This document shows, in pieces, positions 1 to 64,000 of a DNA stretch of 64,000 bases; positions within the stretch are counted from its first letter, which is position 1; each line of letters starts with the position of its first letter. The notes beneath the pieces were generated by a model. The model was not told where the DNA came from. It worked only from the letters and a program-made list of their open reading frames with translations, and did not search any database. Source of the DNA: Lentisphaeria bacterium (lineage in GTDB: Bacteria; Verrucomicrobiota; Lentisphaeria; Oligosphaerales; Oligosphaeraceae); NCBI GenBank assembly GCA_024405215.1, contig JAKSPB010000016.1, positions 1-64,000 of the forward strand, given 5' to 3'. The position numbers were made by a program, and so were the translations under genes.

Positions 1-75
1 CTTGCAGATTCAAGCTGCCTTGAGTTCAATTTCATCAGTTTTTTTCTCAATTTTCGAAATTATGGGACGGCTGTG
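1..75 (-). repeat. End of a large palindromic repeat element (copy C, cut by window edge)
   Basis: The first 75 bases are the reverse complement of the left ends of the elements at 23548-23971 and 47212-47665. Bases 60-75 are the terminal inverted repeat TTATGGGACGGCTGTG. The rest matches the adjoining AT-rich arm that contains TCAATTTCATCAG and TTTCTCAATTTTCGAAAT. The remainder of this copy lies outside the window. It encodes nothing recognisable. Confidence 0.8.
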
Positions 76-87
76 GAATTACATACT

Positions 88-180
88 TAAGTTGCCTGCG
101 TGTTCTGACACTGCGTTTTCCCAAGGCTTGCGCCTCGGGAACAGGACAAGTCCGTGCCGTCAATCCATAATGGCAACTTG
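88..180 (+). repeat. ~90-bp interspersed repeat, copy R1
   Basis: The order of blocks is CCTGCGT, a short GC palindrome (CCCAAGGCTTGCGCCTCGGG), GGACAAGTC and CCGTCAAT. The same order recurs just downstream at 205-295, inverted at 4054-4143, and in degenerate form at 5559-5640. The copies differ by scattered substitutions, so they are old. No ORF is apparent. Function is unknown; the palindromic core could form an RNA hairpin. Confidence 0.7.
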
Positions 181-204
181 AGTATATAGTATGTAGAATA
201 TGCT

Positions 205-295
205 TAGGTTTCCTGCGTATTCAGGCTTGGCATTTTCCTGAGGCTTGTGCTTCGGGCACAGGACAAGTCTGGGCCGTCAATTCCTGACGGCAGTC
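205..295 (+). repeat. ~90-bp interspersed repeat, copy R2
   Basis: This is the second direct copy of the R family, 25 bases after R1 and ending about 28 bases before the first gene. It has the block order CCTGCGT, CCTGAGGCTTGTGCTTCGGG, GGACAAGTC and GGGCCGTCAATTC. Its position makes it part of the 5' leader or promoter region of the hydrolase gene. No regulatory role can be shown from sequence. Confidence 0.7.
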
Positions 296-322
296 TCCGT
301 AATTTTTGCATAGGTGTTTCTC

Positions 323-2548
323 ATGGCGGATTTTTCTCTTGAAGGCAATCGTTCTCTGTTGTTTTACCGGGTGGGCGATACGGCGGAAATCCATGTCGCA
401 GGTGCGGAGGGCATGGAATGCTCTGTGGTGCTTGAAGAAAATGACGTCACCCTACGTGAGGAGTCCTTTCGCTGTCCTGCTGTCGTGCGGATTTCCCTGG
501 AGCACTCCGGCGTCGTCCGCTGCACGGCGACTCTGGCGGATGGCCAGAAGAAATCTCTGGCGCTCTACGTCAATCCGGAAGAGCGCATCGGTACGGGCAG
601 GCAGCGGCGGCTGGGCGAGAACTATCAGCGCTATGGCAACGTGGTCAACGAATATTACGTGGCGCGTTTCCGCAAGCTGGCTGCGGAACGGCAAAGACGT
701 TTGCAGGCCATCGTCACGCGCGAAGAGGCCGAGGCGTATGTGCGCGATGTGCGCGGGAAGATCCGTGCCTGTTTTGACCTTGATGCGGAGCAACGTACGC
801 CGCTGAATGCGCAAGTCACGGGAACAAAGGAATTTTCGCTCTACCGTCTGGAGAATGTGTTTTTTGAGAGCGCCCCAGGATATTACGTCACGGGAAATTT
901 CTTCCTTCCCAAGGAAATCCATGGAAAGATTCCTGGCGCCTTGATCGTCTGCGGGCACAGCGCCAATGGAAAACATTACTCCAACTATGCGCTGATCGCC
1001 GCCACCTTGGCCGCCAATGGAGTTGGCGCATTGATTGTTGATCCCGTGTCCCAAGGCGAGCGCTTCCAGTATTCTGATTCTTCGGCAACGGAGAATGTCG
1101 GCGGACACAACGAACTGGGCAAGAAGCTTCTCCTTGCCGGAGAATGGTTTGGGGAATGGCGCGCATTCGACGCAGTCCGCTCTCTGGACTACTTGCTGAG
1201 TCGTCCGGAAATCGACGCCTCCAAGGTTTATGCGACCGGCTGTTCCGGCGGTGGAACGCTGACTGCTTGGCTTACTGCCGTGGACGACCGCCTGGCCGGC
1301 GCCATTCCCAGCTGCTATGTTTCCAGCTGGAAGAGCCACGTGGAAAACGAACTGCCTGTGGATGCCGAACAGACTCCGCCGGCTCTTGCGGGAATGGGGC
1401 TTGATATCGCCGACTTCCTCATCGCCGCCGCCCCACGTCCGTTGCTGGTGTTGGAGGCAATCAACGATTTCTTCGACGTGCGCGGTTCCCATCAGGCGTT
1501 GGAGGACGTGCGCCGCATCTACCGTCTGCTAGGCGCAGAGGCAAATGCGGACTACTTCGAGGGCATGGGCAGCCACGGCTATAATTGCGACCAGCGAGAA
1601 CACTGCCTCCGGAAGATCACAGAATGGAGCGGTCTGCAATATCTGGTTCCTCAAGAAAAAGTCACCTTGCCCACCTTGGACGAGCGGATGGTCGCGCCCA
1701 ATGGCAACGTCCGCAACCTTCCCCGGGCGATTTCGGCGGAAGAACGGGCGAAGAAGCGCCGCGATGCCGTCATCGCACAGCGCACTCCTTGGGAAAAGAA
1801 CGCGCTGTGCGCCGCAATCCGCCAAAATCTGGGCATTCCCGCAGAAACAACCGTCCCGTCGTCCCGCAGTCTTCGCCACGAATACATCGAGGAAACCGAA
1901 ACCATCATGAACCGTTTCCTTCTGGAAGACGACGCGATGATTCTCGGACTGTTGCGCTATTACACGCCGCTTCCCGAGACCTGTTTCAGGCTTCCTTCCG
2001 CCAAGTCTGCTCTTTTATTCATTCCGCACTGGAACTCTCCTATGGAGTTCCCGCAGATCATTTCTTCGCAGGAAAAGCAATATGACGCATACTACTCTTT
2101 CGATCCTTTCGGAGTCGGGGCATTGACGCCTTCCTCCTGCGACCATTACGGCTTTCAGTACGGCACTGTTTACGGTTTTGATTACCATTTTTCCTCCCTG
2201 GGATTGATGCTGGGCGAATCCTATCTCGGCCTGCGCGTGAAGGCCATTCTCAAAGCCATCGCCTTCCTTCATGCCAACGGCATTCAGGAAATCACCCTCT
2301 GTGGCGCTGGACGCTCTTCTGTCGCGACGGCTTTCGCCGCCCTGCTGGCAGGTTCCGATATTCAAGGGACAATCCTTGTGAATCCCCTGGACGCCTACGA
2401 GAACATCCCTTTGCAACGCACGCAGTGGGGCCAAGCCGAACTTCCTTACGGAATCCTGAAAATCACCGACCTCCCCGAACTCTACCAGTTGATTCGTCCT
2501 GCGATTCTCACTTCTGATTCTCCCAGGGTTCAACGCATTCTGCCGTAG
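323..2548 (+). CDS. Alpha/beta-hydrolase family protein, acetyl-xylan-esterase-like, two-domain
   Basis: A 741-residue protein with a probable esterase role on carbohydrate esters. The N-terminal ~170 residues are beta-rich. The hydrolase core has the oxyanion-type segment GHSANG near residue 210, the nucleophile elbow GCSGGG with Ser308, a probable acid in NDFFD (Asp382 or Asp385) and the base in GSHGYN (His418). This layout is that of acetyl-xylan-esterase/dienelactone-hydrolase-like enzymes. Residues ~480-741 look like a second hydrolase-type fold whose CGAGRSS segment sits where a nucleophile elbow would be; it may be inactive. No clear signal peptide is seen. The start is the ATG at 323; a GTG at 314 is an alternative in the same frame. 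The substrate is unknown. Confidence 0.7.
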   Translation: MADFSLEGNRSLLFYRVGDTAEIHVAGAEGMECSVVLEENDVTLREESFRCPAVVRISLEHSGVVRCTATLADGQKKSLALYVNPEERIGTGRQRRLGENYQRYGNVVNEYYVARFRKLAAERQRRLQAIVTREEAEAYVRDVRGKIRACFDLDAEQRTPLNAQVTGTKEFSLYRLENVFFESAPGYYVTGNFFLPKEIHGKIPGALIVCGHSANGKHYSNYALIAATLAANGVGALIVDPVSQGERFQYSDSSATENVGGHNELGKKLLLAGEWFGEWRAFDAVRSLDYLLSRPEIDASKVYATGCSGGGTLTAWLTAVDDRLAGAIPSCYVSSWKSHVENELPVDAEQTPPALAGMGLDIADFLIAAAPRPLLVLEAINDFFDVRGSHQALEDVRRIYRLLGAEANADYFEGMGSHGYNCDQREHCLRKITEWSGLQYLVPQEKVTLPTLDERMVAPNGNVRNLPRAISAEERAKKRRDAVIAQRTPWEKNALCAAIRQNLGIPAETTVPSSRSLRHEYIEETETIMNRFLLEDDAMILGLLRYYTPLPETCFRLPSAKSALLFIPHWNSPMEFPQIISSQEKQYDAYYSFDPFGVGALTPSSCDHYGFQYGTVYGFDYHFSSLGLMLGESYLGLRVKAILKAIAFLHANGIQEITLCGAGRSSVATAFAALLAGSDIQGTILVNPLDAYENIPLQRTQWGQAELPYGILKITDLPELYQLIRPAILTSDSPRVQRILP

Positions 2549-2580
2549 GATCTTACTTGTTGTTCTTCACGGGGTGGCGA

Positions 2581-4029
2581 ATGTCAATGGTAACCTTAGA
2601 CAACGCGCAACAGGCGGCATTGGACGCCATGCTGGCAGGAAGAAATATCTTTCTAACTGGCGAGGCAGGCACGGGGAAATCCACCATCCTGCGGGAATTC
2701 CAGGAGCGCTGTCAGGGGGAGTGTGTCTTTCTGGCACCAACAGGCGTGGCGGCCATCAATGTCCAGGGGACTACGCTGCACAGTTTCTTCCTCTTCAAGC
2801 CGGGACTTCTGACACCGGACAGCCTCGGCGGCTTCAATAGCCACCGTCGCAAGTCGTTGATTCGGGAGATCCGCACCATCGTCATTGACGAGATCTCCAT
2901 GGTGCGCAGCGACCTCTTCTTTGCCGTGGATTATCGTCTGCGGCAGTTGGCGGCAGGGCGCGACCAACACAAGCCATTTGGGGGAAAGCAGCTCATTCTG
3001 GTGGGCGATTTCTTTCAGCTTCCGCCTGTCATCAAGACGGAGCTGGAGACAAAGTATCTCCGCTCCAACTATGGCGGGCAGTATGCTTTTCAGACAAAGC
3101 TCTGGGAGGACGCGAATTTCCAGTGCATCTGCCTGAAGAATGTCCATCGCCAAGAGAACGACCAGCTCTTTCAGGAAGTCCTGAAGTCCATCCGCCACGG
3201 TCATTTGACAGAGCGGGAAATTGTCTGGAATGGCGAAAAGCTTTCCGCCGTGGAGGCGCTGAATCGCAATTGCCTGGAGAATACGAGCCTCAATGTGCCG
3301 CCTGTCCGTCTCTGCACCACCAACCGCGAGGCCATCGCCATCAATGCCGCCATGAACGCCAGGCTGGAGAGTTCGCCCACCTTCTTTCCCGCGTCTGTGG
3401 CAGGAAAGTTCAACGAGGCGGATTTCCCCACGGAGTCCACGTTGGAATTGAAGGTCGGCGCGCGTGTCATGGTGCTCTGCAACAAACATCTGCCCGACGG
3501 GTCATTTGAATACGTGAACGGCGATACGGGAATCATCGAGGAGATTCCTTCGGGGGATGTGCCGCAAGTCGTGGTGAAGCTGGACAAGGGAACCACGGTG
3601 ACCTTGGGGTTGAACAAGTGGTCAAATTACGACTATACCTTGGAACCCGACGAAATGACCGGCAGGCGGACCATTCGCCAGCGGGAAGTCGGCGCCTTTG
3701 TGCAGATTCCGCTGAAATTGGCATACGCCATCACGATCCACAAGGCGCAGGGGCTTACGCTGGATTGCGTGGAGTTGCACTTGGGCGGCGGATGCTTTGC
3801 GCATGGACAGCTCTATACCGCGCTGTCGCGCTGCCGTACTTTGCGGAACTTGCGTGTTGAGCGCCCCATCATGGCAGATGATTTAATTCTTGATCAGGCG
3901 GTGGTGGATTTCTACGACGAACTGGAGGAATCTCGAGCAACCGAAGAGGAAGTCCAGCTTTCCGTGCCTGTGCAATACGAAGAGGCCATGCGGGCCTTCT
4001 TGGCGAAGCTCAAGGGCGGCATGCATTAA
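2581..4029 (+). CDS. PIF1-like / RecD-type superfamily 1 DNA helicase
   Basis: A protein of about 482 residues. Walker A is GEAGTGKST at residues ~28-36, followed by LAPTGVAAINV and TLHSFF, which are typical of PIF1-family helicases. Walker B is IVIDEISMVRSDL near residue 100. GDFFQLPPV matches motif III. The C-terminal UvrD_C_2-type segment AITIHKAQGLTLD lies near residue 383, followed by YTALSRCR. These motifs support an ATP-dependent 5'-3' DNA helicase. The in-frame region upstream (TTG at 2557) is unlikely to be used because ATG codons at 2581 and 2587 follow a G-rich stretch. The gene sits 32 bases after the hydrolase, but no functional link is evident. Such helicases also occur on mobile DNA; here the context is chromosomal. 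Confidence 0.85.
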   Translation: MSMVTLDNAQQAALDAMLAGRNIFLTGEAGTGKSTILREFQERCQGECVFLAPTGVAAINVQGTTLHSFFLFKPGLLTPDSLGGFNSHRRKSLIREIRTIVIDEISMVRSDLFFAVDYRLRQLAAGRDQHKPFGGKQLILVGDFFQLPPVIKTELETKYLRSNYGGQYAFQTKLWEDANFQCICLKNVHRQENDQLFQEVLKSIRHGHLTEREIVWNGEKLSAVEALNRNCLENTSLNVPPVRLCTTNREAIAINAAMNARLESSPTFFPASVAGKFNEADFPTESTLELKVGARVMVLCNKHLPDGSFEYVNGDTGIIEEIPSGDVPQVVVKLDKGTTVTLGLNKWSNYDYTLEPDEMTGRRTIRQREVGAFVQIPLKLAYAITIHKAQGLTLDCVELHLGGGCFAHGQLYTALSRCRTLRNLRVERPIMADDLILDQAVVDFYDELEESRATEEEVQLSVPVQYEEAMRAFLAKLKGGMH

Positions 4030-4053
4030 TATGAAAGAGGGAACTGTATGTCT

Positions 4054-4143
4054 ATGGTGCCGTAATTGATTGGCGACACGGACTTGTCCAATGCCAAGGC
4101 GCAAGCCTCGGGGAAATGCCAAGTCGGGACAGGCAGACAGCCT
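4054..4143 (-). repeat. ~90-bp interspersed repeat, copy R3 (inverted)
   Basis: Read on the minus strand this stretch carries the same blocks as R1 and R2: CCCCGAGGCTTGCGCCTTGG, GGACAAGTCCGTG and GCCAAT. It lies between the 3' ends of the converging helicase and lipocalin genes. A hairpin from the palindromic core could serve as a terminator, but there is no T-run. Confidence 0.65.
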
Positions 4144-4212
4144 AGATTTTCTTGACGAAGGGGGCTGCCGCATCCTTTGGCGAGGTCATGCGGAAACCCC
4201 AGGTTTTATCTG

Positions 4213-4734
4213 CTACTGGCGGTTAGGATATTGAAGTCTGGAGACATCGAACCCCCAGTTTCGGATTTTCGCCAGGCATTCGGCAAGCTTTTCGTCGCTG
4301 ATGGAGGGCCTGCGGGAGAGCACCCAGAGATATTTCCGGGTGGAGGAAGTCACGATGGCCAACGAGTAATCCGGTTCGAGGTAGATGATCTTGTAGTCGC
4401 CGTAGAAGGGGCGGAAGAAGGAAACGCGCAGTTCGCCGATGTCGTCGGCATCCTTGAACTTGACGTATCCTTTGACGGTCTGTTCCACGCCGTTCTTCTT
4501 TCCCGAGTTGACCACTGTGACCTGGCCGTTTTCCTGCAAGGAGTATTCAGCCTTGACGTTGTCCAGGTCCTTCTCAAAACGGTGGGGCAGGCGGACGATC
4601 TCATGCCAGGTCCCAAGGTATTTCCCCAAAGAGAAGCCCCTGACGGGGGCGAGATCGGCTGTCGAATCAACGGAACGGCAGCAGACGAGAAGCAGAACAA
4701 GCACTGCAAGCAGAAGAATCGGGGTTGCGTTCAT
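4213..4734 (-). CDS. Lipocalin family protein (Blc-like), probably envelope-attached
   Basis: A 173-residue protein. The N-terminus is a strongly hydrophobic signal segment (residues 5-18) ending in Val-Cys-Cys. A lipid anchor on Cys18 or Cys19 is possible, although the residues before the cysteine are not a canonical lipobox. GTWHEIVRLPHRFEK near residues 41-55 is the lipocalin GxW signature. VVTSSTRKYLWVLSR near the C-terminus matches the conserved end of bacterial Blc lipocalins. These proteins bind lysophospholipids or fatty acids and act at the outer membrane under envelope stress. Length is normal for the family. It stands alone, convergent with the helicase and downstream of the TetR gene in the same orientation. 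Confidence 0.85.
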   Translation of the reverse strand: MNATPILLLAVLVLLLVCCRSVDSTADLAPVRGFSLGKYLGTWHEIVRLPHRFEKDLDNVKAEYSLQENGQVTVVNSGKKNGVEQTVKGYVKFKDADDIGELRVSFFRPFYGDYKIIYLEPDYSLAIVTSSTRKYLWVLSRRPSISDEKLAECLAKIRNWGFDVSRLQYPNRQ

Positions 4735-4894
4735 GATGCACCTCCTTTGTTGAGATTGGGATGACGCAATGCGGAAGCCGATGGGATTGGGGGAGGGTGA
4801 TGTCAGGTCTTGGTGGTTTTCCTGGTTGTAGGGTGTGGGTTGCGGGTTGATGTGCGAGGCGTTTTTGCGTCCCGCACGGCGGTGGGGCGGTCTG

Positions 4895-5464
4895 CTATTC
4901 CGCAGGATGAAGAATCATCTTGAGGGTGTCAAGCAGTTCCATGCCCCGTTGTTTCAAGTCAAAGGCGCCATTGCGCAGACCCCATTGCTTGATCAGAAGC
5001 CGAACGGGGCCAAAGACCAGACAGAAAAGCGTGTCCAGCGGAATGTCGCGACGGAGCTCGCCATCTTCCTGCGCCTCCAGAAAACGATCTTTCAGACAGC
5101 CCTTGTGCTGCAAGGTCATTTCCTGAAGCATAGCGCGGCATTCCTCGTCATTCTGGAAAATCTCCTCGGAGAAAAAGACGCGGGAAAGTTCGGGCCTTTG
5201 CAGAATCAGCGAAATACGGCCCAGGGCAAAGGACCGCAGCGCCGCCCAGCCACGAAGATTTTCATCCCATTCCACCGCTTCCTCGCAAAGCAGGAGAAGC
5301 GCATGGATGATCTCTTGTTTGCTGGAAAAATGACGGTAGATGGCCGCCTCCGTCACGCCGATGGCTTTGCTCAGATTGCGGATGGTCAGATTCTGGATCC
5401 CCTGCTCCGCAATCAAATTCAACGCCGCTTCCGTAATCTCCTTCTGACGTTCCGTCAAGTCCAT
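4895..5464 (-). CDS. TetR/AcrR-family transcriptional regulator
   Basis: About 189 residues from the ATG at 5464, which has GAGGAG about 11 bases upstream. An in-frame start 13 codons earlier lacks such a site. The N-terminal helix-turn-helix is typical of TetR: AALNLIAEQGIQNLTIRNLSKAIG, then VTEAAIYRHFSSKQEI (residues ~10-50). The C-terminal ~130 residues form the ligand-binding helical domain, with no recognised effector. A perfect 14-bp palindrome at 5498-5511 between the probable -10 and the start suggests autoregulation. The lipocalin gene lies downstream on the same strand and could be part of its regulon, but the ~160-base gap leaves this open. Confidence 0.88.
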   Translation of the reverse strand: MDLTERQKEITEAALNLIAEQGIQNLTIRNLSKAIGVTEAAIYRHFSSKQEIIHALLLLCEEAVEWDENLRGWAALRSFALGRISLILQRPELSRVFFSEEIFQNDEECRAMLQEMTLQHKGCLKDRFLEAQEDGELRRDIPLDTLFCLVFGPVRLLIKQWGLRNGAFDLKQRGMELLDTLKMILHPAE

Positions 5465-5497
5465 GTCCCTTGTGTCTCCTCTGGTTCCCGTGATGTA

Positions 5498-5511
5498 AGT
5501 CAACGTTGACT
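5498..5511. promoter_or_regulatory. Palindromic operator candidate for the TetR-family regulator
   Basis: AGTCAACGTTGACT is a perfect inverted repeat of 14 bp, 34 bases upstream of the tetR-type start. It directly abuts a TATATT -10-like box on the minus strand. TetR-family repressors commonly bind such dyads that overlap their own promoters. The assignment is inference from position and symmetry. Confidence 0.5.
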
Positions 5512-5558
5512 AATATAACACGAAATGAAATTTTTCCAGCGAAGACGGGAAAAAAAGT

Positions 5559-5640
5559 TCCTGCGTATCTAGGTTCAGGGTTTCCCAAGGCCTTCGCCTT
5601 GCGTAAAGGACAGTCCGAATACCGTTTGTCAGGACTCCGT
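5559..5640 (+). repeat. ~90-bp interspersed repeat, copy R4 (degenerate)
   Basis: CCTGCGTATCTAGGTTCAGG, then CCCAAGGCCTTCGCCTTGCG and GGACAGTCCG match the block order of R1-R3. The 3' part is more diverged. It lies in the 220-base space between the divergently spaced TetR gene and the end of the 589-residue membrane-protein gene. Confidence 0.5.
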
Positions 5641-5685
5641 GGTCCGGACATCCACTAGGTTTGCGCAGAAGATATCCATGCGGGG

Positions 5686-7455
5686 TTATTTCATCCAGGC
5701 GAAGACGGAGCGCCGGTAGGCGGCGTGGAACGGCGTCATGTCGCCGAAGTCTCCCAATAGGTTTTGCAGTCTGTCGCGAGCTGTCTGCGGGCCGTTTTCG
5801 GCTTCCATGGGGACGGGGTGCTGTTCGCTGAGTTCGAACTGGGAGACCTGCTCCACGGGAAGATATTCGATCCATTCCACGGGGACTTCGTGGGTGTGTC
5901 CGTCGCCGCCCCATTTGGTGATGTACTCCACATGCTTCTCGCCGCGGAAGCCGTGTGCTGTGACCATTACCGAGCTGGATTTTCCGTTGCGGCAGAGCTT
6001 CTCTGTCTTCAGGATGTTCCGTGTGATGGAGCTGGGATGGCGGAAGCGCTCTTCGCCTAGATAGTTCGCCAGGCTTTCATGCTCCCAGAAGCTGGATTCT
6101 TCGCCTGGCGTATAGCCGTAGATGGTCTTTGCCGTCCGCATCTGCTGGTAGAGCGGCACGCAGAGAAGCGGCGCCAGGCAGAAATAGACCTGCTTGAAGT
6201 ATTCCGCGTTGTGGGTCAGGAAGAACTGTTGCGAATCCTTCAGGTTGTAGTTTCTGTAGATGGCGGGATCGGTCGTGAGGTTGAAATTCCGTAGATGCTC
6301 CGAGAGAATCGTGTTAATGCGGTGGTCTTTGATGAACTTGAAATCATCGCCGTAGCCAACTTCCTTGTCTTTCAACAGGCTGACTGTCTGCTGCATGGCC
6401 AGCGGCGTGTAGAGCAAGCGGAATTGCACCTCGTGATCGCGGTTCGTCGCATGGAAAAGCACCTCGAAATCCTTGTTGCTCATCAGCGTATATTGGGAAT
6501 CGTCGTCTAGGTTTTCGGAATACTTCTTCAGTTTCTTGTACTCGTGCGTCATCCGATGACGATCCCACCAGCCATTGCCTGCTTTGGAGAGACTGGATGG
6601 CTCGCGGGAGAAGGAAAGGTCTGGCGCGGCATCGTTGCCGTAGATCAGGAATTTTTCCAGTCCGTAGACGGGTATGGGCTTCGTCACGGTGGCGACCAGC
6701 GTTTCCGAGCGTGTCACCCAGCAGGATTTGCCCTTGGAGTCCGTGCAACGTTCGCGCCAATGGATGACGAGGCTGCCGCTGTAGGTTTTCTTTCCCCATT
6801 CCTGGGCGAGGACTTCGCCAAAGGCGAACGGGTTGCCCTTGATGTCGCCGCTTTGGGAGAAGAGCACGGAGCGCTGGTCCGTGTGGTATGCGCGGTTCCA
6901 GCCGAAATGGCCTTCCAGCTCAGCCAGGCGTCCCTCGGTGAAGTAGGGATCGAGATTGAGAATGGGGCAGACCTTGTGGATCAGCCGGGAGGTGATGTCC
7001 CAGTCGAAGAGGGCGTTCAGCGGCGCCATCTGTTCGAAGGCGTCGTTTTTTTCCTGGTTCAGCTTCTGTTGCAATTCGCTTACCCGCGTTGAGGCGCGGC
7101 GTCGTGCGGGAATCACCCAGATGATCAGCAAGAGAAGAATGGCGGCGGCCGCCCCGCCGCCATAGAGCTGATAATCTCGGTTCTGGATTTCAAAGCCGTG
7201 GTAGCAGCAGAAGCCTGCGGCCGCCAGGCCGAGGAAGAGCAGGAGCGTCAGTGCCGTCAGCAGGCCTTTTTTCCTTGCCGCGGAGGAGAGCAGCCCTTCC
7301 AGCTTGCGGATTACGGCAACTCTTCGGGCGTTCTCCGCCTCATCCACACCGGAAGTCTTCAGCAGACGCTGGAACTCCTCTTCGGCGGCGTGCAGGAACT
7401 CCTTCCGGAAGTGATCCCGGTAGTTTTCCAATGGGTTGTCGATTTCCGCAGGCAT
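5686..7455 (-). CDS. Uncharacterised two-TM membrane protein, partner of LemA
   Basis: A 589-residue protein with a short cytoplasmic N-terminus rich in charged helices. Two closely spaced hydrophobic segments follow at residues ~63-85 and ~95-116, then RRRAS. The remainder is a soluble domain of about 460 residues. I do not recognise a catalytic motif. The gene begins 9 bases after the lemA stop, so the two are almost certainly co-transcribed. In many bacteria LemA genes are followed by a membrane protein of unknown function (DUF3137-like in some), and this may be a distant counterpart. No signal peptide is seen. Function is unknown; a membrane or envelope role alongside LemA is inference. 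Confidence 0.6.
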   Translation of the reverse strand: MPAEIDNPLENYRDHFRKEFLHAAEEEFQRLLKTSGVDEAENARRVAVIRKLEGLLSSAARKKGLLTALTLLLFLGLAAAGFCCYHGFEIQNRDYQLYGGGAAAAILLLLIIWVIPARRRASTRVSELQQKLNQEKNDAFEQMAPLNALFDWDITSRLIHKVCPILNLDPYFTEGRLAELEGHFGWNRAYHTDQRSVLFSQSGDIKGNPFAFGEVLAQEWGKKTYSGSLVIHWRERCTDSKGKSCWVTRSETLVATVTKPIPVYGLEKFLIYGNDAAPDLSFSREPSSLSKAGNGWWDRHRMTHEYKKLKKYSENLDDDSQYTLMSNKDFEVLFHATNRDHEVQFRLLYTPLAMQQTVSLLKDKEVGYGDDFKFIKDHRINTILSEHLRNFNLTTDPAIYRNYNLKDSQQFFLTHNAEYFKQVYFCLAPLLCVPLYQQMRTAKTIYGYTPGEESSFWEHESLANYLGEERFRHPSSITRNILKTEKLCRNGKSSSVMVTAHGFRGEKHVEYITKWGGDGHTHEVPVEWIEYLPVEQVSQFELSEQHPVPMEAENGPQTARDRLQNLLGDFGDMTPFHAAYRRSVFAWMK

Positions 7456-7464
7456 TGATGGAGT

Positions 7465-8130
7465 TTAGAAGAAATTCTGTCGGGCCTGTTCCTTGACGGC
7501 GGCGCTGGTCGTGAAGGGGATGCGGGTGGTGTATCCGGCGCGGGCGGCCACAATCTGCTTGGTGGGCCACTCGTAGAGGGAGGCATTCCACTGGGCGACC
7601 GTGTCGTTGTAGAGGTTGCGGGCTGCGGTGATTTCCTTCTGGAGATAGCTGTTCTGCTGCATGGCGTCTGCCAGGGCCTGGTGTGCCTTCAGCTCAGGAT
7701 AGGCCTCAACCTGCGGGAAAAGACGCCCGAAGGACTGGTCCAGGTTCTGGGAGAGCTGGTTCCGGGCTTCGTCGCTTATGTTGGCGCCGCCGCGGAAGGC
7801 CGCTACGGATTTCATCACATCCTTGTCCAGGTCAATGGCTTTGTTGACGATGCCGGCCACGTTTTGCAGGATGACGACACGTTGCTCCAAGTAGTTGTCA
7901 ATCTGGGAGGCGTCGGACTGGAGTTTCTGCTGGAGTTTCTGGAAGTAGTTCTTGGCGCCGATCTTCATGAAGAGGAAAATCAGGCCGGGAATGATGAAGC
8001 AGACCCACAGGAAGATTTCGAAGAGGGTGGAGCCGAAGCCGACCTTCACGGGAAGCTGCTTCTCAATTACATTGATGTCTCGTCCATTGGTGTTCACGGG
8101 ACCGGTCATTTCGTCTAGTTCATTGGCCAT
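7465..8130 (-). CDS. lemA: LemA family protein
   Basis: A 221-residue protein. A single transmembrane segment (residues ~34-55, FEIFLWVCFIIPGLIFLF) follows a ~30-residue N-terminal arm. A long helical region typical of LemA comes next: DASQIDNYLEQRVVILQNV, LDKDVMKSVAAFRGG and YPELKAHQALADAMQQ. This last segment matches the family signature YPeLKAnenfxxLq. The ATG at 8128-8130 has AGGAG at a good distance. LemA proteins are widespread and their role is poorly defined; they face the periplasm or outside as helical bundles. The neighbour downstream (589 residues) is the likely functional partner. Confidence 0.85.
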   Translation of the reverse strand: MANELDEMTGPVNTNGRDINVIEKQLPVKVGFGSTLFEIFLWVCFIIPGLIFLFMKIGAKNYFQKLQQKLQSDASQIDNYLEQRVVILQNVAGIVNKAIDLDKDVMKSVAAFRGGANISDEARNQLSQNLDQSFGRLFPQVEAYPELKAHQALADAMQQNSYLQKEITAARNLYNDTVAQWNASLYEWPTKQIVAARAGYTTRIPFTTSAAVKEQARQNFF

Positions 8131-8254
8131 GGTAGGTTCTCCTTTGTGTTAGGGAAAATACGGAATGCAAATCTTGTTTGACGCGGGACGCGGGATGATT
8201 CTCCGTTCCATTTTTCCCCGTGGCGCACCCCGCGGGGATAGTGGGCAAAGAAAC

Positions 8255-10477
8255 CTAGCGCCCGGCGGAAAGAATTGCCACGACGGAATTGATGGTGATT
8301 GTCTTGCCGGCCAACGGCAGAAGCGCGTTTTTCAACAGCGCCAGATTTTCGCGGGACAGGCCGGCGCGAAGCAGCCGCGCCGCGTAGGAGGATGGCTGGG
8401 ATTCCTCCATCCAGCGTTCCAGGACGGCTGGCGGCAGAAGCTGTGTGCGATGGGATTCCAGCAGTTCGTGATGCAGCACGCCGAAATCGGATTCGTGGGC
8501 TTCCTGGCGGAGTTCCGGGATATCCCAGCCGACTACGGGATCGTGGAGATCCGAGTAGATTGCCTCCTCGGCCTGGGCGATTTCGGGAGGCAGTGGCTCG
8601 TGGGTCAGACGGGAGAGGCGCTGTCCGCGCTGGGGGAGATTCTCCGCCAGTGCGATGCTTCCGCTTTCATCCAGAAGCGCGTACATTGTCTTCCAGACGG
8701 CAAGGCGATTGCCGGAACGGCCCAGGGCATTTCGTCCCACGATGAAATCAAAGCGGAGCTCGCCGTCGCCGGCTCGCGCCAACAGTTCCGGCAGTTCCTC
8801 TGGTTCGCCGACCAGGACCTTCGGCTGGCGCAGTTCCGGGAGGTTCCTGGCCTGTTCCAACAGAACCTGCCGGGCTTCCGGCGTGCGAACCAATGCCCAG
8901 ACTCCGCCTTCGGGGACGCGACGCACGGCTTCCCAGGTCAGTAGTCCGGCATCCGCCGTCAAGTCCAGGATGCGTTCGTGGCGCTGGAGATTGCGGCGGC
9001 GGAAGAGCTCGGCGCGCAAGGTGGCCAGGAATCCTGCCAGGGAATCCACCGCACGGGCCAGCCACTGTTCGGTGGCTTTGTCGCCGGGGGAGAAGGTCAG
9101 GATTTCCGGGGGGGCCAGCAGGTGCTCCGTTTCCCGCAACGCGGCCAGCTGGAGCTCGCGGCGTTCGCGGATCTGGCCCGCCAGCGTGCTTTCGTAGCCC
9201 AGTTCACCGGGTTCGTAGAAGACGCGCCCTTGCAGCGACGATGGCAGATACTGCTGGGCCACCCAGTGGTTTCGGTATTCATGGGGATACTTGTATCCCA
9301 CGCCGTGTCCGAAGCCCTTCTGGTCCCGGCTGGCGTCCCGCAAGTGGTTCGGAACTTCGCCGTCCCGTTCGTGTTCCACAAGTTTCAAGGCGTCAAAGAA
9401 TCCCAGAACGGAATTGGATTTTGGCGCGGTAGCGCAGTAGAGCGCTGCATGGGCCAGGGGGAAATGTCCTTCGGGCAGTCCCACGCGGTCGAATGCCTCG
9501 GCACAGGCGGTGATGAAGGGCAGTGCGTGGGGATCCGCCATGCCGATGTCCTCGGAGGCGAAGATCAGCATCCGCCGGAAGATGAAGCGCGGGTCCTCGC
9601 CGGCATAGACCATCTTGGCCAGCCAGTAGAAGACCGCGTCGGGGTCTGACCCCCGCATGGATTTGATGAAAGCGGAAATGGTGTCGAAATGATAGTCGCC
9701 CTCGCGGTCATAGAGGACCGCGCGGTGCTGGATGGATTCTTCCGCTACCGACAGCGTGATTACGATGACGCCTTCTTCGTTGGGTTCCGTGGTTTCCACG
9801 GCCAGCTCCAGGGCGTTCAGGGCGGCGCGTGCATCGCCGTTGGCCACATTCGCCAGATGCGTCAAGGCATCTTCCTCCAGGCGGATCTTCATGTTGCCGT
9901 AGCCGCGCTCAGGGGTCGCGAGGGCCTGCTTGAGCACATCGCGGATATCGTCGTCGGTCAGGGGCTTCAGCTGGAAGATGCGGCTGCGGGAGACCAATGC
10001 GCGGTTCACGGTGAAATAGGGATTCTCCGTGGTGGCGCCGATGAGGATGATGGTGCCATTCTCCACCCAGGGAAGCAACGCATCCTGCTGGGCCTTGTTC
10101 CAGCGGTGGACTTCGTCAATGAAGAGGATGGTCCGCTGGCCATATTCCCCCTGGCAACGCTGGGCTTCCGCCGTGACCGCTTTCAGATCCGGCAGGCCGG
10201 TCATTACCGCGTTCAGCGTCACGAAGGCTGATTTCGTGGTATTGGCGATGACGCTGGCCAGCGTGGTTTTCCCCGTTCCCGGGGGACCATAGAAAATGAC
10301 CGACGAAAGCCGGTCCGCCTGAATGGCGCGCCGCAACAATCTTCCCGGCGCCAGAAGATGGCGCTGCCCGATGTATTCCTCCAGCGTGCGTGGACGCATC
10401 CGGGCTGCCAGGGGCGCCTCTTTCTTCAAGCGCTCCTGCCGGGCGTGTTCAAACAGGCTGGGAGGGGTCATGGACAT
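8255..10477 (-). CDS. rarA: RarA/MgsA replication-associated recombination ATPase fused to a methyltransferase-like C-terminal domain
   Basis: About 740 residues, against ~430-450 for ordinary RarA. The AAA+ part has MRPRTLEEYIGQ, Walker A GPPGTGKTT (residue ~62), Walker B ILFIDEVHRWNK, and the tetramerisation region with GSDPDAVFYWLAKMV and ASEDIGMADP. These are all hallmarks of RarA/MgsA (WRNIP1), which acts at stalled replication forks. After residue ~470 a second domain follows (RHERILDLTADAGLLTWEAV, then FDFIVGRNALG) that resembles a class I methyltransferase fold with degenerate SAM motifs. This RarA-plus-extra-domain arrangement is known from cyanobacteria and others. The start is uncertain: ATG at 10477 or 10471, just downstream of a short GATGATGTG tandem tract. 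Confidence 0.88.
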   Translation of the reverse strand: MSMTPPSLFEHARQERLKKEAPLAARMRPRTLEEYIGQRHLLAPGRLLRRAIQADRLSSVIFYGPPGTGKTTLASVIANTTKSAFVTLNAVMTGLPDLKAVTAEAQRCQGEYGQRTILFIDEVHRWNKAQQDALLPWVENGTIILIGATTENPYFTVNRALVSRSRIFQLKPLTDDDIRDVLKQALATPERGYGNMKIRLEEDALTHLANVANGDARAALNALELAVETTEPNEEGVIVITLSVAEESIQHRAVLYDREGDYHFDTISAFIKSMRGSDPDAVFYWLAKMVYAGEDPRFIFRRMLIFASEDIGMADPHALPFITACAEAFDRVGLPEGHFPLAHAALYCATAPKSNSVLGFFDALKLVEHERDGEVPNHLRDASRDQKGFGHGVGYKYPHEYRNHWVAQQYLPSSLQGRVFYEPGELGYESTLAGQIRERRELQLAALRETEHLLAPPEILTFSPGDKATEQWLARAVDSLAGFLATLRAELFRRRNLQRHERILDLTADAGLLTWEAVRRVPEGGVWALVRTPEARQVLLEQARNLPELRQPKVLVGEPEELPELLARAGDGELRFDFIVGRNALGRSGNRLAVWKTMYALLDESGSIALAENLPQRGQRLSRLTHEPLPPEIAQAEEAIYSDLHDPVVGWDIPELRQEAHESDFGVLHHELLESHRTQLLPPAVLERWMEESQPSSYAARLLRAGLSRENLALLKNALLPLAGKTITINSVVAILSAGR

Positions 10478-10545
10478 GGTGGATGATGTGGATGATGTGG
10501 GTGCTGGTGGTGCCAATGGTTTAGGAAACCACTGCTACCATGCCA

Positions 10546-11952
10546 TTAACCGTTGCAATTCTTTTTCATGAATTCCTCGATGGCCGGCAGTTCGGGCTTG
10601 AGGATGGTCTTGCGAAGCGGCAGGCTCTTCAGTTTTTCCAGGAAGGGATGGCTTGCCAGGGATTCGTCGCCGACGGCCTGGCCGATGGCTGCCGGGAACT
10701 TCCCGGGGTGGGCCGTCTCCAGGCAGAGCGTGACCGTGTCTTTCAGGGGATTGGCTTCCGCCACCGCAACGCCGACCGCGCCATGGGGATCCAGCAAGAC
10801 CTTGTGCAGTTCCCAGTACTTCTTGATGGTGGCCAAAGTCATGGCGGTGTCGCCGCGTCCGGCGGCGAACTGTGGATCTTGGCCAGGTAGCCGGATGGCT
10901 TCGCCTTTGGCAAAACCGGTCATCAGTGCCTTGACTTTGGTGGCATCTTCGCCGACACGGTAGTAGAGATACCGTTCAAAGTTGCTGGCGACCTGGATGT
11001 CCATGGAGGGAGAGAGCGTGGGATGGACTTCGCCGCGGGTGTAGATGCCTGTGTTGAAGAAGCGGGAGAGGATGTCGTTCTCGTTGGTGGCCAGTAGAAG
11101 CCGGCGGATGGGCGCGCCCATCTTCTGCGCCACGTATCCAGCGAAGATATCGCCGAAATTTCCCGTGGGCACGCAGACCTGCAGAGGAATTTCCTTCCCC
11201 AAGGTCTCATGGACGCGGAAGCTTCCCCAGAAGTAGTAGACCACCTGCGCCAGAATGCGCGCCCAATTCACGGAATTCACTGCGCCCAAGTGCATTGCGG
11301 ATTTGAATGGCAGGTCGTTGAAGCACTCTTTCAGCACGCGTTGTCCATCATCGAAACTTCCCTCGATGGCGATGCAGTGCACATTGGCATCCGGCACGGT
11401 GGCCATCTGGCGTTCCTGCAACGGGCTGACGCGTCCTTCGGGATACATGATGAAGATCTCAATGCCTTCCTTGCCGCGAACGCCGTGGATGGCTGCGCTG
11501 CCGGTGTCGCCGCTGGTGGCGCCCAGGATGTTCAGCCGTCCGCCGCGCTTTTTCAGGATCGCCGCGAAGAGGTTGCCTAGGAATTGCAACGCCACGTCCT
11601 TGAAGGCCAGCGTGGGGCCATGATAGAGCTCGGCCACAAAGAGTCCGCTGCTTCCCATGGGGCGGACGGGCACGACCTCGGCGGTGTCGAAAGTCGCATA
11701 GCTGGCATTGACCAACTCCTTCAGTTCCTTTTCGGGGATGGCGTCGCCTACGAAAGGCTTCATCACTTGGAAGGCCAGTTCGGGATAGGAGAGCTTCCGC
11801 CAGGAATTCAGGGTCTCGGCGGAAATGGCGGGAATTTGCGAAGGAACTAGCAGGCCGCCATCCGTAGCCAGGCCCATCATGACGGCGTCGGCAAAATTTA
11901 TCGGAGAAATTCCACCTCGTGTGCTGATGTATTGAGAAGGAGATGCAAACAT
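10546..11952 (-). CDS. thrC: Threonine synthase
   Basis: A 468-residue protein of normal length for the bacterial long-form enzyme. It converts O-phospho-L-homoserine to threonine with PLP. YISTRGG at the N-terminus is the conserved start of the family. LYHGPTLAFKDVALQ carries the PLP-binding lysine (Lys118), and GATSGDTGSAAIHG is the phosphate-binding loop. The segment VNSVNWARILAQVVYYFW, GNFGDIFAGY and LATNENDIL follow in the expected order. It lies alone on the minus strand with rarA downstream, and diverges from the DJ-1-like gene. The 122-base space between them must hold both promoters. Confidence 0.95.
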   Translation of the reverse strand: MFASPSQYISTRGGISPINFADAVMMGLATDGGLLVPSQIPAISAETLNSWRKLSYPELAFQVMKPFVGDAIPEKELKELVNASYATFDTAEVVPVRPMGSSGLFVAELYHGPTLAFKDVALQFLGNLFAAILKKRGGRLNILGATSGDTGSAAIHGVRGKEGIEIFIMYPEGRVSPLQERQMATVPDANVHCIAIEGSFDDGQRVLKECFNDLPFKSAMHLGAVNSVNWARILAQVVYYFWGSFRVHETLGKEIPLQVCVPTGNFGDIFAGYVAQKMGAPIRRLLLATNENDILSRFFNTGIYTRGEVHPTLSPSMDIQVASNFERYLYYRVGEDATKVKALMTGFAKGEAIRLPGQDPQFAAGRGDTAMTLATIKKYWELHKVLLDPHGAVGVAVAEANPLKDTVTLCLETAHPGKFPAAIGQAVGDESLASHPFLEKLKSLPLRKTILKPELPAIEEFMKKNCNG

Positions 11953-12074
11953 TGTTAAACTTACTCGGAAATGGGTGTTATATTGTTACGTTTCGCGAAA
12001 AGAAGGCGATTCTCCACGTTTTCGTGGATCGCTGTTGCCAATGTCCTTAATATAAGCCTCCCGCCCTTGCTTCT

Positions 12075-12632
12075 ATGCTCCAGAAAGCACTGATTTTTCT
12101 TGCTCCCGGCTTCGAGGAACTCGAAGCACTGGCTCCCGTGGATGTCCTTCGTCGGGCAGGCGTGTCCGTGGTCTCCGCAGGGGTCTCCGCAGATCCCAGT
12201 GGCCTGGTCAGCGGCGCCCATGGCGTGAAAGTCCAGTGTGACATCGCCCTTGATGACGTCAATCCCAAGGGCTTCGATTTGGTGTACTTCCCCGGCGGGA
12301 TGCCCGGCGCCGCGAATCTCGCCGCCGAGGAACGCTGCCTGGAAGCCGCCCGCGCCATCTACGCGGCAGGAGGATTGGTCTGCGCCATCTGCGCCGCGCC
12401 AATCGTCCTGGAAGCCGCAGGACTTCTGGACGGCCAGGAGTACACCTGCTATCCGGGCTTTGAGAAACGCATCTCCCATGGCAGATACACCGGAAAATTC
12501 ATCCAGCGCAGCGGGCGCATACTGACTGCCTGCGGCCCTGCGGCCGCGTTGGATTTCGCGCTGGAGATCCTTCGGGCCTCCGGAGCCTCCGCGCTGGCAA
12601 GCCAGCTGGGCAGCGGCATGATGCGCCAGTAG
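12075..12632 (+). CDS. DJ-1/PfpI family protein (DJ-1/YajL subfamily)
   Basis: A 185-residue protein of typical length. FLAPGFEELEALAPVDVLRRAG is the classical DJ-1 N-terminus and includes the conserved acid Glu14. VCAICAAPIVLEAAGLL contains the nucleophile-elbow Cys106, at the same number as in human DJ-1. CYPGFE and the AAALDFALEIL segment near the C-terminus are also family features. Members act as glyoxalase/deglycase-type or redox-protective proteins; the exact activity is disputed. It is transcribed away from thrC and ends 51 bases before the permease gene, so it may head the long plus-strand array. Confidence 0.9.
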   Translation: MLQKALIFLAPGFEELEALAPVDVLRRAGVSVVSAGVSADPSGLVSGAHGVKVQCDIALDDVNPKGFDLVYFPGGMPGAANLAAEERCLEAARAIYAAGGLVCAICAAPIVLEAAGLLDGQEYTCYPGFEKRISHGRYTGKFIQRSGRILTACGPAAALDFALEILRASGASALASQLGSGMMRQ

Positions 12633-12683
12633 CGCCCCCTTTCTAGACGATAAATTCATTCACCATACCATTCGGAAAAAACT

Positions 12684-14273
12684 GTGAAAGCTTTCAATGC
12701 CATTCTGAAACAGACCATTCGTTCCGCCATGCGGTCGAAGGTCTTCATTGTTCTCTTCGCCTTGATTCTTGTATGCGTCATCGGACTTCCTCTGACCATC
12801 CGCGGTGACAACACTGCCGCTGGGTTGATTCGGGTTTCCTTGACATACGCCTTGAACCTGGTGATTGCCTTGGTTTCCGCCTCCTGCCTATGGCTGGGAT
12901 GCTCGTTGCTTTCCAGTGAAATCGAGGGCTATCAGATCCACCTGGTCGTTACCAAGCCCTGCCACAAGTGGGTCTTCTGGGCCGGCAAGTGCGTGGGGGT
13001 CTTCCTGATGCACGCAGTCATCCTGATGGTCTCCATGTTCGCCATTTATGGCTTGACCTTCTACCGTCTGAACAGCGCCCACAAGAGTGGCCTTTTCACT
13101 GACGCCGACATACAGAAGCTCCGCCAGGAGTCCCTGGTCGCACGCCGCCAGTTCCGCCCGAAACTGCCCGATCTGCAGGACAGGGTGGTCAAGGAATACG
13201 AGAAGCGCATCGCCCAGGGCACCGTGGACGCCCGCATGGACGAGCTGGCCGTCAAGAAGTCCATCATGCAGGAACTGATGGCCGACGCCACTCGCAATAC
13301 CACCGTGAAGCCCGGCGAACAGCACAGCTGGGAGTTCGAAAACATCGTCCTCCCCAAGGAGAATCCTCTTCTCTACCTCCGCTTCAGGATGTATTCCAAT
13401 GACAACACGAATACCGACCAGCGGCAGATTCCCCTGGATCTGGGCTTCCAGGTCTATGCCGACGAGAATGGCAAGGAACAGCCCCGCAGCGGCACGGGCA
13501 TTCCCTTCGCCTCTTATGCCGAGGCCCAGGGAAATCCCTTTGTCATGCCCGGAGGCTCCTGGCAGGAACTTTCCACCATCCCCGCCAACGCCCCCAGGAA
13601 CGAAGAAGGGCTCATCGTCCTGACGGAAAACCAGGTCCCGGTCTATGCCAACATGATTGTCGACCGCGACACCAATAATTCCGCCAAGGTGGTCATCGCC
13701 AACCTGAGCGTCCTTCCCGACAAGTCCACCGTCCCTGCGGACGAGGAATCCCAGAAGGCATACGACCGCATGGTTCGCAACGCCACGGCGGTCTTCCAGT
13801 TCGCCGACGGGCCCATCCTGCTGTGCCCGGTGACGACCTTCTTTGACAACTACCTCCGCACCATGGTCATGGCGCTCTTCCAGCTGGCCTTCCTGGCCGC
13901 CTTGGGATGCACCGTCGGTGCGCTCTTCTCCACGCCGGTGGCTGTTTTCGCCGCCATCGCCTACATCGTCATCGGACTGGTGGTTCCTACCGCCATGGAC
14001 GCGCCGCTCCGCGCGGAAGACGGCTCCTACATGTACAAGAACGGCTGGGAAAGGGGCGCCCACTACATGGCGAAAGTCGTCCAGACCCTCGTGGTCACCG
14101 TGGACGATCTGAATTGCACTGGCGACCTGGCCAACGGCCAGCTGGTTGAGAACGACAAGATCGGCTGGTCCTTCGTCAAGGTCCTGGTCATCCGCAGCGG
14201 CCTGCTGGGGCTGGTGGGCATCCTTTGCCTCTATCGCCGCGAGCTTGGCCTCGTCGTCCGTCGGATTTCGTAA
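12684..14273 (+). CDS. ABC-2-type permease subunit, orphan (no adjacent ATPase)
   Basis: A 529-residue protein. It starts with a short basic cytoplasmic helix (ILKQTIRSAMRSK). Transmembrane segments follow at residues ~20-40, ~57-82 and ~104-128, then a ~250-residue hydrophilic, probably periplasmic, insert. Three or four more hydrophobic segments lie between residues ~385 and ~450, and another near 505-520. SSEIEGYQIHLVVTKPCHKWVFWAGK resembles the coupling-helix region of ABC-2/GldF-like permeases, where the sequence after the second helix contacts the ATPase. No ATP-binding subunit lies nearby. It is followed after 27 bases by the 547-residue protein and probably shares a transcript with it. 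The substrate is unknown. Confidence 0.7.
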   Translation: MKAFNAILKQTIRSAMRSKVFIVLFALILVCVIGLPLTIRGDNTAAGLIRVSLTYALNLVIALVSASCLWLGCSLLSSEIEGYQIHLVVTKPCHKWVFWAGKCVGVFLMHAVILMVSMFAIYGLTFYRLNSAHKSGLFTDADIQKLRQESLVARRQFRPKLPDLQDRVVKEYEKRIAQGTVDARMDELAVKKSIMQELMADATRNTTVKPGEQHSWEFENIVLPKENPLLYLRFRMYSNDNTNTDQRQIPLDLGFQVYADENGKEQPRSGTGIPFASYAEAQGNPFVMPGGSWQELSTIPANAPRNEEGLIVLTENQVPVYANMIVDRDTNNSAKVVIANLSVLPDKSTVPADEESQKAYDRMVRNATAVFQFADGPILLCPVTTFFDNYLRTMVMALFQLAFLAALGCTVGALFSTPVAVFAAIAYIVIGLVVPTAMDAPLRAEDGSYMYKNGWERGAHYMAKVVQTLVVTVDDLNCTGDLANGQLVENDKIGWSFVKVLVIRSGLLGLVGILCLYRRELGLVVRRIS

Positions 14274-14300
14274 ACGAACTCATCACCATATCTTCTGACT

Positions 14301-15944
14301 ATGAAAAGCAGTTTCTCCCGCATCCTGGCCATCGTGGTGGCCATGATTCTGCTCCTGGGCGCGCTGTCCTTCCTCCAGAACCGGATGAACGGCCTGCGTA
14401 CCACCTACCATCTGACGGACAACACTCCGCTGGAAAATGCGCCGCCCGTGGTGGCCTTCACCAGCGTCGCGCTGGGTGGCTTCCGCGGCATCCTGGCCGA
14501 TTACCTGTGGCTCCGTTCCGGACGCATGCAGGAGGAAGGCAAGTACTACGAAATGGTGCAGCTGGCCGACTGGATCGTGAAGCTGCAGCCCCGTTTTACG
14601 GGCGCCCATGCCTTCCTGGGCTGGAACATGTCCTACAACGTCTCCGTTACCTTCACCAGCTTCGAAGACCGCTGGCGCTGGGTCAAGCGCGGCCTTGAGC
14701 TGATTCGCGACGAGGCCCTGGAATACAACCCCAGCGACCCGGACCTTTTCCGTCAGCTTGGCTGGATCTTCCAGCACAAGATGGGCCAGGACATGGATGA
14801 CGCCAACCGCTACTACAAGGTGGAGTGGGCGAAGGAGATGATCCGTCTCTTCGGTGATTATTACAACCAGTGGGAAGTCCTGGACAAGGCGCCTCTCAAC
14901 GAGACCAAGCTCATGGCGGTGTTGAACGACAGGGCGGCGGATTTCCGCCGGATCCTGGCCGAGAAGAATGCCGACTTCGCCCGTCTGGAGCAGGAGTTCC
15001 GCGATGTGGCCGTCATTCCCGAGCGTTTCAAGGCGGATTTTGATGCCCTTGGCATCAGCGAGGATGTGGAGCTCTGCCTGCGTCATCGCTGGATGGTGAA
15101 CAAATACCGTCTGGATCCCAAATACATGATGAAGCTCAACGACATGTTCGGCGAGCTGGATTGGCGCCTGCCGGAAGCCCACGCCATCTACTGGGCGCAG
15201 AAGGGAATGGAGCAGTGGTTCGATGCCTCGGCCGCTTTCAAGCGCCTCTCCTGCGACCGCATGATCTTCCAGGCACTGAACGCCGCCTGCACCACCGGCA
15301 AGCTCCTCTATCTGAAGGGCGACCTGCGCACCTTGCAGATGCAGCCGAACTTCAATGCGATGGACGCAGCCAAGGAGGCCTACGAGCGTACCATCAAGGA
15401 GTTCCCCAACAACAACATCCAAGGTGCCTTCAGCAATTTCCTGGTTGACTCAGTCGTCCGTCTCTATACCTTCGGCTACAAGAAGAAGGCAGCCAACTAC
15501 TTCGCCTACGCCAAGAAGTTCAATCCCGGTCGTTTCCCTGGAGAACTGGAGCCCTTCGTAGTCAAGGAGCTGGCGGAAGACCTGGTTGACGCCAGCCACC
15601 GCGTGGCGGAGAACGTCGTCACCAGCTATCTCTTCCAGGCATACACCATCCTGGCATACGCGGCCAACGAAGAATCCGACGAGTTCCTCTCTTTCGAGAG
15701 CCTGACTCTCACGGCCAAGGCCGTCTATGACGCCTACATGAAGTCGGCTTCCGGTACCGAGCTGCGCCGCGGTCTGCCGCCTTTTGATAACATGCGCCGC
15801 ACTGCCCTGGGTATCATCGTGCGCTCCCTGGACGCCAATGCCGAGACCAAGAAGCTGGCTCAGAATCTGGCGCAATTCCAAGAAGTCCCTCTTGAGCGTT
15901 TCATTCCTAGAGCCGAGGAAATCAAGGCTCCGAAGGTCAAATAG
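14301..15944 (+). CDS. Membrane-anchored helical (TPR-like) protein of unknown function
   Basis: A 547-residue protein. One N-terminal hydrophobic segment (residues ~8-26) follows MKSSFSR, so the body probably lies in the periplasm as a signal-anchored protein. The rest is helical, with repeat-like pairs resembling tetratricopeptide repeats: YYEMVQLADWIVKLQPRF, FLGWNMSYN and EALEYNPSDPDLFRQLGWIFQHK. The segment GGFRGILADYLWLRSGRMQEEG is striking and probably conserved. No enzymatic motif is seen. Spacing to the next gene is 3 bases. Given the upstream permease and the downstream TolQ/TolR pair, a scaffold or energised envelope complex is plausible, but this is inference. Confidence 0.6.
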   Translation: MKSSFSRILAIVVAMILLLGALSFLQNRMNGLRTTYHLTDNTPLENAPPVVAFTSVALGGFRGILADYLWLRSGRMQEEGKYYEMVQLADWIVKLQPRFTGAHAFLGWNMSYNVSVTFTSFEDRWRWVKRGLELIRDEALEYNPSDPDLFRQLGWIFQHKMGQDMDDANRYYKVEWAKEMIRLFGDYYNQWEVLDKAPLNETKLMAVLNDRAADFRRILAEKNADFARLEQEFRDVAVIPERFKADFDALGISEDVELCLRHRWMVNKYRLDPKYMMKLNDMFGELDWRLPEAHAIYWAQKGMEQWFDASAAFKRLSCDRMIFQALNAACTTGKLLYLKGDLRTLQMQPNFNAMDAAKEAYERTIKEFPNNNIQGAFSNFLVDSVVRLYTFGYKKKAANYFAYAKKFNPGRFPGELEPFVVKELAEDLVDASHRVAENVVTSYLFQAYTILAYAANEESDEFLSFESLTLTAKAVYDAYMKSASGTELRRGLPPFDNMRRTALGIIVRSLDANAETKKLAQNLAQFQEVPLERFIPRAEEIKAPKVK

Positions 15945-15947
15945 CCC

Positions 15948-16592
15948 ATGTTCGAACAACTTTCCAATGTGCCTGGCATTGTCGCCGTTGTCTTGGCGCT
16001 GTTTGCCGTCCTGGCGTTGATCATCACCACGGACCGGTATTTCTTCCTCCATCGTTCCCGTGTTGACACTTTTGAACTCCTGCGCGGACTGCTCAACCAG
16101 CTTCGTGCAGGGCGTGTCAAGGAGGCCATTGCCAACTGTGATTCCAAGACAGGCCCTGTCGGCGAAATCTTCCGTACCGCGATCGAGCACTGGAACGAGG
16201 GCGAGGCCTCCATCCGCTATGCGGTGGAGGAACTGGTGATGATCTTGATTCCCCGCCTGGAGCGGAACCTGAAGCTTCTGGTGACCATCGCCAACCTGAC
16301 TCCCATCATCGGCCTTCTGGGGACTTTGGTTTCCCTGATCCGCGTCTTCGACTCCATCAACCTGGAGTTCCAGGGCGCACAGGTGATTTCAGGCGACATC
16401 AAGCAGGCGCTTCTGTGCACTGCCGCAGGTCTGCTTTGCTCCCTGATCTGCCAGCTGGGCCATGCGGTCCTGGTGGAGAAAGTCAACTTCCTCCTGACGG
16501 AAATGGGCAAAGGCGCTGCGGAAATCACCTACTTCCTGACCCATACGCCGCCGGTCGAGAATTCCCCTTCCGACGCCTCCCGCAAAGGGTAG
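15948..16592 (+). CDS. MotA/TolQ/ExbB-family proton-channel protein
   Basis: A 214-residue protein of normal length for ExbB/TolQ. TM1 is at residues ~8-28, followed by a cytoplasmic domain. TM2 carries LTPIIGLLGTLVSLI (the conserved GLLGT motif), and TM3 carries LLCTAAGLLCSLICQLG. The threonines in TM2 and TM3 that line the channel in ExbB/TolQ are preserved. Such proteins form pentamers around two ExbD/TolR copies and use the proton gradient to drive envelope work. The partner gene follows after 6 bases. Confidence 0.85.
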   Translation: MFEQLSNVPGIVAVVLALFAVLALIITTDRYFFLHRSRVDTFELLRGLLNQLRAGRVKEAIANCDSKTGPVGEIFRTAIEHWNEGEASIRYAVEELVMILIPRLERNLKLLVTIANLTPIIGLLGTLVSLIRVFDSINLEFQGAQVISGDIKQALLCTAAGLLCSLICQLGHAVLVEKVNFLLTEMGKGAAEITYFLTHTPPVENSPSDASRKG

Positions 16593-16598
16593 CCTGTC

Positions 16599-17057
16599 AT
16601 GTATTACCACTGGCGTTCCCATCAGCATACCCTCTCTTCCACCTTCCCGACGGTCATTGGACTGATGGGGCTCTTCTTTGTGCTTCTGGTGGTCTTCCTG
16701 ATTTGCAGTCAGAAGGTCTCCATGCCTGGCGCAAAGATTGAGCTTCCTCAGTTCGCCAATGAGGAAGTCACTCCCGTTGTACGCACCATCGTGACCGTCA
16801 CGGCAGAGGGGAAACTCTTCTACAACGCGAGGTTGCTGAACAACGCAGAGGAGCTCCAGACCGCATTGAAGGCCCAGGAACAGGGCAGCGAACGACAGGT
16901 TGTCTTCTATGCGGACAGAAATGTCCCCCTGGAAACCCTCGCCATGCTCTTCGACATTGCGCGGAGCCTGAATTTTGACGCCTATCTGGCTACTAGCGGC
17001 GAGAGCTTGCAAGTCAGGAAAAACGATGTTCCCCATGATGACGCCAGTACCCTCTGA
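16599..17057 (+). CDS. ExbD/TolR-like protein lacking the conserved membrane aspartate
   Basis: A 152-residue protein with a single TM helix (residues ~17-37) after a short N-terminus, then a small periplasmic domain. VTVTAEGKLFYN and VVFYADRNVPLETLAMLFDIARSLNFDAY match the ExbD/TolR fold, including the usual D(R/K)xxxy-like segment and helix. In ExbD and TolR the TM helix contains an essential Asp at its start (as in the PLVDVMLVLL-type motif). Here that stretch reads FPTVIGLMGLFFVLLVVFL, with no acidic residue. The position after the TolQ-like gene and the fold make the family call fairly safe. Whether it still transduces proton-motive force is open. Confidence 0.7.
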   Translation: MYYHWRSHQHTLSSTFPTVIGLMGLFFVLLVVFLICSQKVSMPGAKIELPQFANEEVTPVVRTIVTVTAEGKLFYNARLLNNAEELQTALKAQEQGSERQVVFYADRNVPLETLAMLFDIARSLNFDAYLATSGESLQVRKNDVPHDDASTL

Positions 17058-17913
17058 TCTGGAGAAGGCCATCCGCACCAGGAGCTCCTCCGAACCAGGC
17101 CGGGAAAAAATCGCCAAGGCGACGAGGCGCATTTTTTTGGCTGTGCTGGTTTTTGTCATTATCAATATTCCGCCGATTCTTTATATGTGGAAGAAGGAGC
17201 CGCCAATAGAGGAGCATGACAAGGCGCCTGGCACCTTCAGCGTCCTTCCCCAGAAGAGCTATCCGGATTTCTATCATGCGGCTCAGCAGGGAGATGCCTT
17301 GGCGAAATCTGGTGAAATCCGTGCCAATACCCTGCGTAGTTGGGAATGGATTGAACTGACCGAGCCTTCCCAGTGGTTTTATCCGACGAAGGAAGGTTTT
17401 TCCCAGTTCAATCGTACGGTGCCGCTTCCCTGGCCGGTGCTTGAAGGCTATGTCCCCCGTTCCGTGCTGTTGCCGGAACAGACCTTTCCGGATAGTCATC
17501 TTGTCGCTTCGCTGCCACGAATTGAGGAACAGAATTTCTTGGATTTGGCGGCGAATATAGCCGAGCCCGCGCAGGATACACGAGAAATCCAGGCTATCGC
17601 GCCGCGCTGGAGGCGCGTGGGCGGGCACTCTCTGCAAAATCCTCCCCGGCTGACTGCGCAGGAACAGGCCTTCCTCAAGGATCCCGCCATCCAGGCAAAA
17701 CTCTCCGATGCTTGTCAGCCTACGCGTCTGGAAGTCCAATTCTGTCCAGGCTTTTCTCTGCCGCGCGTTGTCCTCCGGGAGAGTTGCGGTGCAACTGAAC
17801 TTGACCAGGCCGCGATGCGGGCCTTGCGGGAAAATCTGCGACAGCTCGGTGCAAACGAGCTGGTCTTCCCGCGGGTGTCCTCGGTCCTACTGGAAGTCGA
17901 CTGGCGCATCTGA
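17026..17913 (+). CDS. TonB-like membrane-anchored protein, uncertain
   Basis: About 295 residues from the ATG at 17026 (AGGAA-type site 6-10 bases upstream), overlapping the TolR-like gene by 32 bases. A cytoplasmic N-terminus precedes one TM helix (IFLAVLVFVIINIPPILYMW, residues ~36-55). A proline-containing periplasmic region comes next. The C-terminal ~80 residues (RLEVQFCPGFSLPRVVLRESCGATELDQAAMRALRENL, then VLLEVDW) have the pattern of TonB/TolA C-termini, where a strand and a helix (here DQAAMRALR) are followed by a closing strand. Length and gene order (TolQ-TolR-this) favour a TonB/TolA-like transducer. Similarity is weak. Confidence 0.5.
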   Translation: MFPMMTPVPSDLEKAIRTRSSSEPGREKIAKATRRIFLAVLVFVIINIPPILYMWKKEPPIEEHDKAPGTFSVLPQKSYPDFYHAAQQGDALAKSGEIRANTLRSWEWIELTEPSQWFYPTKEGFSQFNRTVPLPWPVLEGYVPRSVLLPEQTFPDSHLVASLPRIEEQNFLDLAANIAEPAQDTREIQAIAPRWRRVGGHSLQNPPRLTAQEQAFLKDPAIQAKLSDACQPTRLEVQFCPGFSLPRVVLRESCGATELDQAAMRALRENLRQLGANELVFPRVSSVLLEVDWRI

Positions 17914-17953
17914 AGTGATTCGTATTGACGGCCTGAGCGTTTTCCCCTTTCCC

Positions 17954-18226
17954 ATGTCTAGCTTGATCCTTCTTTACACTCTGCTTTTTTTGCTTGTCGC
18001 CTTGGCGTTGATCCTGGCGGAAAAGCTCTGGTACAGCAACCATAGCTGGCACCTTTCCCATTCCAAACTTCTGACCTGCCGGAAGTGCGGGAACGTCTTT
18101 CAGCTGCCGCGCCAAGCCGTGGACCGGCGCTGTCCGCTATGCGGTGGCGGCACACAGCCCTTCCAGATGCCGTATTCCGGCATCCACGAGACCCTGAAGC
18201 AGCGTGCCAGACACGAGAAGGAGTAG
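17954..18226 (+). CDS. Small membrane protein with zinc-ribbon
   Basis: A 90-residue protein. One TM helix (residues ~4-24, SLILLYTLLFLLVALALILA) precedes a short linker. Four cysteines follow in two CxxC pairs (CRKCGN and CPLCGG), 17 residues apart, which is a zinc-ribbon. The start at 17954 is chosen because the protein makes sense only from there; the open frame upstream overlaps the TonB-like gene and looks non-coding. It is followed 6 bases later by rsmD. Function is unknown; it may bind zinc or rRNA at the membrane. Confidence 0.6.
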   Translation: MSSLILLYTLLFLLVALALILAEKLWYSNHSWHLSHSKLLTCRKCGNVFQLPRQAVDRRCPLCGGGTQPFQMPYSGIHETLKQRARHEKE

Positions 18227-18232
18227 CTTGCC

Positions 18233-18859
18233 ATGCGCATCATTTCCGGATGGGCCAGAGGAATCCGGCTGGCCGTGCCCCAGGACGACGCTGTGCGCCC
18301 GACCGAAGACAAAGTCAAGGAGTCCCTTTTCTCCACGCTGGGGGATCTTCGTGATGCCAAGGTGCTGGATCTCTTTTCCGGCACCGGTGCGCTGGGGCTG
18401 GAAGCGCTTTCCCGTGGTGCCGGGAAAGTCGTGATGGTGGAGAAGGATCCTCGCCATGCCACCGTCATCCGTGCCAATTTGGCCAATGTCCTGAAGGCCA
18501 TGTCGCCGCATCCTGCCGGTGAAGTGCTCTTGCGGACGGAGGACGCGAAAGCCGCTGCCGTGCGGCTGGAGGCCACGGGCGACAAATTTGATTTCATCCT
18601 GGCCGATCCGCCTTACCACACGCAACCGGGGCAGTATGGCTGCCGGGAACTCCTGGCAGATGCCTCTTGGCTCCCGCTTCTCCAGCCGGACGCCATCCTG
18701 GTGCTGGAACACGCCAGCGACATCCGGGATCTTCCCTGGGCGCCGCGCTCTCCCTGGAAGCTCTTGAAGGAACGGACCTTCGGCATTCGTACTCTGGCAT
18801 ACGCCAGGCTGGCCGGAGAATCGGACGCTCCGCAGGCCGATGACGATTCCGCGTTCTGA
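18233..18859 (+). CDS. rsmD: 16S rRNA (guanine966-N2)-methyltransferase RsmD
   Basis: A 208-residue protein. It methylates G966 of 16S rRNA in the 30S particle using SAM. MRIISGWARGIRL is the family N-terminus. RPTEDKVKESLFSTLG matches the conserved RPTxDRVREALF block. VLDLFSGTGALGLEALSRGA is SAM motif I and FILADPPYH is the catalytic (D/N)PPY motif. It overlaps the next gene by 20 bases, which suggests coupled translation. Confidence 0.94.
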   Translation: MRIISGWARGIRLAVPQDDAVRPTEDKVKESLFSTLGDLRDAKVLDLFSGTGALGLEALSRGAGKVVMVEKDPRHATVIRANLANVLKAMSPHPAGEVLLRTEDAKAAAVRLEATGDKFDFILADPPYHTQPGQYGCRELLADASWLPLLQPDAILVLEHASDIRDLPWAPRSPWKLLKERTFGIRTLAYARLAGESDAPQADDDSAF

Positions 18860-19430
18860 CAATTCCCCCAAAGGTCTCTTGCGGCAGATGGTTCGGGAGC
18901 GCCTGGCCGCGGATCCGGCGCCTTCCTTGGAAGCCTTCCACGAAACGGTGCTTGCGTCACCGATGTTCCAAAGGGCAGATACGCTGGTGGGATACATCGC
19001 CATCCAGCAGGAAATTCCCCTGGACGTCATCCTGAAGGTCGCTTTGCGGGCCGGAAAGAGGCTCCTGTTGCCACGTTTCTGCGGCAACGAATACACTCTT
19101 GCGGAAATCCGCAGTCTGGAGGACGATCTGGTCCTCGGGCATTTCCGCATCCCCGAACCACGCGAAGAATGCCCCGAAGCCTCTGAGCTCTCTTCCGAGA
19201 CTTTGTGGCTGATTCCGGGACTCGCTTTTGATTTTCAAGGCCATCGATTAGGACGCGGCGGTGGCTTCTACGATCGTCTCCGACAGAAATTCCCCCAGGG
19301 GACCGCCTTGGGGGTCTGTCGGGAATGCCAGCTTTTGCCAGACATTCCCGCCGACCCCTGGGATCTCCCCGTCCATGCTCTCCTGACTCCGACAAGCCGG
19401 ATTCACTCCTGCTATGACATATCTCGTTGA
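18840..19430 (+). CDS. 5-formyltetrahydrofolate cyclo-ligase
   Basis: A 196-residue protein of usual length. It converts 5-formyl-THF to 5,10-methenyl-THF with ATP. VGYIAIQQEIPLDVIL, LLPRFCGNEYTLAEI and LWLIPGLAFDFQGHRLGRGGGFYDRLR are the three conserved blocks; the last one (G-R-G-G-G-x-Y-D) binds nucleotide. It overlaps rsmD by 20 bases and rny by 17. Linkage of this gene (ygfA/fau) to rny is seen in several lineages. Confidence 0.92.
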   Translation: MTIPRSDNSPKGLLRQMVRERLAADPAPSLEAFHETVLASPMFQRADTLVGYIAIQQEIPLDVILKVALRAGKRLLLPRFCGNEYTLAEIRSLEDDLVLGHFRIPEPREECPEASELSSETLWLIPGLAFDFQGHRLGRGGGFYDRLRQKFPQGTALGVCRECQLLPDIPADPWDLPVHALLTPTSRIHSCYDISR

Positions 19431-21075
19431 CATTTTAACTGGCATCGCCTTCGCACAGCAAAACTATCTTCCCGCAGCGGAAGAAGCCGCGCTGAACACC
19501 TTGCAGCTCTGGTTCATTACAGGTGCCAGCATCATGCTGGTCTTCCTTGTTCTGTGGCAGATTTTCCAGAACAACGCCCGCAATCGCAAGGGCATCGTCG
19601 TCAAGAACGCGAAAGGAGAGGCCGAACGTATTTTGGCCGCTGCCCGTGAGCAAGGCGCGATGGAAGCGGAGTCCATCCGGAAGGAGGCCGAACTACAGGC
19701 GCAGGCGGTTGTCATTGCGGCGAAGAACGAAGCGGAGAAGGCCGTCAATGAACGTCGCAAGGAGTTCAGCCGCACCGAGGAACGTCTTGCTTCCCGGGAG
19801 GAGACGCTGGAACAGAAGCTTGGCATCCTGCAAGATCGCCTGGCTGAACTGGATAAGCGCGATGCCGCCAATAAAGCGGAATCCAATGGCCTGGAGGAGA
19901 CCCGCAAGGAATTGGTTGCGCAGAAAGAAAAGAATTTCGCCGAATTGCAGCGTATCGCCGGACTCGATGCCGAAGCTGCCAAGAAGGAACTCCTGGAGAC
20001 CATGCGGCTCTCCATGGAGAGCGAGCGGTCCCAGATGATTCGAAGAATGCAGGAAGAATCCCGTCAGGAGCTGCTGAAGGCTGGACGGGAAATTATGATC
20101 AACGCCATGCAGCGTTACGCGGGTGATTGCGCCTTCGAACACACGACCACCACGGTTCCGCTGCCCAACGAGGAAATGAAGGGCCGAATTATCGGCAGGG
20201 AAGGGCGGAATATTCGTACTCTGGAGGCAGCTACGGGAACGAATCTTCTGGTGGATGAGACGCCTCAGGCCGTGGTCATCTCCTGCCACGATCCCATCCG
20301 CCGCGAAGTCGCGCGCCTGGTTCTTGAAAAGCTGGTTGCCGATGGCCGAATCCACCCGTCGCGCGTGGAGGAGGTGGTGGAAAAGACTCGCCAGGAACTG
20401 GAGCAGGAGATTGCCAAGACAGGGCAGGAGGCTGCGGACCGCCTGGATATCCGCTTGCCGCAGAGCCTCATCCAGCTGCTGGGCACTCTGAAGTTCCGCT
20501 TCAGCTTCTCGCAGAATGTCCTGACCCACTCTATCGAGGTCGCTTCCATGGCCGGTGCCATGGCGGTGGAACTGGGACTGGATGAACTGAAGGCGCGAAG
20601 GGCCGGTCTGCTGCATGACATCGGCAAGGCCGTGGATCACGAAGTGGAGGGGACTCACGCTTCCATCGGAGCGGAATTGCTACGCCGCGCAGGCGAGGAT
20701 CCTGTCGTTGTCAATGCAGTCGCCGCGCACCACGAGGAGCTGGAAAAGACCAGTGCCATTGCGGTGCTCGTGCAGATTTGCGACACCCTCAGTGCCGCCC
20801 GTCCTGGCGCCCGCGCGGAGACCACGGAGTTCTTCCTGCGACGTCTGGAAGACCTGGAGCGCATCGGCAATTCTTTTGCCGGCGTGGAGAGCTGCTTCGC
20901 CGTCCAGGCGGGGCGGGAACTCCGCGTGATGGTGAAGCCCGAGGAGATTTCCGAGGAGGGCGCCACCGTCCTGGCCAGAGAGATGGCGGAGCGCATTGAG
21001 TCTGAAATGCGCTATCCCGGCCAGATCCGCGTCTCCGTCATCCGTGAAACCCGTGTCATCGACTACGCAAAGTAA
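19414..21075 (+). CDS. rny: Ribonuclease Y
   Basis: A 553-residue protein, slightly longer than Bacillus RNase Y (520). This membrane-anchored endoribonuclease starts mRNA decay. One N-terminal TM segment lies at ~29-50. A long charged coiled coil follows (residues ~60-220, with GEAERILAAAREQ and REETLEQK). The KH domain carries GRIIGREGRNIRTLEAATG (~250-270). The HD domain has THSIEVASMAGAMA and LLHDIGKAVDHE (~400), the metal-binding HD pair. The protein ends with VIRETRVIDYAK, the typical RNase Y C-terminus. It overlaps the cyclo-ligase gene by 17 bases. Confidence 0.95.
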   Translation: MTYLVDILTGIAFAQQNYLPAAEEAALNTLQLWFITGASIMLVFLVLWQIFQNNARNRKGIVVKNAKGEAERILAAAREQGAMEAESIRKEAELQAQAVVIAAKNEAEKAVNERRKEFSRTEERLASREETLEQKLGILQDRLAELDKRDAANKAESNGLEETRKELVAQKEKNFAELQRIAGLDAEAAKKELLETMRLSMESERSQMIRRMQEESRQELLKAGREIMINAMQRYAGDCAFEHTTTTVPLPNEEMKGRIIGREGRNIRTLEAATGTNLLVDETPQAVVISCHDPIRREVARLVLEKLVADGRIHPSRVEEVVEKTRQELEQEIAKTGQEAADRLDIRLPQSLIQLLGTLKFRFSFSQNVLTHSIEVASMAGAMAVELGLDELKARRAGLLHDIGKAVDHEVEGTHASIGAELLRRAGEDPVVVNAVAAHHEELEKTSAIAVLVQICDTLSAARPGARAETTEFFLRRLEDLERIGNSFAGVESCFAVQAGRELRVMVKPEEISEEGATVLAREMAERIESEMRYPGQIRVSVIRETRVIDYAK

Positions 21076-21100
21076 GCCCTTTCTCAAATTCTTTACAACC

Positions 21101-21592
21101 ATGGCACAGAAAACCCAGCAAGAACGCATTCTTGCGCTTTTGAAGCGCAACGCACGTATTTCCACCCAGGAAATCGCCGATCGTCTGAATCTCACCCCGG
21201 CAAAGGCTGAAGCCGCCATCAAGAAGCTGGAGGAGGAAGGCATTGTCCGGGGATATACCGCGCTGATCGCCAACGATACCGAAACCATCACCCGCGCCAT
21301 CATTGAAGTCCAGATCCAGCCTGAACGGGACACCGGTTTTGACAAGGTCGCCCAGCAGATCTGCAAATTCGATGAAGTTGTCTCCGCCTATCTGATCTCT
21401 GGGCGGTATGACCTTCATCTGGAAGTCGTGGGAAAATCCCTGCAGGAAGTGGCGCATTTCGTGGCCAGCAAGCTCTCCACTCAGCCCGGCGTGAAGTCCT
21501 GTTCCACGCTCTTCTTGCTGAAAAAATACAAGGAATCCGGCATTGAGCTGGAAAAGGAGGAAAAGTATGAGCGTCTCAAGATCTCGCTGTAA
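21101..21592 (+). CDS. Lrp/AsnC-family transcriptional regulator
   Basis: A 163-residue protein. The winged helix is at the N-terminus (ERILALLKRNARISTQEIADRL). A RAM/AsnC ligand domain follows, with AYLISGRYDLHLEVVGKSLQEVAHFV. Lrp-type regulators sense amino acids as octamers. The start at 21101 fits; an upstream open frame overlapping rny does not. The gene overlaps the aminotransferase by 26 bases, so the two are translated together. It is therefore a candidate local regulator of that enzyme. Its length is close to the family norm of ~150. Confidence 0.9.
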   Translation: MAQKTQQERILALLKRNARISTQEIADRLNLTPAKAEAAIKKLEEEGIVRGYTALIANDTETITRAIIEVQIQPERDTGFDKVAQQICKFDEVVSAYLISGRYDLHLEVVGKSLQEVAHFVASKLSTQPGVKSCSTLFLLKKYKESGIELEKEEKYERLKISL

Positions 21593-22769
21593 GACGCCCT
21601 CTCCGCGCCCTCGCGTGGCGCCGCATATCGCTGTTCTCCCCAAAAGCGGAATCCGGGATTTCTTCGAACTGGTCAATACCATGGAGGGAGTCATCTCCCT
21701 GGGTATCGGCGAACCCGACTTCGTGGCGCCTTGGAAGATCCGCGAGGCCACCATCTATTCTTTGCAACGCGGCTTCACCCACTACACCTCCAATCTGGGC
21801 GACCTGAAACTCCGGAAGGCCATCTGCCGTTATTTCCAGAATCGCTTCGGCGGCATCTACTCCCCCGAGACCGAGTGCATCGTCACCGTCGGCGTCTCCG
21901 AAGGACTGGACATCGCCATTCGCGCTGTGACTTCTCCGGGCGACGAGGTGCTCTACCACGAACCTTGCTACGTCTCCTACGCGCCCGCCGTCAGCATGTC
22001 GCACGGTGTGCCGGTTCCCGTCCTTACCAAGGCCGAGAACGACTTCGTGGTGCAGGTGGAGGACCTGGAGAAGGCGGTTACGCCGAAAACCAAGCTCCTG
22101 CTGCTGAATTACCCTAACAATCCCACCGGAGCCGGTATGACGTTGGAGGACAAGAAGAAGATTGCGGATTTCGCCATCCGGCACGACCTGCTGGTCTTTT
22201 CCGATGAAATCTACGACGAACTCTCCTACATCCCCCGGTCGCCGTCCATCGCCACCCTGCCGGGAATGCGCGAACGCACCGTGGTCTTCAACGGCTTCTC
22301 CAAGGCATACGCCATGACGGGCTTCCGCATCGCCTACGCCGTGGGACCCCATGACCTCGTCGATGCCATGATGAAGATCCACCAGTATTCCATGCTCTGC
22401 GCACCGGGGCTCTCCCAGTTCGGCGCCATCGAGGCTTTGAATAGCTGCGACGAAGAACGTGAGGCCATGCGCGAGGAGTACGAGCAACGACGCAATGTCA
22501 TTGTAAAAGGCTTCAACAGCATGGGGCTGCACTGCTTCCTGCCGCGCGGCGCCTTCTACGTCTTTCCCTGCATTCAATCCACGGGAATGTCCTCTATGGA
22601 GTTCGCCACGCAGTTGCTGCAGGAAGAGAAGGTCGCGGTCATTCCTGGCTCTGCCTTCGGTGCCAGCGGCGAGGGCTTCGTCCGTTGTTCCTATGCCACG
22701 GCCATGGAGGAAATCCAGGAGGCACTGGTCCGCCTCCGTCGCTTCCTGAAAAAGAAAGGTTTGCATTAA
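21567..22769 (+). CDS. Class I/II PLP-dependent aminotransferase
   Basis: About 400 residues. The start at 21567 has a strong AAGGAGG 8 bases upstream. FTHYTSNLGDLKLRKAI and LLLLNYPNNPTGAG belong to aspartate/tyrosine-type aminotransferases of fold type I. SDEIYDELSY holds the cofactor-binding Asp. NGFSKAYAMTGFRIAY contains the Schiff-base lysine (Lys246), and the conserved Arg that binds substrate carboxylate is expected near the C-terminus. The exact amino donor is unknown. The Lrp-type gene directly upstream (26-base overlap) suggests control by an amino acid. Confidence 0.92.
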   Translation: MSVSRSRCKTPSPRPRVAPHIAVLPKSGIRDFFELVNTMEGVISLGIGEPDFVAPWKIREATIYSLQRGFTHYTSNLGDLKLRKAICRYFQNRFGGIYSPETECIVTVGVSEGLDIAIRAVTSPGDEVLYHEPCYVSYAPAVSMSHGVPVPVLTKAENDFVVQVEDLEKAVTPKTKLLLLNYPNNPTGAGMTLEDKKKIADFAIRHDLLVFSDEIYDELSYIPRSPSIATLPGMRERTVVFNGFSKAYAMTGFRIAYAVGPHDLVDAMMKIHQYSMLCAPGLSQFGAIEALNSCDEEREAMREEYEQRRNVIVKGFNSMGLHCFLPRGAFYVFPCIQSTGMSSMEFATQLLQEEKVAVIPGSAFGASGEGFVRCSYATAMEEIQEALVRLRRFLKKKGLH

Positions 22770-22771
22770 TC

Positions 22772-23347
22772 ATGGAAAGTCTTCTCAATACCTGGCAGAT
22801 TTTGCAGTTTCCCGATGGAATGCCTCGGAACCGGGTGGAGTTCGACATGGGCTGCGGCAAGGGGCGCTTTACGATTGAACTGGCAAGACGCCATCCCGAT
22901 ACGCTGGTCCTGTGCAACGACATCATCTCCGATCGTTTGCGTATCGTGGAACGCCGGGCCCTCCGCGCCGGGTTGACGAATCTCCATGCCTTGCGCGCCA
23001 CCAGTTTGCCGCTAGTGGCCTTCCAGTTGCCGCCGGCCTGCCTGGACCGGCTGCACCTCCTCTGTCCTGATCCCTGGCCCAAGAAGAGCCATTTGTCGCG
23101 AAGGCTGGTCTGCACGGATTTCCTCTGCCGCGTTCCCCGGGTGCTGAAAGCCGGCGGAATTTTCCATCTCTCCACCGACTACACGCCCTATTACGAGAAC
23201 TGGTTGCGGATGTTCGACAATCTCTCCTCTATCTACGAACCCGCGCCGGAGGGCATCGCCGACATGGCGGACGTGAAGACCGATTTCGAGCTGAAGTGGA
23301 ATGCCATGGGGCAGGAAGTCCATCACATCTGCTACCGTGTGAAATAG
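22772..23347 (+). CDS. trmB: tRNA (guanine-N7-)-methyltransferase
   Basis: A 191-residue protein, 2 bases after the aminotransferase. It methylates G46 in the variable loop of tRNA. EFDMGCGKGRFTIELARRHP is SAM motif I. LLCPDPWPKKSHLSRRLVCTDFL carries the TrmB-specific PDPWPKxRH-type signature. GGIFHLSTDYTPYYE matches the downstream conserved motif. The start at 22772 is used because the upstream open frame overlaps the aminotransferase end. The protein is a little shorter than E. coli TrmB (239), mainly at the N-terminus. It closes the 12-gene array. Confidence 0.93.
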   Translation: MESLLNTWQILQFPDGMPRNRVEFDMGCGKGRFTIELARRHPDTLVLCNDIISDRLRIVERRALRAGLTNLHALRATSLPLVAFQLPPACLDRLHLLCPDPWPKKSHLSRRLVCTDFLCRVPRVLKAGGIFHLSTDYTPYYENWLRMFDNLSSIYEPAPEGIADMADVKTDFELKWNAMGQEVHHICYRVK

Positions 23348-23442
23348 CTGCCGTCTTCTGCTTGTTGTGCTCGGACAGAGTGACGTCTGCAAGGCCATTG
23401 CCCTGAAATTCCTTGTTTTCTCTCACAAGGCAAAACAGCTCC

Positions 23443-23530
23443 GCCTTGCGGCGGGAGCGCAAAACAATCAAAAAAGGAAAAACAGTTCCGCCTTGCGGCG
23501 GGAGAGCAAAACCTTTGTTTTGCTCTCCGT
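23443..23530 (+). repeat. A-rich short palindromic repeats (two units)
   Basis: Two units of the form AAAACAG(C/T)TCCGCCTTGCGGCGGGAG(C/A)GCAAAAC lie in tandem, each with a GC palindrome (CCGCCTTGCGG-like) between A-runs. They are followed by TTTTGCTCTCCGTCTTT. Very similar units occur downstream of the GH42-like gene at 41200-41290. They lie ~100 bases after trmB and may act as transcription terminators or processing sites. Confidence 0.6.
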
Positions 23531-23547
23531 CTTTCGCGTTTTGTTTT

Positions 23548-23971
23548 CACAGTCGTCCCATAATTTCGAAGATTGAGAAAAAACTGATGAAATTGAACTC
23601 AAGGCGGCTTAAATTTGCAAGACACTTTTTTTGTGTGTAAGCTGTGTTAAGTTGAAACCGCCATTTTCTGTGGAACACTGCCTTTCCACAGGCCTGCGGA
23701 GCAGGCCGTGTGAAGGGTAACCGCAGGTCGAGCGAAGCGAGGCCTGCGGCTTGCCTCCTAATGACTCCAGAGCCTTGCGGAGCAAGGCGAGTGAATGCCA
23801 GCCATTCCCGCCCATGATTCACTCGCCCTGCTCCGCAGGGCTCTGGGGAGGGGGATGGGCGTTCCCGCAGGCCTCGGCGCTTCGCGCCTCGACCTGCGGT
23901 TACGCCTGACTCGCCTTGCTCCGCAAGGCTCTTGAAAAGCCTTTCAATGCCGTTGTTATGGGACGGCTGTG
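23548..23971 (+). repeat. Large palindromic repeat element, copy A (terminal inverted repeats)
   Basis: A 424-bp element bounded by CACAGTCGTCCCATAA on the left and TTATGGGACGGCTGTG on the right, an imperfect 16-bp terminal inverted repeat. The interior holds CCGCAGGTCGAGCGAAGCGAGGCCTGCGG and CCTTGCGGAGCAAGGCGAGTGAAT. Their near-inverse copies (CCGCAGGCCTCGGCGCTTCGCGCCTCGACCTGCGG and ATTCACTCGCCCTGCTCCGCAGGG) follow in the second half, so the whole element could fold as one long hairpin. Copies are at 47212-47665 and 1-75. Short in-frame stretches inside it do not look like real genes. It fills most of the 700-base gap between trmB and the HD gene. Confidence 0.85.
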
Positions 23972-24051
23972 TTTTGTTTTTTGAATTTTTGTTTTGCGTT
24001 TCCTCCGCCGGCCGGCGGTAAGTTAACGAAATCTGTTCTTTCTCGCGTTGC

Positions 24052-25293
24052 ATGAAAGCCGTCTGCATACCCTGTTCCGGCGCCGTGGAAATCGGCGATT
24101 TCCTGCCCATCCTGGAACATCCGCTTTTCCAGCGATTGCGCAGATGCCGTCAGCTGGGGCTGAACGACCTGGTCTTCCCGGGGGCGCAGCATACGCGCTT
24201 CGAGCACGCGCTGGGCGTCTTGGCGCGCACTCATCTTCTGACCATGATTCAGCGCATGTCCGACGAGGACGCCAGGGATCTGGAGGTCTTCGCGCTTCTT
24301 CATGATATTGGTCACGGGCCTTTCTCTCACCAGATCGAACCTGCCCTCCAGAAGAACCACCACCAGCGTGGACAGGAGTGTCTGTTGGAACTGTCTGCGG
24401 CTATCCGGCAATGCGGCGCCAATCCGCAACGCATCGCCGCCATGCTGGAGGAAGAAGATCCGCTGGGAAAGTGGGTCAGCGATAGGAATCTCGGCGCCGA
24501 CAAGCTGGACTATCTGCAACGGGACGCCTTTCACATTGGATTTGTCGGAACACCGGACCTGGATGCCATACAGCGCCAGACGGTCCGCTCGGCGGATGGA
24601 TCCCTGGCTCTCCAGGAGAAGTTCATCGAGGACGGCAAGCGCCTGCAGAAATTCTATTCCTATCTGCATCAGCACGGCTATTTGAACAAGACCGCCCTGG
24701 CCGCCCAGCGGATGTTCCAGCGCGCCGTCCAGGAGGAACTTCTGCTTCAGGGGGATCCCGCCATCGGCGAGAAGCTCTGGCCCATGACCGACAACGAACT
24801 CATGCAGTGGCTTCGCCGAAGCAAGTCGCCGCTGAGCCGCCGATATGTCGCCGCGCTGGAGAACCGGGAACTCTACCGCACTTGCCTTTGCATCAAGCCC
24901 GATGGCTATGCGTACGTGGAAAATACCTTCGGGAAACCCATCGCCTTGCGCGAATGGTCCCGCCAGCAGCTCTCCCGCTTCTCCAATTCCCTGAATTCCC
25001 TGGAAAAACTCCGGGGGCTGGAGGACGAATTGGCCAAGGCGGCCGGATTGCCTCCCGGCAGGCTCCTTCTTGCCGCCATGCCTTATTTCACTAAACTCCT
25101 GCCCAAGGACCTCCGCATCGCCAATGGCGGCGCCGGTGACTACTGGCTCTTCGAGAAGGACGGGAACCATCTGGCCTCGCTGGTCAGCGACTACCTGCGC
25201 ACTTTCGCGGTCCGCCTGGTGGTCCCCGAAGACCATCGCGCGCGTCTGGCAGCCGCGCCGGAAGCCCTCTTGGAGATCCTGGAAGCACGGTAG
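24052..25293 (+). CDS. HD-superfamily phosphohydrolase (dNTPase/SAMHD1-like)
   Basis: A 413-residue protein. HPLFQRLRRCRQLGLNDLVFPGAQHTRFEHALGVLAR supplies the first His of the HD metal site. EVFALLHDIGHGPFSHQIE supplies the HD pair, and ADKLDYLQRDA supplies the last Asp near residue 155. This is the COG1078 pattern of dNTP triphosphohydrolase relatives. The C-terminal ~250 residues form helices that bind nucleotide or oligomerise in the family. Substrate is not determined by sequence. The gene stands alone, starting 80 bases after repeat element A, and is followed by the GH20-like gene. Confidence 0.85.
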   Translation: MKAVCIPCSGAVEIGDFLPILEHPLFQRLRRCRQLGLNDLVFPGAQHTRFEHALGVLARTHLLTMIQRMSDEDARDLEVFALLHDIGHGPFSHQIEPALQKNHHQRGQECLLELSAAIRQCGANPQRIAAMLEEEDPLGKWVSDRNLGADKLDYLQRDAFHIGFVGTPDLDAIQRQTVRSADGSLALQEKFIEDGKRLQKFYSYLHQHGYLNKTALAAQRMFQRAVQEELLLQGDPAIGEKLWPMTDNELMQWLRRSKSPLSRRYVAALENRELYRTCLCIKPDGYAYVENTFGKPIALREWSRQQLSRFSNSLNSLEKLRGLEDELAKAAGLPPGRLLLAAMPYFTKLLPKDLRIANGGAGDYWLFEKDGNHLASLVSDYLRTFAVRLVVPEDHRARLAAAPEALLEILEAR

Positions 25294-25331
25294 GCGTTTT
25301 TTCAACTAACACCGTTACAGAGATTCTGGAT

Positions 25332-26372
25332 ATGACAATGACAAAAGATTTTTCCTGGGGTGCGCTGCTTCATCTGGGAAGCAACATGTGGGATGATTTC
25401 CGCGACGGTCCCGATGATTGGGCGAAGAGCGACGAAGACCTCGCGTTGCATCCCAATCCCATGGGGTCCAGCGGCAAGGTCATAAGCCGCTATCACAGCT
25501 ACGTGATCTGTCATGACGATTGCTGGACGCGCGCCATTGATCACGCTGCGGAAAAGCGTTTCAATCTGGTTTTCATGGATCTGGGCGAAGCGATGGCCTA
25601 TCCCAGCCATCCGGAACTGGCGGTGGCTGGCACTTGGAGCGTGGAGAAAATCCAGAAGGAACTGGCACGCATCCGTGCCCTGGGGCTGGAGCCCGTTCCC
25701 AAGTTGAATTTCTCCACCTGCCATGACTCCTGGCTCAAATACTATCATCGGATGATCGCCACGCCGCAATACTACCAGGTCGTGGCCGACATCATCCGGG
25801 ATGTATGCGAAATCTTCGGCCATCCCCGCTATTTCCACATCGGCTATGACGAGGAGATGCCCATTGCACAGTACAACCATTTCTGCTCCGTCTGTCGGCA
25901 GGGCGATCTCTGGTGGCACGACCTGAACTATACCGTCGGGCAGGTCGAGAAGCACGGCGCCCGTCCTGTGATGTGGGCGGATGCCATGTGGATGGGCAAG
26001 AAGGAATATCTGAAGCGGATGTCCCGTGACGTCCTACAATCCAATTGGTATTACCGCAGCGATTTTTCCGAGCAGAAGCTCCAGTGGAACTACGAGTTCG
26101 AGAAGAAGGGCGGCTGGGGCGAGGTCGTCCAGGGCGCTGCGGCATTCCTGGCCCTGCAGGAGGCGGGCTTTGATCAGCTGCCATGTACTTCCAACTGGGC
26201 GGAAGACGGCGCGGCGGACGCTATGGTCGAATTCTGCCGGAATCATATTGATCCCAGTCATCTCAAGGGCATTTATACCGCCTCCTGGGCCAAGACCGTC
26301 CCTGACCAGGAAGAGAAGATCCTGACAGGCATGGATCTCTTTGCCGCAGCCCGCGACCGCTGGTTCAACTGA
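25332..26372 (+). CDS. GH20-like glycoside hydrolase (beta-N-acetylhexosaminidase-type fold), cytoplasmic form
   Basis: A 346-residue protein lacking a signal peptide, so probably intracellular. YFHIGYDEE (His169, Asp173, Glu174) matches the GH20 catalytic H-x-G-x-D-E motif. GLEPVPKLNFSTCHDSWLKYY precedes it and ARPVMWADAMWM follows, as in the (beta/alpha)8 barrel of hexosaminidases. Only the barrel is present, without the usual N-terminal domain, so the protein is short for GH20. Substrate identity is inferred from the family only. Its stop codon overlaps the converging regulator gene by 8 bases. Confidence 0.65.
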   Translation: MTMTKDFSWGALLHLGSNMWDDFRDGPDDWAKSDEDLALHPNPMGSSGKVISRYHSYVICHDDCWTRAIDHAAEKRFNLVFMDLGEAMAYPSHPELAVAGTWSVEKIQKELARIRALGLEPVPKLNFSTCHDSWLKYYHRMIATPQYYQVVADIIRDVCEIFGHPRYFHIGYDEEMPIAQYNHFCSVCRQGDLWWHDLNYTVGQVEKHGARPVMWADAMWMGKKEYLKRMSRDVLQSNWYYRSDFSEQKLQWNYEFEKKGGWGEVVQGAAAFLALQEAGFDQLPCTSNWAEDGAADAMVEFCRNHIDPSHLKGIYTASWAKTVPDQEEKILTGMDLFAAARDRWFN

Positions 26373-26805
26373 CGCCCCGCGACGACGGTTCCTGGAATGT
26401 GAAAATCGGCTTCCAGGGGCCGGCCAGCTGCCGTAGCACTCTGCTGACTGCCAGGGAGGCCTCCGTCAGAAGCTCCTTCTGCAAATCCGGACGCGACGAC
26501 AACAGCCGGTAGCAGCTGGCCAGCTTCCGGATGCAGGCCACGGCGGCAGGGGATATGGGGCGCAGCGAGGAAGCCGGCGCCTGGTAGGTGGTTGATCGTT
26601 CGAAATCCTCGTCGTAGTCGCCATTCAGGAACTTCCGGACCCTCTGGCTATAGCGGTGCTGGCAGACGGCCGTCTTGCCCAGCTCCCATTTGCGGACGGT
26701 GGCCCAGGATACGCCGAGAAAATGCCCCAGCGTGCAATAGGATATCCTGAGCTCCAGGCGTTTCTGCTTAAGCCTTTCGCAGACCTGTGGGGTGAATTCC
26801 AGCAT
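26365..26805 (-). CDS. XRE-type helix-turn-helix regulator
   Basis: A 146-residue protein. The HTH is near the N-terminus: VCERLKQKRLELRISYCTLGHFLGVSWATVRKWELGKT. Here VSWATVRKWE is the recognition helix, close in sequence to phage-repressor types. The remainder is Arg/Leu-rich and unassigned. The ATG at 26805 has AAAGGAG 7 bases upstream; an in-frame start 15 codons earlier has none. The target is unknown. It is convergent with the GH20-like gene (8-base overlap) and divergent from luxS, so it could act on the luxS promoter region between them. Confidence 0.75.
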   Translation of the reverse strand: MLEFTPQVCERLKQKRLELRISYCTLGHFLGVSWATVRKWELGKTAVCQHRYSQRVRKFLNGDYDEDFERSTTYQAPASSLRPISPAAVACIRKLASCYRLLSSRPDLQKELLTEASLAVSRVLRQLAGPWKPIFTFQEPSSRGVS

Positions 26806-27062
26806 CGTGTCTCCTTTGTTGGTTCGGGGTAAATCAAAGCGGATCGTCAATCAGGCACTGCACTAACTATACACGCATTTGGCTCGAAGAAAGGCCAAAT
26901 ACCATATAATACCAGACTTTCCCAAGGGAGGAGGAAATATCATAGGATATAAAGCAAAATGATTGCTTTTCAGCAACGGCTTTTCGGCGATTTCCGGCGG
27001 GACGGGCAAGGTGTGCTATTTTGAGGAAAATGCAGTTCGTTGAAATGCAAAGGAGTGTCGAG

Positions 27063-27524
27063 ATGCAGAGAATCGCGAGTTTCGCCGTCAATCACGACAA
27101 GCTGGAAAAGGGCTTGTACGTTTCCCGGATTGACGGGGATGTGGTGACATACGATGTGCGGATGAAGAAACCCAATGCGGGGGACTACCTGGCCAATCCC
27201 GCGTTGCATACGCTGGAGCATCTGCTGGCGACCTATCTCCGGAATACGGAGTGGAAGGACGCCGTGGTCTATGTGGGGCCCATGGGATGCCGCACGGGAT
27301 TCTACGTGCTGATGCGGGATACGGTGTCGCGTCGGCTGGCTATCCAGCTGCTGAAGGATTCCTTCGCCTTTGTCGCGGATTTCACCGGGGTGATTCCGGG
27401 CAGCACCCGCATAGAGTGCGGGAACTACCTGGAGCATGATCTGGAAGGGGCCAAGGCGGTTGCCCGGGACATGATGGCTGTCTTGCGGAATTGGAGTGAG
27501 GAGGATCTGGTCTATGCTGAATAA
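27063..27524 (+). CDS. luxS: S-ribosylhomocysteine lyase
   Basis: A 153-residue protein of normal length. It splits S-ribosylhomocysteine into homocysteine and DPD, the precursor of AI-2. HTLEH (His49, Glu52, His53) and Cys119 are the zinc ligands and base of the family. GCRTGFY holds the catalytic Cys76. The ATG at 27063 has AAGGAG 8 bases ahead; ATGs at 27030 and 27045 are upstream in frame but lack a site. It overlaps the nucleosidase gene by 11 bases, so the two enzymes that detoxify SAH are co-produced. AI-2 signalling is not shown by the sequence. Confidence 0.96.
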   Translation: MQRIASFAVNHDKLEKGLYVSRIDGDVVTYDVRMKKPNAGDYLANPALHTLEHLLATYLRNTEWKDAVVYVGPMGCRTGFYVLMRDTVSRRLAIQLLKDSFAFVADFTGVIPGSTRIECGNYLEHDLEGAKAVARDMMAVLRNWSEEDLVYAE

Positions 27525-28236
27525 GAAGGTGAAGGCCGGCGTGCTTTGCGCCATGGATTCCGAGGCATCGGTTCTGCTGGAGAAGCTGGAGAACCATGTA
27601 GTGGAGAAGCATGGTGGCATCGATTGCCACTGCGGCGATTTCGGCGGCACGCCTGTGGCGATTATCCGCTGCGGCATCGGGAAGGTCTTTGCCGCTGCTT
27701 CCACGCAACTGCTGATTGATTTCTATCATCCGGAGGTCATTCTCAACAGCGGCATCGGCGGCGGGCTGGCGGATGACCTGAGCATCGGCGACATCATCGT
27801 TGGCGAACGGCTGGTGATGCACGATTTTGATCTGACTCCCCTGGGATACGCCAGGGGATGCCTGGCGGGAGCTGCCGACCATGGCAAGCCGACTTATTTC
27901 CAGCCGGACAAGGCGGTGCTGGACAAACTCTTCCAGGCTGCGGAGAAGTTCGCCGGCGAGGGCCATCGCTTGCGCCGGGGATGCATCGCATCCGGCGATA
28001 TCTTCGTATCGGATGGTGAGAAGCGCCGGGCGTTAAACCGGGAGTTCCAGGCCGATGTGGCGGAGATGGAGGGCGCCGCGGTGGCGCAGGTGGCTACGGC
28101 AGCCGGAGTGTCTTTCGTGGTGCTGCGCGCAGTCTCCGACCTGGCCAGCGGCAGTGCGGCGACCTACGAGTCCTTTGAACATGAAATCGGCGTTTTTTCG
28201 TCTAAAATCGCGGTGGAGTTCTGCCGGAATTTGTAG
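27514..28236 (+). CDS. mtnN: 5'-methylthioadenosine/S-adenosylhomocysteine nucleosidase
   Basis: A 240-residue protein. It cleaves adenine from SAH and MTA, feeding LuxS. GIGKVFAAASTQLLIDFY, NSGIGGGLADDLSIGDIIVG and VAEMEGAAVAQVA are the conserved blocks; the last contains the catalytic ME pair, and the catalytic Asp lies in the AVSDLAS segment. CIASGDIFV is the purine-binding loop. The start at 27514 overlaps luxS by 11 bases and has an AGGAGG 8 bases upstream. Its length and the luxS linkage make the assignment firm. Confidence 0.95.
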   Translation: MLNKKVKAGVLCAMDSEASVLLEKLENHVVEKHGGIDCHCGDFGGTPVAIIRCGIGKVFAAASTQLLIDFYHPEVILNSGIGGGLADDLSIGDIIVGERLVMHDFDLTPLGYARGCLAGAADHGKPTYFQPDKAVLDKLFQAAEKFAGEGHRLRRGCIASGDIFVSDGEKRRALNREFQADVAEMEGAAVAQVATAAGVSFVVLRAVSDLASGSAATYESFEHEIGVFSSKIAVEFCRNL

Positions 28237-28311
28237 GACAAGGATAAAAGGGGGGGCTGATTCCCACTGGTCTGCTATCTGCGGAAGAAGTCATGGTTTT
28301 GCCTTGGGGAA

Positions 28312-28340
28312 TTGGAAGATTCAGGGGCGGGGATTATATT
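28312..28340 (+). promoter_or_regulatory. Candidate sigma-70 promoter for the FadL-type gene
   Basis: TTGGAA (28312-28317) and TATATT (28335-28340) are 17 bases apart, about 60 bases ahead of the FadL start at 28401. This is a standard -35/-10 arrangement; no transcript data support it. Confidence 0.45.
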
Positions 28341-28400
28341 AAACAAGCGTTTGTACGAGTAGAATTTCCCTTTTTCCCGCATAGCGTCTTTGGGGTGTTT

Positions 28401-29654
28401 ATGTCTTTTTCCGTGAAGAAAATCGTTGTTTTTGCTGTTGCCTGGATGGTTTGCCTGATGACTTGTCAGGGAGCGGGCTTTTCCATTCTGGAGCAGTCTG
28501 TCACCGGCATGGGACGCAGCCTGGCTGGCATGGCCGCCGAGACGCGCGAGCCCTCCGCACTCTACTTCAACCCTGCCGCAGGTGGCTGGCATGACCGTCC
28601 GACCATGGCTGTTGGCACACATGTGCTGACGGGCAATGTCCGTTTCCACAACACGGGGCGAACCACGGCACAGGGGAAAAAATCCGGCGATATCATCGGC
28701 ACGACTTTGATTCCGAATCTTGCGCTGGTTCTGCCGTTTGAGGAGCAATTTTCCTTCAACATGACCATGTCGGCCACTTCCGGCACCGCCACCAACTACA
28801 GTTCCAAGTGGATGGGGCGCTACAACGCCATTGACACGGAGATTGCCGTCATCGAGCTCAATCCGTCCTTTTCCTGGCATCCCTGCGAGCGTCTGGCGGT
28901 CGGCGTCGGCGTGCTGGCGCAATACGCGGATTTGTATATCAAGCAGGCAGTTCCTCTGGCGATATTGGGAGGACGCGGCGATGCCAAGGTGAAGATGGAA
29001 GGCGACACCTGGGCGTACGGCTTCAATTTCGGCATCATGTTCAAGCCTTGGGAGAAGACCACGCTGGGCTTGTCCTATCGTTCGAAGATGGACCTGAATT
29101 ACGATGACGTCACGGCGGAGGTCAAGGGCGCCGGCGTCCACGTGAAGCGCGGGGCCAAGACCACGTTGAAGATGCCTCCCAGCGTGAATTTCGGCATTCA
29201 GCAGGGACTTACCGATGCCTGGCGTGTGATGCTGGACATCTCCTGGACCCGGTGGAGCAAGATGAAGGAGATGAAGATCACCTTGAAGGAACCGTTGGCC
29301 GGAATTTCTTCCCTCTCCGAGACCATGGATTGGCATGACAACTGGCGCTTTGCCTTGGGCACGGAATATGATTTGAGCGACCGTTGGACGCTGCGTTTCG
29401 GCGGGGCATTCGACCAGCGGACGGTTACCGCCCATCATAACAAGGTGGCGAAATTGCCGGATTCCAACCGCTATTGGATTAGTTGCGGCGCCAGCTACCA
29501 GTGGACCGAAAATCTCCGGGTGGATTTTGCCATAACTCATATCTTCTTTCATCCCAGTGAAATCCGTCAAATTGACATCACGGGCGGACAGATTCACGGA
29601 AAGTTCGTCGGCTACACCAATCTGGTTAGTCTGGGAATGAAATACGATTTCTAG
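28401..29654 (+). CDS. FadL/OmpP1-family outer-membrane transporter
   Basis: About 417 residues. The start at 28401 gives a clear signal peptide (MSFSVKKIVVFAVAWMVCL, ending near residue 22 at CQG/AGF). After cleavage the mature N-terminus AGFSILEQSVTGMGRSLAGMAA resembles the plug of FadL, which starts AGF. EPSALYFNPAA is the family signature, followed by beta-strand alternation, and the last residues LGMKYDF end in the terminal aromatic used for outer-membrane insertion. FadL proteins import long-chain fatty acids or other hydrophobic compounds. No lipid-catabolic genes flank it here. Confidence 0.87.
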   Translation: MSFSVKKIVVFAVAWMVCLMTCQGAGFSILEQSVTGMGRSLAGMAAETREPSALYFNPAAGGWHDRPTMAVGTHVLTGNVRFHNTGRTTAQGKKSGDIIGTTLIPNLALVLPFEEQFSFNMTMSATSGTATNYSSKWMGRYNAIDTEIAVIELNPSFSWHPCERLAVGVGVLAQYADLYIKQAVPLAILGGRGDAKVKMEGDTWAYGFNFGIMFKPWEKTTLGLSYRSKMDLNYDDVTAEVKGAGVHVKRGAKTTLKMPPSVNFGIQQGLTDAWRVMLDISWTRWSKMKEMKITLKEPLAGISSLSETMDWHDNWRFALGTEYDLSDRWTLRFGGAFDQRTVTAHHNKVAKLPDSNRYWISCGASYQWTENLRVDFAITHIFFHPSEIRQIDITGGQIHGKFVGYTNLVSLGMKYDF

Positions 29655-29689
29655 TAGTGCTATTCTCAGGGGGGGGGAGGAGTTTTTTT

Positions 29690-29905
29690 GAGGGAGATAT
29701 CTTTTCGAAGTGCTTCTCGGAGGAGGCCACCAGGAGGGCGGTAATGGCATCGCCGGTGATATTCGCGGCGGTACGGAAAATATCGATGATGCGGGTTCAC
29801 GGCCCAGAATGGGGGGCGTGCCTTCAATGGGAATGCCGACAGTCTGGAGGATGAATCCCAGTATGATGACGGCTGCGTCAGGCATTCCTGCGGTGATGCA
29901 GATGA
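29690..29905 (-). pseudogene. Remnant of a sodium:dicarboxylate symporter (DAACS family) C-terminus, frameshifted
   Basis: On the minus strand, one frame reads CITAGMPDAAVIILGFILQTVGIPIEG. A second frame, after a shift near 29790-29805, reads RIIDIFRTAANITGDAITALLV. Together they match the conserved end of glutamate/dicarboxylate symporters, where G-L-P-x-E-G is followed by D-R-I-x-D-x-x-R-T-x-x-N-V-T-G-D. Only ~75 residues survive and no start remains. The truncated end lies about 16 bases from the left edge of MITE-like copy M1. The G-run at the 3' side may have caused slippage. Confidence 0.7.
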
Positions 29906-29921
29906 AATTCTTGAGCCGGGG

Positions 29922-30081
29922 GGAGCTTTTTGCAAAAGTCGCTTTGCCCACTTTTCGCTCTTCCGGGGTATTTCCCTCAAAAGGTTTCGTGTCGTAATGG
30001 ACTACGCCTTGTCACATTTGGGACAAACTGCCTCCGAAATCCCTGCAAAGTGCCTTTAACTGGACTTTTGCAAAAGGCTCC
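29922..30081 (+). repeat. MITE-like element, copy M1
   Basis: A ~160-bp sequence with terminal inverted repeats: GGAGCTTTTTGCAAAAGTC on the left and GACTTTTGCAAAAGGCTCC on the right, 18 of 19 bases complementary. Internal blocks CACTTTTCGCTCTTCCGGGG, GTCGTAATGGACTACGCCTT and CAAACTGCCTCCGAAATCC are shared with copies at 42443 (full length) and 30791 (internally shortened). It has no coding capacity. It looks like a non-autonomous mobile element; no transposase is present in the window. Confidence 0.75.
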
Positions 30082-30166
30082 GGGATTCTGGATTGTCAAT
30101 CGTTTCTGCTTTTTTTCTGTCGGCGTGTAACCTTTCGTGTTTTTCCGTGTATTTAGAGAGAACGAC

Positions 30167-30247
30167 ATGCCAGTGTTTCAGGAAATAGTTAAATTATCGG
30201 AAGAGCAGAGGCGCCGGCAGGGGCTTCTGTCTGCGGGATTTGGCTGA
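30167..30247 (+). CDS. Possible 26-residue leader peptide upstream of the sigma factor
   Basis: MPVFQEIVKLSEEQRRRQGL and six further residues, with GAGAG 6-10 bases before the ATG. It ends 32 bases before the sigma-factor start. It could be a leader peptide or chance. The protein is too short for recognition and no homologue is known to me. The rest of the 625-base space between the FadL gene and the sigma factor holds the symporter remnant and MITE-like copy M1. Confidence 0.2.
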   Translation: MPVFQEIVKLSEEQRRRQGLLSAGFG

Positions 30248-30279
30248 AGAGCCATGCGTCTGGAAAGATTCTTCCGATT

Positions 30280-30792
30280 ATGACTGTTGAAGAACACTAC
30301 AAGGTAATTGCTCCCAGATTGACCAACTGGCTGGTCGCGACGGGGTCGTCCTACGCCAATGCGTGCGACCTGGTCCAGGAGACCTTCCTGCGTCTATGGC
30401 GGATGCGGGAGGACTTGCAGGACAACGATGCCGCGGTGGCGGGGCTGGCCTTTGCCACCGCGAAGAACCTTCGCAAGAACTTCTACCGGGACAATGCGCG
30501 GGTGGATTTCGTAGAGGAGGTTTCCGAAAATGCCTCCAAAGCGCCGACGCCAACGGATAAGCATGACGTCGCGTATATCCGCAGTTGTCTGGTGTCGGCA
30601 TTTGCGGAATTGCCGCCGCTTTTGCGCGAGGCATACACGCTTTTTCAGATTGGCGAACTTTCCATCCGGGAGATCGCCCATGAGACGGGAGCCAGCGAGG
30701 AATTGGTCAAGGTTCGGATTTTCCGGGCCAAGACAAAGCTCAAGGAGATTCTTTCCCGGAATAGCGAGTTGGCTGCATTCATTGATAAGTGA
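30280..30792 (+). CDS. ECF-type RNA polymerase sigma factor
   Basis: A 170-residue protein. Region 2 (residues ~20-65) includes ANACDLVQETFLRLWRMRE, corresponding to the conserved D-L-x-Q-E-x-F-L-R-x-W motif. Region 4 (~110-160) includes ELPPLLREAYTLFQIGELSIREIAHETGASEELVKVRIFRAKTKL, the typical HTH of sigma-70 region 4. The length is standard for the ECF group. No anti-sigma factor gene is recognisable next to it; two small unassigned genes follow. Its stop is directly joined to MITE-like copy M2, which may affect downstream transcription. Confidence 0.9.
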   Translation: MTVEEHYKVIAPRLTNWLVATGSSYANACDLVQETFLRLWRMREDLQDNDAAVAGLAFATAKNLRKNFYRDNARVDFVEEVSENASKAPTPTDKHDVAYIRSCLVSAFAELPPLLREAYTLFQIGELSIREIAHETGASEELVKVRIFRAKTKLKEILSRNSELAAFIDK

Positions 30793-30891
30793 GGTAATTG
30801 CAAGAGTCGCTTTTGTCACTTTTCGCGCTTGAGTCAAACTGCTTCGGAAATCTCTGAAAAGTGCCTTCAAATGGGCTTTTACAATTACCTC
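30791..30891 (+). repeat. MITE-like element, copy M2 (internally deleted)
   Basis: A 101-bp copy with ends GAGGTAATTGCAAGAGTC and the inverse of GAGGTAATTGTAAAAGCCC. It keeps the outer blocks (CACTTTTCGCGCTT, AAACTGCTTCGGAAATC, AAAAGTGCCTTCAAATGG) but lacks the central ~55 bases of M1 and M3. Its first bases overlap the sigma-factor stop codon. It lies between that gene and the small ORF at 30917. Confidence 0.75.
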
Positions 30892-30916
30892 AAGTGATTT
30901 TCTTTTGACATCCACT

Positions 30917-31180
30917 ATGGATATTCATCTCAATCAAACTAATTCAGTCGGATGCCTATCCCAGGTAGGCGCTGCCGGAACGGATGTCGCTTCTGAAATG
31001 GTCCGCCAAGAAACGGGATGTAAGCTAATGGACAAGCCATCGCTGACGGTTTCCCGGATGAAGTCCCAGGAAGTCGAGTGCGTGCCTTCCGACAAGGAGC
31101 TTTCCCGAGATGACGATCTGGGTAAACTGGTTAACGTCGCATTCGGGTTGCCTGCGCCGGCCAGTCCGGATTTTCAATAG
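30917..31180 (+). CDS. Small hypothetical protein (87 residues) after the sigma factor
   Basis: From the ATG at 30917 (a TTG at 30905 is an alternative) the product is 87 residues, polar, with no TM segment or signal peptide. I recognise no domain. The region SLTVSRMKSQEVECVP and the acidic stretch SDKELSRDDDLGKLVN are its only distinctive features. It could be regulated by the sigma factor or act as its antagonist, which is speculation. Coding status is moderate: the frame is open and its composition is protein-like. Confidence 0.4.
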   Translation: MDIHLNQTNSVGCLSQVGAAGTDVASEMVRQETGCKLMDKPSLTVSRMKSQEVECVPSDKELSRDDDLGKLVNVAFGLPAPASPDFQ

Positions 31181-31208
31181 ATGAGGTTTAGGGCAAGTCA
31201 GAAAATTC

Positions 31209-31727
31209 ATGAAGCGATTTGTTCTTGCCATTCTATTTTCTCTCCCGTTTTTTTCCAACGCGGGGCTTGCCTTGCGGGAACTGGCGTCCATGGTGACGGG
31301 GAAGGATGCCAACCAGCGCCAGTTGACCATGGTCACGTATCAGACCGTTTATGGCACTGTGGTTACGGAGACCCTTACGCCGGAGCAATACTATCAGCTC
31401 AAGGTGGATTGCGCGTTGAATTCCCAACGTCAGCTGGCAGCCGAGCAGGAATGGCTGGCCAAGCAGCAGGAAAATCTAGTCAGGCAGCAGGAGAAGGAGG
31501 CGCGGAAGGAAGAGAAGGCCAATCGGCAGCAGATCAAGCTGCTGGAACGAAAGCTGGAGATTGAGTCGCTGAAGAACGAGATCAACGAGACCAGGCGAAA
31601 ATTGGATAAGATGTTCTTCATCACGCGGAACGACTTCGAGCGGGAGTACAAACACCAGCTGAAGCGTCGCATCCATGACTTGGAAGACCGCCTGGAAGAG
31701 TTGAAGAAAAAGAAACGAGGGGAATAG
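31209..31727 (+). CDS. Secreted coiled-coil protein of unknown function
   Basis: A 172-residue protein with an evident signal peptide (MKRFVLAILFSLPFFSNA, cleavage near residue 18-19). A ~50-residue head follows, with TMVTYQTVYGTVVTETLTPEQYY. Then a long charged helix (~80-172), rich in Glu, Lys and Arg, with heptad-like leucines (LLERKLEIESLKNEINETRRKL), forms a coiled coil. There are no cysteines after cleavage apart from one near the head. It probably acts in the periplasm as an oligomeric rod. It follows the sigma factor and the small protein, so the three may be one regulatory unit. Confidence 0.6.
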   Translation: MKRFVLAILFSLPFFSNAGLALRELASMVTGKDANQRQLTMVTYQTVYGTVVTETLTPEQYYQLKVDCALNSQRQLAAEQEWLAKQQENLVRQQEKEARKEEKANRQQIKLLERKLEIESLKNEINETRRKLDKMFFITRNDFEREYKHQLKRRIHDLEDRLEELKKKKRGE

Positions 31728-31763
31728 CGACTTTTCAATTCCCTCAAATCGTAGGGCGGCGTA

Positions 31764-32417
31764 TTATTGCCGACTGCGGAATTCTTCAGGGAGGAGGGAA
31801 TCGAAGCGCTGATGCTGCCAAAGGCGATATTCTGAAGCAAGAGGGCGTTTCCGGGGGAAGAGTCGTTCGCCGTCAATCAGGGCGATTTCACCATCATCGC
31901 AGAGGAAGAAGTGCTCCGGTTTGCAGTCTTTCATCCAATCGATGCGAGCATCCTGCAGGGCGTTGAGCACAGCGCGGGCTTTGTTGAGGGCGCGGTGCTT
32001 TTCCGCAGCGGGGATGGCGGGATCCCGTGCAATGTCGTCCACGGCGCGTCCTTTTAGGGCGAGTTCCACCATGACTCCCTGCCTGGGGGGGAGCCATCGG
32101 CAGTGCTCTGTATGGGCGATGATTTTCGGGACACGGAAGCCCAGGGATTCTGCATGGGCGAGAAGATGGCATTCGCGTTCCGTTGGCGTTTCGGGGAGAT
32201 GTCCTCGACAAAGCAGTCGCAGGAGCATTCCTGGGGAGGTGTAAAAGACGCGTTTCAGGAAGATTACCTGTCCATTGGGGAGGGTATGCTTCCAGGTGGC
32301 GCCGCGAGGATGTTGGCTGACGCAGTGGTCATTGCGAAAGGACAGTAGCGCCTCCAGGGTATCCAGGCCGGCCTCTTTTAGCTGGTCCTGCCAGGTTGGG
32401 TCGATGATCAGTTGCAT
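31764..32417 (-). CDS. Lipopolysaccharide kinase (Kdo/WaaP-like) family protein
   Basis: A 217-residue protein. It has the kinase-like fold of KdkA/WaaP: an N-lobe with VIFLKRVFYTSPGMLLRLL (ATP-lysine region), ERECHLLAHAESLGFRVPKIIAH (alpha-C type Glu), then a C-lobe with RIDWMKDCKPEHFFL and the metal-binding LIDGERLFPR. Family enzymes phosphorylate lipopolysaccharide core sugars on the cytoplasmic face. The catalytic-loop sequence differs from classic WaaP, so activity cannot be read directly. It is oriented with ligA upstream (22 bases away). Confidence 0.8.
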   Translation of the reverse strand: MQLIIDPTWQDQLKEAGLDTLEALLSFRNDHCVSQHPRGATWKHTLPNGQVIFLKRVFYTSPGMLLRLLCRGHLPETPTERECHLLAHAESLGFRVPKIIAHTEHCRWLPPRQGVMVELALKGRAVDDIARDPAIPAAEKHRALNKARAVLNALQDARIDWMKDCKPEHFFLCDDGEIALIDGERLFPRKRPLASEYRLWQHQRFDSLLPEEFRSRQ

Positions 32418-32439
32418 GATGTTTTTGTTAAAATAGGTA

Positions 32440-34671
32440 TTATAGCCGGCCCTGTTGAAGCAGCTTCAGGAAGGTCTCTTCGTCAATGACCTGGACGCCA
32501 AGTTCGGCTGCCTTTTCGGTCTTTCGTACGCCGGTGTTGGCACCGGCCACCAGATAGGTGGTGTTCTTGCTGACGGCACCGGCCGCCGTACCGCCCAGGG
32601 CACGAATCTTCGCGGAGGCTTCGTCCCGTCCCATGGAAGTCAAGGTTCCGGTGAGGACGAAGGTCTTTCCCGCCAGGGGGCCGTCTGCGTTCTGGTCGGC
32701 GCCGGCGTTTTCGCCCCGGGGAACGATGTCCAGCGTTGCCAAGCGCTCCAGCCATTTCCGGCCGATGGGGCCGGCGAAGAAGGTAAGGACGCTCTGGGCG
32801 GTCTTGGGACCGATGGTGGTGGTGACGTATGCGCCTTTGGCGGAGGACTTCTTGATGAGACCGGCGCGTTTCAACTGCGGGACCAAGTCGTCCAGCCCCA
32901 CGGGTTTTCGCAGGTCGAAGAGGTCTTCTGGAGGCAGGGCGGCGTCCACGCGATGTGGTGCGCTGCCGTTCTGGTAGTCCAGGAGATCCAAGAGTGCCTT
33001 GAGGTAGGGGGAATTGGCGACTTCCGCCAGGTCCTTGTGGATTCGGCCGAGCTGGAATGCGGTGGCTGCGCCTACGTCGGGGATGCCCATGGCCTCCAGC
33101 CAGTTGCCCAAGGGCTTTGTGCGGGCGGCCTCCAGGGCGGAAAGGACCTTCGCTGCATTCTTGGGACCAAAGACGCGGGGCTCCTCGGCAGTGCCCAGGT
33201 TCAGGGAGGCCATATCGTCCAGCGTCAGGTCGAAGAGATCCAGCGGTTCGCGAATCAGGCCGCTGTCGCAGAGGGCTTCGGCCACCACGCCACCGATGGA
33301 CTCGATGTCCAGGGCGTTTCGCGCGGCGAAGTATTCCACGCGGCGGACGTTCTGGGCGGGGCACTGGAGGTTTTCGCATCGCCAGGCGGCAAACTGGGGA
33401 TCCCGGTGGATGGGGCCGCCGCAGGATGGGCATTTGCCATGCAGGGAGCCAGGAAGGTCGTAGGGAATGGCGTCGGCGGGACGCCTTTCCTGCAGGACTT
33501 TCACCACGGCGGGGATGACTTCGCCAGCCTTCTCGATAAGGACGGTGTCGCCGATGCGGATGTCCTTTCGGGCGATTTCATCTTCGTTGTGGAGGGTGGC
33601 GCGGGAGATGGTGGAACCGGAGAGGAAGACGGGCTCCAGTTCGGCGACGGGGGCCAGGACGCCGGTGCGACCTACCTGGATGGTGATGGCCTTCAGCTTG
33701 GTGGCAGCGCGCTCTGGTTCGTATTTATAGGCCTTCGCCCAGCAGGGCGCCTTGGCGGTCATGCCCAGGACGGCGCGTTGGCGGAAGGAATCCACTTTGA
33801 TAACGGCGCCGTCTGTGTCGTATGGCATTCCTTGTCGCAGGCCGTCCAGCTCCGCGATGGCGTCTTTGATGCCATCGAAGTCGTGGACGACGCGGAGCCA
33901 TTTCTGGGTCTTCAAGCCGAATTTCGCAAAGGTTTGGAAGAGTTCCTGCTGGGAGGAGATTTCAACGCCGTCAATGAGCCCCTGGGTATAGAAAAGCACA
34001 TCCAGCGGACGTGTGGCGACTTCATGGGAATCCAGCAGCTTGATGGATCCCGCCGTGGCGTTCCGGGCGTTGGCGAAGGGCTCCAGGCCTTCTGCCAGAC
34101 GGTGTTCGTTGAGGCGTGCGAAGCCTGCGCGGGGCAGATAGCATTCGCCACGTGCTTCAAAGAAGGCGGGAGGGTTCTCCGTGTTCAGGCGCAGAGGGAT
34201 GGAAGGGATGGTGCGGATGTTCGCGGTGACATCGTCGCCTTGCTTGCCATTGCCGCGGGTGACGGCCTGGACCAGTACGCCGTCCCGGTAGCGCACGGCG
34301 ATGGAGACGCCGTCGATTTTCGGCTCCACCACGTAGGTGGGCGTTTCGCCGCGAAGGCCTTTCAGGACGCTTTCATGGAAACGTTCCAGGTCGGCGGCGT
34401 TGTAGGTGTTTTCCAGGGAGAGCATGGGGACCGTGTGGTCCACGGTCTGGAAGCCATCGGCGATTCCGCCGTGCATTCGCTGGGTCGGGGAATCCGGCGT
34501 GAGCAGTTCGGGGTGGGCGGCCTCCAGGTCTTGCAGGGCATGATAGAGCTTGTCGTAGTCCTGGTCGGAGATTTCCGGCGTGGCATCAATATAGTAGAGG
34601 CGGTCGTGATGGCGAATTTGCCTGCGGAGATCTTCCGCCTGTTGCTGAAGAGAGGCAATATCCATGGTCAT
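32440..34671 (-). CDS. ligA: NAD-dependent DNA ligase
   Basis: A 743-residue protein, slightly longer than E. coli LigA (671). It seals nicks in replication and repair. TYVVEPKIDGVSIAVRYRDG contains the adenylated lysine (Lys118) of the KxDG motif. TLHNEDEIARKDIRIGDTVLIEKAGEVIP is the OB region. CPSCGGPIHRDPQFAAWRCENLQCPAQ is the zinc finger with four cysteines. The BRCT domain at the C-terminus has GKTFVLTGTLTSMGRDEA. The start at 34671 overlaps the mnmE stop as ATGA, so the genes are coupled. The usual N-terminal Ia domain (YYIDATPEISDQDYD) is present. Confidence 0.95.
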   Translation of the reverse strand: MTMDIASLQQQAEDLRRQIRHHDRLYYIDATPEISDQDYDKLYHALQDLEAAHPELLTPDSPTQRMHGGIADGFQTVDHTVPMLSLENTYNAADLERFHESVLKGLRGETPTYVVEPKIDGVSIAVRYRDGVLVQAVTRGNGKQGDDVTANIRTIPSIPLRLNTENPPAFFEARGECYLPRAGFARLNEHRLAEGLEPFANARNATAGSIKLLDSHEVATRPLDVLFYTQGLIDGVEISSQQELFQTFAKFGLKTQKWLRVVHDFDGIKDAIAELDGLRQGMPYDTDGAVIKVDSFRQRAVLGMTAKAPCWAKAYKYEPERAATKLKAITIQVGRTGVLAPVAELEPVFLSGSTISRATLHNEDEIARKDIRIGDTVLIEKAGEVIPAVVKVLQERRPADAIPYDLPGSLHGKCPSCGGPIHRDPQFAAWRCENLQCPAQNVRRVEYFAARNALDIESIGGVVAEALCDSGLIREPLDLFDLTLDDMASLNLGTAEEPRVFGPKNAAKVLSALEAARTKPLGNWLEAMGIPDVGAATAFQLGRIHKDLAEVANSPYLKALLDLLDYQNGSAPHRVDAALPPEDLFDLRKPVGLDDLVPQLKRAGLIKKSSAKGAYVTTTIGPKTAQSVLTFFAGPIGRKWLERLATLDIVPRGENAGADQNADGPLAGKTFVLTGTLTSMGRDEASAKIRALGGTAAGAVSKNTTYLVAGANTGVRKTEKAAELGVQVIDEETFLKLLQQGRL

Positions 34672-36002
34672 TTCCCGATGCAGAAACGGTGGAAGATGGT
34701 GTCAAGGACGTCAGGCGATACGGCCTGGCCCGTGATGCCGCCCAGGGCGGCGATGGCCTGTCGCAGAGGGATGGCGGCAAGTTCCCAGGCATTCTGCGAG
34801 GTGAGGGCGCTGACGCTTCGCAAGGCGTCGCCGGCCTGGTCCAGCATGGTGGCGTGCCGGGCGCTGACGGCGATGCCGTGGGAGAGGCCGCCGCTTCTGC
34901 CCAGGATGGCGGTTTCCAGGGCTTCCTCCAGGGCGAAGATGCCTTCGCCTGTCGTGGCGGAGATGCCCAGGAGGCCATCGGGCGGAGTAGCCAGATCGCA
35001 TTTGTTGGCGGCTTGGACCAGTGCGCCGCGGCGTGGCCATTCCGGCCAGGGGGATTCGCCAGGGCGTGTGGCGTCGGTGAGCCAGAGAACCACGTCTGCC
35101 TGGGCTGCGGCCTCCTTGGCGCGCTGTATGCCCGTCTGCTCCACCAGGTCTGTGGCGTCATGGGCGCCGGCGGTGTCCACGAGATGCACGGGGATTCCCC
35201 GGATGGAGAGCTCGGCTTCGATGGTGTCTCGGGTGGTGCCAGGAATGGCGGAGACGATGGCGCGCTCCCGGCCAAGCAGTCGATTCAGCAGGCTGGATTT
35301 CCCCACATTGGGGGCGCCGGCGATGACCAGACTGACGCCGTCCCGCAGGATTTCGCCTTCCTTGCGCGTTGCGCCCAGGGCGGCGATGGTGTTCCGGCAG
35401 GCGTCCAGGCGTTTGGCAATTTCTTCTTGCGGCATCCAGTCCAGTTCCTCGTCAGGGAAATCCAAATGGGATTCCACTTCGGAGAGAAGAACTTTCAGAT
35501 CGTTGTAAAGGCGGGTGATTTCATTCCCCAGGGTGCCGTTGAGCTGCTGGTTTGCCAAGGCCAGGGCGCTGCGGGATTCCGCCGCCACGACTTCTGCCAC
35601 GGCCTCGGCCTGGGTGAGGTCCATTTTTCCGTTGAGGAAGGCGCGTCGGGTGAACTCGCCGGGTTCGGCGCAACGTGCGCCGGAGGCGAAAAGCGCTTGC
35701 AGGGCGAGCTTGGCGGCGATGGCACCGCCGTGGATTTGCAGCTCCACCACGTCTTCGCCGGTATAGCTCTGCGGGCCAGGCATATAGACTGCCAGGCAGG
35801 AGGCATCCAGAAGTTCGCCATGGTCGTCGGAGAGAGTGCCAAGGAGGAGCCGCCGGGCGTTGCTTTTGGACAGCTGGGTCTTTCCCTGCCAGAGCTTGGC
35901 GGCGATGCCTGCCGCGTCCGGTCCGGAAAGGCGCAGGATGGCGACCGCGCCGCCAAAGGCGGTGGCGGGAGCGCAGATGGTCTGGGAAGAAAAATCGGTC
36001 AT
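34668..36002 (-). CDS. mnmE: tRNA modification GTPase MnmE
   Basis: A 444-residue protein, of family length. With MnmG it installs cmnm5 on wobble uridine of tRNA. SQTICAPATAFGGAVAILRLSGPDA is the typical N-terminus, and YTGEDVVELQIHGG lies in the tetrahydrofolate-binding domain. GAPNVGKSSLLNRLLGRERAIVSAIPGTTRDTIE covers G1 and G2, and DTAGAHDATDLVEQTGI is G3. The last residues CIGK hold the catalytic cysteine. The start is close behind a TATATT-like -10 (6-base gap on the minus strand), so the message may be nearly leaderless. Confidence 0.95.
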   Translation of the reverse strand: MTDFSSQTICAPATAFGGAVAILRLSGPDAAGIAAKLWQGKTQLSKSNARRLLLGTLSDDHGELLDASCLAVYMPGPQSYTGEDVVELQIHGGAIAAKLALQALFASGARCAEPGEFTRRAFLNGKMDLTQAEAVAEVVAAESRSALALANQQLNGTLGNEITRLYNDLKVLLSEVESHLDFPDEELDWMPQEEIAKRLDACRNTIAALGATRKEGEILRDGVSLVIAGAPNVGKSSLLNRLLGRERAIVSAIPGTTRDTIEAELSIRGIPVHLVDTAGAHDATDLVEQTGIQRAKEAAAQADVVLWLTDATRPGESPWPEWPRRGALVQAANKCDLATPPDGLLGISATTGEGIFALEEALETAILGRSGGLSHGIAVSARHATMLDQAGDALRSVSALTSQNAWELAAIPLRQAIAALGGITGQAVSPDVLDTIFHRFCIGK

Positions 36003-36209
36003 GAGACAAATATAACTTCGAGGTTGCTATTCAGAACCAAGAAGCAATACGAATTTATACAAATATCCTATGAAATTCATGCAAAAGCAGACGATTGTAT
36101 TAATGTTCTGTTTTTTTGTGTGTTTACGTATTTGAATTCTCGTGTCGGTTTTGATTGGCTTGATTGATTCAATTGGCTTGATGAGGTGGATGAGGGGGAG
36201 GCTTCCGTG

Positions 36210-36277
36210 GGTAGAGGTGAGTCTGTTTCGCGTTTGCTCTCTTGGTAGAGGTGAGTCTGTTTCGCGTTTGCTCTCTT
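36210..36277 (+). repeat. Two exact tandem copies of a 34-bp repeat
   Basis: GGTAGAGGTGAGTCTGTTTC plus CGTTTGCTCTCTT-type sequence occurs twice in direct succession (36210-36243 and 36244-36277). It lies in the 540-base non-coding region between mnmE and the Rpn-type gene. The remaining AT-rich parts of that region show nothing recognisable besides the promoter and GC hairpin listed below. Confidence 0.85.
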
Positions 36278-36446
36278 AATTGAAGAAGGTTTCACTCCCT
36301 TTCATCGCCCGATTTAAACATATCGATCTGGAAAACTTTCGCTTTGCAGGATATGCACTTTCTACAAAAGTTATAGAAAACTAACGAATTGCGCGATTTT
36401 GAAAATACCAGGCGTTGGGAAAGTCTGGTCGTTCCCGACCTTTTGC

Positions 36447-36474
36447 TTGACCTCAGTGCCAGACGGACTACATT
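36447..36474 (+). promoter_or_regulatory. Candidate promoter for the Rpn-type gene
   Basis: TTGACC (36447-36452) and TACATT (36469-36474) are separated by 16 bases and lie ~68 bases before the ATG. The AGGAGG at 36530-36535 is a strong ribosome-binding site. Just upstream, GGTCGTTCCCGACC could form a small hairpin. Confidence 0.4.
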
Positions 36475-36541
36475 GTGTGTTGCTCCGGACGGAATTCGCC
36501 GCACGGAGTCATGAGTCGAATCCAAACATAGGAGGAACGCA

Positions 36542-37624
36542 ATGGGCAAGAGCGATTGCGCGGCAAAAGTGTTCCTTTCCGACCGGCGAATTTTCGCAGA
36601 CCTGGTGAACTACAGGATCTTCGGCGGAAAGCAAGTAGTAGAAGCGAGCGACCTTCAGGAGACGAATTGCGACGAGGTAACGCCTCTGCCGGATGGCATC
36701 GGTAGTCCGTCCTATAAAGAAAGCCTGCGGGACATGGTGATGAACGTGGCGATGCGGACACCAGATGGCACGAAGTATCTCGTGATAGGCGTGGAAAATC
36801 AGATGAGTTCGCATCTGGCCATGCCGGCGCGGTGCATGCTCTACGATGCGATGCGACACACGGAGAACCTGCGCCGCATTATCAATGACAACAAGGAGAA
36901 GCACCTCGCAGGAAGAGAGTTCCTTTCCGGGCTGTGTCCCGAGGATCGCATTCCACCCGTGGTGACGCTTGTCATCTACTGGGGGCCGGGATGCTGGACG
37001 GGGCCGCGCTTTCTCCACGAGATGGTTGACTATCCTGACGAGCAGCTGAAGACACTCTGTGCCGACTACCAGCTGAATTTGATTGAGCCTGCCATGATGG
37101 ACGAGGCTGCCTTCCATGATTTCCGCACTGATCTCGGCGCGGTATTACATTATGCGAAGGCACAGGCTGATGGCGGGGAATTGCGCCGTCTGCTTTGCGA
37201 AGACGAGCGTTGTAAGATGCTGAGTCGCAATGCGGCAGAAGTGGTGCAGACGGTGTTGGGCATGGAAATTCCGATTGATGAAAACGAGGAGGTAACAGAC
37301 ATGTGCAAGGCTTTGGAGCAAATCAAGCAGTGGTCTTTTGAGGAAGGCGAGCAGACCGGTTTCGCGAAGGGCGAGCAGACCGGTTTCGCGAAGGGCGAGC
37401 AGACCGGTTTCGCAAAAGGCGAGCGGACTGGTTTCGCAAAAGGCGAGCGGACTGGTTTCGCGAAGGGCGAGCGGACCGGCTTCGCGAAGGGCGAGCAGAC
37501 CGGTATTCAAAAGGCGGTGTCCATTCTCAAGGAACTCCAACTTGACATGGGGGTGATTCAGGAGAAGCTGATGACGGCATATTCCCTAACTGCCGATGAG
37601 GCTCTGAAATACATCCACAACTAA
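36542..37624 (+). CDS. Rpn-family PD-(D/E)XK nuclease / putative transposase-like protein with octapeptide repeats
   Basis: A 360-residue protein. FADLVNYRIFGGKQVVEASDLQETNCDE is the family N-terminus. YLVIGVENQMSSHLAMPARCMLYDAMRH contains the E-N-Q catalytic-type segment of PD-(D/E)XK enzymes, and VVTLVIYWGPGCWTGPR follows in order. Near residue 265 begins an array of seven octapeptides, GE(Q/R)TGFAKGE-like, encoded by a 24-bp tandem repeat (37346-37513). A short helical C-terminus follows. Members of this family promote recombination or act as small transposase-like nucleases and often carry such variable Gly-rich arrays. No inverted repeats mark it as an IS. Confidence 0.78.
   Translation: MGKSDCAAKVFLSDRRIFADLVNYRIFGGKQVVEASDLQETNCDEVTPLPDGIGSPSYKESLRDMVMNVAMRTPDGTKYLVIGVENQMSSHLAMPARCMLYDAMRHTENLRRIINDNKEKHLAGREFLSGLCPEDRIPPVVTLVIYWGPGCWTGPRFLHEMVDYPDEQLKTLCADYQLNLIEPAMMDEAAFHDFRTDLGAVLHYAKAQADGGELRRLLCEDERCKMLSRNAAEVVQTVLGMEIPIDENEEVTDMCKALEQIKQWSFEEGEQTGFAKGEQTGFAKGEQTGFAKGERTGFAKGERTGFAKGERTGFAKGEQTGIQKAVSILKELQLDMGVIQEKLMTAYSLTADEALKYIHN
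37346..37513 (+). repeat. Seven-unit 24-bp tandem repeat inside the Rpn-type gene
   Basis: Units read GGCGAGCAGACCGGTTTCGCGAAG with mainly silent or conservative changes (CAG to CGG, GAAG to AAAA). The last unit has degenerated to GGTATTCAAAAG. Because the unit is a multiple of three, copy-number change keeps the frame. The peptide unit is G-E-Q/R-T-G-F-A-K. Confidence 0.9.
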
Positions 37625-37751
37625 CGATTCTGCAAGGGCAAACGGGCTGTTGCAGAATTTCAGCGGTTGTGTAACAGCTCGTTATGTCGTTCCTCTTCTG
37701 CCCGGATATGGTAGTTCCATTTTCTTTTTGGTGCGCGTAGAGCGTTTTTTG

Positions 37752-37781
37752 TTGAATTCGTTCCTCTCTTGCTGCTAATAT
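37752..37781 (+). promoter_or_regulatory. Candidate promoter for the GH42-like gene
   Basis: TTGAAT (37752-37757) and TAATAT (37776-37781) are 18 bases apart, about 41 bases before the ATG at 37823. The spacing is slightly long but acceptable for sigma-70. Confidence 0.4.
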
Positions 37782-37822
37782 CTTCGTCCTGAACAGAGAA
37801 CACATTTTTCTTTAGAATCAGC

Positions 37823-40800
37823 ATGTTTAGATTTCTCGCTTTATTCTGTACGCTTCTTCTTGGAACGCTTTTCGCTGCCGATGGGAACGCCTCTTTGCTG
37901 GAGGGGACTATCCCTGCAGGGGAAAGTGTCTCTTCTGACTATCAGGAACTCGCCGATCCCGGAGAAATCCAATGGGATATCCAATGCGACGGAGAGGCAG
38001 ATTTGCAACTTGAAGTGTTTGACATCCTAGGGCGTCCTCTGGAAAATCATCCCCTTCCGGCTTCTAAAGGTGTCTTGCGCCCTTCCGAAAAAGCGGCAGG
38101 CTTCAAACTCATCATCAGCAATACGGGGACAGCGCCGCTGCGTCTTCGTTCCGTTGAGGCCGGTCCTGCCTCCAGCCGGCAGAAATTCACTCAGGCGCAG
38201 TGGATCTGGGAGCCTTCTTTGGGCGAGGAAGCGGGTGCCTTTGCCGTGTTCCGCACCACTTTCCAGGTGCCCGATGTGGAGAATCTCGACCAGGCCTGCC
38301 TCTATGTCACGGCCGACGACCGGGTTGTCATCTATCTGAATGACACTTATCTGGAAGGACCTCATTCCGGTGGTTATGACGCATCGGATTCTTTTTTGGT
38401 GAAGCGTGCCTTGAAGAAGGGAAAGAATACCCTGACTTGTCGCGTCCTTAACGGCGGCGGTCCAGGAGCGCTTCTCTGCGAACTCCATCTGGTGGACAAG
38501 GCGGGAAAAACCACGGTCATTCCATCGGATGGACAATGGCGTTGCGCACCCGTCGCCGCCCTGGATGATTGGAAGAATGTCCCTGCGCACGGTAAGCCTC
38601 TCGTGTTCGGAAAAAACGGCATTTCCCCTTGGGGGTGGCTCTACTACAATCAGGTGACCCAGTTCTCCGCGCAGGTGGAAATCGCCAACGTTCCAGAAGT
38701 GGTCGATGAAAACAGTGTCTGGTCTCCGGAAATCATGATCCGTTTCCAGGGAGACGAGAAGGTCGTCGGCGCGGATGCCGAGCTTTCCGTCCGCCTGAAG
38801 AACGCCAACGGCGAAATCATGGTGGGCGAGAGTGTCATTCCCAGGGAAACCTTGGCTGATGCTACAGATGAACTCTCTCTGACCTTGGAGCCTGTCTATT
38901 TCCGGTATGTTCCGGAAGGCGTGTACTCCCTGGAGGTGTCCCTCGCCAATGCCGCCCGCGCTACGGAAAAAAAGCTTCCTCAAATCACCGTTGCCCGAAG
39001 TGCTTCCGCGCCTCTCGGTCTGCCCAAGGCAACGCTGGTGGACAAAGAGCTTGTTCCCCAGTTCCTCATCGATGGGGAAGAGAAGATCCGTGTCACTCAG
39101 TACCTGGTGGACAACGCCATGAACGCCAGGGTATTCCGAGAATACAAGCGCGCTTTTGACGCCGATGTGTCCACCCTCTGGATCCATCATGTCATCCAGT
39201 TTGACCAGGACGGCAATCCCGATTTCCGGAATCTGGATACCATCTGCGCCAGTTGCCTGGCCCGCAATCCGGAGATCTGCATCGTGGTCAATCCGGCTCT
39301 GGATTGCGTCCAGAGCCCCCAGATGACGAAGTTTTTCCGGGAGAATCCGGACGCCCTCTGCCGGAACTCCGAAAGCGATACGGGCATCTACAATGATCCC
39401 GCCTCGAAATATCCCGTCCAGTGCAACAGCCTGGCATCGGAGAAATGGCTCCAGGAGGCGGAACGGCTTTTGGGGCTGCTCATTGAACATTTGGAGAACA
39501 CTCCTTATGGTAGACGCGTCGTGGCCATCGCGCCTAGCAGCGGCATCACCTGGGAATGGATGTACTGGGGAAGCGAGCGCGACGACGAATGCTCCGACTA
39601 CAGCGTGCCTTTCCTGCAGGCATTCCAGAAGTTTGCACAGGACAAGTACGGCACCATCGCGAAGGCCAACCAGGCTTGGAAGAAGGATTTCGCCTCTTTC
39701 AAGGAGATTGTCATGCCCGCTCTCGCGGATAGGCGCGATCCTGGCGACATGGACCTGCACCTTCCCCAACAGGGCATCCTTCTTGGGGATCTGGCGAATT
39801 TCACGGCCAAGACCATCTCGGACGACATCCTTCGCCTGTGTGCCTACATCAAGACAAGGACCCAGGGGCGCACCCTGACCTGCGTCTATTACGGCTACTA
39901 CAACATGATCACCGTCACGCATTGGGCGCAGGGATCCGGACATTGGGCGCTTTCCCGCATTCTGGATTCCGACGTGGTGGACATGATCCAATCTCCCAGT
40001 ACCTACAACAAGCGCGGCGCCGGCGAGCCGGGTGGCTTCATGCCTCCGGAAAGCGCCATCCGTCTCAAAGGGAAGGTCTTCATCACGGAAAGCGACATCC
40101 GCACCCATCATTCCACTTCTCCTCTGGGACTTTGCAAGGATCTCTACGAAAGCCGCGGCGTTCTGGAACGCGAGTTCGGCGCCTGTCTGGCCAGCAACAC
40201 CGCCTTCCGCTTCTATGACTTCAGCCTTGGATGGACCTTTGGGGATTCCCGTCTGGCGCATCTGGCGTCTCTTTTTTCCCAGGCGGAGAAGGAAATCCTG
40301 AAGGCCAGGCCACGCATCCAGGCCCCAGAGGATGCCATCGCTGTGGTGATCAGCGAAAGCGCCATGCCTCTCCTGAACTATCATAGCCCGCTGCTCAGTC
40401 TTCTTGTCGCCCATCAGTATCGTCATTTCCCGCGCACCGGCATTCCCTTCAACATCTACATCACTCCCGGACTGGAATCCATTCCGCTTCAGCACAGGTT
40501 CTGGTTCTTCGAAAGTCCCATCCGGATGTCCGAAAAGGAAATTCAATACGTGAAGGCCAATGTCCTCAAGCCGGGAAATACCGTGGTCTTCCTCTATGGA
40601 ACCAATGTTCTGACGGAAGAGGGGCTTTCCACAAAGACCTTGGAAGAACTTACGGGAATGGAGTTCCAGACGGATACCGTCCGCAGTGCCGCCACGGCGC
40701 GTCTTACAGAAGAAGGCATTGAGGTTCTGGGAAATCCAATGGAGAAGGCTTCATTGGAGGGATATGAATTTGCTCCCAAGTTCTATCCCGTCGGAAAAGG

Positions 40801-41164
40801 CCAGATCCTGGCACGGGACGGCAAGGGAAATCCCGTTCTGGCGCAAAGCCAGGTCAATGGCTGCCGTGTAATCTTCGCATCTCTCAATGACTTCATGGAT
40901 TCTTGGATCAGAAATCTGGCCACGCAGACCGGACTCCTCTGCTGTAATGACATGCCGGGCGATGTCACCTGGGCGTCCGGCGACGTGGTCACCATCCATA
41001 CGCCACAAGCGGGAGAGCGCACAATCCATTCGCGTCACCAGAGCGGCGTCGCCAGGAATCTCCTCACGGGCGAGGAAATCCCCATCCAGGATGGAAGATT
41101 CTCCTACGTGGCGCGTGCGCTCGGAACCGATGTCTTCCTGTGCTCTCAGGGTGGTGACAAGTAG
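37823..41164 (+). CDS. Large secreted GH42-like glycoside hydrolase with N-terminal carbohydrate-binding-like domains
   Basis: An 1113-residue protein. The signal peptide is FLALFCTLLLGTLFAA (residues ~4-19). Domain 1 (~20-120) is beta-rich. Domain 2 (~130-240) has AQWIWEPSL, FRTTFQVP and YVTADDRVVIYLNDTYLEG, resembling the N-terminal lectin-like domains of alpha-L-rhamnosidases. The barrel (~430-830) contains LQAFQKFAQDKYGTIAKANQAW, a segment typical of GH42/beta-galactosidases. WEWMYWGS and VFITESDIRTH are possible acid/base and nucleophile Glu sites. The C-terminal ~250 residues resemble GH42 trimerisation regions. Exact family and substrate remain uncertain. It is a single-gene unit, closed by a strong terminator. 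Confidence 0.65.
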   Translation: MFRFLALFCTLLLGTLFAADGNASLLEGTIPAGESVSSDYQELADPGEIQWDIQCDGEADLQLEVFDILGRPLENHPLPASKGVLRPSEKAAGFKLIISNTGTAPLRLRSVEAGPASSRQKFTQAQWIWEPSLGEEAGAFAVFRTTFQVPDVENLDQACLYVTADDRVVIYLNDTYLEGPHSGGYDASDSFLVKRALKKGKNTLTCRVLNGGGPGALLCELHLVDKAGKTTVIPSDGQWRCAPVAALDDWKNVPAHGKPLVFGKNGISPWGWLYYNQVTQFSAQVEIANVPEVVDENSVWSPEIMIRFQGDEKVVGADAELSVRLKNANGEIMVGESVIPRETLADATDELSLTLEPVYFRYVPEGVYSLEVSLANAARATEKKLPQITVARSASAPLGLPKATLVDKELVPQFLIDGEEKIRVTQYLVDNAMNARVFREYKRAFDADVSTLWIHHVIQFDQDGNPDFRNLDTICASCLARNPEICIVVNPALDCVQSPQMTKFFRENPDALCRNSESDTGIYNDPASKYPVQCNSLASEKWLQEAERLLGLLIEHLENTPYGRRVVAIAPSSGITWEWMYWGSERDDECSDYSVPFLQAFQKFAQDKYGTIAKANQAWKKDFASFKEIVMPALADRRDPGDMDLHLPQQGILLGDLANFTAKTISDDILRLCAYIKTRTQGRTLTCVYYGYYNMITVTHWAQGSGHWALSRILDSDVVDMIQSPSTYNKRGAGEPGGFMPPESAIRLKGKVFITESDIRTHHSTSPLGLCKDLYESRGVLEREFGACLASNTAFRFYDFSLGWTFGDSRLAHLASLFSQAEKEILKARPRIQAPEDAIAVVISESAMPLLNYHSPLLSLLVAHQYRHFPRTGIPFNIYITPGLESIPLQHRFWFFESPIRMSEKEIQYVKANVLKPGNTVVFLYGTNVLTEEGLSTKTLEELTGMEFQTDTVRSAATARLTEEGIEVLGNPMEKASLEGYEFAPKFYPVGKGQILARDGKGNPVLAQSQVNGCRVIFASLNDFMDSWIRNLATQTGLLCCNDMPGDVTWASGDVVTIHTPQAGERTIHSRHQSGVARNLLTGEEIPIQDGRFSYVARALGTDVFLCSQGGDK

Positions 41165-41199
41165 CGAAGTCACCTTCCGGCGTAGGAACATATAATACA

Positions 41200-41290
41200 A
41201 AAAACAGCAAAAGAAATCCGCCATCGGCGGGAGCGCAAAACACGCAAAAAGAGCAAAACAGTTCCGCCTTCGGCAGGAGTGTAAAACACA
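41200..41290 (+). repeat. A-rich short palindromic repeats (second locus)
   Basis: Two units: AAAACAGCAAAAGAAATCCGCCATCGGCGGGAGCGCAAAAC and AAAACAGTTCCGCCTTCGGCAGGAGTGTAAAAC. They share the layout and sequence of the units at 23443-23530. They stand right after the GH42-like stop codon. Confidence 0.55.
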
Positions 41291-41315
41291 CAAAAAGGCA
41301 AAACATACAAAAAAG

Positions 41316-41343
41316 GCCTTCGGCGATTCCGCCGAAGGCTTTT
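41316..41343 (+). terminator. Rho-independent terminator after the GH42-like gene
   Basis: GCCTTCGGCG-ATTC-CGCCGAAGGC is a perfect 10-bp stem with a 4-base loop, followed by TTTT. It is bidirectionally plausible but best placed for the upstream GH gene. Confidence 0.8.
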
Positions 41344-41357
41344 GCTTATTTTGCTAT

Positions 41358-41421
41358 TTTGCGTGTTTTGCTCTCCGTCTTTTCTTTTGCGTGTTTTGCT
41401 CTCCGTCTTTTCTTTTGCGTG
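41358..41421 (+). repeat. 28-bp tandem repeat, 2.3 copies
   Basis: TTTGCGTGTTTTGCTCTCCG then TCTTTTCT occurs at 41358-41385 and again at 41386-41413, followed by a partial third (TTTGCGTG). A related TTTTGCTCTCCGTCTTTCGC is at ~23517. The remaining 170 bases to the IclR promoter are AT-rich with nothing else recognised. Confidence 0.75.
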
Positions 41422-41598
41422 TGTGCCGTGAAAAAAACGCTTGATTTTCAATATTATTGAATGAAAGAAAAGAAATTCTCATGATCTCAGAAGATTTAAT
41501 ATTTCAGTAATATACTTATTATGAAGATAATATGAATTTGTATCAAAAACTGCGCAATGCGGTTTTTGAATATTTTTGCAAAATTTGGTGTAAAACGA

Positions 41599-41627
41599 TT
41601 GAAGTTATTTCCTGTATGTGATATAGT
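41599..41627 (+). promoter_or_regulatory. Candidate promoter for the IclR-type gene
   Basis: TTGAAG (41599-41604) and TATAGT (41622-41627) are 17 bases apart, 38 bases before the start codon at 41666. The flank is AT-rich, as expected. Confidence 0.5.
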
Positions 41628-41665
41628 ATTTTTCACAAAACGAAAATGCTGAAAGCCTTTCAATA

Positions 41666-42436
41666 ATGCTGAACGAAATTTCAAAAAAGGATTGCCCGGT
41701 GGAGTCTCTCCGCCGTGGATTGGAGCTTCTGGACTTGCTGTGCGGTTGTGGCGAGGCCGGCTGCGGTTTGGCGGATTTGTCGAATCGTGTCGGGTTGAAG
41801 CGCACGACGGTCCACAATCTGTTGAAGACCCTCGTCTATTCCGGCTATGTCTCCAATCTTGGGGACGGGCATTATGGCGTCGGGTGGAGGATTCGCCGGC
41901 TGAGCGACTTTGAACTTCTGAACCAGATTCCCGGCCATCGCATGGAGAACCTGTCCTCCATGATGCAGGCTCTGACGAAGGAGATCAACGAGGCCCTCAT
42001 TTTGACAGTTTGCGTGAATGGGCATCGTCGAATTGTTACGCGCACCTCTGCCGGTCATTCGGTGGAGGTGAACCTTGACGCCATTTATCACGGTCATCGT
42101 CCTCTATGGACTTTGGAGACGTGGCTTGTGATGGCTGCCTTTGCTTCGGAAGAGGAGTTTGCGCAGATTCGTGCTGCGAACGACTGGCCGACGGATCCGG
42201 CCGCCGCCACGAAACTGTTGTTCCAGCTGGACGAGATTCGCCGGGCGGGCTATGCCAGCCTTCCCAACCCCAGCATCTATGCATGTGCGGTTCCCGTCCT
42301 GAGTGAAAATGGCGAACTTTTGGCTGCGCTGGGCCTGAACCAGCCTCTCTACCGTCATCATGCCCGTGAGACGCGACGCATGATAGAACGACTTCAACAG
42401 GGTGCCGCGCTTCTTGCGCAGCATTGGAACGAATAG
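41666..42436 (+). CDS. IclR-family transcriptional regulator
   Basis: A 256-residue protein. The winged HTH (~10-75) has SLRRGLELLDLLCG, GLADLSNRVGLKRTTVHNLLKTLVYSGYV and a DGHYGVGWRI wing. The effector domain follows, with HRRIVTRTSAGHSVEVNLDAIYHGHRPLWTLETWLVMAAFASEEE, ending in IYACAVPVLSENGELLAALGLNQPL, typical of IclR. Length is standard. It precedes the duplicated QueG-like gene and is separated from it only by MITE-like copy M3, so it may control that gene or respond to its product. The effector is unknown. Confidence 0.9.
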   Translation: MLNEISKKDCPVESLRRGLELLDLLCGCGEAGCGLADLSNRVGLKRTTVHNLLKTLVYSGYVSNLGDGHYGVGWRIRRLSDFELLNQIPGHRMENLSSMMQALTKEINEALILTVCVNGHRRIVTRTSAGHSVEVNLDAIYHGHRPLWTLETWLVMAAFASEEEFAQIRAANDWPTDPAAATKLLFQLDEIRRAGYASLPNPSIYACAVPVLSENGELLAALGLNQPLYRHHARETRRMIERLQQGAALLAQHWNE

Positions 42437-42442
42437 GTAATA

Positions 42443-42602
42443 GAGGAAATTGCAGAAGTCGCTTTGGGCACTTTTCGCGCTTCCGGGGCATTTTTTTCTC
42501 CAAGTGCTTCTCGTCGTAGTGGACTATGCCTTGGCGCACTTGAAGCAAACTGCCTCCGAAATCCTTGAAAAGTGCCTTCAAATGGACTTTTGCAATTACT
42601 TC
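42443..42602 (+). repeat. MITE-like element, copy M3
   Basis: A 160-bp copy. The left end is GAGGAAATTGCAGAAGTC and the right end is the inverse, GACTTTTGCAATTACTTC. It retains all internal blocks: CACTTTTCGCGCTTCCGGGG, GTCGTAGTGGACTATGCCTTG, AAACTGCCTCCGAAATCC and AAAAGTGCCTTCAAATGG. It lies between the IclR gene and the next gene's AGGAG (42607). Any transcript reading from the IclR promoter must cross its potential hairpin. Confidence 0.8.
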
Positions 42603-42615
42603 AATAGGAGAAAAG

Positions 42616-44928
42616 ATGTCTAGTAAAGCAGACAGTTTCGACACGTTGCGCGTGAAGAACTTTGCCTTGGATACGCTTCATGCGGATCTGGTGGGCATTG
42701 CGAACATCGAACGTTTCAAGGAAGCCCCCGTCAAGATGTCTCCCCAGGGCGTGATGCCGAGCGCCAAGTCGGTGATTGTGATGGCGATCCATCATCCGGA
42801 CGCGTCCATCGAGCGTGGCGGTCTTAGCCATCCGCAGGATATCGGCCCCTATTCGATCCAGTATTACATGAACTGGTATCTGGACGACATCTCCTACCGT
42901 ATGGCGCTCTATCTGGAGGACATGGGGTGGAATGCGGTGCCCATTGTCTCCTCCAACATCTGGCGCTACCGGGGCTACAAGGAGCTGACGGCCCAGTTCG
43001 CCCCCGATGTCAGTCACTTGCATTGCGCAGTGGCGGCCGGTCTGGCGGAATACGGCTACAGCGGCTTGGCCATCACTCCGGAATACGGCTCCCGTGTGCG
43101 CTATGTGACGGTCATCACTGATGCGCCTCTGACGCCGACTCCGTTGATCGAGCCCGGTTCCGTATGCGATTCCTGCATGCAATGCAAGATGCACTGCATG
43201 TCCGGTGCGCTGTCCAAGGAATTGAATGGCTGGAACGAAATCCATTACGAGGACAAGACCTATCGCTATGTCAACAAGAATCTGTGGCGTTGCGCCTGGG
43301 GCGAGCACTTTGATTTGGACTTGAATCTGCCGATTCCCGAGCACGTGGACGAGAAGGTCATCATGGAAGCTACTGTCAAATACGGTCGCCGTGGCGGAGA
43401 GTTCGGCTCCTGCATGCGCTACTGCGTGCCGAAGAAGCTCCGATATTTTGACAAGGAGTTTACCAATGCCCCGCGCCGTCGCAACGCCTATGTGCTGAAT
43501 CCGGAAGTGAAGGATCCGGATTTCCACCGTGGCATGGAGGAACGTGTGCGTTCCTTCGGAGCCAAGTGGGGCATGGATGCGACCATCGTGAGCGATGCGG
43601 AGACCGCGCGCGCGAAGCTTGGTGTGGAACTGGACAAGATCATGCCCGGTGCCATCCGTGCCGTGACCTATGTGGTCTACTACAATGCCGAGGAGAATGA
43701 ACGCACGGACTATCATGCCAACACCCATGAATTCGGTTTCATCCAGTATCCGGTGATGGTGGCTGCGGGTTATGACGCGGTGCGTTACCTGGAGCAGTTT
43801 GGATATGCCTCCAGTCAGCTACTGGACTTTCCGGAAGAGAAACTTTCCGCGCTGTTGGGGACTGCGCTTCCCCGCAAGCAGGTCCGCACCATGACTTTCC
43901 TCACCAACGCGCCGCTGCCCGTCACGTCCTTCGAGGTTCCTGCCGTTCAAATGCCGCCGCTGAACAAGGCCGCCCTGACGAAATCCATCCGCAAGGAGAT
44001 GACTTTGCATGGTTGCGACCTGGTGGGCATTGCGCCGGCCTCCCGCGTGAATGCGCTGGTGCCGCAGCTTGCCGCCATCTACGACGGCGATGTGGAGTAT
44101 CGTGCCGAGAACAAGGCCGACACCATCTACAAGCCCTACGATCCCGTCATCACGGAAATTGTCCGCAAGGTGGTGGGGACCGACGCCTATCTGGAAGGCG
44201 CCAAGTCGGTCGTCGTGCTGGGGATGCGTCTGCCCCGCGCCACCACCGACATCACGGCCCGCACGCCTGCCGAGGCAGCCGGCCCGTATGTCTTTGCGCA
44301 ATATGAATCCCTCATGCGTCTGCGTTACCAGGCCTGGAATCTCCGCCGCATCCTGGAGAACCACGGCTACCGCGTGGCGATCACCAGCGACCTGCATCGG
44401 ACGGGCTCCTTCTGCTGGAATCCCCGCGGCCGTCATCCGGATGCCTTCGCCAACACCTTCGCCGCCGCCGCCGCCGGGCTCTGCACCATCAGCGAGTGCG
44501 GCTTCGCGATCACGCCCGAGTTCGGCGCCAACGTCCGCTTCCTGGCGATTGTCACGGACGCCGACCTAGACGTCGATGCAGTGCGCAAGGATATCCAGAC
44601 CTATTGCGCCTCCTGCGAAAAGACCTGCGTCAAGGCCTGCCATACCGCAGCGCCGCAGTCGGAACTTCATGCCGTTGACATCGGTGGCCTGAAAGTCTCC
44701 TTCCGCAAGATCGACATCAATCGTTGCAACTGGGCGAAGGGCTACAGCCTGATTGCCACGGAAGGCAACCAGTATGCCGGCTGGCACCTGGACATCCCCT
44801 ATCCGGTGGATTTTAGCAAGCAGGCTTTCGAGGAGGCTCTCCGGAAGATTCCGCAGGTGGAGAAGGTCCGCCCGTGCAACTTCGAACAGTGCCTGATGGC
44901 CTGTCCGCATTGCCGGCCCCAGAGGTAG
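42616..44928 (+). CDS. Tandem-duplicated QueG-like (epoxyqueuosine-reductase / reductive-dehalogenase-fold) iron-sulfur protein
   Basis: About 770 residues, roughly twice a QueG (380). The start is at 42616 with AGGAG 4 bases before it. Both halves have the sequence style of corrinoid/Fe-S QueG relatives. First half: DLVGIANIERF, AKSVIVMAIHHP, CAVAAGLAEYGYSGLAITPEYGSRVRYVTVIT, then cysteines in CDSCMQCKMHC and a fourth in FGSCMRYC. Second half: CDLVGIAPASRV, AKSVVVLGMRLP, AGLCTISECGFAITPEFGANVRFLAIVTDA, then CASCEKTCVKAC and CNFEQCLMACPHC. So there are two potential clusters. Substrate is unknown; a role in dehalogenation or redox of a natural compound is inference. It is too diverged for confident queG. 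Confidence 0.75.
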   Translation: MSSKADSFDTLRVKNFALDTLHADLVGIANIERFKEAPVKMSPQGVMPSAKSVIVMAIHHPDASIERGGLSHPQDIGPYSIQYYMNWYLDDISYRMALYLEDMGWNAVPIVSSNIWRYRGYKELTAQFAPDVSHLHCAVAAGLAEYGYSGLAITPEYGSRVRYVTVITDAPLTPTPLIEPGSVCDSCMQCKMHCMSGALSKELNGWNEIHYEDKTYRYVNKNLWRCAWGEHFDLDLNLPIPEHVDEKVIMEATVKYGRRGGEFGSCMRYCVPKKLRYFDKEFTNAPRRRNAYVLNPEVKDPDFHRGMEERVRSFGAKWGMDATIVSDAETARAKLGVELDKIMPGAIRAVTYVVYYNAEENERTDYHANTHEFGFIQYPVMVAAGYDAVRYLEQFGYASSQLLDFPEEKLSALLGTALPRKQVRTMTFLTNAPLPVTSFEVPAVQMPPLNKAALTKSIRKEMTLHGCDLVGIAPASRVNALVPQLAAIYDGDVEYRAENKADTIYKPYDPVITEIVRKVVGTDAYLEGAKSVVVLGMRLPRATTDITARTPAEAAGPYVFAQYESLMRLRYQAWNLRRILENHGYRVAITSDLHRTGSFCWNPRGRHPDAFANTFAAAAAGLCTISECGFAITPEFGANVRFLAIVTDADLDVDAVRKDIQTYCASCEKTCVKACHTAAPQSELHAVDIGGLKVSFRKIDINRCNWAKGYSLIATEGNQYAGWHLDIPYPVDFSKQAFEEALRKIPQVEKVRPCNFEQCLMACPHCRPQR

Positions 44929-44940
44929 TCTGGCTTGAAA

Positions 44941-44971
44941 AGCGCCGACTCCTTCCAGAAGGCGGCGCCAT
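44941..44971 (+). terminator. Possible terminator hairpin
   Basis: GCGCCG, CCTTC, CA, GAAGG, CGGCGC can form a nested hairpin right after the QueG-like stop. There is no long T-run, so it is weak. Confidence 0.3.
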
Positions 44972-45052
44972 TTCTGAGTATACGTTTTTTTGTGTTCCCC
45001 GATGATACGTGTTCTGATTCCACATGTTCCAACAACAAAGCAAGGAGAAAAA

Positions 45053-45856
45053 ATGAATAAATCCTTCACGCTCATTGAATTGCTGGTCGTGATCGCCATC
45101 ATCGCCATCCTGGCCAGCATGCTTCTGCCCGCCCTTTCCAAGGCCCGTGCGAAGGCCCGCTGCATCAGCTGCATCAACAACCAGAAGCAGTTCGCGTTGT
45201 CCTTCCTGCTCTATTCCATAGACTATGACGGCTACATCATGACCGCCGCCTGCCTGAATAACGGCAACATCAACTTCATGTGTGGCGCCAAGGCCCTCTA
45301 CAGCACCAACCAGCATTGGAAGGTGGACGCCCGCGACGTGGTCAAGCCCAAGTTCGCCATGGGCTACATGGACGACAAGCAGTTCCACTGCCCGGAGGCC
45401 GAAATCCTTCCTACCAATCCCCAACATCGCTGCTACGCGAATCCCCACGGAAACTACTATGGTGACAGCGTTTTCTACTGCGGCCTGAGAGATGCTTTCA
45501 GTATGCCTGCCACCAAGGACTTCCTCTTCCACTTCGATTCCAGCAAGCTGCCCGCCAGCAAGTGCTTCGTAGTCTCCGATTCCACCGTCGGCCAGACTTC
45601 CGACACGAGCGTCACCAATCCCACCCGCGTGGAGTGCTACCGCATGTCCGCCGGCAACAACAACGCCTCCGAGAAGCCCAGCGCCTACCATGACGGAAAG
45701 CTCAACCTGGCCTTCTGGGACGGACACGCCGAGACCATGACTCCCCAGAATGCCGCAGACATCTTCTCCAAGTTCTGCGAATCGGAGTACGTTTACATCT
45801 ATCTCAATGGCGTGCCGGTGCAGTATCACACTCCCGATTACGCCGTTATGAACTAA
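45053..45856 (+). CDS. H-X9-DG pseudopilin-like secreted protein (DUF1559 type), first copy
   Basis: A 267-residue protein. The start at 45053 has AAGGAG 6 bases before it. [20 protein letters not shown] is a type IV pilin/type II secretion N-terminus: a prepilin peptidase site before the Phe at position 5 and a Glu at mature position 5. A ~220-residue globular part follows, with the pattern [15 protein letters not shown] (His, nine residues, DG) close to the end, as in the H-X9-DG family of PVC bacteria. [15 protein letters not shown] lies after the helix. Such proteins are numerous in Lentisphaerota and their role is unproven. It has its own terminator. Confidence 0.85.
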
Positions 45857-45895
45857 GTTCGCCGACTCTGATCGGAAAATCAGCCTGAAAGGTCC

Positions 45896-45929
45896 GTCGC
45901 AGAACCTTGCCGTTCTGCGACAGACTTTT
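45896..45929 (+). terminator. Rho-independent terminator after the first pseudopilin gene
   Basis: GTCGCAGAAC-CTTGCC-GTTCTGCGAC is a 10-bp perfect stem followed by AGACTTTTC. Confidence 0.75.
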
Positions 45930-45984
45930 CTTGCCATTCGCATACTGCGTAAAAAACGACCGAATGGATGGTTGCAATTTTTGG

Positions 45985-46161
45985 GGCTCTGTTCTAGCAA
46001 TAAGTTGGCTTTGCATCTGGAGCCCCGCGGAGCGGGGCGAGTGAAGGGTAACCGCAGGTCGAGCGAAGCGAGGCCTGCGGAAAGCCTCTCAAAATGATCA
46101 GAGCCTTGCGGAGCAAGGCGAGTGAATCCAGGGAAAATCAACACATTGCTAGAACAGAGCC
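45985..46161 (+). repeat. Palindromic repeat element, type D, with distinct terminal repeats
   Basis: A 177-bp sequence. Its ends GGCTCTGTTCTAGCAA and TTGCTAGAACAGAGCC are perfectly inverted (16 bp), and the right end is followed by CTTTTTTG, as in a terminator. The interior contains the same modules as elements A and B: GTGAAGGGTAACCGCAGGTC, GAGCGAAGCGAGGCCTGCGG and GAGCCTTGCGGAGCAAGGCG. It fills the gap between the two pseudopilin genes together with the promoter at 46189. Confidence 0.75.
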
Positions 46162-46188
46162 TTTTTTGCCGTATTCCTGCGTTTCTTC

Positions 46189-46216
46189 TTGATTTTTCTC
46201 TTTTTTTTCCTATAAT
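46189..46216 (+). promoter_or_regulatory. Candidate strong promoter for the second pseudopilin
   Basis: TTGATT (46189-46194) and a consensus TATAAT (46211-46216) have a 16-base T-rich spacer. The ATG lies 57 bases further on at 46274. Confidence 0.55.
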
Positions 46217-46273
46217 TCACATGGATCCTGTGCGTGGATCGTTTTTCCCCTCTAGAAATTCTTTCTTGAAACC

Positions 46274-47134
46274 ATGAAAAAATCTTTTACCCTCATCGAA
46301 TTGCTGGTGGTGATCGCCATTATCGCCATCCTGGCCAGCATGCTCCTGCCGGCGCTTTCCAAGGCCCGTGAGAAGGCCCGTGCCATCAGCTGCGTCAACA
46401 ACCTGAAGCAGCTCCAGCTGGGCAACCTGCTCTATGCCAACGACGCCGATGACTTCCTGCCCCCCATCTTCTTTCGCATCATTGCCGGCACCACCTATAC
46501 CGCCGGTGGCGACAACCTCAAGTCCTACGCCAACATCACCTGGTATACCGTGAATCCCATCATTCCCGGCACGCCCATGAACTGCGAAGAGTGGTACAAG
46601 AAAGACAAGGCCGCCTATATCGAGGGCGGCGAACCGGAGACCAGCGACTGGCACAAGGTCACCCTCTGCCCCTCCATCGCCCCGCAAGACCGTGTGGGCG
46701 GCAACAACGGCTATCAGGCCAACGTCGGCATGAGCGAATGCAAGAGCCTTCGCGAGTCCACCGGAATGCACCAGGACTACTATGACCGTTCCAGCGGTTT
46801 GAACAGCACCAAGGCCTCCGTCTGGCACCGTGTCAGCGGGATCAAATACACCTCCTTGCACGTCAACTACCTGGATGGGCATCTTCTCACCGTCTTCAGC
46901 TCCGGCGCTGCCCGCACCCTGATCGCCACCTGCGCCCGCTATCCGTCAGATATCGGCATTGACTGGTTCCGTCACTCCATGGCGATCAACCTCTCCTTCT
47001 CCGACGGCCATGTGGAGTCCGCTCCCTACGCCAAGGCAAAGGCCTACAACGGCGACCTGAAAGACTACTACCTTTGCACCGACTACTACTGGTATCCCGG
47101 CGTCAATATGCCCGGCGGCGACTTGAAGCGCTAG
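46274..47134 (+). CDS. H-X9-DG pseudopilin-like secreted protein, second copy
   Basis: A 286-residue protein. [20 protein letters not shown] is the prepilin-type N-terminus, identical over most of the helix to the gene at 45053. [25 protein letters not shown] follows, matching the DUF1559 beginning. Near the C-terminus, [19 protein letters not shown] shows the H-X9-DG motif. The globular regions of the two copies differ clearly, so they are paralogues rather than recent duplicates. No secretion or pilus machinery gene is in the window. A candidate consensus promoter lies directly upstream. Confidence 0.85.
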
Positions 47135-47152
47135 GCCGAAATCCTAGTCCAG

Positions 47153-47198
47153 AACGGGGTTGTTGCTGAACGGTGTTTTCGCAACAGCCCCGTTTTTT
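47153..47198 (+). terminator. Rho-independent terminator after the second pseudopilin
   Basis: AACGGGGTTGTTGC pairs with GCAACAGCCCCGTT around a ~14-base loop, followed by TTTTTT. It is strong. Confidence 0.85.
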
Positions 47199-47211
47199 TG
47201 CATTCCCTGAA

Positions 47212-47665
47212 CACAGCCGTCCCATAATTTCGAAAATTGAGAAAAAAGCTGATGAAATTGAACTCAAGGCAGCTTGAATCTGCAAGCCCCCCTTTTTGTG
47301 TGCAGGCTGTGTTAAGGCGGGACTGCCATTTTCTGTTGAACACTGCCCTTCCATAGGCCTGCGGCATGTCCGCCGGAGCCTTGGCGAAGGAGGAAGCAGG
47401 CCGTGTGAAGGGTAACCGCAGGTCGAGCGAAGCGAGGCCTGCGGCTTGTCTCCCAATGACTCCAGAGCCTTGCGGAGCAAGGCGAGTGAATGCCAGCCTT
47501 TCCTGCCCATGATTCACTCGCCCTGCTCCGCAGGGCTCTGGGTAGGAAATGGACGTAACCGCAGGCCTCGGCGCTTCGCGCCTCGACCCGCGGTTACGCC
47601 TGACTCGCCTTGCTCCGCAAGGCTCTTAAAAAGCCTTCCAATGCCATCGTTATGGGACGGCTGTG
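47212..47665 (+). repeat. Large palindromic repeat element, copy B
   Basis: A 454-bp element with perfect 16-bp terminal inverted repeats, CACAGCCGTCCCATAA and TTATGGGACGGCTGTG. It is nearly identical to copy A (23548-23971) in order: the AT-rich arm with GAAATTGAACTCAAGGC, the GGTAACCGCAGGTCGAGCG arm, and its inverse in the second half. It contains an extra ~30-base piece (around GCATGTCCGCCGGAGCCTTGG) lacking in copy A. Confidence 0.88.
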
Positions 47666-47675
47666 TTCCCTGAAT

Positions 47676-47719
47676 GTAAATATTCGCTGAATATTCACTG
47701 AATATTCGCTGAATATTCA
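47676..47719 (+). repeat. Four 11-bp iterons around GAATATTC
   Basis: Period-11 copies of CTGAATATTC(G/A), the first degenerate (GTAAATATTCG), stand in tandem immediately after element B. The core GAATATTC is itself palindromic. The array lies in the 5' part of a decayed reading frame that follows, and extends it in frame for the last copies. Confidence 0.75.
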
Positions 47720-47815
47720 GTACGAGAAGACCCGTGCTTTCACAATTGCCAAGCAGATGCGTGACCTGGGGCTGATAAAGGCTGTCGGCAGGGGCGCAGG
47801 CAAAAAGTATTTGTA
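47691..47815 (+). pseudogene. C-terminal remnant of a winged-helix protein
   Basis: The frame ending at TAA 47813-47815 reads YEKTRAFTIAKQMRDLGLIKAVGRGAGKKYL. This is typical of the C-terminal winged helix of AAA-4/Schlafen-like ATP-binding and other regulatory proteins (I-x-K-x-M-x-x-L-G-L-I-K-x-V-G-x-G). Only ~41 residues are open upstream before a stop inside the iteron array, so this is a fragment. It is followed by 120 bases to the helicase gene. Confidence 0.5.
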
Positions 47816-47937
47816 ACCTGATTTCCTTTTGTTTCAGGGGGCAACCGTCTGCCGATTGATCTCCAGTAGGCGCATTATCTGTTATATTACGTGTTTAATC
47901 GTACATAATTCAGTAACACACCAAGGAGTCTTTGATT

Positions 47938-49614
47938 TTGAGCAGTCTATTTGGTCGAATTTGGAAGGCAATCTGTTCTTTCTTTGGCAGTGGCGCTGCC
48001 GCTGCCGTGCCTGAAGCAATGCCTTCGCAGGATACCGCAACATCTTCCGAGGCAAGTCCAAGGCCCCGCCGTCGCCGTCCGCGCCACAAGGCCGGGGCCA
48101 AGCCGGAGGCAAAGGCCGAACAGCCTGTTGCCAAAAAGGCGCCCGCGCCTGTCGCTGAGGGCGGGGAAGAGGAATCCCGCCTTGGGGAAGACCGTGCCCA
48201 TCGGATTTTGTCCAAGAAGAAGGTAGGCGACTGGGAGCCTCCTGCGGTGGAGAATCCCGAAGAGGGAGTCACTTATTTCCAGAGTTTCCCTCTGGCGAAG
48301 GAGATCCTTCGCGCCGCGCTGGACGACATGGGCTTCAAGAAATGCACGCCCATCCAGGCGCTGGCGCTTCCCGTGGCCATGAAGGGCGCGGATGTGGCCG
48401 GCAAAGCGCAGACCGGCACAGGAAAGACGGCGGTCTTCCTGATGTCCATGCTGGACCAGTTTATCCGCAATGGCGGAGAACGCAAGCTGAACCAGCCATT
48501 TGCGCTGGTGCTGGCGCCGACCCGTGAATTGGCCATCCAGATCGCCAAGGACGCCGACAACCTGAGCGTCTATACCACGCTGCGGACCGTGGCGGTCTTT
48601 GGCGGAATGGACTACGAACGCCAGCGCCGGCTGTTGCAGGCCGGCTGCGACCTGATCGTCGCCACGCCCGGACGCCTGATTGACTTCCTGCAGAAACGCG
48701 TCATCGACACCTCCATGCTGAAAGTCCTGATCATCGACGAGGCAGACCGCATGCTGGACATGGGCTTCATTCCCGACGTGAAGCGCATCATCAACTACCT
48801 GCCTTCCCGCGAGGAGCGTCAGACCATGCTCTTCAGCGCTACGCTTTCCCAGGACATCATGAACCTGGCCAGCCGCTGGATGCGTCCCGACCCCGCCGTT
48901 CTGGAAGTGGAGCCCGAGCGTGTCATCGCGGAGGGCGTCAACGAGACCGTCTATGCCTGCACGACCAAGGAGAAGCTGGCCATCATCATCTGGATTCTCC
49001 AGCACGAGGACGTGCATCGCGCGCTGATTTTCCGCAATCGCCGCCGGGACGTGGAGGAACTCCGCTACGAACTGCAGCGCTACGGCATCGCTTGCGAGAT
49101 GCTTTCCGGCGACGTGAACCAGAACCGCCGCCTGAATATCCTGGAGGCCTTCCGCAACGGCACCACCAAGGTGGTCGTGGCCACGGATGTGGCCGGACGC
49201 GGCATCCAGGTGGACGACATCACCCACGTCTTCAACTACGATCTTCCCTACGAGGCCGAAGACTACGTGCACCGTGTGGGGCGTACCGCCCGTGCCGGCC
49301 ATCAGGGCCGCGCCATTGCCTTCGCCGACGAGGACTGCGCCTTTGTCATGCCGGAGATCGAGGAATACATCGGTCGTTCCCTGCCTACCGTCCAGCCGCC
49401 GGAGGAAATGCTCGTGCTTCCTGCGCCCTGTGCGAATCCGCAGCGTCCCCGCCGCGAGGAAGGCGAACATTCCCATGGCGGTCGCGGTAACGGCGGCTTC
49501 CGGGGCGGTTCCTCCGCCCGCGGCTCTTTCAACCGGGGCGGTTTTGCCCCTTCCCGTTCCCATTTCGGCAGTCGCCCAAGCGGCGGCTTCCATCGCCCCA
49601 GCGGCAACCGCTAG
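47938..49614 (+). CDS. DEAD-box ATP-dependent RNA helicase
   Basis: About 558 residues. The start is probably TTG at 47938, with AAGGAG 9 bases upstream; TTG at 47932 is too close. The N-terminal ~110 residues are Ala/Pro/Arg-rich, likely an RNA-binding extension. TPIQALALPVAMKG is the Q motif. AQTGTGKT is motif I, PTRELAIQI Ia and IDEADRMLDMGF the DEAD motif. SATLS is motif III. Motifs IV-VI follow (VVVATDVAGRGIQVDD, HRVGRTARAG). The tail is Gly/Arg/Phe-rich (RGNGGFRGGSSARGS), as in RhlE/DeaD types. Such helicases aid RNA decay and ribosome assembly. Confidence 0.92.
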   Translation: MSSLFGRIWKAICSFFGSGAAAAVPEAMPSQDTATSSEASPRPRRRRPRHKAGAKPEAKAEQPVAKKAPAPVAEGGEEESRLGEDRAHRILSKKKVGDWEPPAVENPEEGVTYFQSFPLAKEILRAALDDMGFKKCTPIQALALPVAMKGADVAGKAQTGTGKTAVFLMSMLDQFIRNGGERKLNQPFALVLAPTRELAIQIAKDADNLSVYTTLRTVAVFGGMDYERQRRLLQAGCDLIVATPGRLIDFLQKRVIDTSMLKVLIIDEADRMLDMGFIPDVKRIINYLPSREERQTMLFSATLSQDIMNLASRWMRPDPAVLEVEPERVIAEGVNETVYACTTKEKLAIIIWILQHEDVHRALIFRNRRRDVEELRYELQRYGIACEMLSGDVNQNRRLNILEAFRNGTTKVVVATDVAGRGIQVDDITHVFNYDLPYEAEDYVHRVGRTARAGHQGRAIAFADEDCAFVMPEIEEYIGRSLPTVQPPEEMLVLPAPCANPQRPRREEGEHSHGGRGNGGFRGGSSARGSFNRGGFAPSRSHFGSRPSGGFHRPSGNR

Positions 49615-49625
49615 AAAAATACTCC

Positions 49626-50174
49626 ATGGCACCGGAGCGTAGTGAAATCCAGATGCGACTTGGCGACCAGGAGATGCCTCGGGAGCGGCAGCTTCCCGTG
49701 GTCATCGTCCTGGACACTCTGCGTAGCGCCTACAACACGGGGAACATCTTCCGTCTGGCGGACGCCGTGAATGCGGAGGGCATCTACGCCTGTGGCTACA
49801 CGCCCTGTCCGCCTCATGAAAAGCTGGTCAAGACGGCGCGCGGCTGCGACGAGACGGTCCCCTGCCGGCATTTCGACCTGGCCTCGGAGTCAATCCGGGA
49901 ACTCAAGTCCCGCGGATACACCGTCTATGCGGTGGATACCGTGGTTGGCGCCCAATGCTACTGGGATGCGCAGCTTCATTTCCCCTGTGCGCTGGTGCTG
50001 GGCAACGAGGCGCTGGGGATTTCATCGCAGGCGCTGGAGCTCTGCGATGGATACATCCAGCTTCCCGCCTGCGGGCGCAAGAATTCCATCAATGTTGGGA
50101 ATTGCGCCGGAGTAGTGCTTTTCGAGGCGCTTCGGCAGTTCCGCAAACTTTCCGTACCTGAAAACAAAGGATGA
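49626..50174 (+). CDS. SpoU/TrmH-family RNA 2'-O-methyltransferase
   Basis: A 182-residue protein. The SPOUT fold is marked by SAYNTGNIFRLADAVNAEGIYACG (motif 1), CALVLGNEALGISSQ (motif 2) and LPACGRKNSINVGNCAGVVLFEALRQ (motif 3, with the Asn and the SAM-binding knot). It is compact, like TrmL/TrmH without an extra domain. The target nucleotide cannot be read from sequence. The start is ATG 49626 or 49674 (AGGAG directly before the latter is too close). It follows the helicase by 11 bases and overlaps the next gene as ATGA. Confidence 0.87.
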   Translation: MAPERSEIQMRLGDQEMPRERQLPVVIVLDTLRSAYNTGNIFRLADAVNAEGIYACGYTPCPPHEKLVKTARGCDETVPCRHFDLASESIRELKSRGYTVYAVDTVVGAQCYWDAQLHFPCALVLGNEALGISSQALELCDGYIQLPACGRKNSINVGNCAGVVLFEALRQFRKLSVPENKG

Positions 50175-52828
50175 CGACCATGAATCGGGTGATTGTGTTT
50201 TTCATGTGGCTGATCGTCTATGTCGCCGTACGCCTGCGCTATCGCCTCAAGGTCACAGGTCTTTCCGAGGTCCTGAAGCAATATGGCGAGAAGGGCGTTC
50301 TCTTTCTGCCGAACCATCCTGGCCTGATCGATCCCGTCATTCTGGCGAGCATCCTCTGGCCTCATTTCAAGCCCCAGGCGCTGGTCACGGAGAAGCAGGT
50401 GCGTACGACCATCCTGCGGAAAATCGGCTGGCGTTTCCGCATTCTGCCGCTGCCGGACATCGGCATTTCCGGCATGGCCGCCCATGACGCGGTCATCAAG
50501 CAGATCGGCTGCTGCATTGATGCGCTGCGCGCCGGCGACAACCTGCTTTTCTATCCTGCCGGGCGAATCTATCACTCCAAGATGGAGAAACTGCGCGGAA
50601 ACGGCGGAGTTTCCCGCATCCTCCAGGAATATCCCGAATGCAAGGTCGTTCTGGTGCGTACCACAGGACTCTGGGGAAGCGACTTCGGAAGGGCGAAGGG
50701 CTATCAGCTGAGCTTCGGCACCTGTTTGAAGCGGCATATCCTGCATGTGCTGCTGGGCGGAATCTTCTTCATGCCGCGCCGTCACGTCTCCGTGGAGTTC
50801 GTGACCCGTCCCGCCGACCTTCCTTCCGGGGAGGAGAAGGAGGTCCTGAACCGCTATCTGGAGAACTTCTATAACAAGGCCATGCGTCCCAACACCTACG
50901 TCCCCTATACTTGGTTCGAAGGCGGACGCACCTGCGAGGTGCCTGAAGCGGCCTCTTTCAATACCACGGAGGACACCTCCCAGGTTCCCGATGACGTCCG
51001 CACCAAGGTGAAGGACAAGCTGCGGGAAATGACCGGCAAGCGCATGATCAAGGACACGGACACCCTGGGAACCGATCTTGGATTGGATTCCCTGGTGCTG
51101 GTGGAATTGCAGCAGTGGCTTCAGAACGAGTTCGGGCACGAGGCCCCCAGCCCCGAGAAACTGCGCACAGTGGCCAGTCTGCTGATTGCCGCCATCGGGG
51201 AAATCGGCGGCGCAACGGAACTCCTTATGCCGGTTCCCGCGAACTGGTTCTACGAGGATGCGGCTCCGTTGAAGATTACTTGGTCGGAAAGCATTCCCAA
51301 GTCTTTCCTTATGAATGCGAAAAAAGATCCGAACCGTCCCGTCTGGGCGGACCAGGCCACGGGCGTCTTCACCAACCGGAAAATGGTTCTGGCGGTTCTG
51401 GCGCTGGTCCCGCAGCTGGAGAAGCTTCCCGGCGAGCGCATGGGCATTCTGATGCCGGCCTCGGTGGCGTCCACATTGATGTATCTGGCGGTTCAGTTCG
51501 CTGGGAAGGTTCCAGTAATGATCAACTGGACCGTGGGCAACCGCAATATGCGGCACTGCGTGGAGTCCGTCGGCGTGGACAAGATTCTGACGGCGCAGAT
51601 TGTCATCGACCGTCTGAAGGGCACAGGCGTGGATTTTACGGGCTTGGAGGAGCATTTCCTTACGGTGGAGAGCATCAAGGGTTCCTTGAAGCTCTTTGAC
51701 AAGCTCCTGGCGGCCTTCCGCAGCCGCTGCTGCTGGCGGAAGCTCTGGAAGGCGCGGATTCCCGAGCAGGCGGTGATCCTTTTCACTTCTGGGTCCGAGT
51801 CCCTGCCCAAGGCGGTTCCTCTGACGCACCGGAATGTCCTCTTCGACCTGGAGCACGCGGCTTCGGACATGGGGATCCAGAAGGATTACTGCCTGCTTGG
51901 GATGCTGCCGCCTTTCCATTCTTTCGGCGTGCTGCTGAACACCATGTTCACCTGCGCCTCGAATATCCGGGTGGTCTATCACGCCAATCCCACCGAAGGC
52001 GCCATGCTGGCCCGTCTCACGGCTGCCTACAAGGTGAATTTCTACTGCGGGACGCCGACTTTCATCGCCAATATCCTGCGCAACGGTGTCCAGGAGCAGC
52101 TGGAAACCTTGCGACTGGTGGTGACCGGCGCGGAGAAGTGCCCGGCTGCCACCATGGCGCTTCTAAAGGAGAAGACGCCCATGGCGCATCTTTACGAAGG
52201 CTATGGCATTACCGAGTGCGGTCCCGTGGTTTCCCTGAACAAGCCTGACCGCTATCGCGAAGGCACCATCGGAAAGGTCATCGACTGCTCCAAAGGCATC
52301 GTAGTGGACGAGGCGGGCAAGCGGAAGCTTCCGCCCAACACCACGGGCATGTTCCTGGTGCGTGGCGAGACGGTCTTCAGCGGCTACCTGGGCTATGATG
52401 GCCCGTCGCCTTTCGTGACGCTGGATGGCGAAGAGTGGTATCGGACTGGCGACTTGGTGAAGATGGACGAAGAGGGGTTCATTACTTTCCAAGGGCGCCT
52501 CAAGCGTTTCGTCAAGGTGGGAGGCGAGATGATTTCCCTGCCTGCGCTGGAGGAGATCCTCCTCAAGCACTACCAGAATCCCGATGTCAAGGGGCCGCCG
52601 CTGGCGGTGGAGGCATACGGTCCCGACGAGGCGCCCATCATCACGCTGGTGGCGACCATGCCGTTGGAGCGGGAGGCGGTCAACCAGACTCTGCGGAGCG
52701 AAGGCTTCTCCGCCATTCAGTCCATTCGCGAGGTTCGTCAGTGGGAGGCGATTCCGCTGCTGGGGACCGGCAAGACCGACTACCGTAACATCAAGGCGCG
52801 TCTGGCTGCGGAGGCTACGGCGGAATAG
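50171..52828 (+). CDS. Fusion of PlsC-type acyltransferase, acyl carrier protein and AMP-forming acyl-ACP/CoA ligase
   Basis: An 885-residue protein. Residues ~1-250 have a membrane-associated N-terminus and PlsC motif I NHPGLID (His ~49, H-x4-D). Next comes FYPAGRIYHSK (motif III-like). Residues ~275-350 are an ACP domain with GTDLGLDSLVLVEL, whose Ser307 is the phosphopantetheine site. Residues ~360-885 are an AMP-ligase: LFTSGSESLPKAVPLTHRN (P-loop, ~538), YEGYGITECGP, YRTGDLVKMDE and GKTDY near the end. The arrangement resembles Aas (acyltransferase/acyl-ACP synthetase) with an extra carrier domain inserted. It probably activates and transfers a fatty acid to lysophospholipid. It overlaps the preceding gene by 4 bases. 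Confidence 0.9.
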   Translation: MTTMNRVIVFFMWLIVYVAVRLRYRLKVTGLSEVLKQYGEKGVLFLPNHPGLIDPVILASILWPHFKPQALVTEKQVRTTILRKIGWRFRILPLPDIGISGMAAHDAVIKQIGCCIDALRAGDNLLFYPAGRIYHSKMEKLRGNGGVSRILQEYPECKVVLVRTTGLWGSDFGRAKGYQLSFGTCLKRHILHVLLGGIFFMPRRHVSVEFVTRPADLPSGEEKEVLNRYLENFYNKAMRPNTYVPYTWFEGGRTCEVPEAASFNTTEDTSQVPDDVRTKVKDKLREMTGKRMIKDTDTLGTDLGLDSLVLVELQQWLQNEFGHEAPSPEKLRTVASLLIAAIGEIGGATELLMPVPANWFYEDAAPLKITWSESIPKSFLMNAKKDPNRPVWADQATGVFTNRKMVLAVLALVPQLEKLPGERMGILMPASVASTLMYLAVQFAGKVPVMINWTVGNRNMRHCVESVGVDKILTAQIVIDRLKGTGVDFTGLEEHFLTVESIKGSLKLFDKLLAAFRSRCCWRKLWKARIPEQAVILFTSGSESLPKAVPLTHRNVLFDLEHAASDMGIQKDYCLLGMLPPFHSFGVLLNTMFTCASNIRVVYHANPTEGAMLARLTAAYKVNFYCGTPTFIANILRNGVQEQLETLRLVVTGAEKCPAATMALLKEKTPMAHLYEGYGITECGPVVSLNKPDRYREGTIGKVIDCSKGIVVDEAGKRKLPPNTTGMFLVRGETVFSGYLGYDGPSPFVTLDGEEWYRTGDLVKMDEEGFITFQGRLKRFVKVGGEMISLPALEEILLKHYQNPDVKGPPLAVEAYGPDEAPIITLVATMPLEREAVNQTLRSEGFSAIQSIREVRQWEAIPLLGTGKTDYRNIKARLAAEATAE

Positions 52829-52838
52829 GAGTCTTCGG

Positions 52839-53174
52839 ATGGCCATCAAGTTCATTCTCATCGCAGGGCTGCTGATTCTGACGCTGGTCTGCCTGGTGGT
52901 TCTCAAGAGCCGCCTGGCGACCAGGCTCTTCGTGGCGGCGCAGCTCCTCGTGGGCGTCGTGCTGGTGATTTTTCCCGAAGCCACGAACTGGATTGCCGCC
53001 AAAGTCGGCGTAGGGCGCGGCACGGACTTGCTTTTCTACCTGATGGTCCTGGTGGTCTACGCCGGCGCACTCATTGCGCTGGCGAAATTCCGTCGCCTGG
53101 AACGGCAGGTTACCGAATTGGCCCGGCAGGTCGCCCTGCGCAATCCCCAACAGGAACCGCCGGAAAATCCATGA
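52839..53174 (+). CDS. DUF2304-family membrane protein
   Basis: A 111-residue protein. Two or three TM helices (residues ~5-23, ~31-48 and ~66-84) are followed by a helical tail (RRLERQVTELARQVALRNP). LKSRLATRL and GVGRGTDLLFYLMVLVVYAGALIALAKFRRLE match the DUF2304 pattern. These small proteins commonly stand next to glycosyltransferases, as here (9 bases from a GT2 gene). They may help export or polyprenyl-linked sugar transfer, but no function is proven. The long open frame upstream belongs to a shadow of the fusion gene. Confidence 0.75.
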   Translation: MAIKFILIAGLLILTLVCLVVLKSRLATRLFVAAQLLVGVVLVIFPEATNWIAAKVGVGRGTDLLFYLMVLVVYAGALIALAKFRRLERQVTELARQVALRNPQQEPPENP

Positions 53175-53183
53175 TTCTTCACC

Positions 53184-53933
53184 ATGCCGGACGTGACGCT
53201 CATCACCATCTGCTGGAATGCGGCGGCGACGCTTTCGCGCACGCTGGATTCCGTTCTGGCGCAAAGGAAGCTGCCGTTGGAATACCGTTTTGTTGACGGC
53301 GGTTCCACGGACGGCACGCTGGCGCTTCTGGAGGAATATCGCCCGCGTTTTGAGGAGCGCGGCGTGAGGTTCTACGTTGAAGCCCAGCGCCGGAAGCCCG
53401 GCGAAGCCGGCATCCCCAATGCCTGGAACCAGGCCATCGTCCAGGCGACGGGTGACGTCGTTGGCCTGCTGAATGCGGATGATTGGTACGACCCGGAGGT
53501 GCTTTCTGCCGTCTGCGACGCCTTCTTGGCGGATTCTGTCGCCGGCGCGGTTTCCATGCCGGTTCAGATGCGCCACGAGGATCCCCGGAAGGAGTGGCTT
53601 TTTACGCCTCAGTCGCCGAAGGCGCTGCCTTGGAAGATGACGGTCCCCCATCCCGGGACCTTCTTCCGGAAGAGTGTCTATGACCAGGTTGGGCTCTACG
53701 ACACCCGCTATCGCATTTCCGCGGATTACGATTTCGTCTGGCGTTGCAGCAAGGCCGGCGTGCGCTGGCTTTGCCTGGAGCAGCCTCGTGTGTACATGCA
53801 GCTGGGCGGACTGGCCAATGCCAGCCGCAGTCTGGCGCGTCGCGAGACCTACCGTATCGCCCGTGAGAATGGTTCCTTCTGGGATTGCCGTCCGGCTCTG
53901 GCCTGGCTGCTTCGGACTTTGCTGAATCGATGA
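53184..53933 (+). CDS. Family 2 glycosyltransferase
   Basis: A 249-residue protein with GT-A fold. VTLITICWNAAATLSRTLDSVLAQ is the N-terminal Rossmann part. YRFVDGGSTDGTL binds nucleotide. GLLNADDWYDPEVL is the DxD-like metal site. HPGTFFRKSVYDQVGLYD contains a conserved acceptor region, and RISADYDFVWRCSKAG holds the catalytic-type Asp. The sugar donor is unknown. There is no TM segment, so it is cytoplasmic or peripheral. It forms a block with the DUF2304 gene. Confidence 0.88.
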   Translation: MPDVTLITICWNAAATLSRTLDSVLAQRKLPLEYRFVDGGSTDGTLALLEEYRPRFEERGVRFYVEAQRRKPGEAGIPNAWNQAIVQATGDVVGLLNADDWYDPEVLSAVCDAFLADSVAGAVSMPVQMRHEDPRKEWLFTPQSPKALPWKMTVPHPGTFFRKSVYDQVGLYDTRYRISADYDFVWRCSKAGVRWLCLEQPRVYMQLGGLANASRSLARRETYRIARENGSFWDCRPALAWLLRTLLNR

Positions 53934-54016
53934 TGGCGATTGCCGAAAATTTCCTTGTTTTTTCCCGCTGGTTCCCTCCTGGAATCAGCTGATGTTCCAC
54001 CCCATAATGTACAGAC

Positions 54017-55057
54017 ATGTCAAATGATGTAGATCGACGATGGATGCAGGAGGCCCTGCAGGAAGCGGAGAAAGGCTGGGGAATCTGCTCCCCGAATCCG
54101 ATGGTTGGCGCAGTGATTGCCCGGGGAGAGACGGAACTCTCCCGCGGATTTCACGAGAAGGCCGGAGAGGCCCACGCGGAAATCCGAGCCATGGAGGCGC
54201 TTCCACCAGGCACGGACCTCACGGGCGCCACGCTCTACGTCACGCTGGAACCCTGCACGACTACGGGACATACGCCGCCCTGCTGTGATGCCATCATTCG
54301 GTCTGGTATCAAACGCGTGGTCATCGGCTGCCTGGATGAGAATCCCGCCCACGCCGGCGCTGCCATCGAGCGTCTTCAGGCCGCGGGCATCGAGGTGGAA
54401 ACGGGGGTTCTCCAGGAGGAATGCCATCGTCTCAACGAGCATTTCTTCTGGTGGATCAAGCGGAAGCGTCCCTGGGTCATTCTGAAGCTGGGGCTCTCTG
54501 TGGATGGAAAGATCGCCTTGCCGGATGGCTCATCCCACTGGGTGACCGGCGAAGCTGCACGGAAGCGCGCCCATCGTCTGCGTCAGCTCTGCGGCATGAT
54601 CATGGTAGGCGGCCAGACCGCGCGGCGGGACAACCCGCAGCTGACGGTCAGGGATCCCGAAGGCTGGGAAAAGCAGCCCATTCCCGTGGTCTGGACAAGC
54701 CAGCCGCTGCCGAGCGACCTGCATCTGACCATGGCCACCGACCGGCCGCTGGTGGAGACGCAGCCTTCCACTCCCGAAGCCTGGGATACTTTCCTCTCCA
54801 TCTGGGGAGCGGAGGACATTTCGGTCCTGCTTATCGAGGGCGGTGGCGAGCTGGCGGCAAATGCGCTTTCCTGCGGCATCGTCAACCAGATCCAGTTCTT
54901 CCTGGCGCCGAAGATCATCGGCGGACGGGACTCCGTGCCGGCTGTCGGCGGCGTCGCGCCGCTTAAGCTGGACGAGTCCATTCATCTCTCCCATCCCCGT
55001 CTGGAGTTCGTGGGCGAGGATCTTCTCTACATCGCCTATCCCGATAACTGCAAGTAG
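54017..55057 (+). CDS. ribD: Bifunctional riboflavin deaminase/reductase RibD
   Basis: A 346-residue protein of standard length. The deaminase domain carries CSPNPMVGAVIA, HAEIRAMEA (zinc His/Glu, ~53) and TLEPCTTTGHTPPCCDAII (zinc cysteines, ~80-91). The reductase domain (~150-346) has PWVILKLGLSVDGKIAL, VGGQTARRDNPQLTVR and LLIEGGGELAANAL, all typical. It makes 5-amino-6-ribitylaminouracil phosphate from the GTP-derived pyrimidine. The gene is preceded by CATAATGTACAGAC, so the transcript may be almost leaderless, and no FMN riboswitch fits in the 83-base gap. ribE follows after 6 bases. Confidence 0.95.
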   Translation: MSNDVDRRWMQEALQEAEKGWGICSPNPMVGAVIARGETELSRGFHEKAGEAHAEIRAMEALPPGTDLTGATLYVTLEPCTTTGHTPPCCDAIIRSGIKRVVIGCLDENPAHAGAAIERLQAAGIEVETGVLQEECHRLNEHFFWWIKRKRPWVILKLGLSVDGKIALPDGSSHWVTGEAARKRAHRLRQLCGMIMVGGQTARRDNPQLTVRDPEGWEKQPIPVVWTSQPLPSDLHLTMATDRPLVETQPSTPEAWDTFLSIWGAEDISVLLIEGGGELAANALSCGIVNQIQFFLAPKIIGGRDSVPAVGGVAPLKLDESIHLSHPRLEFVGEDLLYIAYPDNCK

Positions 55058-55063
55058 TTTCTC

Positions 55064-55696
55064 ATGTTCACGGGAATCATCCAATCTGTCGGCGTGGTCC
55101 GGTCGTTTTTGCGTCAGAACGGCGGGGCGCGCCTGGTGGTCGATACCGGACTGCCTGCGGAAATCCTCCGTTTGGGGGACAGCATTGCCGTGGACGGGTG
55201 CTGCCAGACCATTGCGGCCATGGATGGCGCGGTTTGTTCCTTCGATTGTCTGGAGGAAACGCTTTCCCGTACCATTTTCGGGAGTTATCGTACGGGATGT
55301 GCCGTGAACATCGAACCTGCGCTGGCGGTGGGCGACCGTCTGGGCGGCCACATTGTCCAGGGACATGTGGATGCAGCCATGGAGGTTCTGGCCTGCCAGC
55401 GCCGGGGCAGCGACCGTGCGCTGGTCATCCGTCGTCCTCCCCGGGAGCGTTTTCCGTTGGTGGAGAAGGGCTCCGTCGCCATCAGCGGCGTCTCCTTGAC
55501 AGTGGCGGAGGTGACGGAAAGTTCCTTCATGGTCTGCATCATCCCCCATACCTGGGAGGCCACTGCGCTTCGCCTTCTGAAGCCTGGCGACAAGGTGAAT
55601 CTGGAGGCCGATCTGGTGGGAAAGTACATCGCGGAACTCTGCGGCGCCGGCCGTTCCGCCGTCACCATGGAAAGCCTCCGCAATGCGGGATTCTGA
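55064..55696 (+). CDS. ribE: Riboflavin synthase alpha chain
   Basis: A 210-residue protein. MFTGIIQSVGVV is the invariant start. The two Greek-key repeats carry GDSIAVDGCCQTI in the first and GSVAISGVSLTVAEV in the second. GHIVQGHVDA is the inter-domain signature and CIIPHTWEATAL the C-terminal one. The trimeric enzyme dismutates lumazine to riboflavin. Length and all motifs are standard. It completes a short rib operon with ribD; ribBA and ribH are not in the window. Confidence 0.95.
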   Translation: MFTGIIQSVGVVRSFLRQNGGARLVVDTGLPAEILRLGDSIAVDGCCQTIAAMDGAVCSFDCLEETLSRTIFGSYRTGCAVNIEPALAVGDRLGGHIVQGHVDAAMEVLACQRRGSDRALVIRRPPRERFPLVEKGSVAISGVSLTVAEVTESSFMVCIIPHTWEATALRLLKPGDKVNLEADLVGKYIAELCGAGRSAVTMESLRNAGF

Positions 55697-55739
55697 GTCT
55701 GGTTTTCCGCTTCTTTCCTGAATTTCTGAGCTGATTTTC

Positions 55740-56771
55740 GTGAACGCTCTTCTGCACATCCTTGGACATCCGGATTTCCCCCTTGGCGTGGCTGGACATC
55801 CGGAGGATTCCCAGCTCTTCAACTGCTGGAATTTCTGCCAGGTGGCGGAAGCGCTGGAAATTCCGTACATCTACTACGGCGTCACGGGGTCGCGGTGCCC
55901 CGAAGGACATTGTGGCACGGTGGCGGAACTGGGCGAATCTCCGGAACGCTGGGCTTTTCGCAGCGCCTGGCACCGGGAATACAACCTACGGCTGGATGCT
56001 GCGCTGAAAAAACACCTGCTGGATGACGGAACCCCCGAGTGGGTGGCCTCCATCTACGGGGTCGCGCAATGCGATGTCTCCGCCGTGCCGACGGATATCC
56101 CCATCTTTGAGCCCATGCTGGGCTACGGGACGTGCTGGACACACTACCGCGTTTTCCCCTCATACGCGCAACAGCAGGTCATCTACACGCGCCAGGCGGA
56201 GACGCGCAAGGACCGGTATTTCGATACCGTAATCCCGCATTTTCTGAATCCGGCGGACTATCCCATGGCGACGACTCATGGCGACTACCTGGTCTATCTG
56301 GGGCGCGCTGCCGAGGACAAAGGCGTTGCGCTGGCGCGGGAGACCGCATCGTCGCTGGGGCTGGAGTTCCGGGAGGTTCATCGCGGTTGCGCCGGCGAGG
56401 AGAAGGCGCGGTTGCTGGGCGAAGCACGGGCGGTGCTGATGCCGACGCTCTACCTGGAGCCCTTCGGCTACGTGGCCATCGAGGCCATGATGTGCGGAAC
56501 GCCGGTCATCACCACCGACTGGGGCGCTTTCCCGGAGATTGTCCGCGAAGGCATAGACGGCTTCCGGTGCCGCACGGCTGCGGAGTTCGCCGATGCCGTG
56601 CGACGTGCGCCTTCCCTGGAGCGCTCCGTCATCCGGCAGGGTGCGCTGGAGCGCTACACGGTTTCCGCCGTGTCGTCGACATACGGGCGATACTTGGATT
56701 TCATCTGGAATACTCATCGTTACGGGGGCTATTATGCCCCTGAAGCAACAAGAAAGGAAAAAACATGCTGA
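55740..56771 (+). CDS. Group 1 (GT4-like) glycosyltransferase
   Basis: A 343-residue protein, with the GTG at 55740 as the most plausible start and a weak ribosome site. The N-terminal Rossmann half is atypical (LHILGHPDFPLGV and several His/Cys-rich segments such as SRCPEGHCG). The C-terminal half has YLVYLGRAAEDKGVALA and LYLEPFGYVAIEAMMCGTPVITTDWGAFPEIV, the E-x7-E signature of GT4 donors. Substrates are unknown. It follows ribE by 43 bases and overlaps the next small gene by 7. Confidence 0.82.
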   Translation: MNALLHILGHPDFPLGVAGHPEDSQLFNCWNFCQVAEALEIPYIYYGVTGSRCPEGHCGTVAELGESPERWAFRSAWHREYNLRLDAALKKHLLDDGTPEWVASIYGVAQCDVSAVPTDIPIFEPMLGYGTCWTHYRVFPSYAQQQVIYTRQAETRKDRYFDTVIPHFLNPADYPMATTHGDYLVYLGRAAEDKGVALARETASSLGLEFREVHRGCAGEEKARLLGEARAVLMPTLYLEPFGYVAIEAMMCGTPVITTDWGAFPEIVREGIDGFRCRTAAEFADAVRRAPSLERSVIRQGALERYTVSAVSSTYGRYLDFIWNTHRYGGYYAPEATRKEKTC

Positions 56772-57073
56772 ACATCATTCCTGATCTGGAGCAGTTCTCC
56801 CTGGGTGAACCGGGAGGTCCTGTGAGCATCTATGCGGCGCCGAAGGCCGCCGCCAAGAAAACCGCGAAGTGCGCCTGTGCGCCGAAGGCCGTTGCACGGA
56901 AGAAGTGCTGCGTTGCCAAGAAAGGCGCTGAAAAAAAATCCGACAGCGGGAAATGGGAATTGCCTTCCCTGGCGGCAGGTCCCTCCGGTCCCATGGGCGG
57001 CGGCTTCGCCGACGGCCCTTCCGGCCCCATGATGGGCGGCTTTGCCGACGGCCCTTCCGGTCCCATGCTGTAA
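56765..57073 (+). CDS. Small repetitive protein with GPSGPM/GGFAD repeats
   Basis: A 102-residue protein with a GGAAA-type site before the ATG at 56765; it overlaps the glycosyltransferase by 7 bases. The N-terminal ~20 residues are ordinary. A Lys/Ala/Cys-rich middle (AAAKKTAKCACAPKAVARKKCC) has five cysteines. The C-terminus is made of three near-identical units around ADGPSGPMMGGF, encoded by matching ~36-base DNA repeats. No signal peptide or TM is seen. It may be a structural or metal-binding protein; I recognise no family. Coding is supported by the ribosome site and its fit between genes. Confidence 0.5.
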   Translation: MLNIIPDLEQFSLGEPGGPVSIYAAPKAAAKKTAKCACAPKAVARKKCCVAKKGAEKKSDSGKWELPSLAAGPSGPMGGGFADGPSGPMMGGFADGPSGPML

Positions 57074-57101
57074 CCCGTTTCCTACGAACACAGGAGAGAT
57101 A

Positions 57102-58094
57102 ATGAAATACGTTTTGGGAATTGACATCGGCGGTACCAAGATCGCTGTTTGCGTTGCCAACGAGAATGGTGAAATCCTGGCCAGCGGGCGTTTCCCGTCC
57201 ACCAAGACTTACGCCGAGGCGCTGGCAAAGATTCCTGCCCTGGCCCAGGAGCTCCTGGCAAGCAAGGGGATGGCGATGAAGGATGTGTCCGCCTGCGGAA
57301 TTTCCGCGCCCGGACCGCTGGATGTTCCTAACGGAATGCTCCTCCGCTCCCCGAACATGTCCTGGGGAGACCAGCTGCCCATCCAGAAGGATCTGACGGA
57401 AGCGCTGGGCGTTTCCGCCATCCTGGAGAATGACGCCAACGCCGGGGCGCTGGCCGAATGGTTCTTCGGTTGCGGAAAGGGCAAGAAGGACTTGATCTAT
57501 CTGACCATGTCCACTGGCGTGGGCGGCGGCGTGGTGGCCGGCGGCCATCTGATCCAGGGGTGCGCGGGAAATGCCGGTGAACTGGGGCATATCGTCCTGG
57601 ACATCAACGGCTATCCGTGCAACTGCGGTCTGCGCGGATGCTTTGAGGCATACACGGGCGGCCGTGCCATCCAGCAGCGGATGCAGGCGGCGCTGAAAGA
57701 CCATCCCGAACACGCATTCTTCCGTCTGGAGTGCGTGGACGGCAAGGTGGAGAATCTGGATTTCCGGGCGCTTCTGGAAGGTGTCCGCGCCAAGATTCCC
57801 CTGGCGCTGGAGTGGTGGGACGAGTACTGCTTGCGCATGGCGCAGGGCCTGGCCGCCATCGTCACCTCCTTCAATCCGGAAATCGTGGTTCTGGGAACTA
57901 CCGCCTATCATGCCGGGTCGCTTCTGATGGATCCACTGATGAAACTTCTTCCGCGTTTCCTGTGGAAGGAGTTCTACAATACCGTGACCATCCGCACCAG
58001 TGCGCTGGGACTGCGCATCGGCGAGCTGGCCGGTGTCTCCGTGGCCTTCAATTCCCTTTACGAGAAGGGCCTCTGGAAACCTGCCGAAGCATAG
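57102..58094 (+). CDS. ROK-family sugar kinase (glucokinase-like)
   Basis: A 330-residue protein. The start at 57102 has AGGAGA 5 bases before it; the frame upstream overlaps the repetitive gene. LGIDIGGTKIAVCVA is the ATP phosphate loop. SAPGPLDVPNG and ENDANAGALAEWFFG give the sugar site with the catalytic Asp in NDANA. GVGGGVVAGGHLIQG and CNCGLRGCFEAYTGG complete the ROK signature with the zinc cysteines. It phosphorylates a hexose, probably glucose; substrate is not fixed by these motifs. It ends with its own terminator. Confidence 0.9.
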   Translation: MKYVLGIDIGGTKIAVCVANENGEILASGRFPSTKTYAEALAKIPALAQELLASKGMAMKDVSACGISAPGPLDVPNGMLLRSPNMSWGDQLPIQKDLTEALGVSAILENDANAGALAEWFFGCGKGKKDLIYLTMSTGVGGGVVAGGHLIQGCAGNAGELGHIVLDINGYPCNCGLRGCFEAYTGGRAIQQRMQAALKDHPEHAFFRLECVDGKVENLDFRALLEGVRAKIPLALEWWDEYCLRMAQGLAAIVTSFNPEIVVLGTTAYHAGSLLMDPLMKLLPRFLWKEFYNTVTIRTSALGLRIGELAGVSVAFNSLYEKGLWKPAEA

Positions 58095-58105
58095 CGGATA
58101 CGCAT

Positions 58106-58138
58106 TTGGCCGAGGAAAATCCCTCGGCCAAGTCGTTT
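58106..58138 (+). terminator. Rho-independent terminator after the ROK kinase gene
   Basis: TTGGCCGAGG-AAAATC-CCTCGGCCAA is a perfect 10-bp stem, followed by GTCGTTTT. Confidence 0.8.
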
Positions 58139-58237
58139 TATGCTAGTGCTTTTTAGTTGAAATTATCGCAATGTGAATTAAATTGTGGAATTTGCGCATA
58201 TTTGATTCACACCTCATTCTTTTTCGGAGATAGTACT

Positions 58238-58600
58238 TTGACTTCGTTCCTTACCAATCTTGTCGCCTTCGCCCAGGAGGCCGCACCCGCCGCCGCACCC
58301 GCCGCCCGTCCCCAGGGTGGTGGCCTTGGCAGCCTGTGGATTTTCATTCCAATCTTCGGTCTGATGTATTTCCTCATGATCCGTCCTCAGCAGAAGAAGC
58401 AGAAGCAGATCCAGGAGATGCTTCGCCAATTGAAGGTTGGCGACAAGGTCATGTTGAACAGCGGTGCTCTTGGTACAGTGGTCAAGGTTTCCGAGAAGAC
58501 GGTCCGTATCGCCTTCTGTGACAGCCATCAGGCGGATTTCGTCCGGGCGGCCGTGGCCGAGATTCTTCCCGAGTTCCCCTCTGAAGAGGAGAAGAAGTAG
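58238..58600 (+). CDS. yajC: Preprotein translocase subunit YajC
   Basis: A 120-residue protein from a TTG start at 58238 (CGGAGA ~8 bases before); no suitable ATG exists nearby. A short Ala/Pro-rich N-terminus leads to one TM helix (~31-50) and then YFLMIRPQQKKQKQIQEMLRQLKVGDKVMLNSGALGTVVKV, the classical YajC block. It assists SecDF in protein export at the inner membrane. The secDF gene follows after 38 bases, the usual arrangement. Confidence 0.92.
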   Translation: MTSFLTNLVAFAQEAAPAAAPAARPQGGGLGSLWIFIPIFGLMYFLMIRPQQKKQKQIQEMLRQLKVGDKVMLNSGALGTVVKVSEKTVRIAFCDSHQADFVRAAVAEILPEFPSEEEKK

Positions 58601-58638
58601 ATTTTTAATAGAACGTATTCCTATCCATCCCCCGAATC

Positions 58639-61377
58639 ATGAAAAATTCGTTGCTTATCCGTTGGATTGTCATCCTGGCCGTCGTCGTCGGCTGGACCAT
58701 TTCCATTTTCCCCATGAAGGACCGGGATTTCCTGGCCGAGTTCAATCGGCGCGCCGCGAAAGGCGTCGCCATCCTGGAGCAGAAGGCCGAGCGCGCAAAG
58801 GCTATCCAGGCGAAGCTTGACGGCATTGCCGACAAGAATTCCGCCGAGTATGCCGCCGCTCTCAAGGATCTGGCTGCCAACAACGCCACCACCGGCATCT
58901 CCGCCGAACAAGCTCTGGCCGAGTGGAAGGAACTGAATCGCCGCATTGAGAATCTGCAGAACGGCAAGGACCTCAATGGCAATGATGTTCCCGTAGACGA
59001 GCGCATCACCTATTCTCCCTACAAGGCCGTCGAGACTGCCGCCCGCGGCGACAACGACAAGAACCGCTCCATCCGTCTTGTGAACTTTGTGGCGGTGCCT
59101 CACGCCGGCAGCGTCAATGACAAGACCGTCATGCGTTTTGTGCGCAACAAGACCGCAGGCAAGCTCCATCTGGGTCTTGACCTGCAGGGCGGCACCGAGT
59201 TCGTGGTCTCCTTCGATGAGAAGAACCTGGAAGCCGGCGTCAGTGCCGAAAACGTCCGCGACCAGATCCTTGAGATCTTGCGCAACCGTCTGGACAAGTC
59301 CGGTGTGACCGAGCCCGAACTGAAGGGCATCACCTCCACCGACGTCTCCATCCGCATGCCTTCTGTTGACGAAGGCGACAAGGTCGGCATCCGCAAGACC
59401 ATCAAGGACGCCGCTAAGCTCCAGTTCTTCCTGGTCAGCGCCGACAACGCGGCACTTGTCCAGCAGTACAATGCGGACCCCAACTTCCAGAATCCCGCCA
59501 ATGTCATCCGCAAGGAGATGATCGAGGAGCGCAATGGCGAAGAGGTCGTGGAGACCATCTTCCTGGAGCGCCAGCCCACTCCCGTCCGCGGCGATGATGT
59601 GAAGAGCGCCTTCGCCACCGCCGACGAGTTCGGCCGCTGGGCCATCTCCATGTCCTTCAACGAGCGCGGCGCCATTGCTTTCGGTGACGTGACCGGCGCC
59701 AATGTCGGCCGCCGTCTGGCCATCGTCCTGGACGATACCTGCTACTCCGCTCCCAACATCAACGGCGCCATCACCGGCGGCAACGCCCAGATCACCGGTT
59801 CCTTCACTCTGGAAGAGGCCAAGCGCCTGGCCGGTGTCATCTCCTCCGGTAACCTGCCTGTCTCCATTGACATCTCCTCCGAGTTCGGCACCGAGCCTTC
59901 CCTGGGTGCTGACTCCATCCACTCCGGCGCATACGCCGGCATAGTCGCCCTGCTGGTCGTGCTGGTCTTCATGGCCATCTACTACCGCTTCTGCGGTATC
60001 GTGGCCGACATCGCCCTGCTGGTCAACACCGTGCTGGTCTTCGGCACCATGGCCATCCTGCGCGCCACCATCACCATGCCTGGTATCGCCGGTATGATCT
60101 TGACGGTCGGTATGGCCGTTGACGCCAACGTCCTGATCTTCGAGCACATCCGTGAAGAGCTGTCCAAGGGCCACGGCGTGGAGGCCGCAGTCCGCGGCGG
60201 CTATTCCGGTGCCTTCAGCGCCATCTTCGACTCCAACCTGACCACGCTGCTGACCTGCTGGATGCTGTATGTCTTCGGCTCCGGTACCGTCCAGGGCTTC
60301 GCTGTCACGCTGGCCTTCGGTGTTCTGGCCTCCATGTTCACCGCGCTCTTCATGACCCACGCCATCTTCGACCTCTTCATCGCCAAGAATTGGCTGAAGA
60401 GCCTCTCCATGATGGAACTCAGTTTCCTGAAGAACTGCAATCTCGACTTCGTCAAGCTGATGAAGCCCGCTTTCATCCTGGCCATTGTCCTGGTGGTTCT
60501 CTCTCTGATCGGCTTCTGTGTCCGCGGCCACAACCTGATGGGCATTGACTTCGCCGGCGGTACGCAGATCAGCTACGCTTGCGACGGCACCGAGCCCAAT
60601 GTGGCCGCCGTTCGCGAGTTCCTGAAGAATCGTGGCTATGACACCGCGAAGGTCGGTTACAAACGCGGCCAGTCCGGCAACACCGAATTGGAAATCGTGG
60701 TTCCCGCCCTCAAGCAGGCTGCCGGTGAAACGGAAGTCGACACTCCCGCCAAGTTCTCCCAGTTGTTGGACGAGAAGTTCCCCGAGTGCAAGCTGACGCA
60801 GGGCTCCATCTACCAGGTCGGTCCTTCCGTCGGTGACAAGTTCCGTTCCGACTCCTTCAAGGCCGCCATCTTCTCCTTCGCCTTGGCCTGCCTCTATCTG
60901 GCCTTCCGCTTCCAGTGGATGTATGGCGTGGCCGCCGTGGCCGCCGTCATCCACGACGTGGTCGTCTCTGCCGGTCTGCTCTTCCTGGTCTTCCAGGGAC
61001 AGCTTTCCTTGACCACCGTGGCTGGTTTCCTGACCATCGTCGGTTACTCCCTGAACGATACCATCGTCATCTTCGACCGCGTGCGTTCCGAGGCCGAGCT
61101 TCACAAGGAACTGACCTATTCCCAGCTGATCAACAAGGCCATCAACAGCACGCTTTCCCGTACCATGCTGACCACGCTGACCACCTTGTTCGCGGTTATC
61201 AGCCTGATGATCTTCGGCGGCGGCGTGATCCTGGAATTCGCGCTGGTCATGCTCTTCGGTATGATCTGCGGTACCTTCTCCAGCTTGCTCCTCTCCACTT
61301 CCATCATCAAGCGCTGGCACAAGCAGTCCGTCCAGGACAAGAACGAGGTCGCTTCTGTTCATGCCAAGAAGGCATAA
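58639..61377 (+). CDS. secDF: SecDF protein-export fusion
   Basis: A 912-residue single polypeptide, against separate SecD (615) and SecF (323) in E. coli. The first TM is near residues 7-27, followed by a helical coiled-coil-like insert with AAKGVAILEQKAERAKAIQ. The SecD periplasmic domain contains LHLGLDLQGGTEFVV near residue 180. TM4-6 (~430-560) hold MAVDANVLIFEHIREEL with the conserved functional Asp. SecF begins near residue 600 with LMGIDFAGGTQISY and includes GYSLNDTIVIFDRVRSE, with its own Asp. It uses the proton gradient to finish Sec export. It forms an operon with yajC and ends at a strong terminator. Confidence 0.95.
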   Translation: MKNSLLIRWIVILAVVVGWTISIFPMKDRDFLAEFNRRAAKGVAILEQKAERAKAIQAKLDGIADKNSAEYAAALKDLAANNATTGISAEQALAEWKELNRRIENLQNGKDLNGNDVPVDERITYSPYKAVETAARGDNDKNRSIRLVNFVAVPHAGSVNDKTVMRFVRNKTAGKLHLGLDLQGGTEFVVSFDEKNLEAGVSAENVRDQILEILRNRLDKSGVTEPELKGITSTDVSIRMPSVDEGDKVGIRKTIKDAAKLQFFLVSADNAALVQQYNADPNFQNPANVIRKEMIEERNGEEVVETIFLERQPTPVRGDDVKSAFATADEFGRWAISMSFNERGAIAFGDVTGANVGRRLAIVLDDTCYSAPNINGAITGGNAQITGSFTLEEAKRLAGVISSGNLPVSIDISSEFGTEPSLGADSIHSGAYAGIVALLVVLVFMAIYYRFCGIVADIALLVNTVLVFGTMAILRATITMPGIAGMILTVGMAVDANVLIFEHIREELSKGHGVEAAVRGGYSGAFSAIFDSNLTTLLTCWMLYVFGSGTVQGFAVTLAFGVLASMFTALFMTHAIFDLFIAKNWLKSLSMMELSFLKNCNLDFVKLMKPAFILAIVLVVLSLIGFCVRGHNLMGIDFAGGTQISYACDGTEPNVAAVREFLKNRGYDTAKVGYKRGQSGNTELEIVVPALKQAAGETEVDTPAKFSQLLDEKFPECKLTQGSIYQVGPSVGDKFRSDSFKAAIFSFALACLYLAFRFQWMYGVAAVAAVIHDVVVSAGLLFLVFQGQLSLTTVAGFLTIVGYSLNDTIVIFDRVRSEAELHKELTYSQLINKAINSTLSRTMLTTLTTLFAVISLMIFGGGVILEFALVMLFGMICGTFSSLLLSTSIIKRWHKQSVQDKNEVASVHAKKA

Positions 61378-61387
61378 TCACTAAAAG

Positions 61388-61430
61388 GGCGGCTGGATTG
61401 ATTGCCAATCCACCGCCTTGGAAAATTTTT
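61388..61430 (+). terminator. Terminator after secDF
   Basis: GGCGG pairs with CCGCC and TGGATTG with CAATCCA around a short loop. TTTTT follows at 61426-61430, adjacent to the tRNA 5' end. Confidence 0.7.
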
Positions 61431-61508
<78 letters not shown>

Positions 61509-61512
61509 AATG

Positions 61513-61547
61513 AAAAGGAGTTGTTGCAATTCGCAACAACTCCTTTC
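61513..61547 (+). terminator. Terminator hairpin after tRNA-Pro
   Basis: AAAGGAGTTGTTGC-AATTC-GCAACAACTCCTTT is a perfect 14-bp stem. There is no long T-run after it, but the position is typical. Confidence 0.6.
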
Positions 61548-61613
61548 GCGTTTGGGGCAAGAAATGCGGACGGCAAAACAGATATTGGGAGAATATGGAT
61601 GGCAAAACAGATA

Positions 61614-61645
61614 AGCCTTCGACGAGTTCGCCGAAGGCTCTTTTT
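61614..61645 (-). terminator. Hairpin between tRNA-Pro and the ketosynthase-like gene
   Basis: AGCCTTCG and CGAAGGCT pair around ACGAGTTCGC, followed by CTTTTT. The T-run suits plus-strand transcripts. The minus-strand gene ends 147 bases further on, so use from that side is less clear. It is similar to the terminator at 41316. The rest of 61646-61791 is AT-rich with nothing recognisable. Confidence 0.5.
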
Positions 61646-61791
61646 GTTATATCTTACTATGTTTAGTTTGTTCACTCCTGAAAATGAGGAATAGTTTAGC
61701 TGTGTTTAGTTTGTTTTCGCTCCGTTTTCGATATTTCCAATCAAATTAAATATGCCTGTCGCATTTCGGAAGCGGAAAGACAGATTGCGTT

Positions 61792-62331
61792 TTAGAGGGA
61801 TATCAGGGCGGCGAACAGGGTTTCTTGCAGAGAAGCAGGGAATTTATCCGAATAGCATGGATGGGCGGCATCCGTGACGATGGACTGGGCTTCGACGGCA
61901 ATGACCAGCGCGTAGGGGGCACGGTGAAGCGTGACGAGGGATTCCGCAAGTGCCAGGGCGTTTTCGCGTAGGTCGGGATGGAAGCCTGTGAGTGCGTATG
62001 TGGGGCCGTGGAGGTCGAGGGCGATGCCCAGATAAGCTGCCGCGGCGTTATGGACGGAGTGGGAAAAGGTGGTCGGGGAGATTTCCTCGGCAGGCACATC
62101 CAGGATGTCCATGACGGTCTGGAAGGATGTGGCGGAGGGGCCGAAGGCCGAGGCGGTGATCAGTGCGGAATCAGGGGGAAGCGTCATGCCTTGCAGAAGC
62201 TGGTCTGCGGCGCAGATGCAGAGCGTGGTGTAGCGGTCTGCGCGGCGCAGACGGTATTTCTTGCGTGTCGCCAGGAGAAATTCCTCGGACCATTCGGAAC
62301 CGGGTGTCCAGATTTTGCGGGAGATCGTCAT
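61792..62331 (-). CDS. Ketosynthase-like chain-length-factor protein (Ketoacyl-synt_2 type)
   Basis: A 179-residue protein. ALITASAFGPSATSFQTVMDILDVPAEEISPTTFSHSVHNAAAAYLGIAL matches the N-terminal ketosynthase region of chain-length-factor-type proteins. There is no active-site Cys in the usual position (FSHSVHNAAAA replaces it), so it is non-catalytic. It overlaps the KS gene by 4 bases (ATGA) and probably forms a heterodimer with that KS. The length is that of the short chain-length-factor proteins of aryl polyene and related clusters, not a full KS. Confidence 0.72.
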   Translation of the reverse strand: MTISRKIWTPGSEWSEEFLLATRKKYRLRRADRYTTLCICAADQLLQGMTLPPDSALITASAFGPSATSFQTVMDILDVPAEEISPTTFSHSVHNAAAAYLGIALDLHGPTYALTGFHPDLRENALALAESLVTLHRAPYALVIAVEAQSIVTDAAHPCYSDKFPASLQETLFAALISL

Positions 62332-63476
62332 CGTATTTGCAGGACAAGCGCGGAGTTTGCACCGCCGAAGGCCAGGGAAGTGGATAGCGCACAGGTGCGG
62401 TCGAAGGGGGTGTCGGCCATTAGGGGGGCGAAGGGAATATCTTCCGGAAGATTTTGGAAACGGCAGGAACGGACGGCGGTCTGGGCTTCCAGCATCAAGA
62501 GGCAGAAGATGGCCTCCAGTGCGCCTGCCGCGCCAAGCGTATGGCCTGTCAGGCCTTTGGTGGAATGATATTTCAGGGAAGGACCGAAAACACGGGCCAG
62601 AGTCTGCCCTTCCACTCGGTCGTTGGCTTCGGTGCCGGTACCGTGGGCGTTGATAAAACCAATGGCGTCTGGCGGGATTTCTGCCAGGGTGAGTGCCTCC
62701 CGGATTGTTTGTTCCAGATATTTCCCTGAGGCAAGCGGCTGGGTGATATGATTTGCGTCTGCGTGGCTGGAATAACCAGCCACTTGGTAAGAACTGCTGA
62801 ATTTCCCAGGTGAACCGAGAATCAGGGCCGCCGCCGCTTCGCCTAGGTTAAGGCCGTTGCGGGCGGCATCAAAGGGACGACAAGGTTCATGGGAGAAGAC
62901 CCCGAGCGCATGAAAGCCGTCTAGTGGTCCAGCTCCCAGGATGTCAATTCCGACGGCGATGACAGCGTCGCAAAGTCCGCATTCCAGCCAAAGACATCCG
63001 ATGCCAATGGCATCGGCGGAGGATGTGCAGGCATTGGAGACGGTCAGTGCAGGGCCATTGAGAGCAAGCGTCCAATGTAAGAAATCCGCTGGAGAGGAAT
63101 CCACATAATCCCGGTAGGGTCGGGGATTTTCGGTGGCTTGTCCCTGCCGCAATGCGGCGCAGAACTTCAGGTGATGGAGGTTGCAGAGGACTGTGCTTCC
63201 GGCAATGACGCCGATTCGGAGGCCTTGGCGGCTTTCCTCCGTGGCTAGCTGCGCATTTTCCAAGGCCTCCTGGACGGCGCCGAGGAGCATTCCGAGGGAG
63301 CGGATGGGATGACCGAAGTCGCCGCCTACGGTGAAGATGGGAAGACGGAGCGTGGAGTCTTCCACTCGGCTTTCGTGAGGAAGCACATCCTGTCGGAAGA
63401 GTCCTTCGCGGGCGGCGTCAATGCCGCGTCCCAGGGCGGAGACCTGTCCAATGCCGATGACGGGAATGGGGGTCAT
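62328..63476 (-). CDS. Beta-ketoacyl-ACP synthase (KAS II/FabF-like)
   Basis: A 382-residue protein of standard thiolase fold. Catalytic residues: Cys150 in SNACTSSADAIG, His278 in NAHGTGTEANDRVE and His312 in GLTGHTLGAAGALEA, the full Cys-His-His triad. It condenses malonyl-ACP with a growing chain on ACP. ATGA overlaps on both sides (4 bases) link it to the ACP upstream and the chain-length-factor gene downstream. The N-terminus PIPVIGIGQVSALGRGIDA is normal. The presence of a separate non-catalytic KS partner suggests a specialised polyene or aryl lipid rather than housekeeping fatty acid synthesis. Confidence 0.9.
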   Translation of the reverse strand: MTPIPVIGIGQVSALGRGIDAAREGLFRQDVLPHESRVEDSTLRLPIFTVGGDFGHPIRSLGMLLGAVQEALENAQLATEESRQGLRIGVIAGSTVLCNLHHLKFCAALRQGQATENPRPYRDYVDSSPADFLHWTLALNGPALTVSNACTSSADAIGIGCLWLECGLCDAVIAVGIDILGAGPLDGFHALGVFSHEPCRPFDAARNGLNLGEAAAALILGSPGKFSSSYQVAGYSSHADANHITQPLASGKYLEQTIREALTLAEIPPDAIGFINAHGTGTEANDRVEGQTLARVFGPSLKYHSTKGLTGHTLGAAGALEAIFCLLMLEAQTAVRSCRFQNLPEDIPFAPLMADTPFDRTCALSTSLAFGGANSALVLQIR

Positions 63477-63748
63477 TCTGTCTTGGTGGCGTGTGCCTGG
63501 ACGTATTCGGCCAGGGTGGCGATGTTCTTGAAGAGTTCCTTGTGGTTCTGGAATTCCTTCTGGGGGATGCCATAGTGTCGTTGGAGCATGACGACAAGCT
63601 CCACGGCGTCCAGGGAGTCCAGTCCGACGCGGCTCTGCTCACCGAAAAGCGGTTCGTCATCGGTGAGTTCTTCGGGAGAGACGGTGTCAATGTTCAGCCA
63701 GTCAAAGAGATTGGCCTTGAAGGAGTTGATGAAATCTTGATTGGACAT
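63473..63748 (-). CDS. Acyl carrier protein
   Basis: A 91-residue protein. VGLDSLDAVELVVMLQRHYGI contains the phosphopantetheine serine (Ser45). The helix-loop arrangement is that of ACP, with acidic residues before the motif (TDDEPLFGEQ). It is a little longer than the fatty-acid ACP (78). It overlaps the KS gene by 4 bases and lies 14 bases from the acyltransferase gene. It is likely dedicated to this cluster. Confidence 0.92.
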   Translation of the reverse strand: MSNQDFINSFKANLFDWLNIDTVSPEELTDDEPLFGEQSRVGLDSLDAVELVVMLQRHYGIPQKEFQNHKELFKNIATLAEYVQAHATKTE

Positions 63749-63762
63749 GGCGGGGGAATGGG

Positions 63763-64000
63763 CTAATTTTCGAATTTAAACCATTGATCAGGGAAGCGCC
63801 TGGCGAAGTCGGCGATTTCCTTTGCGTAGAGATTGGCGTAGGGAATCATATCCTTGGGCTTGAGTCTCTTCTCGGAATCGGCAGGATGGATGGGCTGGCC
63901 GATGTGGCAGAGCAGCCGAATGGGATGGTGCTGTAACGCAATCAAGAAAAGAAGGACAGGCGTATGGTTGCGTGCGGCAAGCAGCCAGGGGACGGGGGAG
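63763..64000 (-). CDS. Lipid A biosynthesis-type (HtrB/LpxL-like) acyltransferase, C-terminal part only
   Basis: The open frame runs off the right edge of the window. The visible ~79 residues read PVPWLLAARNHTPVLLFLIAL, then PIRLLCHIGQPIHPAD and YANLYAKEIADFARRFPDQWFKFEN, matching the end of HtrB/LpxL acyltransferases (P-x-Q-W-x-x-x near the C-terminus). It stands upstream of the ACP, in the same direction. It probably transfers a fatty or polyene acyl group to a lipid acceptor, as in aryl polyene clusters, but the start and active-site H-x4-D are outside the window. Confidence 0.7.
   Translation of the reverse strand, partial: SPVPWLLAARNHTPVLLFLIALQHHPIRLLCHIGQPIHPADSEKRLKPKDMIPYANLYAKEIADFARRFPDQWFKFEN

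Follow-up and report, generated by a model that had tools for sequence, protein, structure and literature searches.

Triple-hairpin repeats of an IS200-type system as probable cargo of IS4-derived MITEs in a Lentisphaeria genome

Repeated elements of the window and their copies in the assembly

The window analyzed here comprises bases 1-64000 of contig C8, taken from an assembly of 2.98 Mb and 82 contigs whose nearest named relatives are gut MAGs of Victivallales and Lentisphaeria. It contains two full-length elements on the plus strand, A (23548-23971, 424 bp) and B (47212-47665, 454 bp), that align over their full length at 85% identity, together with element C (1-75, minus strand), the left end of a further copy that is truncated by the contig end and is 99% identical to positions 1-75 of B. 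The 16-bp end sequence CACAGYCGTCCCATAA has exact matches at 60-75 (-), 23548-23563 (+), 23956-23971 (-), 47212-47227 (+) and 47650-47665 (-), and a search of the window with up to 3 mismatches yields 5 matches where 0.66 are expected. A fourth element, D (45985-46161, plus strand), is a long palindrome with the unrelated ends GGCTCTGTTCTAGCAA; its 16-bp arms, 45985-46000 and 46146-46161, are perfect.

The core of these elements is a triplet, P-Q-P. Hairpin P (GAGCCNTGCGGAGCANGGCGAGTGAA) comes first, then a TAACC motif with the longer hairpin Q (CCGCAGG...CCTGCGG), and ∼20 nt of spacer separate Q from a second P. The core hairpin GAGCCTTGCGGAGCAAGGCGAGTGAA is matched 7 times in the window at ≤3 mismatches with 0 matches expected, and at the same stringency we counted 22 P sites in the whole genome against 0 for the control. 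In A the triplet occupies 23691-23796 on the plus strand, with its second P at 23770-23795, and it returns in inverted form on the minus strand at 23818-23931 (P units 23818-23843 and 23906-23931). B has the same P-Q-P / P'-Q'-P' core with a 27-bp insertion in its first P, and in A, B and a copy on contig C62 the two triplets stand head to head with ∼20 nt between them. The triplet of D lies at 46020-46128 on the plus strand (P at 46020-46045 and 46101-46126, Q at ∼46052-46080). Because the two triplets of A and B are inverted relative to each other, each element forms one big hairpin. Folding of B is far stronger than that of its shuffles (z = -11.4), and the same holds for D (z = -9.2). A preliminary description of this DNA had assigned these coordinates to all four elements, common 16-bp ends to A, B and C, unrelated ends around the same core to D, and a long-hairpin fold to the direct and inverted blocks; each of these assignments is confirmed.

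Both full-length elements are flanked by perfect 9-bp direct duplications, TTTTGTTTT at 23539-23547 and 23972-23980 for A, and TTCCCTGAA at 47203-47211 and 47666-47674 for B. Across the genome such duplications accompany six MITE copies, four of them perfect: A, B, the copy on C56 (ATCTACAAT) and a split element on C14 and C47 (AAAAACTAT). As AAAAACTAT stands beside the element at both contig ends, we regard these as two halves of a single insertion. The copies on C62 and C82 match at 8/9 positions, as compared with ≤6/9 when left and right flanks were paired across different elements as a control. Flank comparison revealed no target duplication at the copies on C23 and C18. The former (G000:C23:97193-97480) has inverted rather than directly duplicated flanking 9-mers, AAAACAGTT / AACTGTTTT, and in the latter (G000:C18:10460-10672) a different palindrome (TATAGTGAGCGACAAAAATAAATTT..) stands in place of the core and may be a third nested element. 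The trmB-HD gene pair that surrounds A is kept in 6 relatives with a spacing of 23-251 bp and no MITE end, as opposed to 704 bp in the window; a base-precise empty site was not obtained from these relatives, as their spacer is not alignable.

The proposed family, dispersed and with inverted repeats at its termini, is borne out genome-wide: the 16-bp ends occur at 30 sites (≤2 mismatches) against 2 for a reversed-pattern control. The sites are of two types, a left arm that continues TTTCGAAAATTGAG and a right arm that continues CGACGGCATTGGAAGGC. Several contigs stop within a MITE (the start of C8 and ends of C14, C23, C37, C47 and C72), which indicates that the element breaks the assembly and that the copies counted are a minimum. 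Two sets of short repeats adjoin the elements of the window. A 93-nt repeat in two copies that are 77% identical (83-292) directly borders the MITE end C, and short repeats CGGCGGGAGCGCAAAAC..CAGTTCCGCCTT are found at 23427-23512 and 41225-41270, two of them adjoining A and one 18 kb away.

An IS4-family lineage with the same ends

In the closed genome of a related genus (G008) we found paired ends of this type 1550 bp apart. Each of the 4 IS copies examined there carries an intact 454-aa transposase, and 3 of the 4 have perfect 9-bp target duplications. The transposase scores 226 bits with the NCBIfam model NF033592 (IS4_1, cut-off 115), also matches PF01609 and PF14294, and has a readable Y-2-R-3-E-6-K signature. 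Both ends of A, of B and of the 1550-bp IS carry CACAGCCGTCCCATAA/G. MITE-type ends (≤1 mismatch) were present at least once in 12/12 genera searched in the family, mostly in low numbers.

An intact IS4 parent was not found in the assembly of the window genome, which contains fragments and one distant relative with different ends. Decayed pieces of an IS4 transposase are located on C5, C35 and C66, and the remnant on C5, next to which is an identical 16-bp end, encodes a transposase C-terminus of 76% identity. Alignment of the MITE left arm gave z = 11.9 with this remnant (0/200 shuffles) and z = 6.3 with the 3' end of the IS from G008; for the right arm the alignment with the IS gave no similarity past the 16-bp end. 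A search of the window genome with PF01609 also led to an intact IS4 gene on C40, which we considered as a parent and rejected. Its ends (CACTACTGTCCGGTAA) are only 11/16 identical, so this IS is a relative and not the parent. The common ends, the 9-bp duplications and the homology of the left arm together identify A, B and C as MITEs derived from an IS4-family IS with ends CACAGCCGTCCCATAR, and the IS4 transposase would then move them in trans. The preliminary description had stated that no transposase is nearby. This is true of the window, but as a picture of the system it is misleading, given the IS4 parent in a related genus, its fragments in the same genome, and a transposase gene for the core on C1 that is described below. 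In another genus (G005) we noted 33 ends CACAGCCGTCCCATAG (≤1 mismatch), some of them in pairs 333-365 bp apart (e.g. L142 2259-2623 and L144 1434-1766), which seem to represent a MITE family of their own within the same IS group.

The P-Q-P core and a Y1 transposase

Contig C1 carries, at 94594-95285, a P-Q-P triplet, a Y1 transposase gene and an inverted P'-Q'-P' triplet, and the MITE right end comes next, with an unchanged junction sequence. The product of this tnpA matches PF01797 (61.9 bits) and has an HUH motif. As the gene is frameshifted near its end and the MITE left end is missing, its passage through the MITE is deduced from the common right junction alone. This cassette is bordered on either side by a partial duplication of a methyltransferase-like gene start (L079 1182-1245 and 2121-2185). 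Elsewhere in the genome, C53 has two lone triplets and C60 a triplet together with the 3' part of a similar Y1 gene, and the core copies on both contigs are free of MITE arms. Other copies are reduced. The one on C23 has the same 27-bp insertion as B, is 99% identical to it over 262 bp and has lost the inverted half; the one on C56 lacks almost the same stretch, lost at the direct repeat AGCCTT; on C82 a single P remains of the core. These three appear to have arisen from the large form by palindrome-linked deletion.

The modular assembly suggested earlier and a core found with differing ends are supported; copies of the core that lack the 16-bp ends are those of C53, C60, C33 and D. The genome search that had been proposed as a check on the family gives a mixed result, since the ends do recur across the genome and the core is also found where these ends are lacking. 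We attribute the latter to the core being a mobile unit in its own right.

Y1 transposases of this group score 57.4, 64.6 and 70 bits with the IS200 model (cut-off 55) and 26.7, 21.5 and 24.2 bits with the model for REP-associated tyrosine transposases (RAYTs), under its cut-off of 80. Among 22 relatives in the family the HUH motif is present in all and the signature Y---Q--HH in 20/22, and inverted repeats surround the gene at z > 7 in 16/22, the C1 copy counted. The eight closest relatives, which are 33-44% identical and come from other genera, include six with z > 25; of the other two, one stops at the edge of its contig and the other is broken. Hairpin sequence itself varies by genome, with the triplet order and TAACC recurring in L150, L151, L153 and L154, the clearest cases as judged by eye. 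On reading the window genome and G008 we saw no GTAG or CGTC foot beside P or Q. Given that the transposases pass the IS200 model and fail the RAYT model, and that these feet are missing, we conclude that the core behaves as a REP module would and do not class it as a REP. The association of gene and triplet suggests that TnpA moves P-Q-P.

If so, insertion should bear the mark of replication. For IS608 and ISDra2, insertion into the lagging-strand template is established (PMC6006769). In G008 the strand of P-Q-P copies depends on their position. We sampled this genome in eighty 20-kb pieces (1.6 Mb) and obtained 42 full-length P-Q-P copies in 33 clusters, which scales to ∼150 copies in total; the unit has sharp edges there and a spacer of variable sequence. 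GC skew in these samples turns near 2.0-2.1 and 5.03-5.1 Mb. The right replichore has 19 plus and 1 minus clusters and the left 11 minus and 2 plus, so that orientation tracks the replichore in 30/33 clusters (Fisher p = 4e-6) in this one genome of another genus, the contigs of the window genome being impossible to orient. One of the exceptions sits at the terminus transition. Gene orientation was ruled out as the source of this bias by the strand counts of ORFs ≥250 aa in the two replichores (169/204 and 182/176), which are unbiased. Relative to the neighboring ORF, P-Q-P is on the same strand in 19 cases and on the opposite strand in 17, and none of the 42 copies lies within 500 nt of an IS4 end. 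The pattern is as the Y1 mechanism predicts from IS608 and ISDra2, and orientation by replichore that is independent of gene orientation would be the expected signature of single-strand insertion.

Interpretation and comparison with known systems

Taken together, we believe with a probability of about 0.87 that A, B and C are IS4-derived MITEs whose core is cargo from a second, IS200-type single-strand system, so that two transposition systems are stacked. In this scheme an IS4 transposase acting in trans would recognize the CACAGCCGTCCCATAR ends, excise the MITE and insert it with a 9-bp target duplication. P-Q-P would be the cognate flank of an IS200-like HUH (Y1) transposase and could spread alone as ssDNA with a replication-dependent orientation. 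The P-Q-P / tnpA / P'-Q'-P' cassette, or a gene-less form of it, would once have entered the MITE lineage, and the C1 copy, in which tnpA still adjoins the MITE right end, would preserve this arrangement. Shorter MITE copies would then be deletions of the inverted core, and D a further P-Q-P unit in a different palindrome. We infer this order of events, from the entry of the cassette to the later forms.

A simpler account would make the core the MITE's own, grown by internal duplication, with D and the lone cores produced by recombination and no second mobile system. Many core copies in the window genome do sit inside MITEs. However, the triplet also flanks a Y1 gene, both here and, with other hairpin sequences, in other genera; the copies sampled in G008 are dispersed and stand clear of IS4 ends; and the cores on C53 and C60 have no MITE arms. 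This account is already largely refuted, and we consider it highly improbable. Selection at gene ends for an RNA-level device such as a terminator, mRNA stabilizer or attenuator, with repetition being secondary, has slightly more in its favor and is still unlikely. An RNA-level function is known for REPs (PMC3733652), the folds of B and D are very stable, and D is located after a gene and is followed by six T. Against this, target duplications and transposon ends denote mobility, the units in G008 follow the direction of replication rather than the neighboring ORF, and an Rfam search gave no match. The upstream genes, moreover, have terminator-like hairpins of their own ahead of B and D. The terminator of the gene upstream of B is at ∼47165-47190 with B directly after it, and a complete terminator-like hairpin (45896-45921) separates the prepilin gene from D. 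These separate hairpins also mean that insertion of the core into terminators, as first suggested, is not supported: B lies past the terminator of its upstream gene, D probably does as well, and arms shared by D and another element, D2, recur at a locus unrelated to this one. A secondary RNA role of the elements may exist alongside their mobility.

For D, we consider either a MITE of a further family or a P-Q-P unit within an older palindrome. That D is a MITE belonging to a third transposase family, with GGCTCTGTTCTAGCAA as its ends and P-Q-P captured independently, falls somewhat short of an even chance. This reading is favored by D2 (C33:28753), whose left arm is like that of D over ∼24 bp at an unrelated locus, with P-Q inside D2 as P-Q-P is inside D. 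Against it, the family would have two copies only, inspection gave no clear target duplication at D, and a search of 28 further genomes of the family found neither the paired ends nor a parent. D could equally well have arisen by insertion of P-Q-P into a palindrome already in place, as has been described for some REPs (PMC3733652). D2 also contains the motif GACTTTTGCAAAAG (L074, ∼1645-1700) of a second intergenic repeat family, which is represented in the window at 29913-30082, 30781-30893 and 42433-42604 by blocks of 50-100 bp that are 66-84% identical.

The stacked arrangement of IS4-type ends around an IS200-type core shares features with several known systems. A and B resemble IS4-family MITEs in being short, gene-less and dispersed, with the inverted ends of an IS4-type IS and a 9-bp target duplication, but differ in that more than half of their length is inverted REP-like hairpin cargo of another transposase. 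As with REPs, BIMEs, REPINs and the REPtrons formed with TnpA-REP (RAYT), small palindromes occur in many copies, alone, clustered or inverted around a Y1 gene (PMC6006769, PMC3733652); here, in contrast, a fixed P-Q-P order with TAACC before Q takes the place of a visible GTAG/CGTC foot, and the transposase falls on the IS200 side of the two model cut-offs. The TnpA-Y1 proteins of subclass 1.2 have the same Y---Q--HH signature, a length of ∼150 aa and a low gene copy number (PMC6006769), a match judged by the published definition of the signature. That subclass was described as generally lacking terminal secondary structures and REPs and as occurring for the most part in Cyanobacteria and Bacteroidetes (Quentin et al. 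2018, PMC6006769), whereas the genes described here have hairpins in inverted order on their flanks and a cognate repeat of high copy number. In class 3, several atypical hairpins flank the gene and the associated structures are high-copy, as here, but the class differs in its Y----Q motif, NHVH, CnGA foot and longer protein (PMC6006769). Finally, REP dimers are found within long palindromes in Anabaena variabilis (GTAG-15) and Halothiobacillus neapolitanus (CGTC-1), where a REP pair lies inside a larger palindrome much as in D and A/B; for those outer palindromes the same study reports neither transposon ends nor a target duplication nor a parent transposase (PMC3733652).

IS4 MITEs, REPs or BIMEs with RAYTs, and IS200-like TnpAs are each known, and the novelty here lies in their combination as a variant. 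None of the papers in the collection searched mentions both a Lentisphaer- name and the repetitive extragenic palindrome. On a more general level, it seems fairly likely that Y1 transposases with the subclass 1.2 signature drive REP-like triple-hairpin modules in Victivallales, with spread as ssDNA, an orientation set by replication and hairpins that diverge along with the transposase, and that one lineage was captured by an IS4-type MITE and so also moves by cut-and-paste. The spread of REP sequences is still called poorly understood (PMC8266576), and a near-complete replichore rule in the absence of gene bias amounts to population-scale evidence that such a unit inserts at the fork in single-stranded form. 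A Y1 subclass thought to have no partner repeats would thereby be linked to a fast-changing hairpin family, making co-evolution of transposase and hairpin comparable across ∼10 genera. Capture by the MITE would exemplify how a repeat that travels as a single strand can switch to a cut-and-paste vehicle, and would explain big mosaic palindromes that break short-read assemblies.

As a separate observation on the window, the ORF at 36542-37624, which has no Pfam match, contains an in-frame tandem repeat with a 24-bp period (37296-37535) that encodes ∼8 GEQTGFAK-like units.
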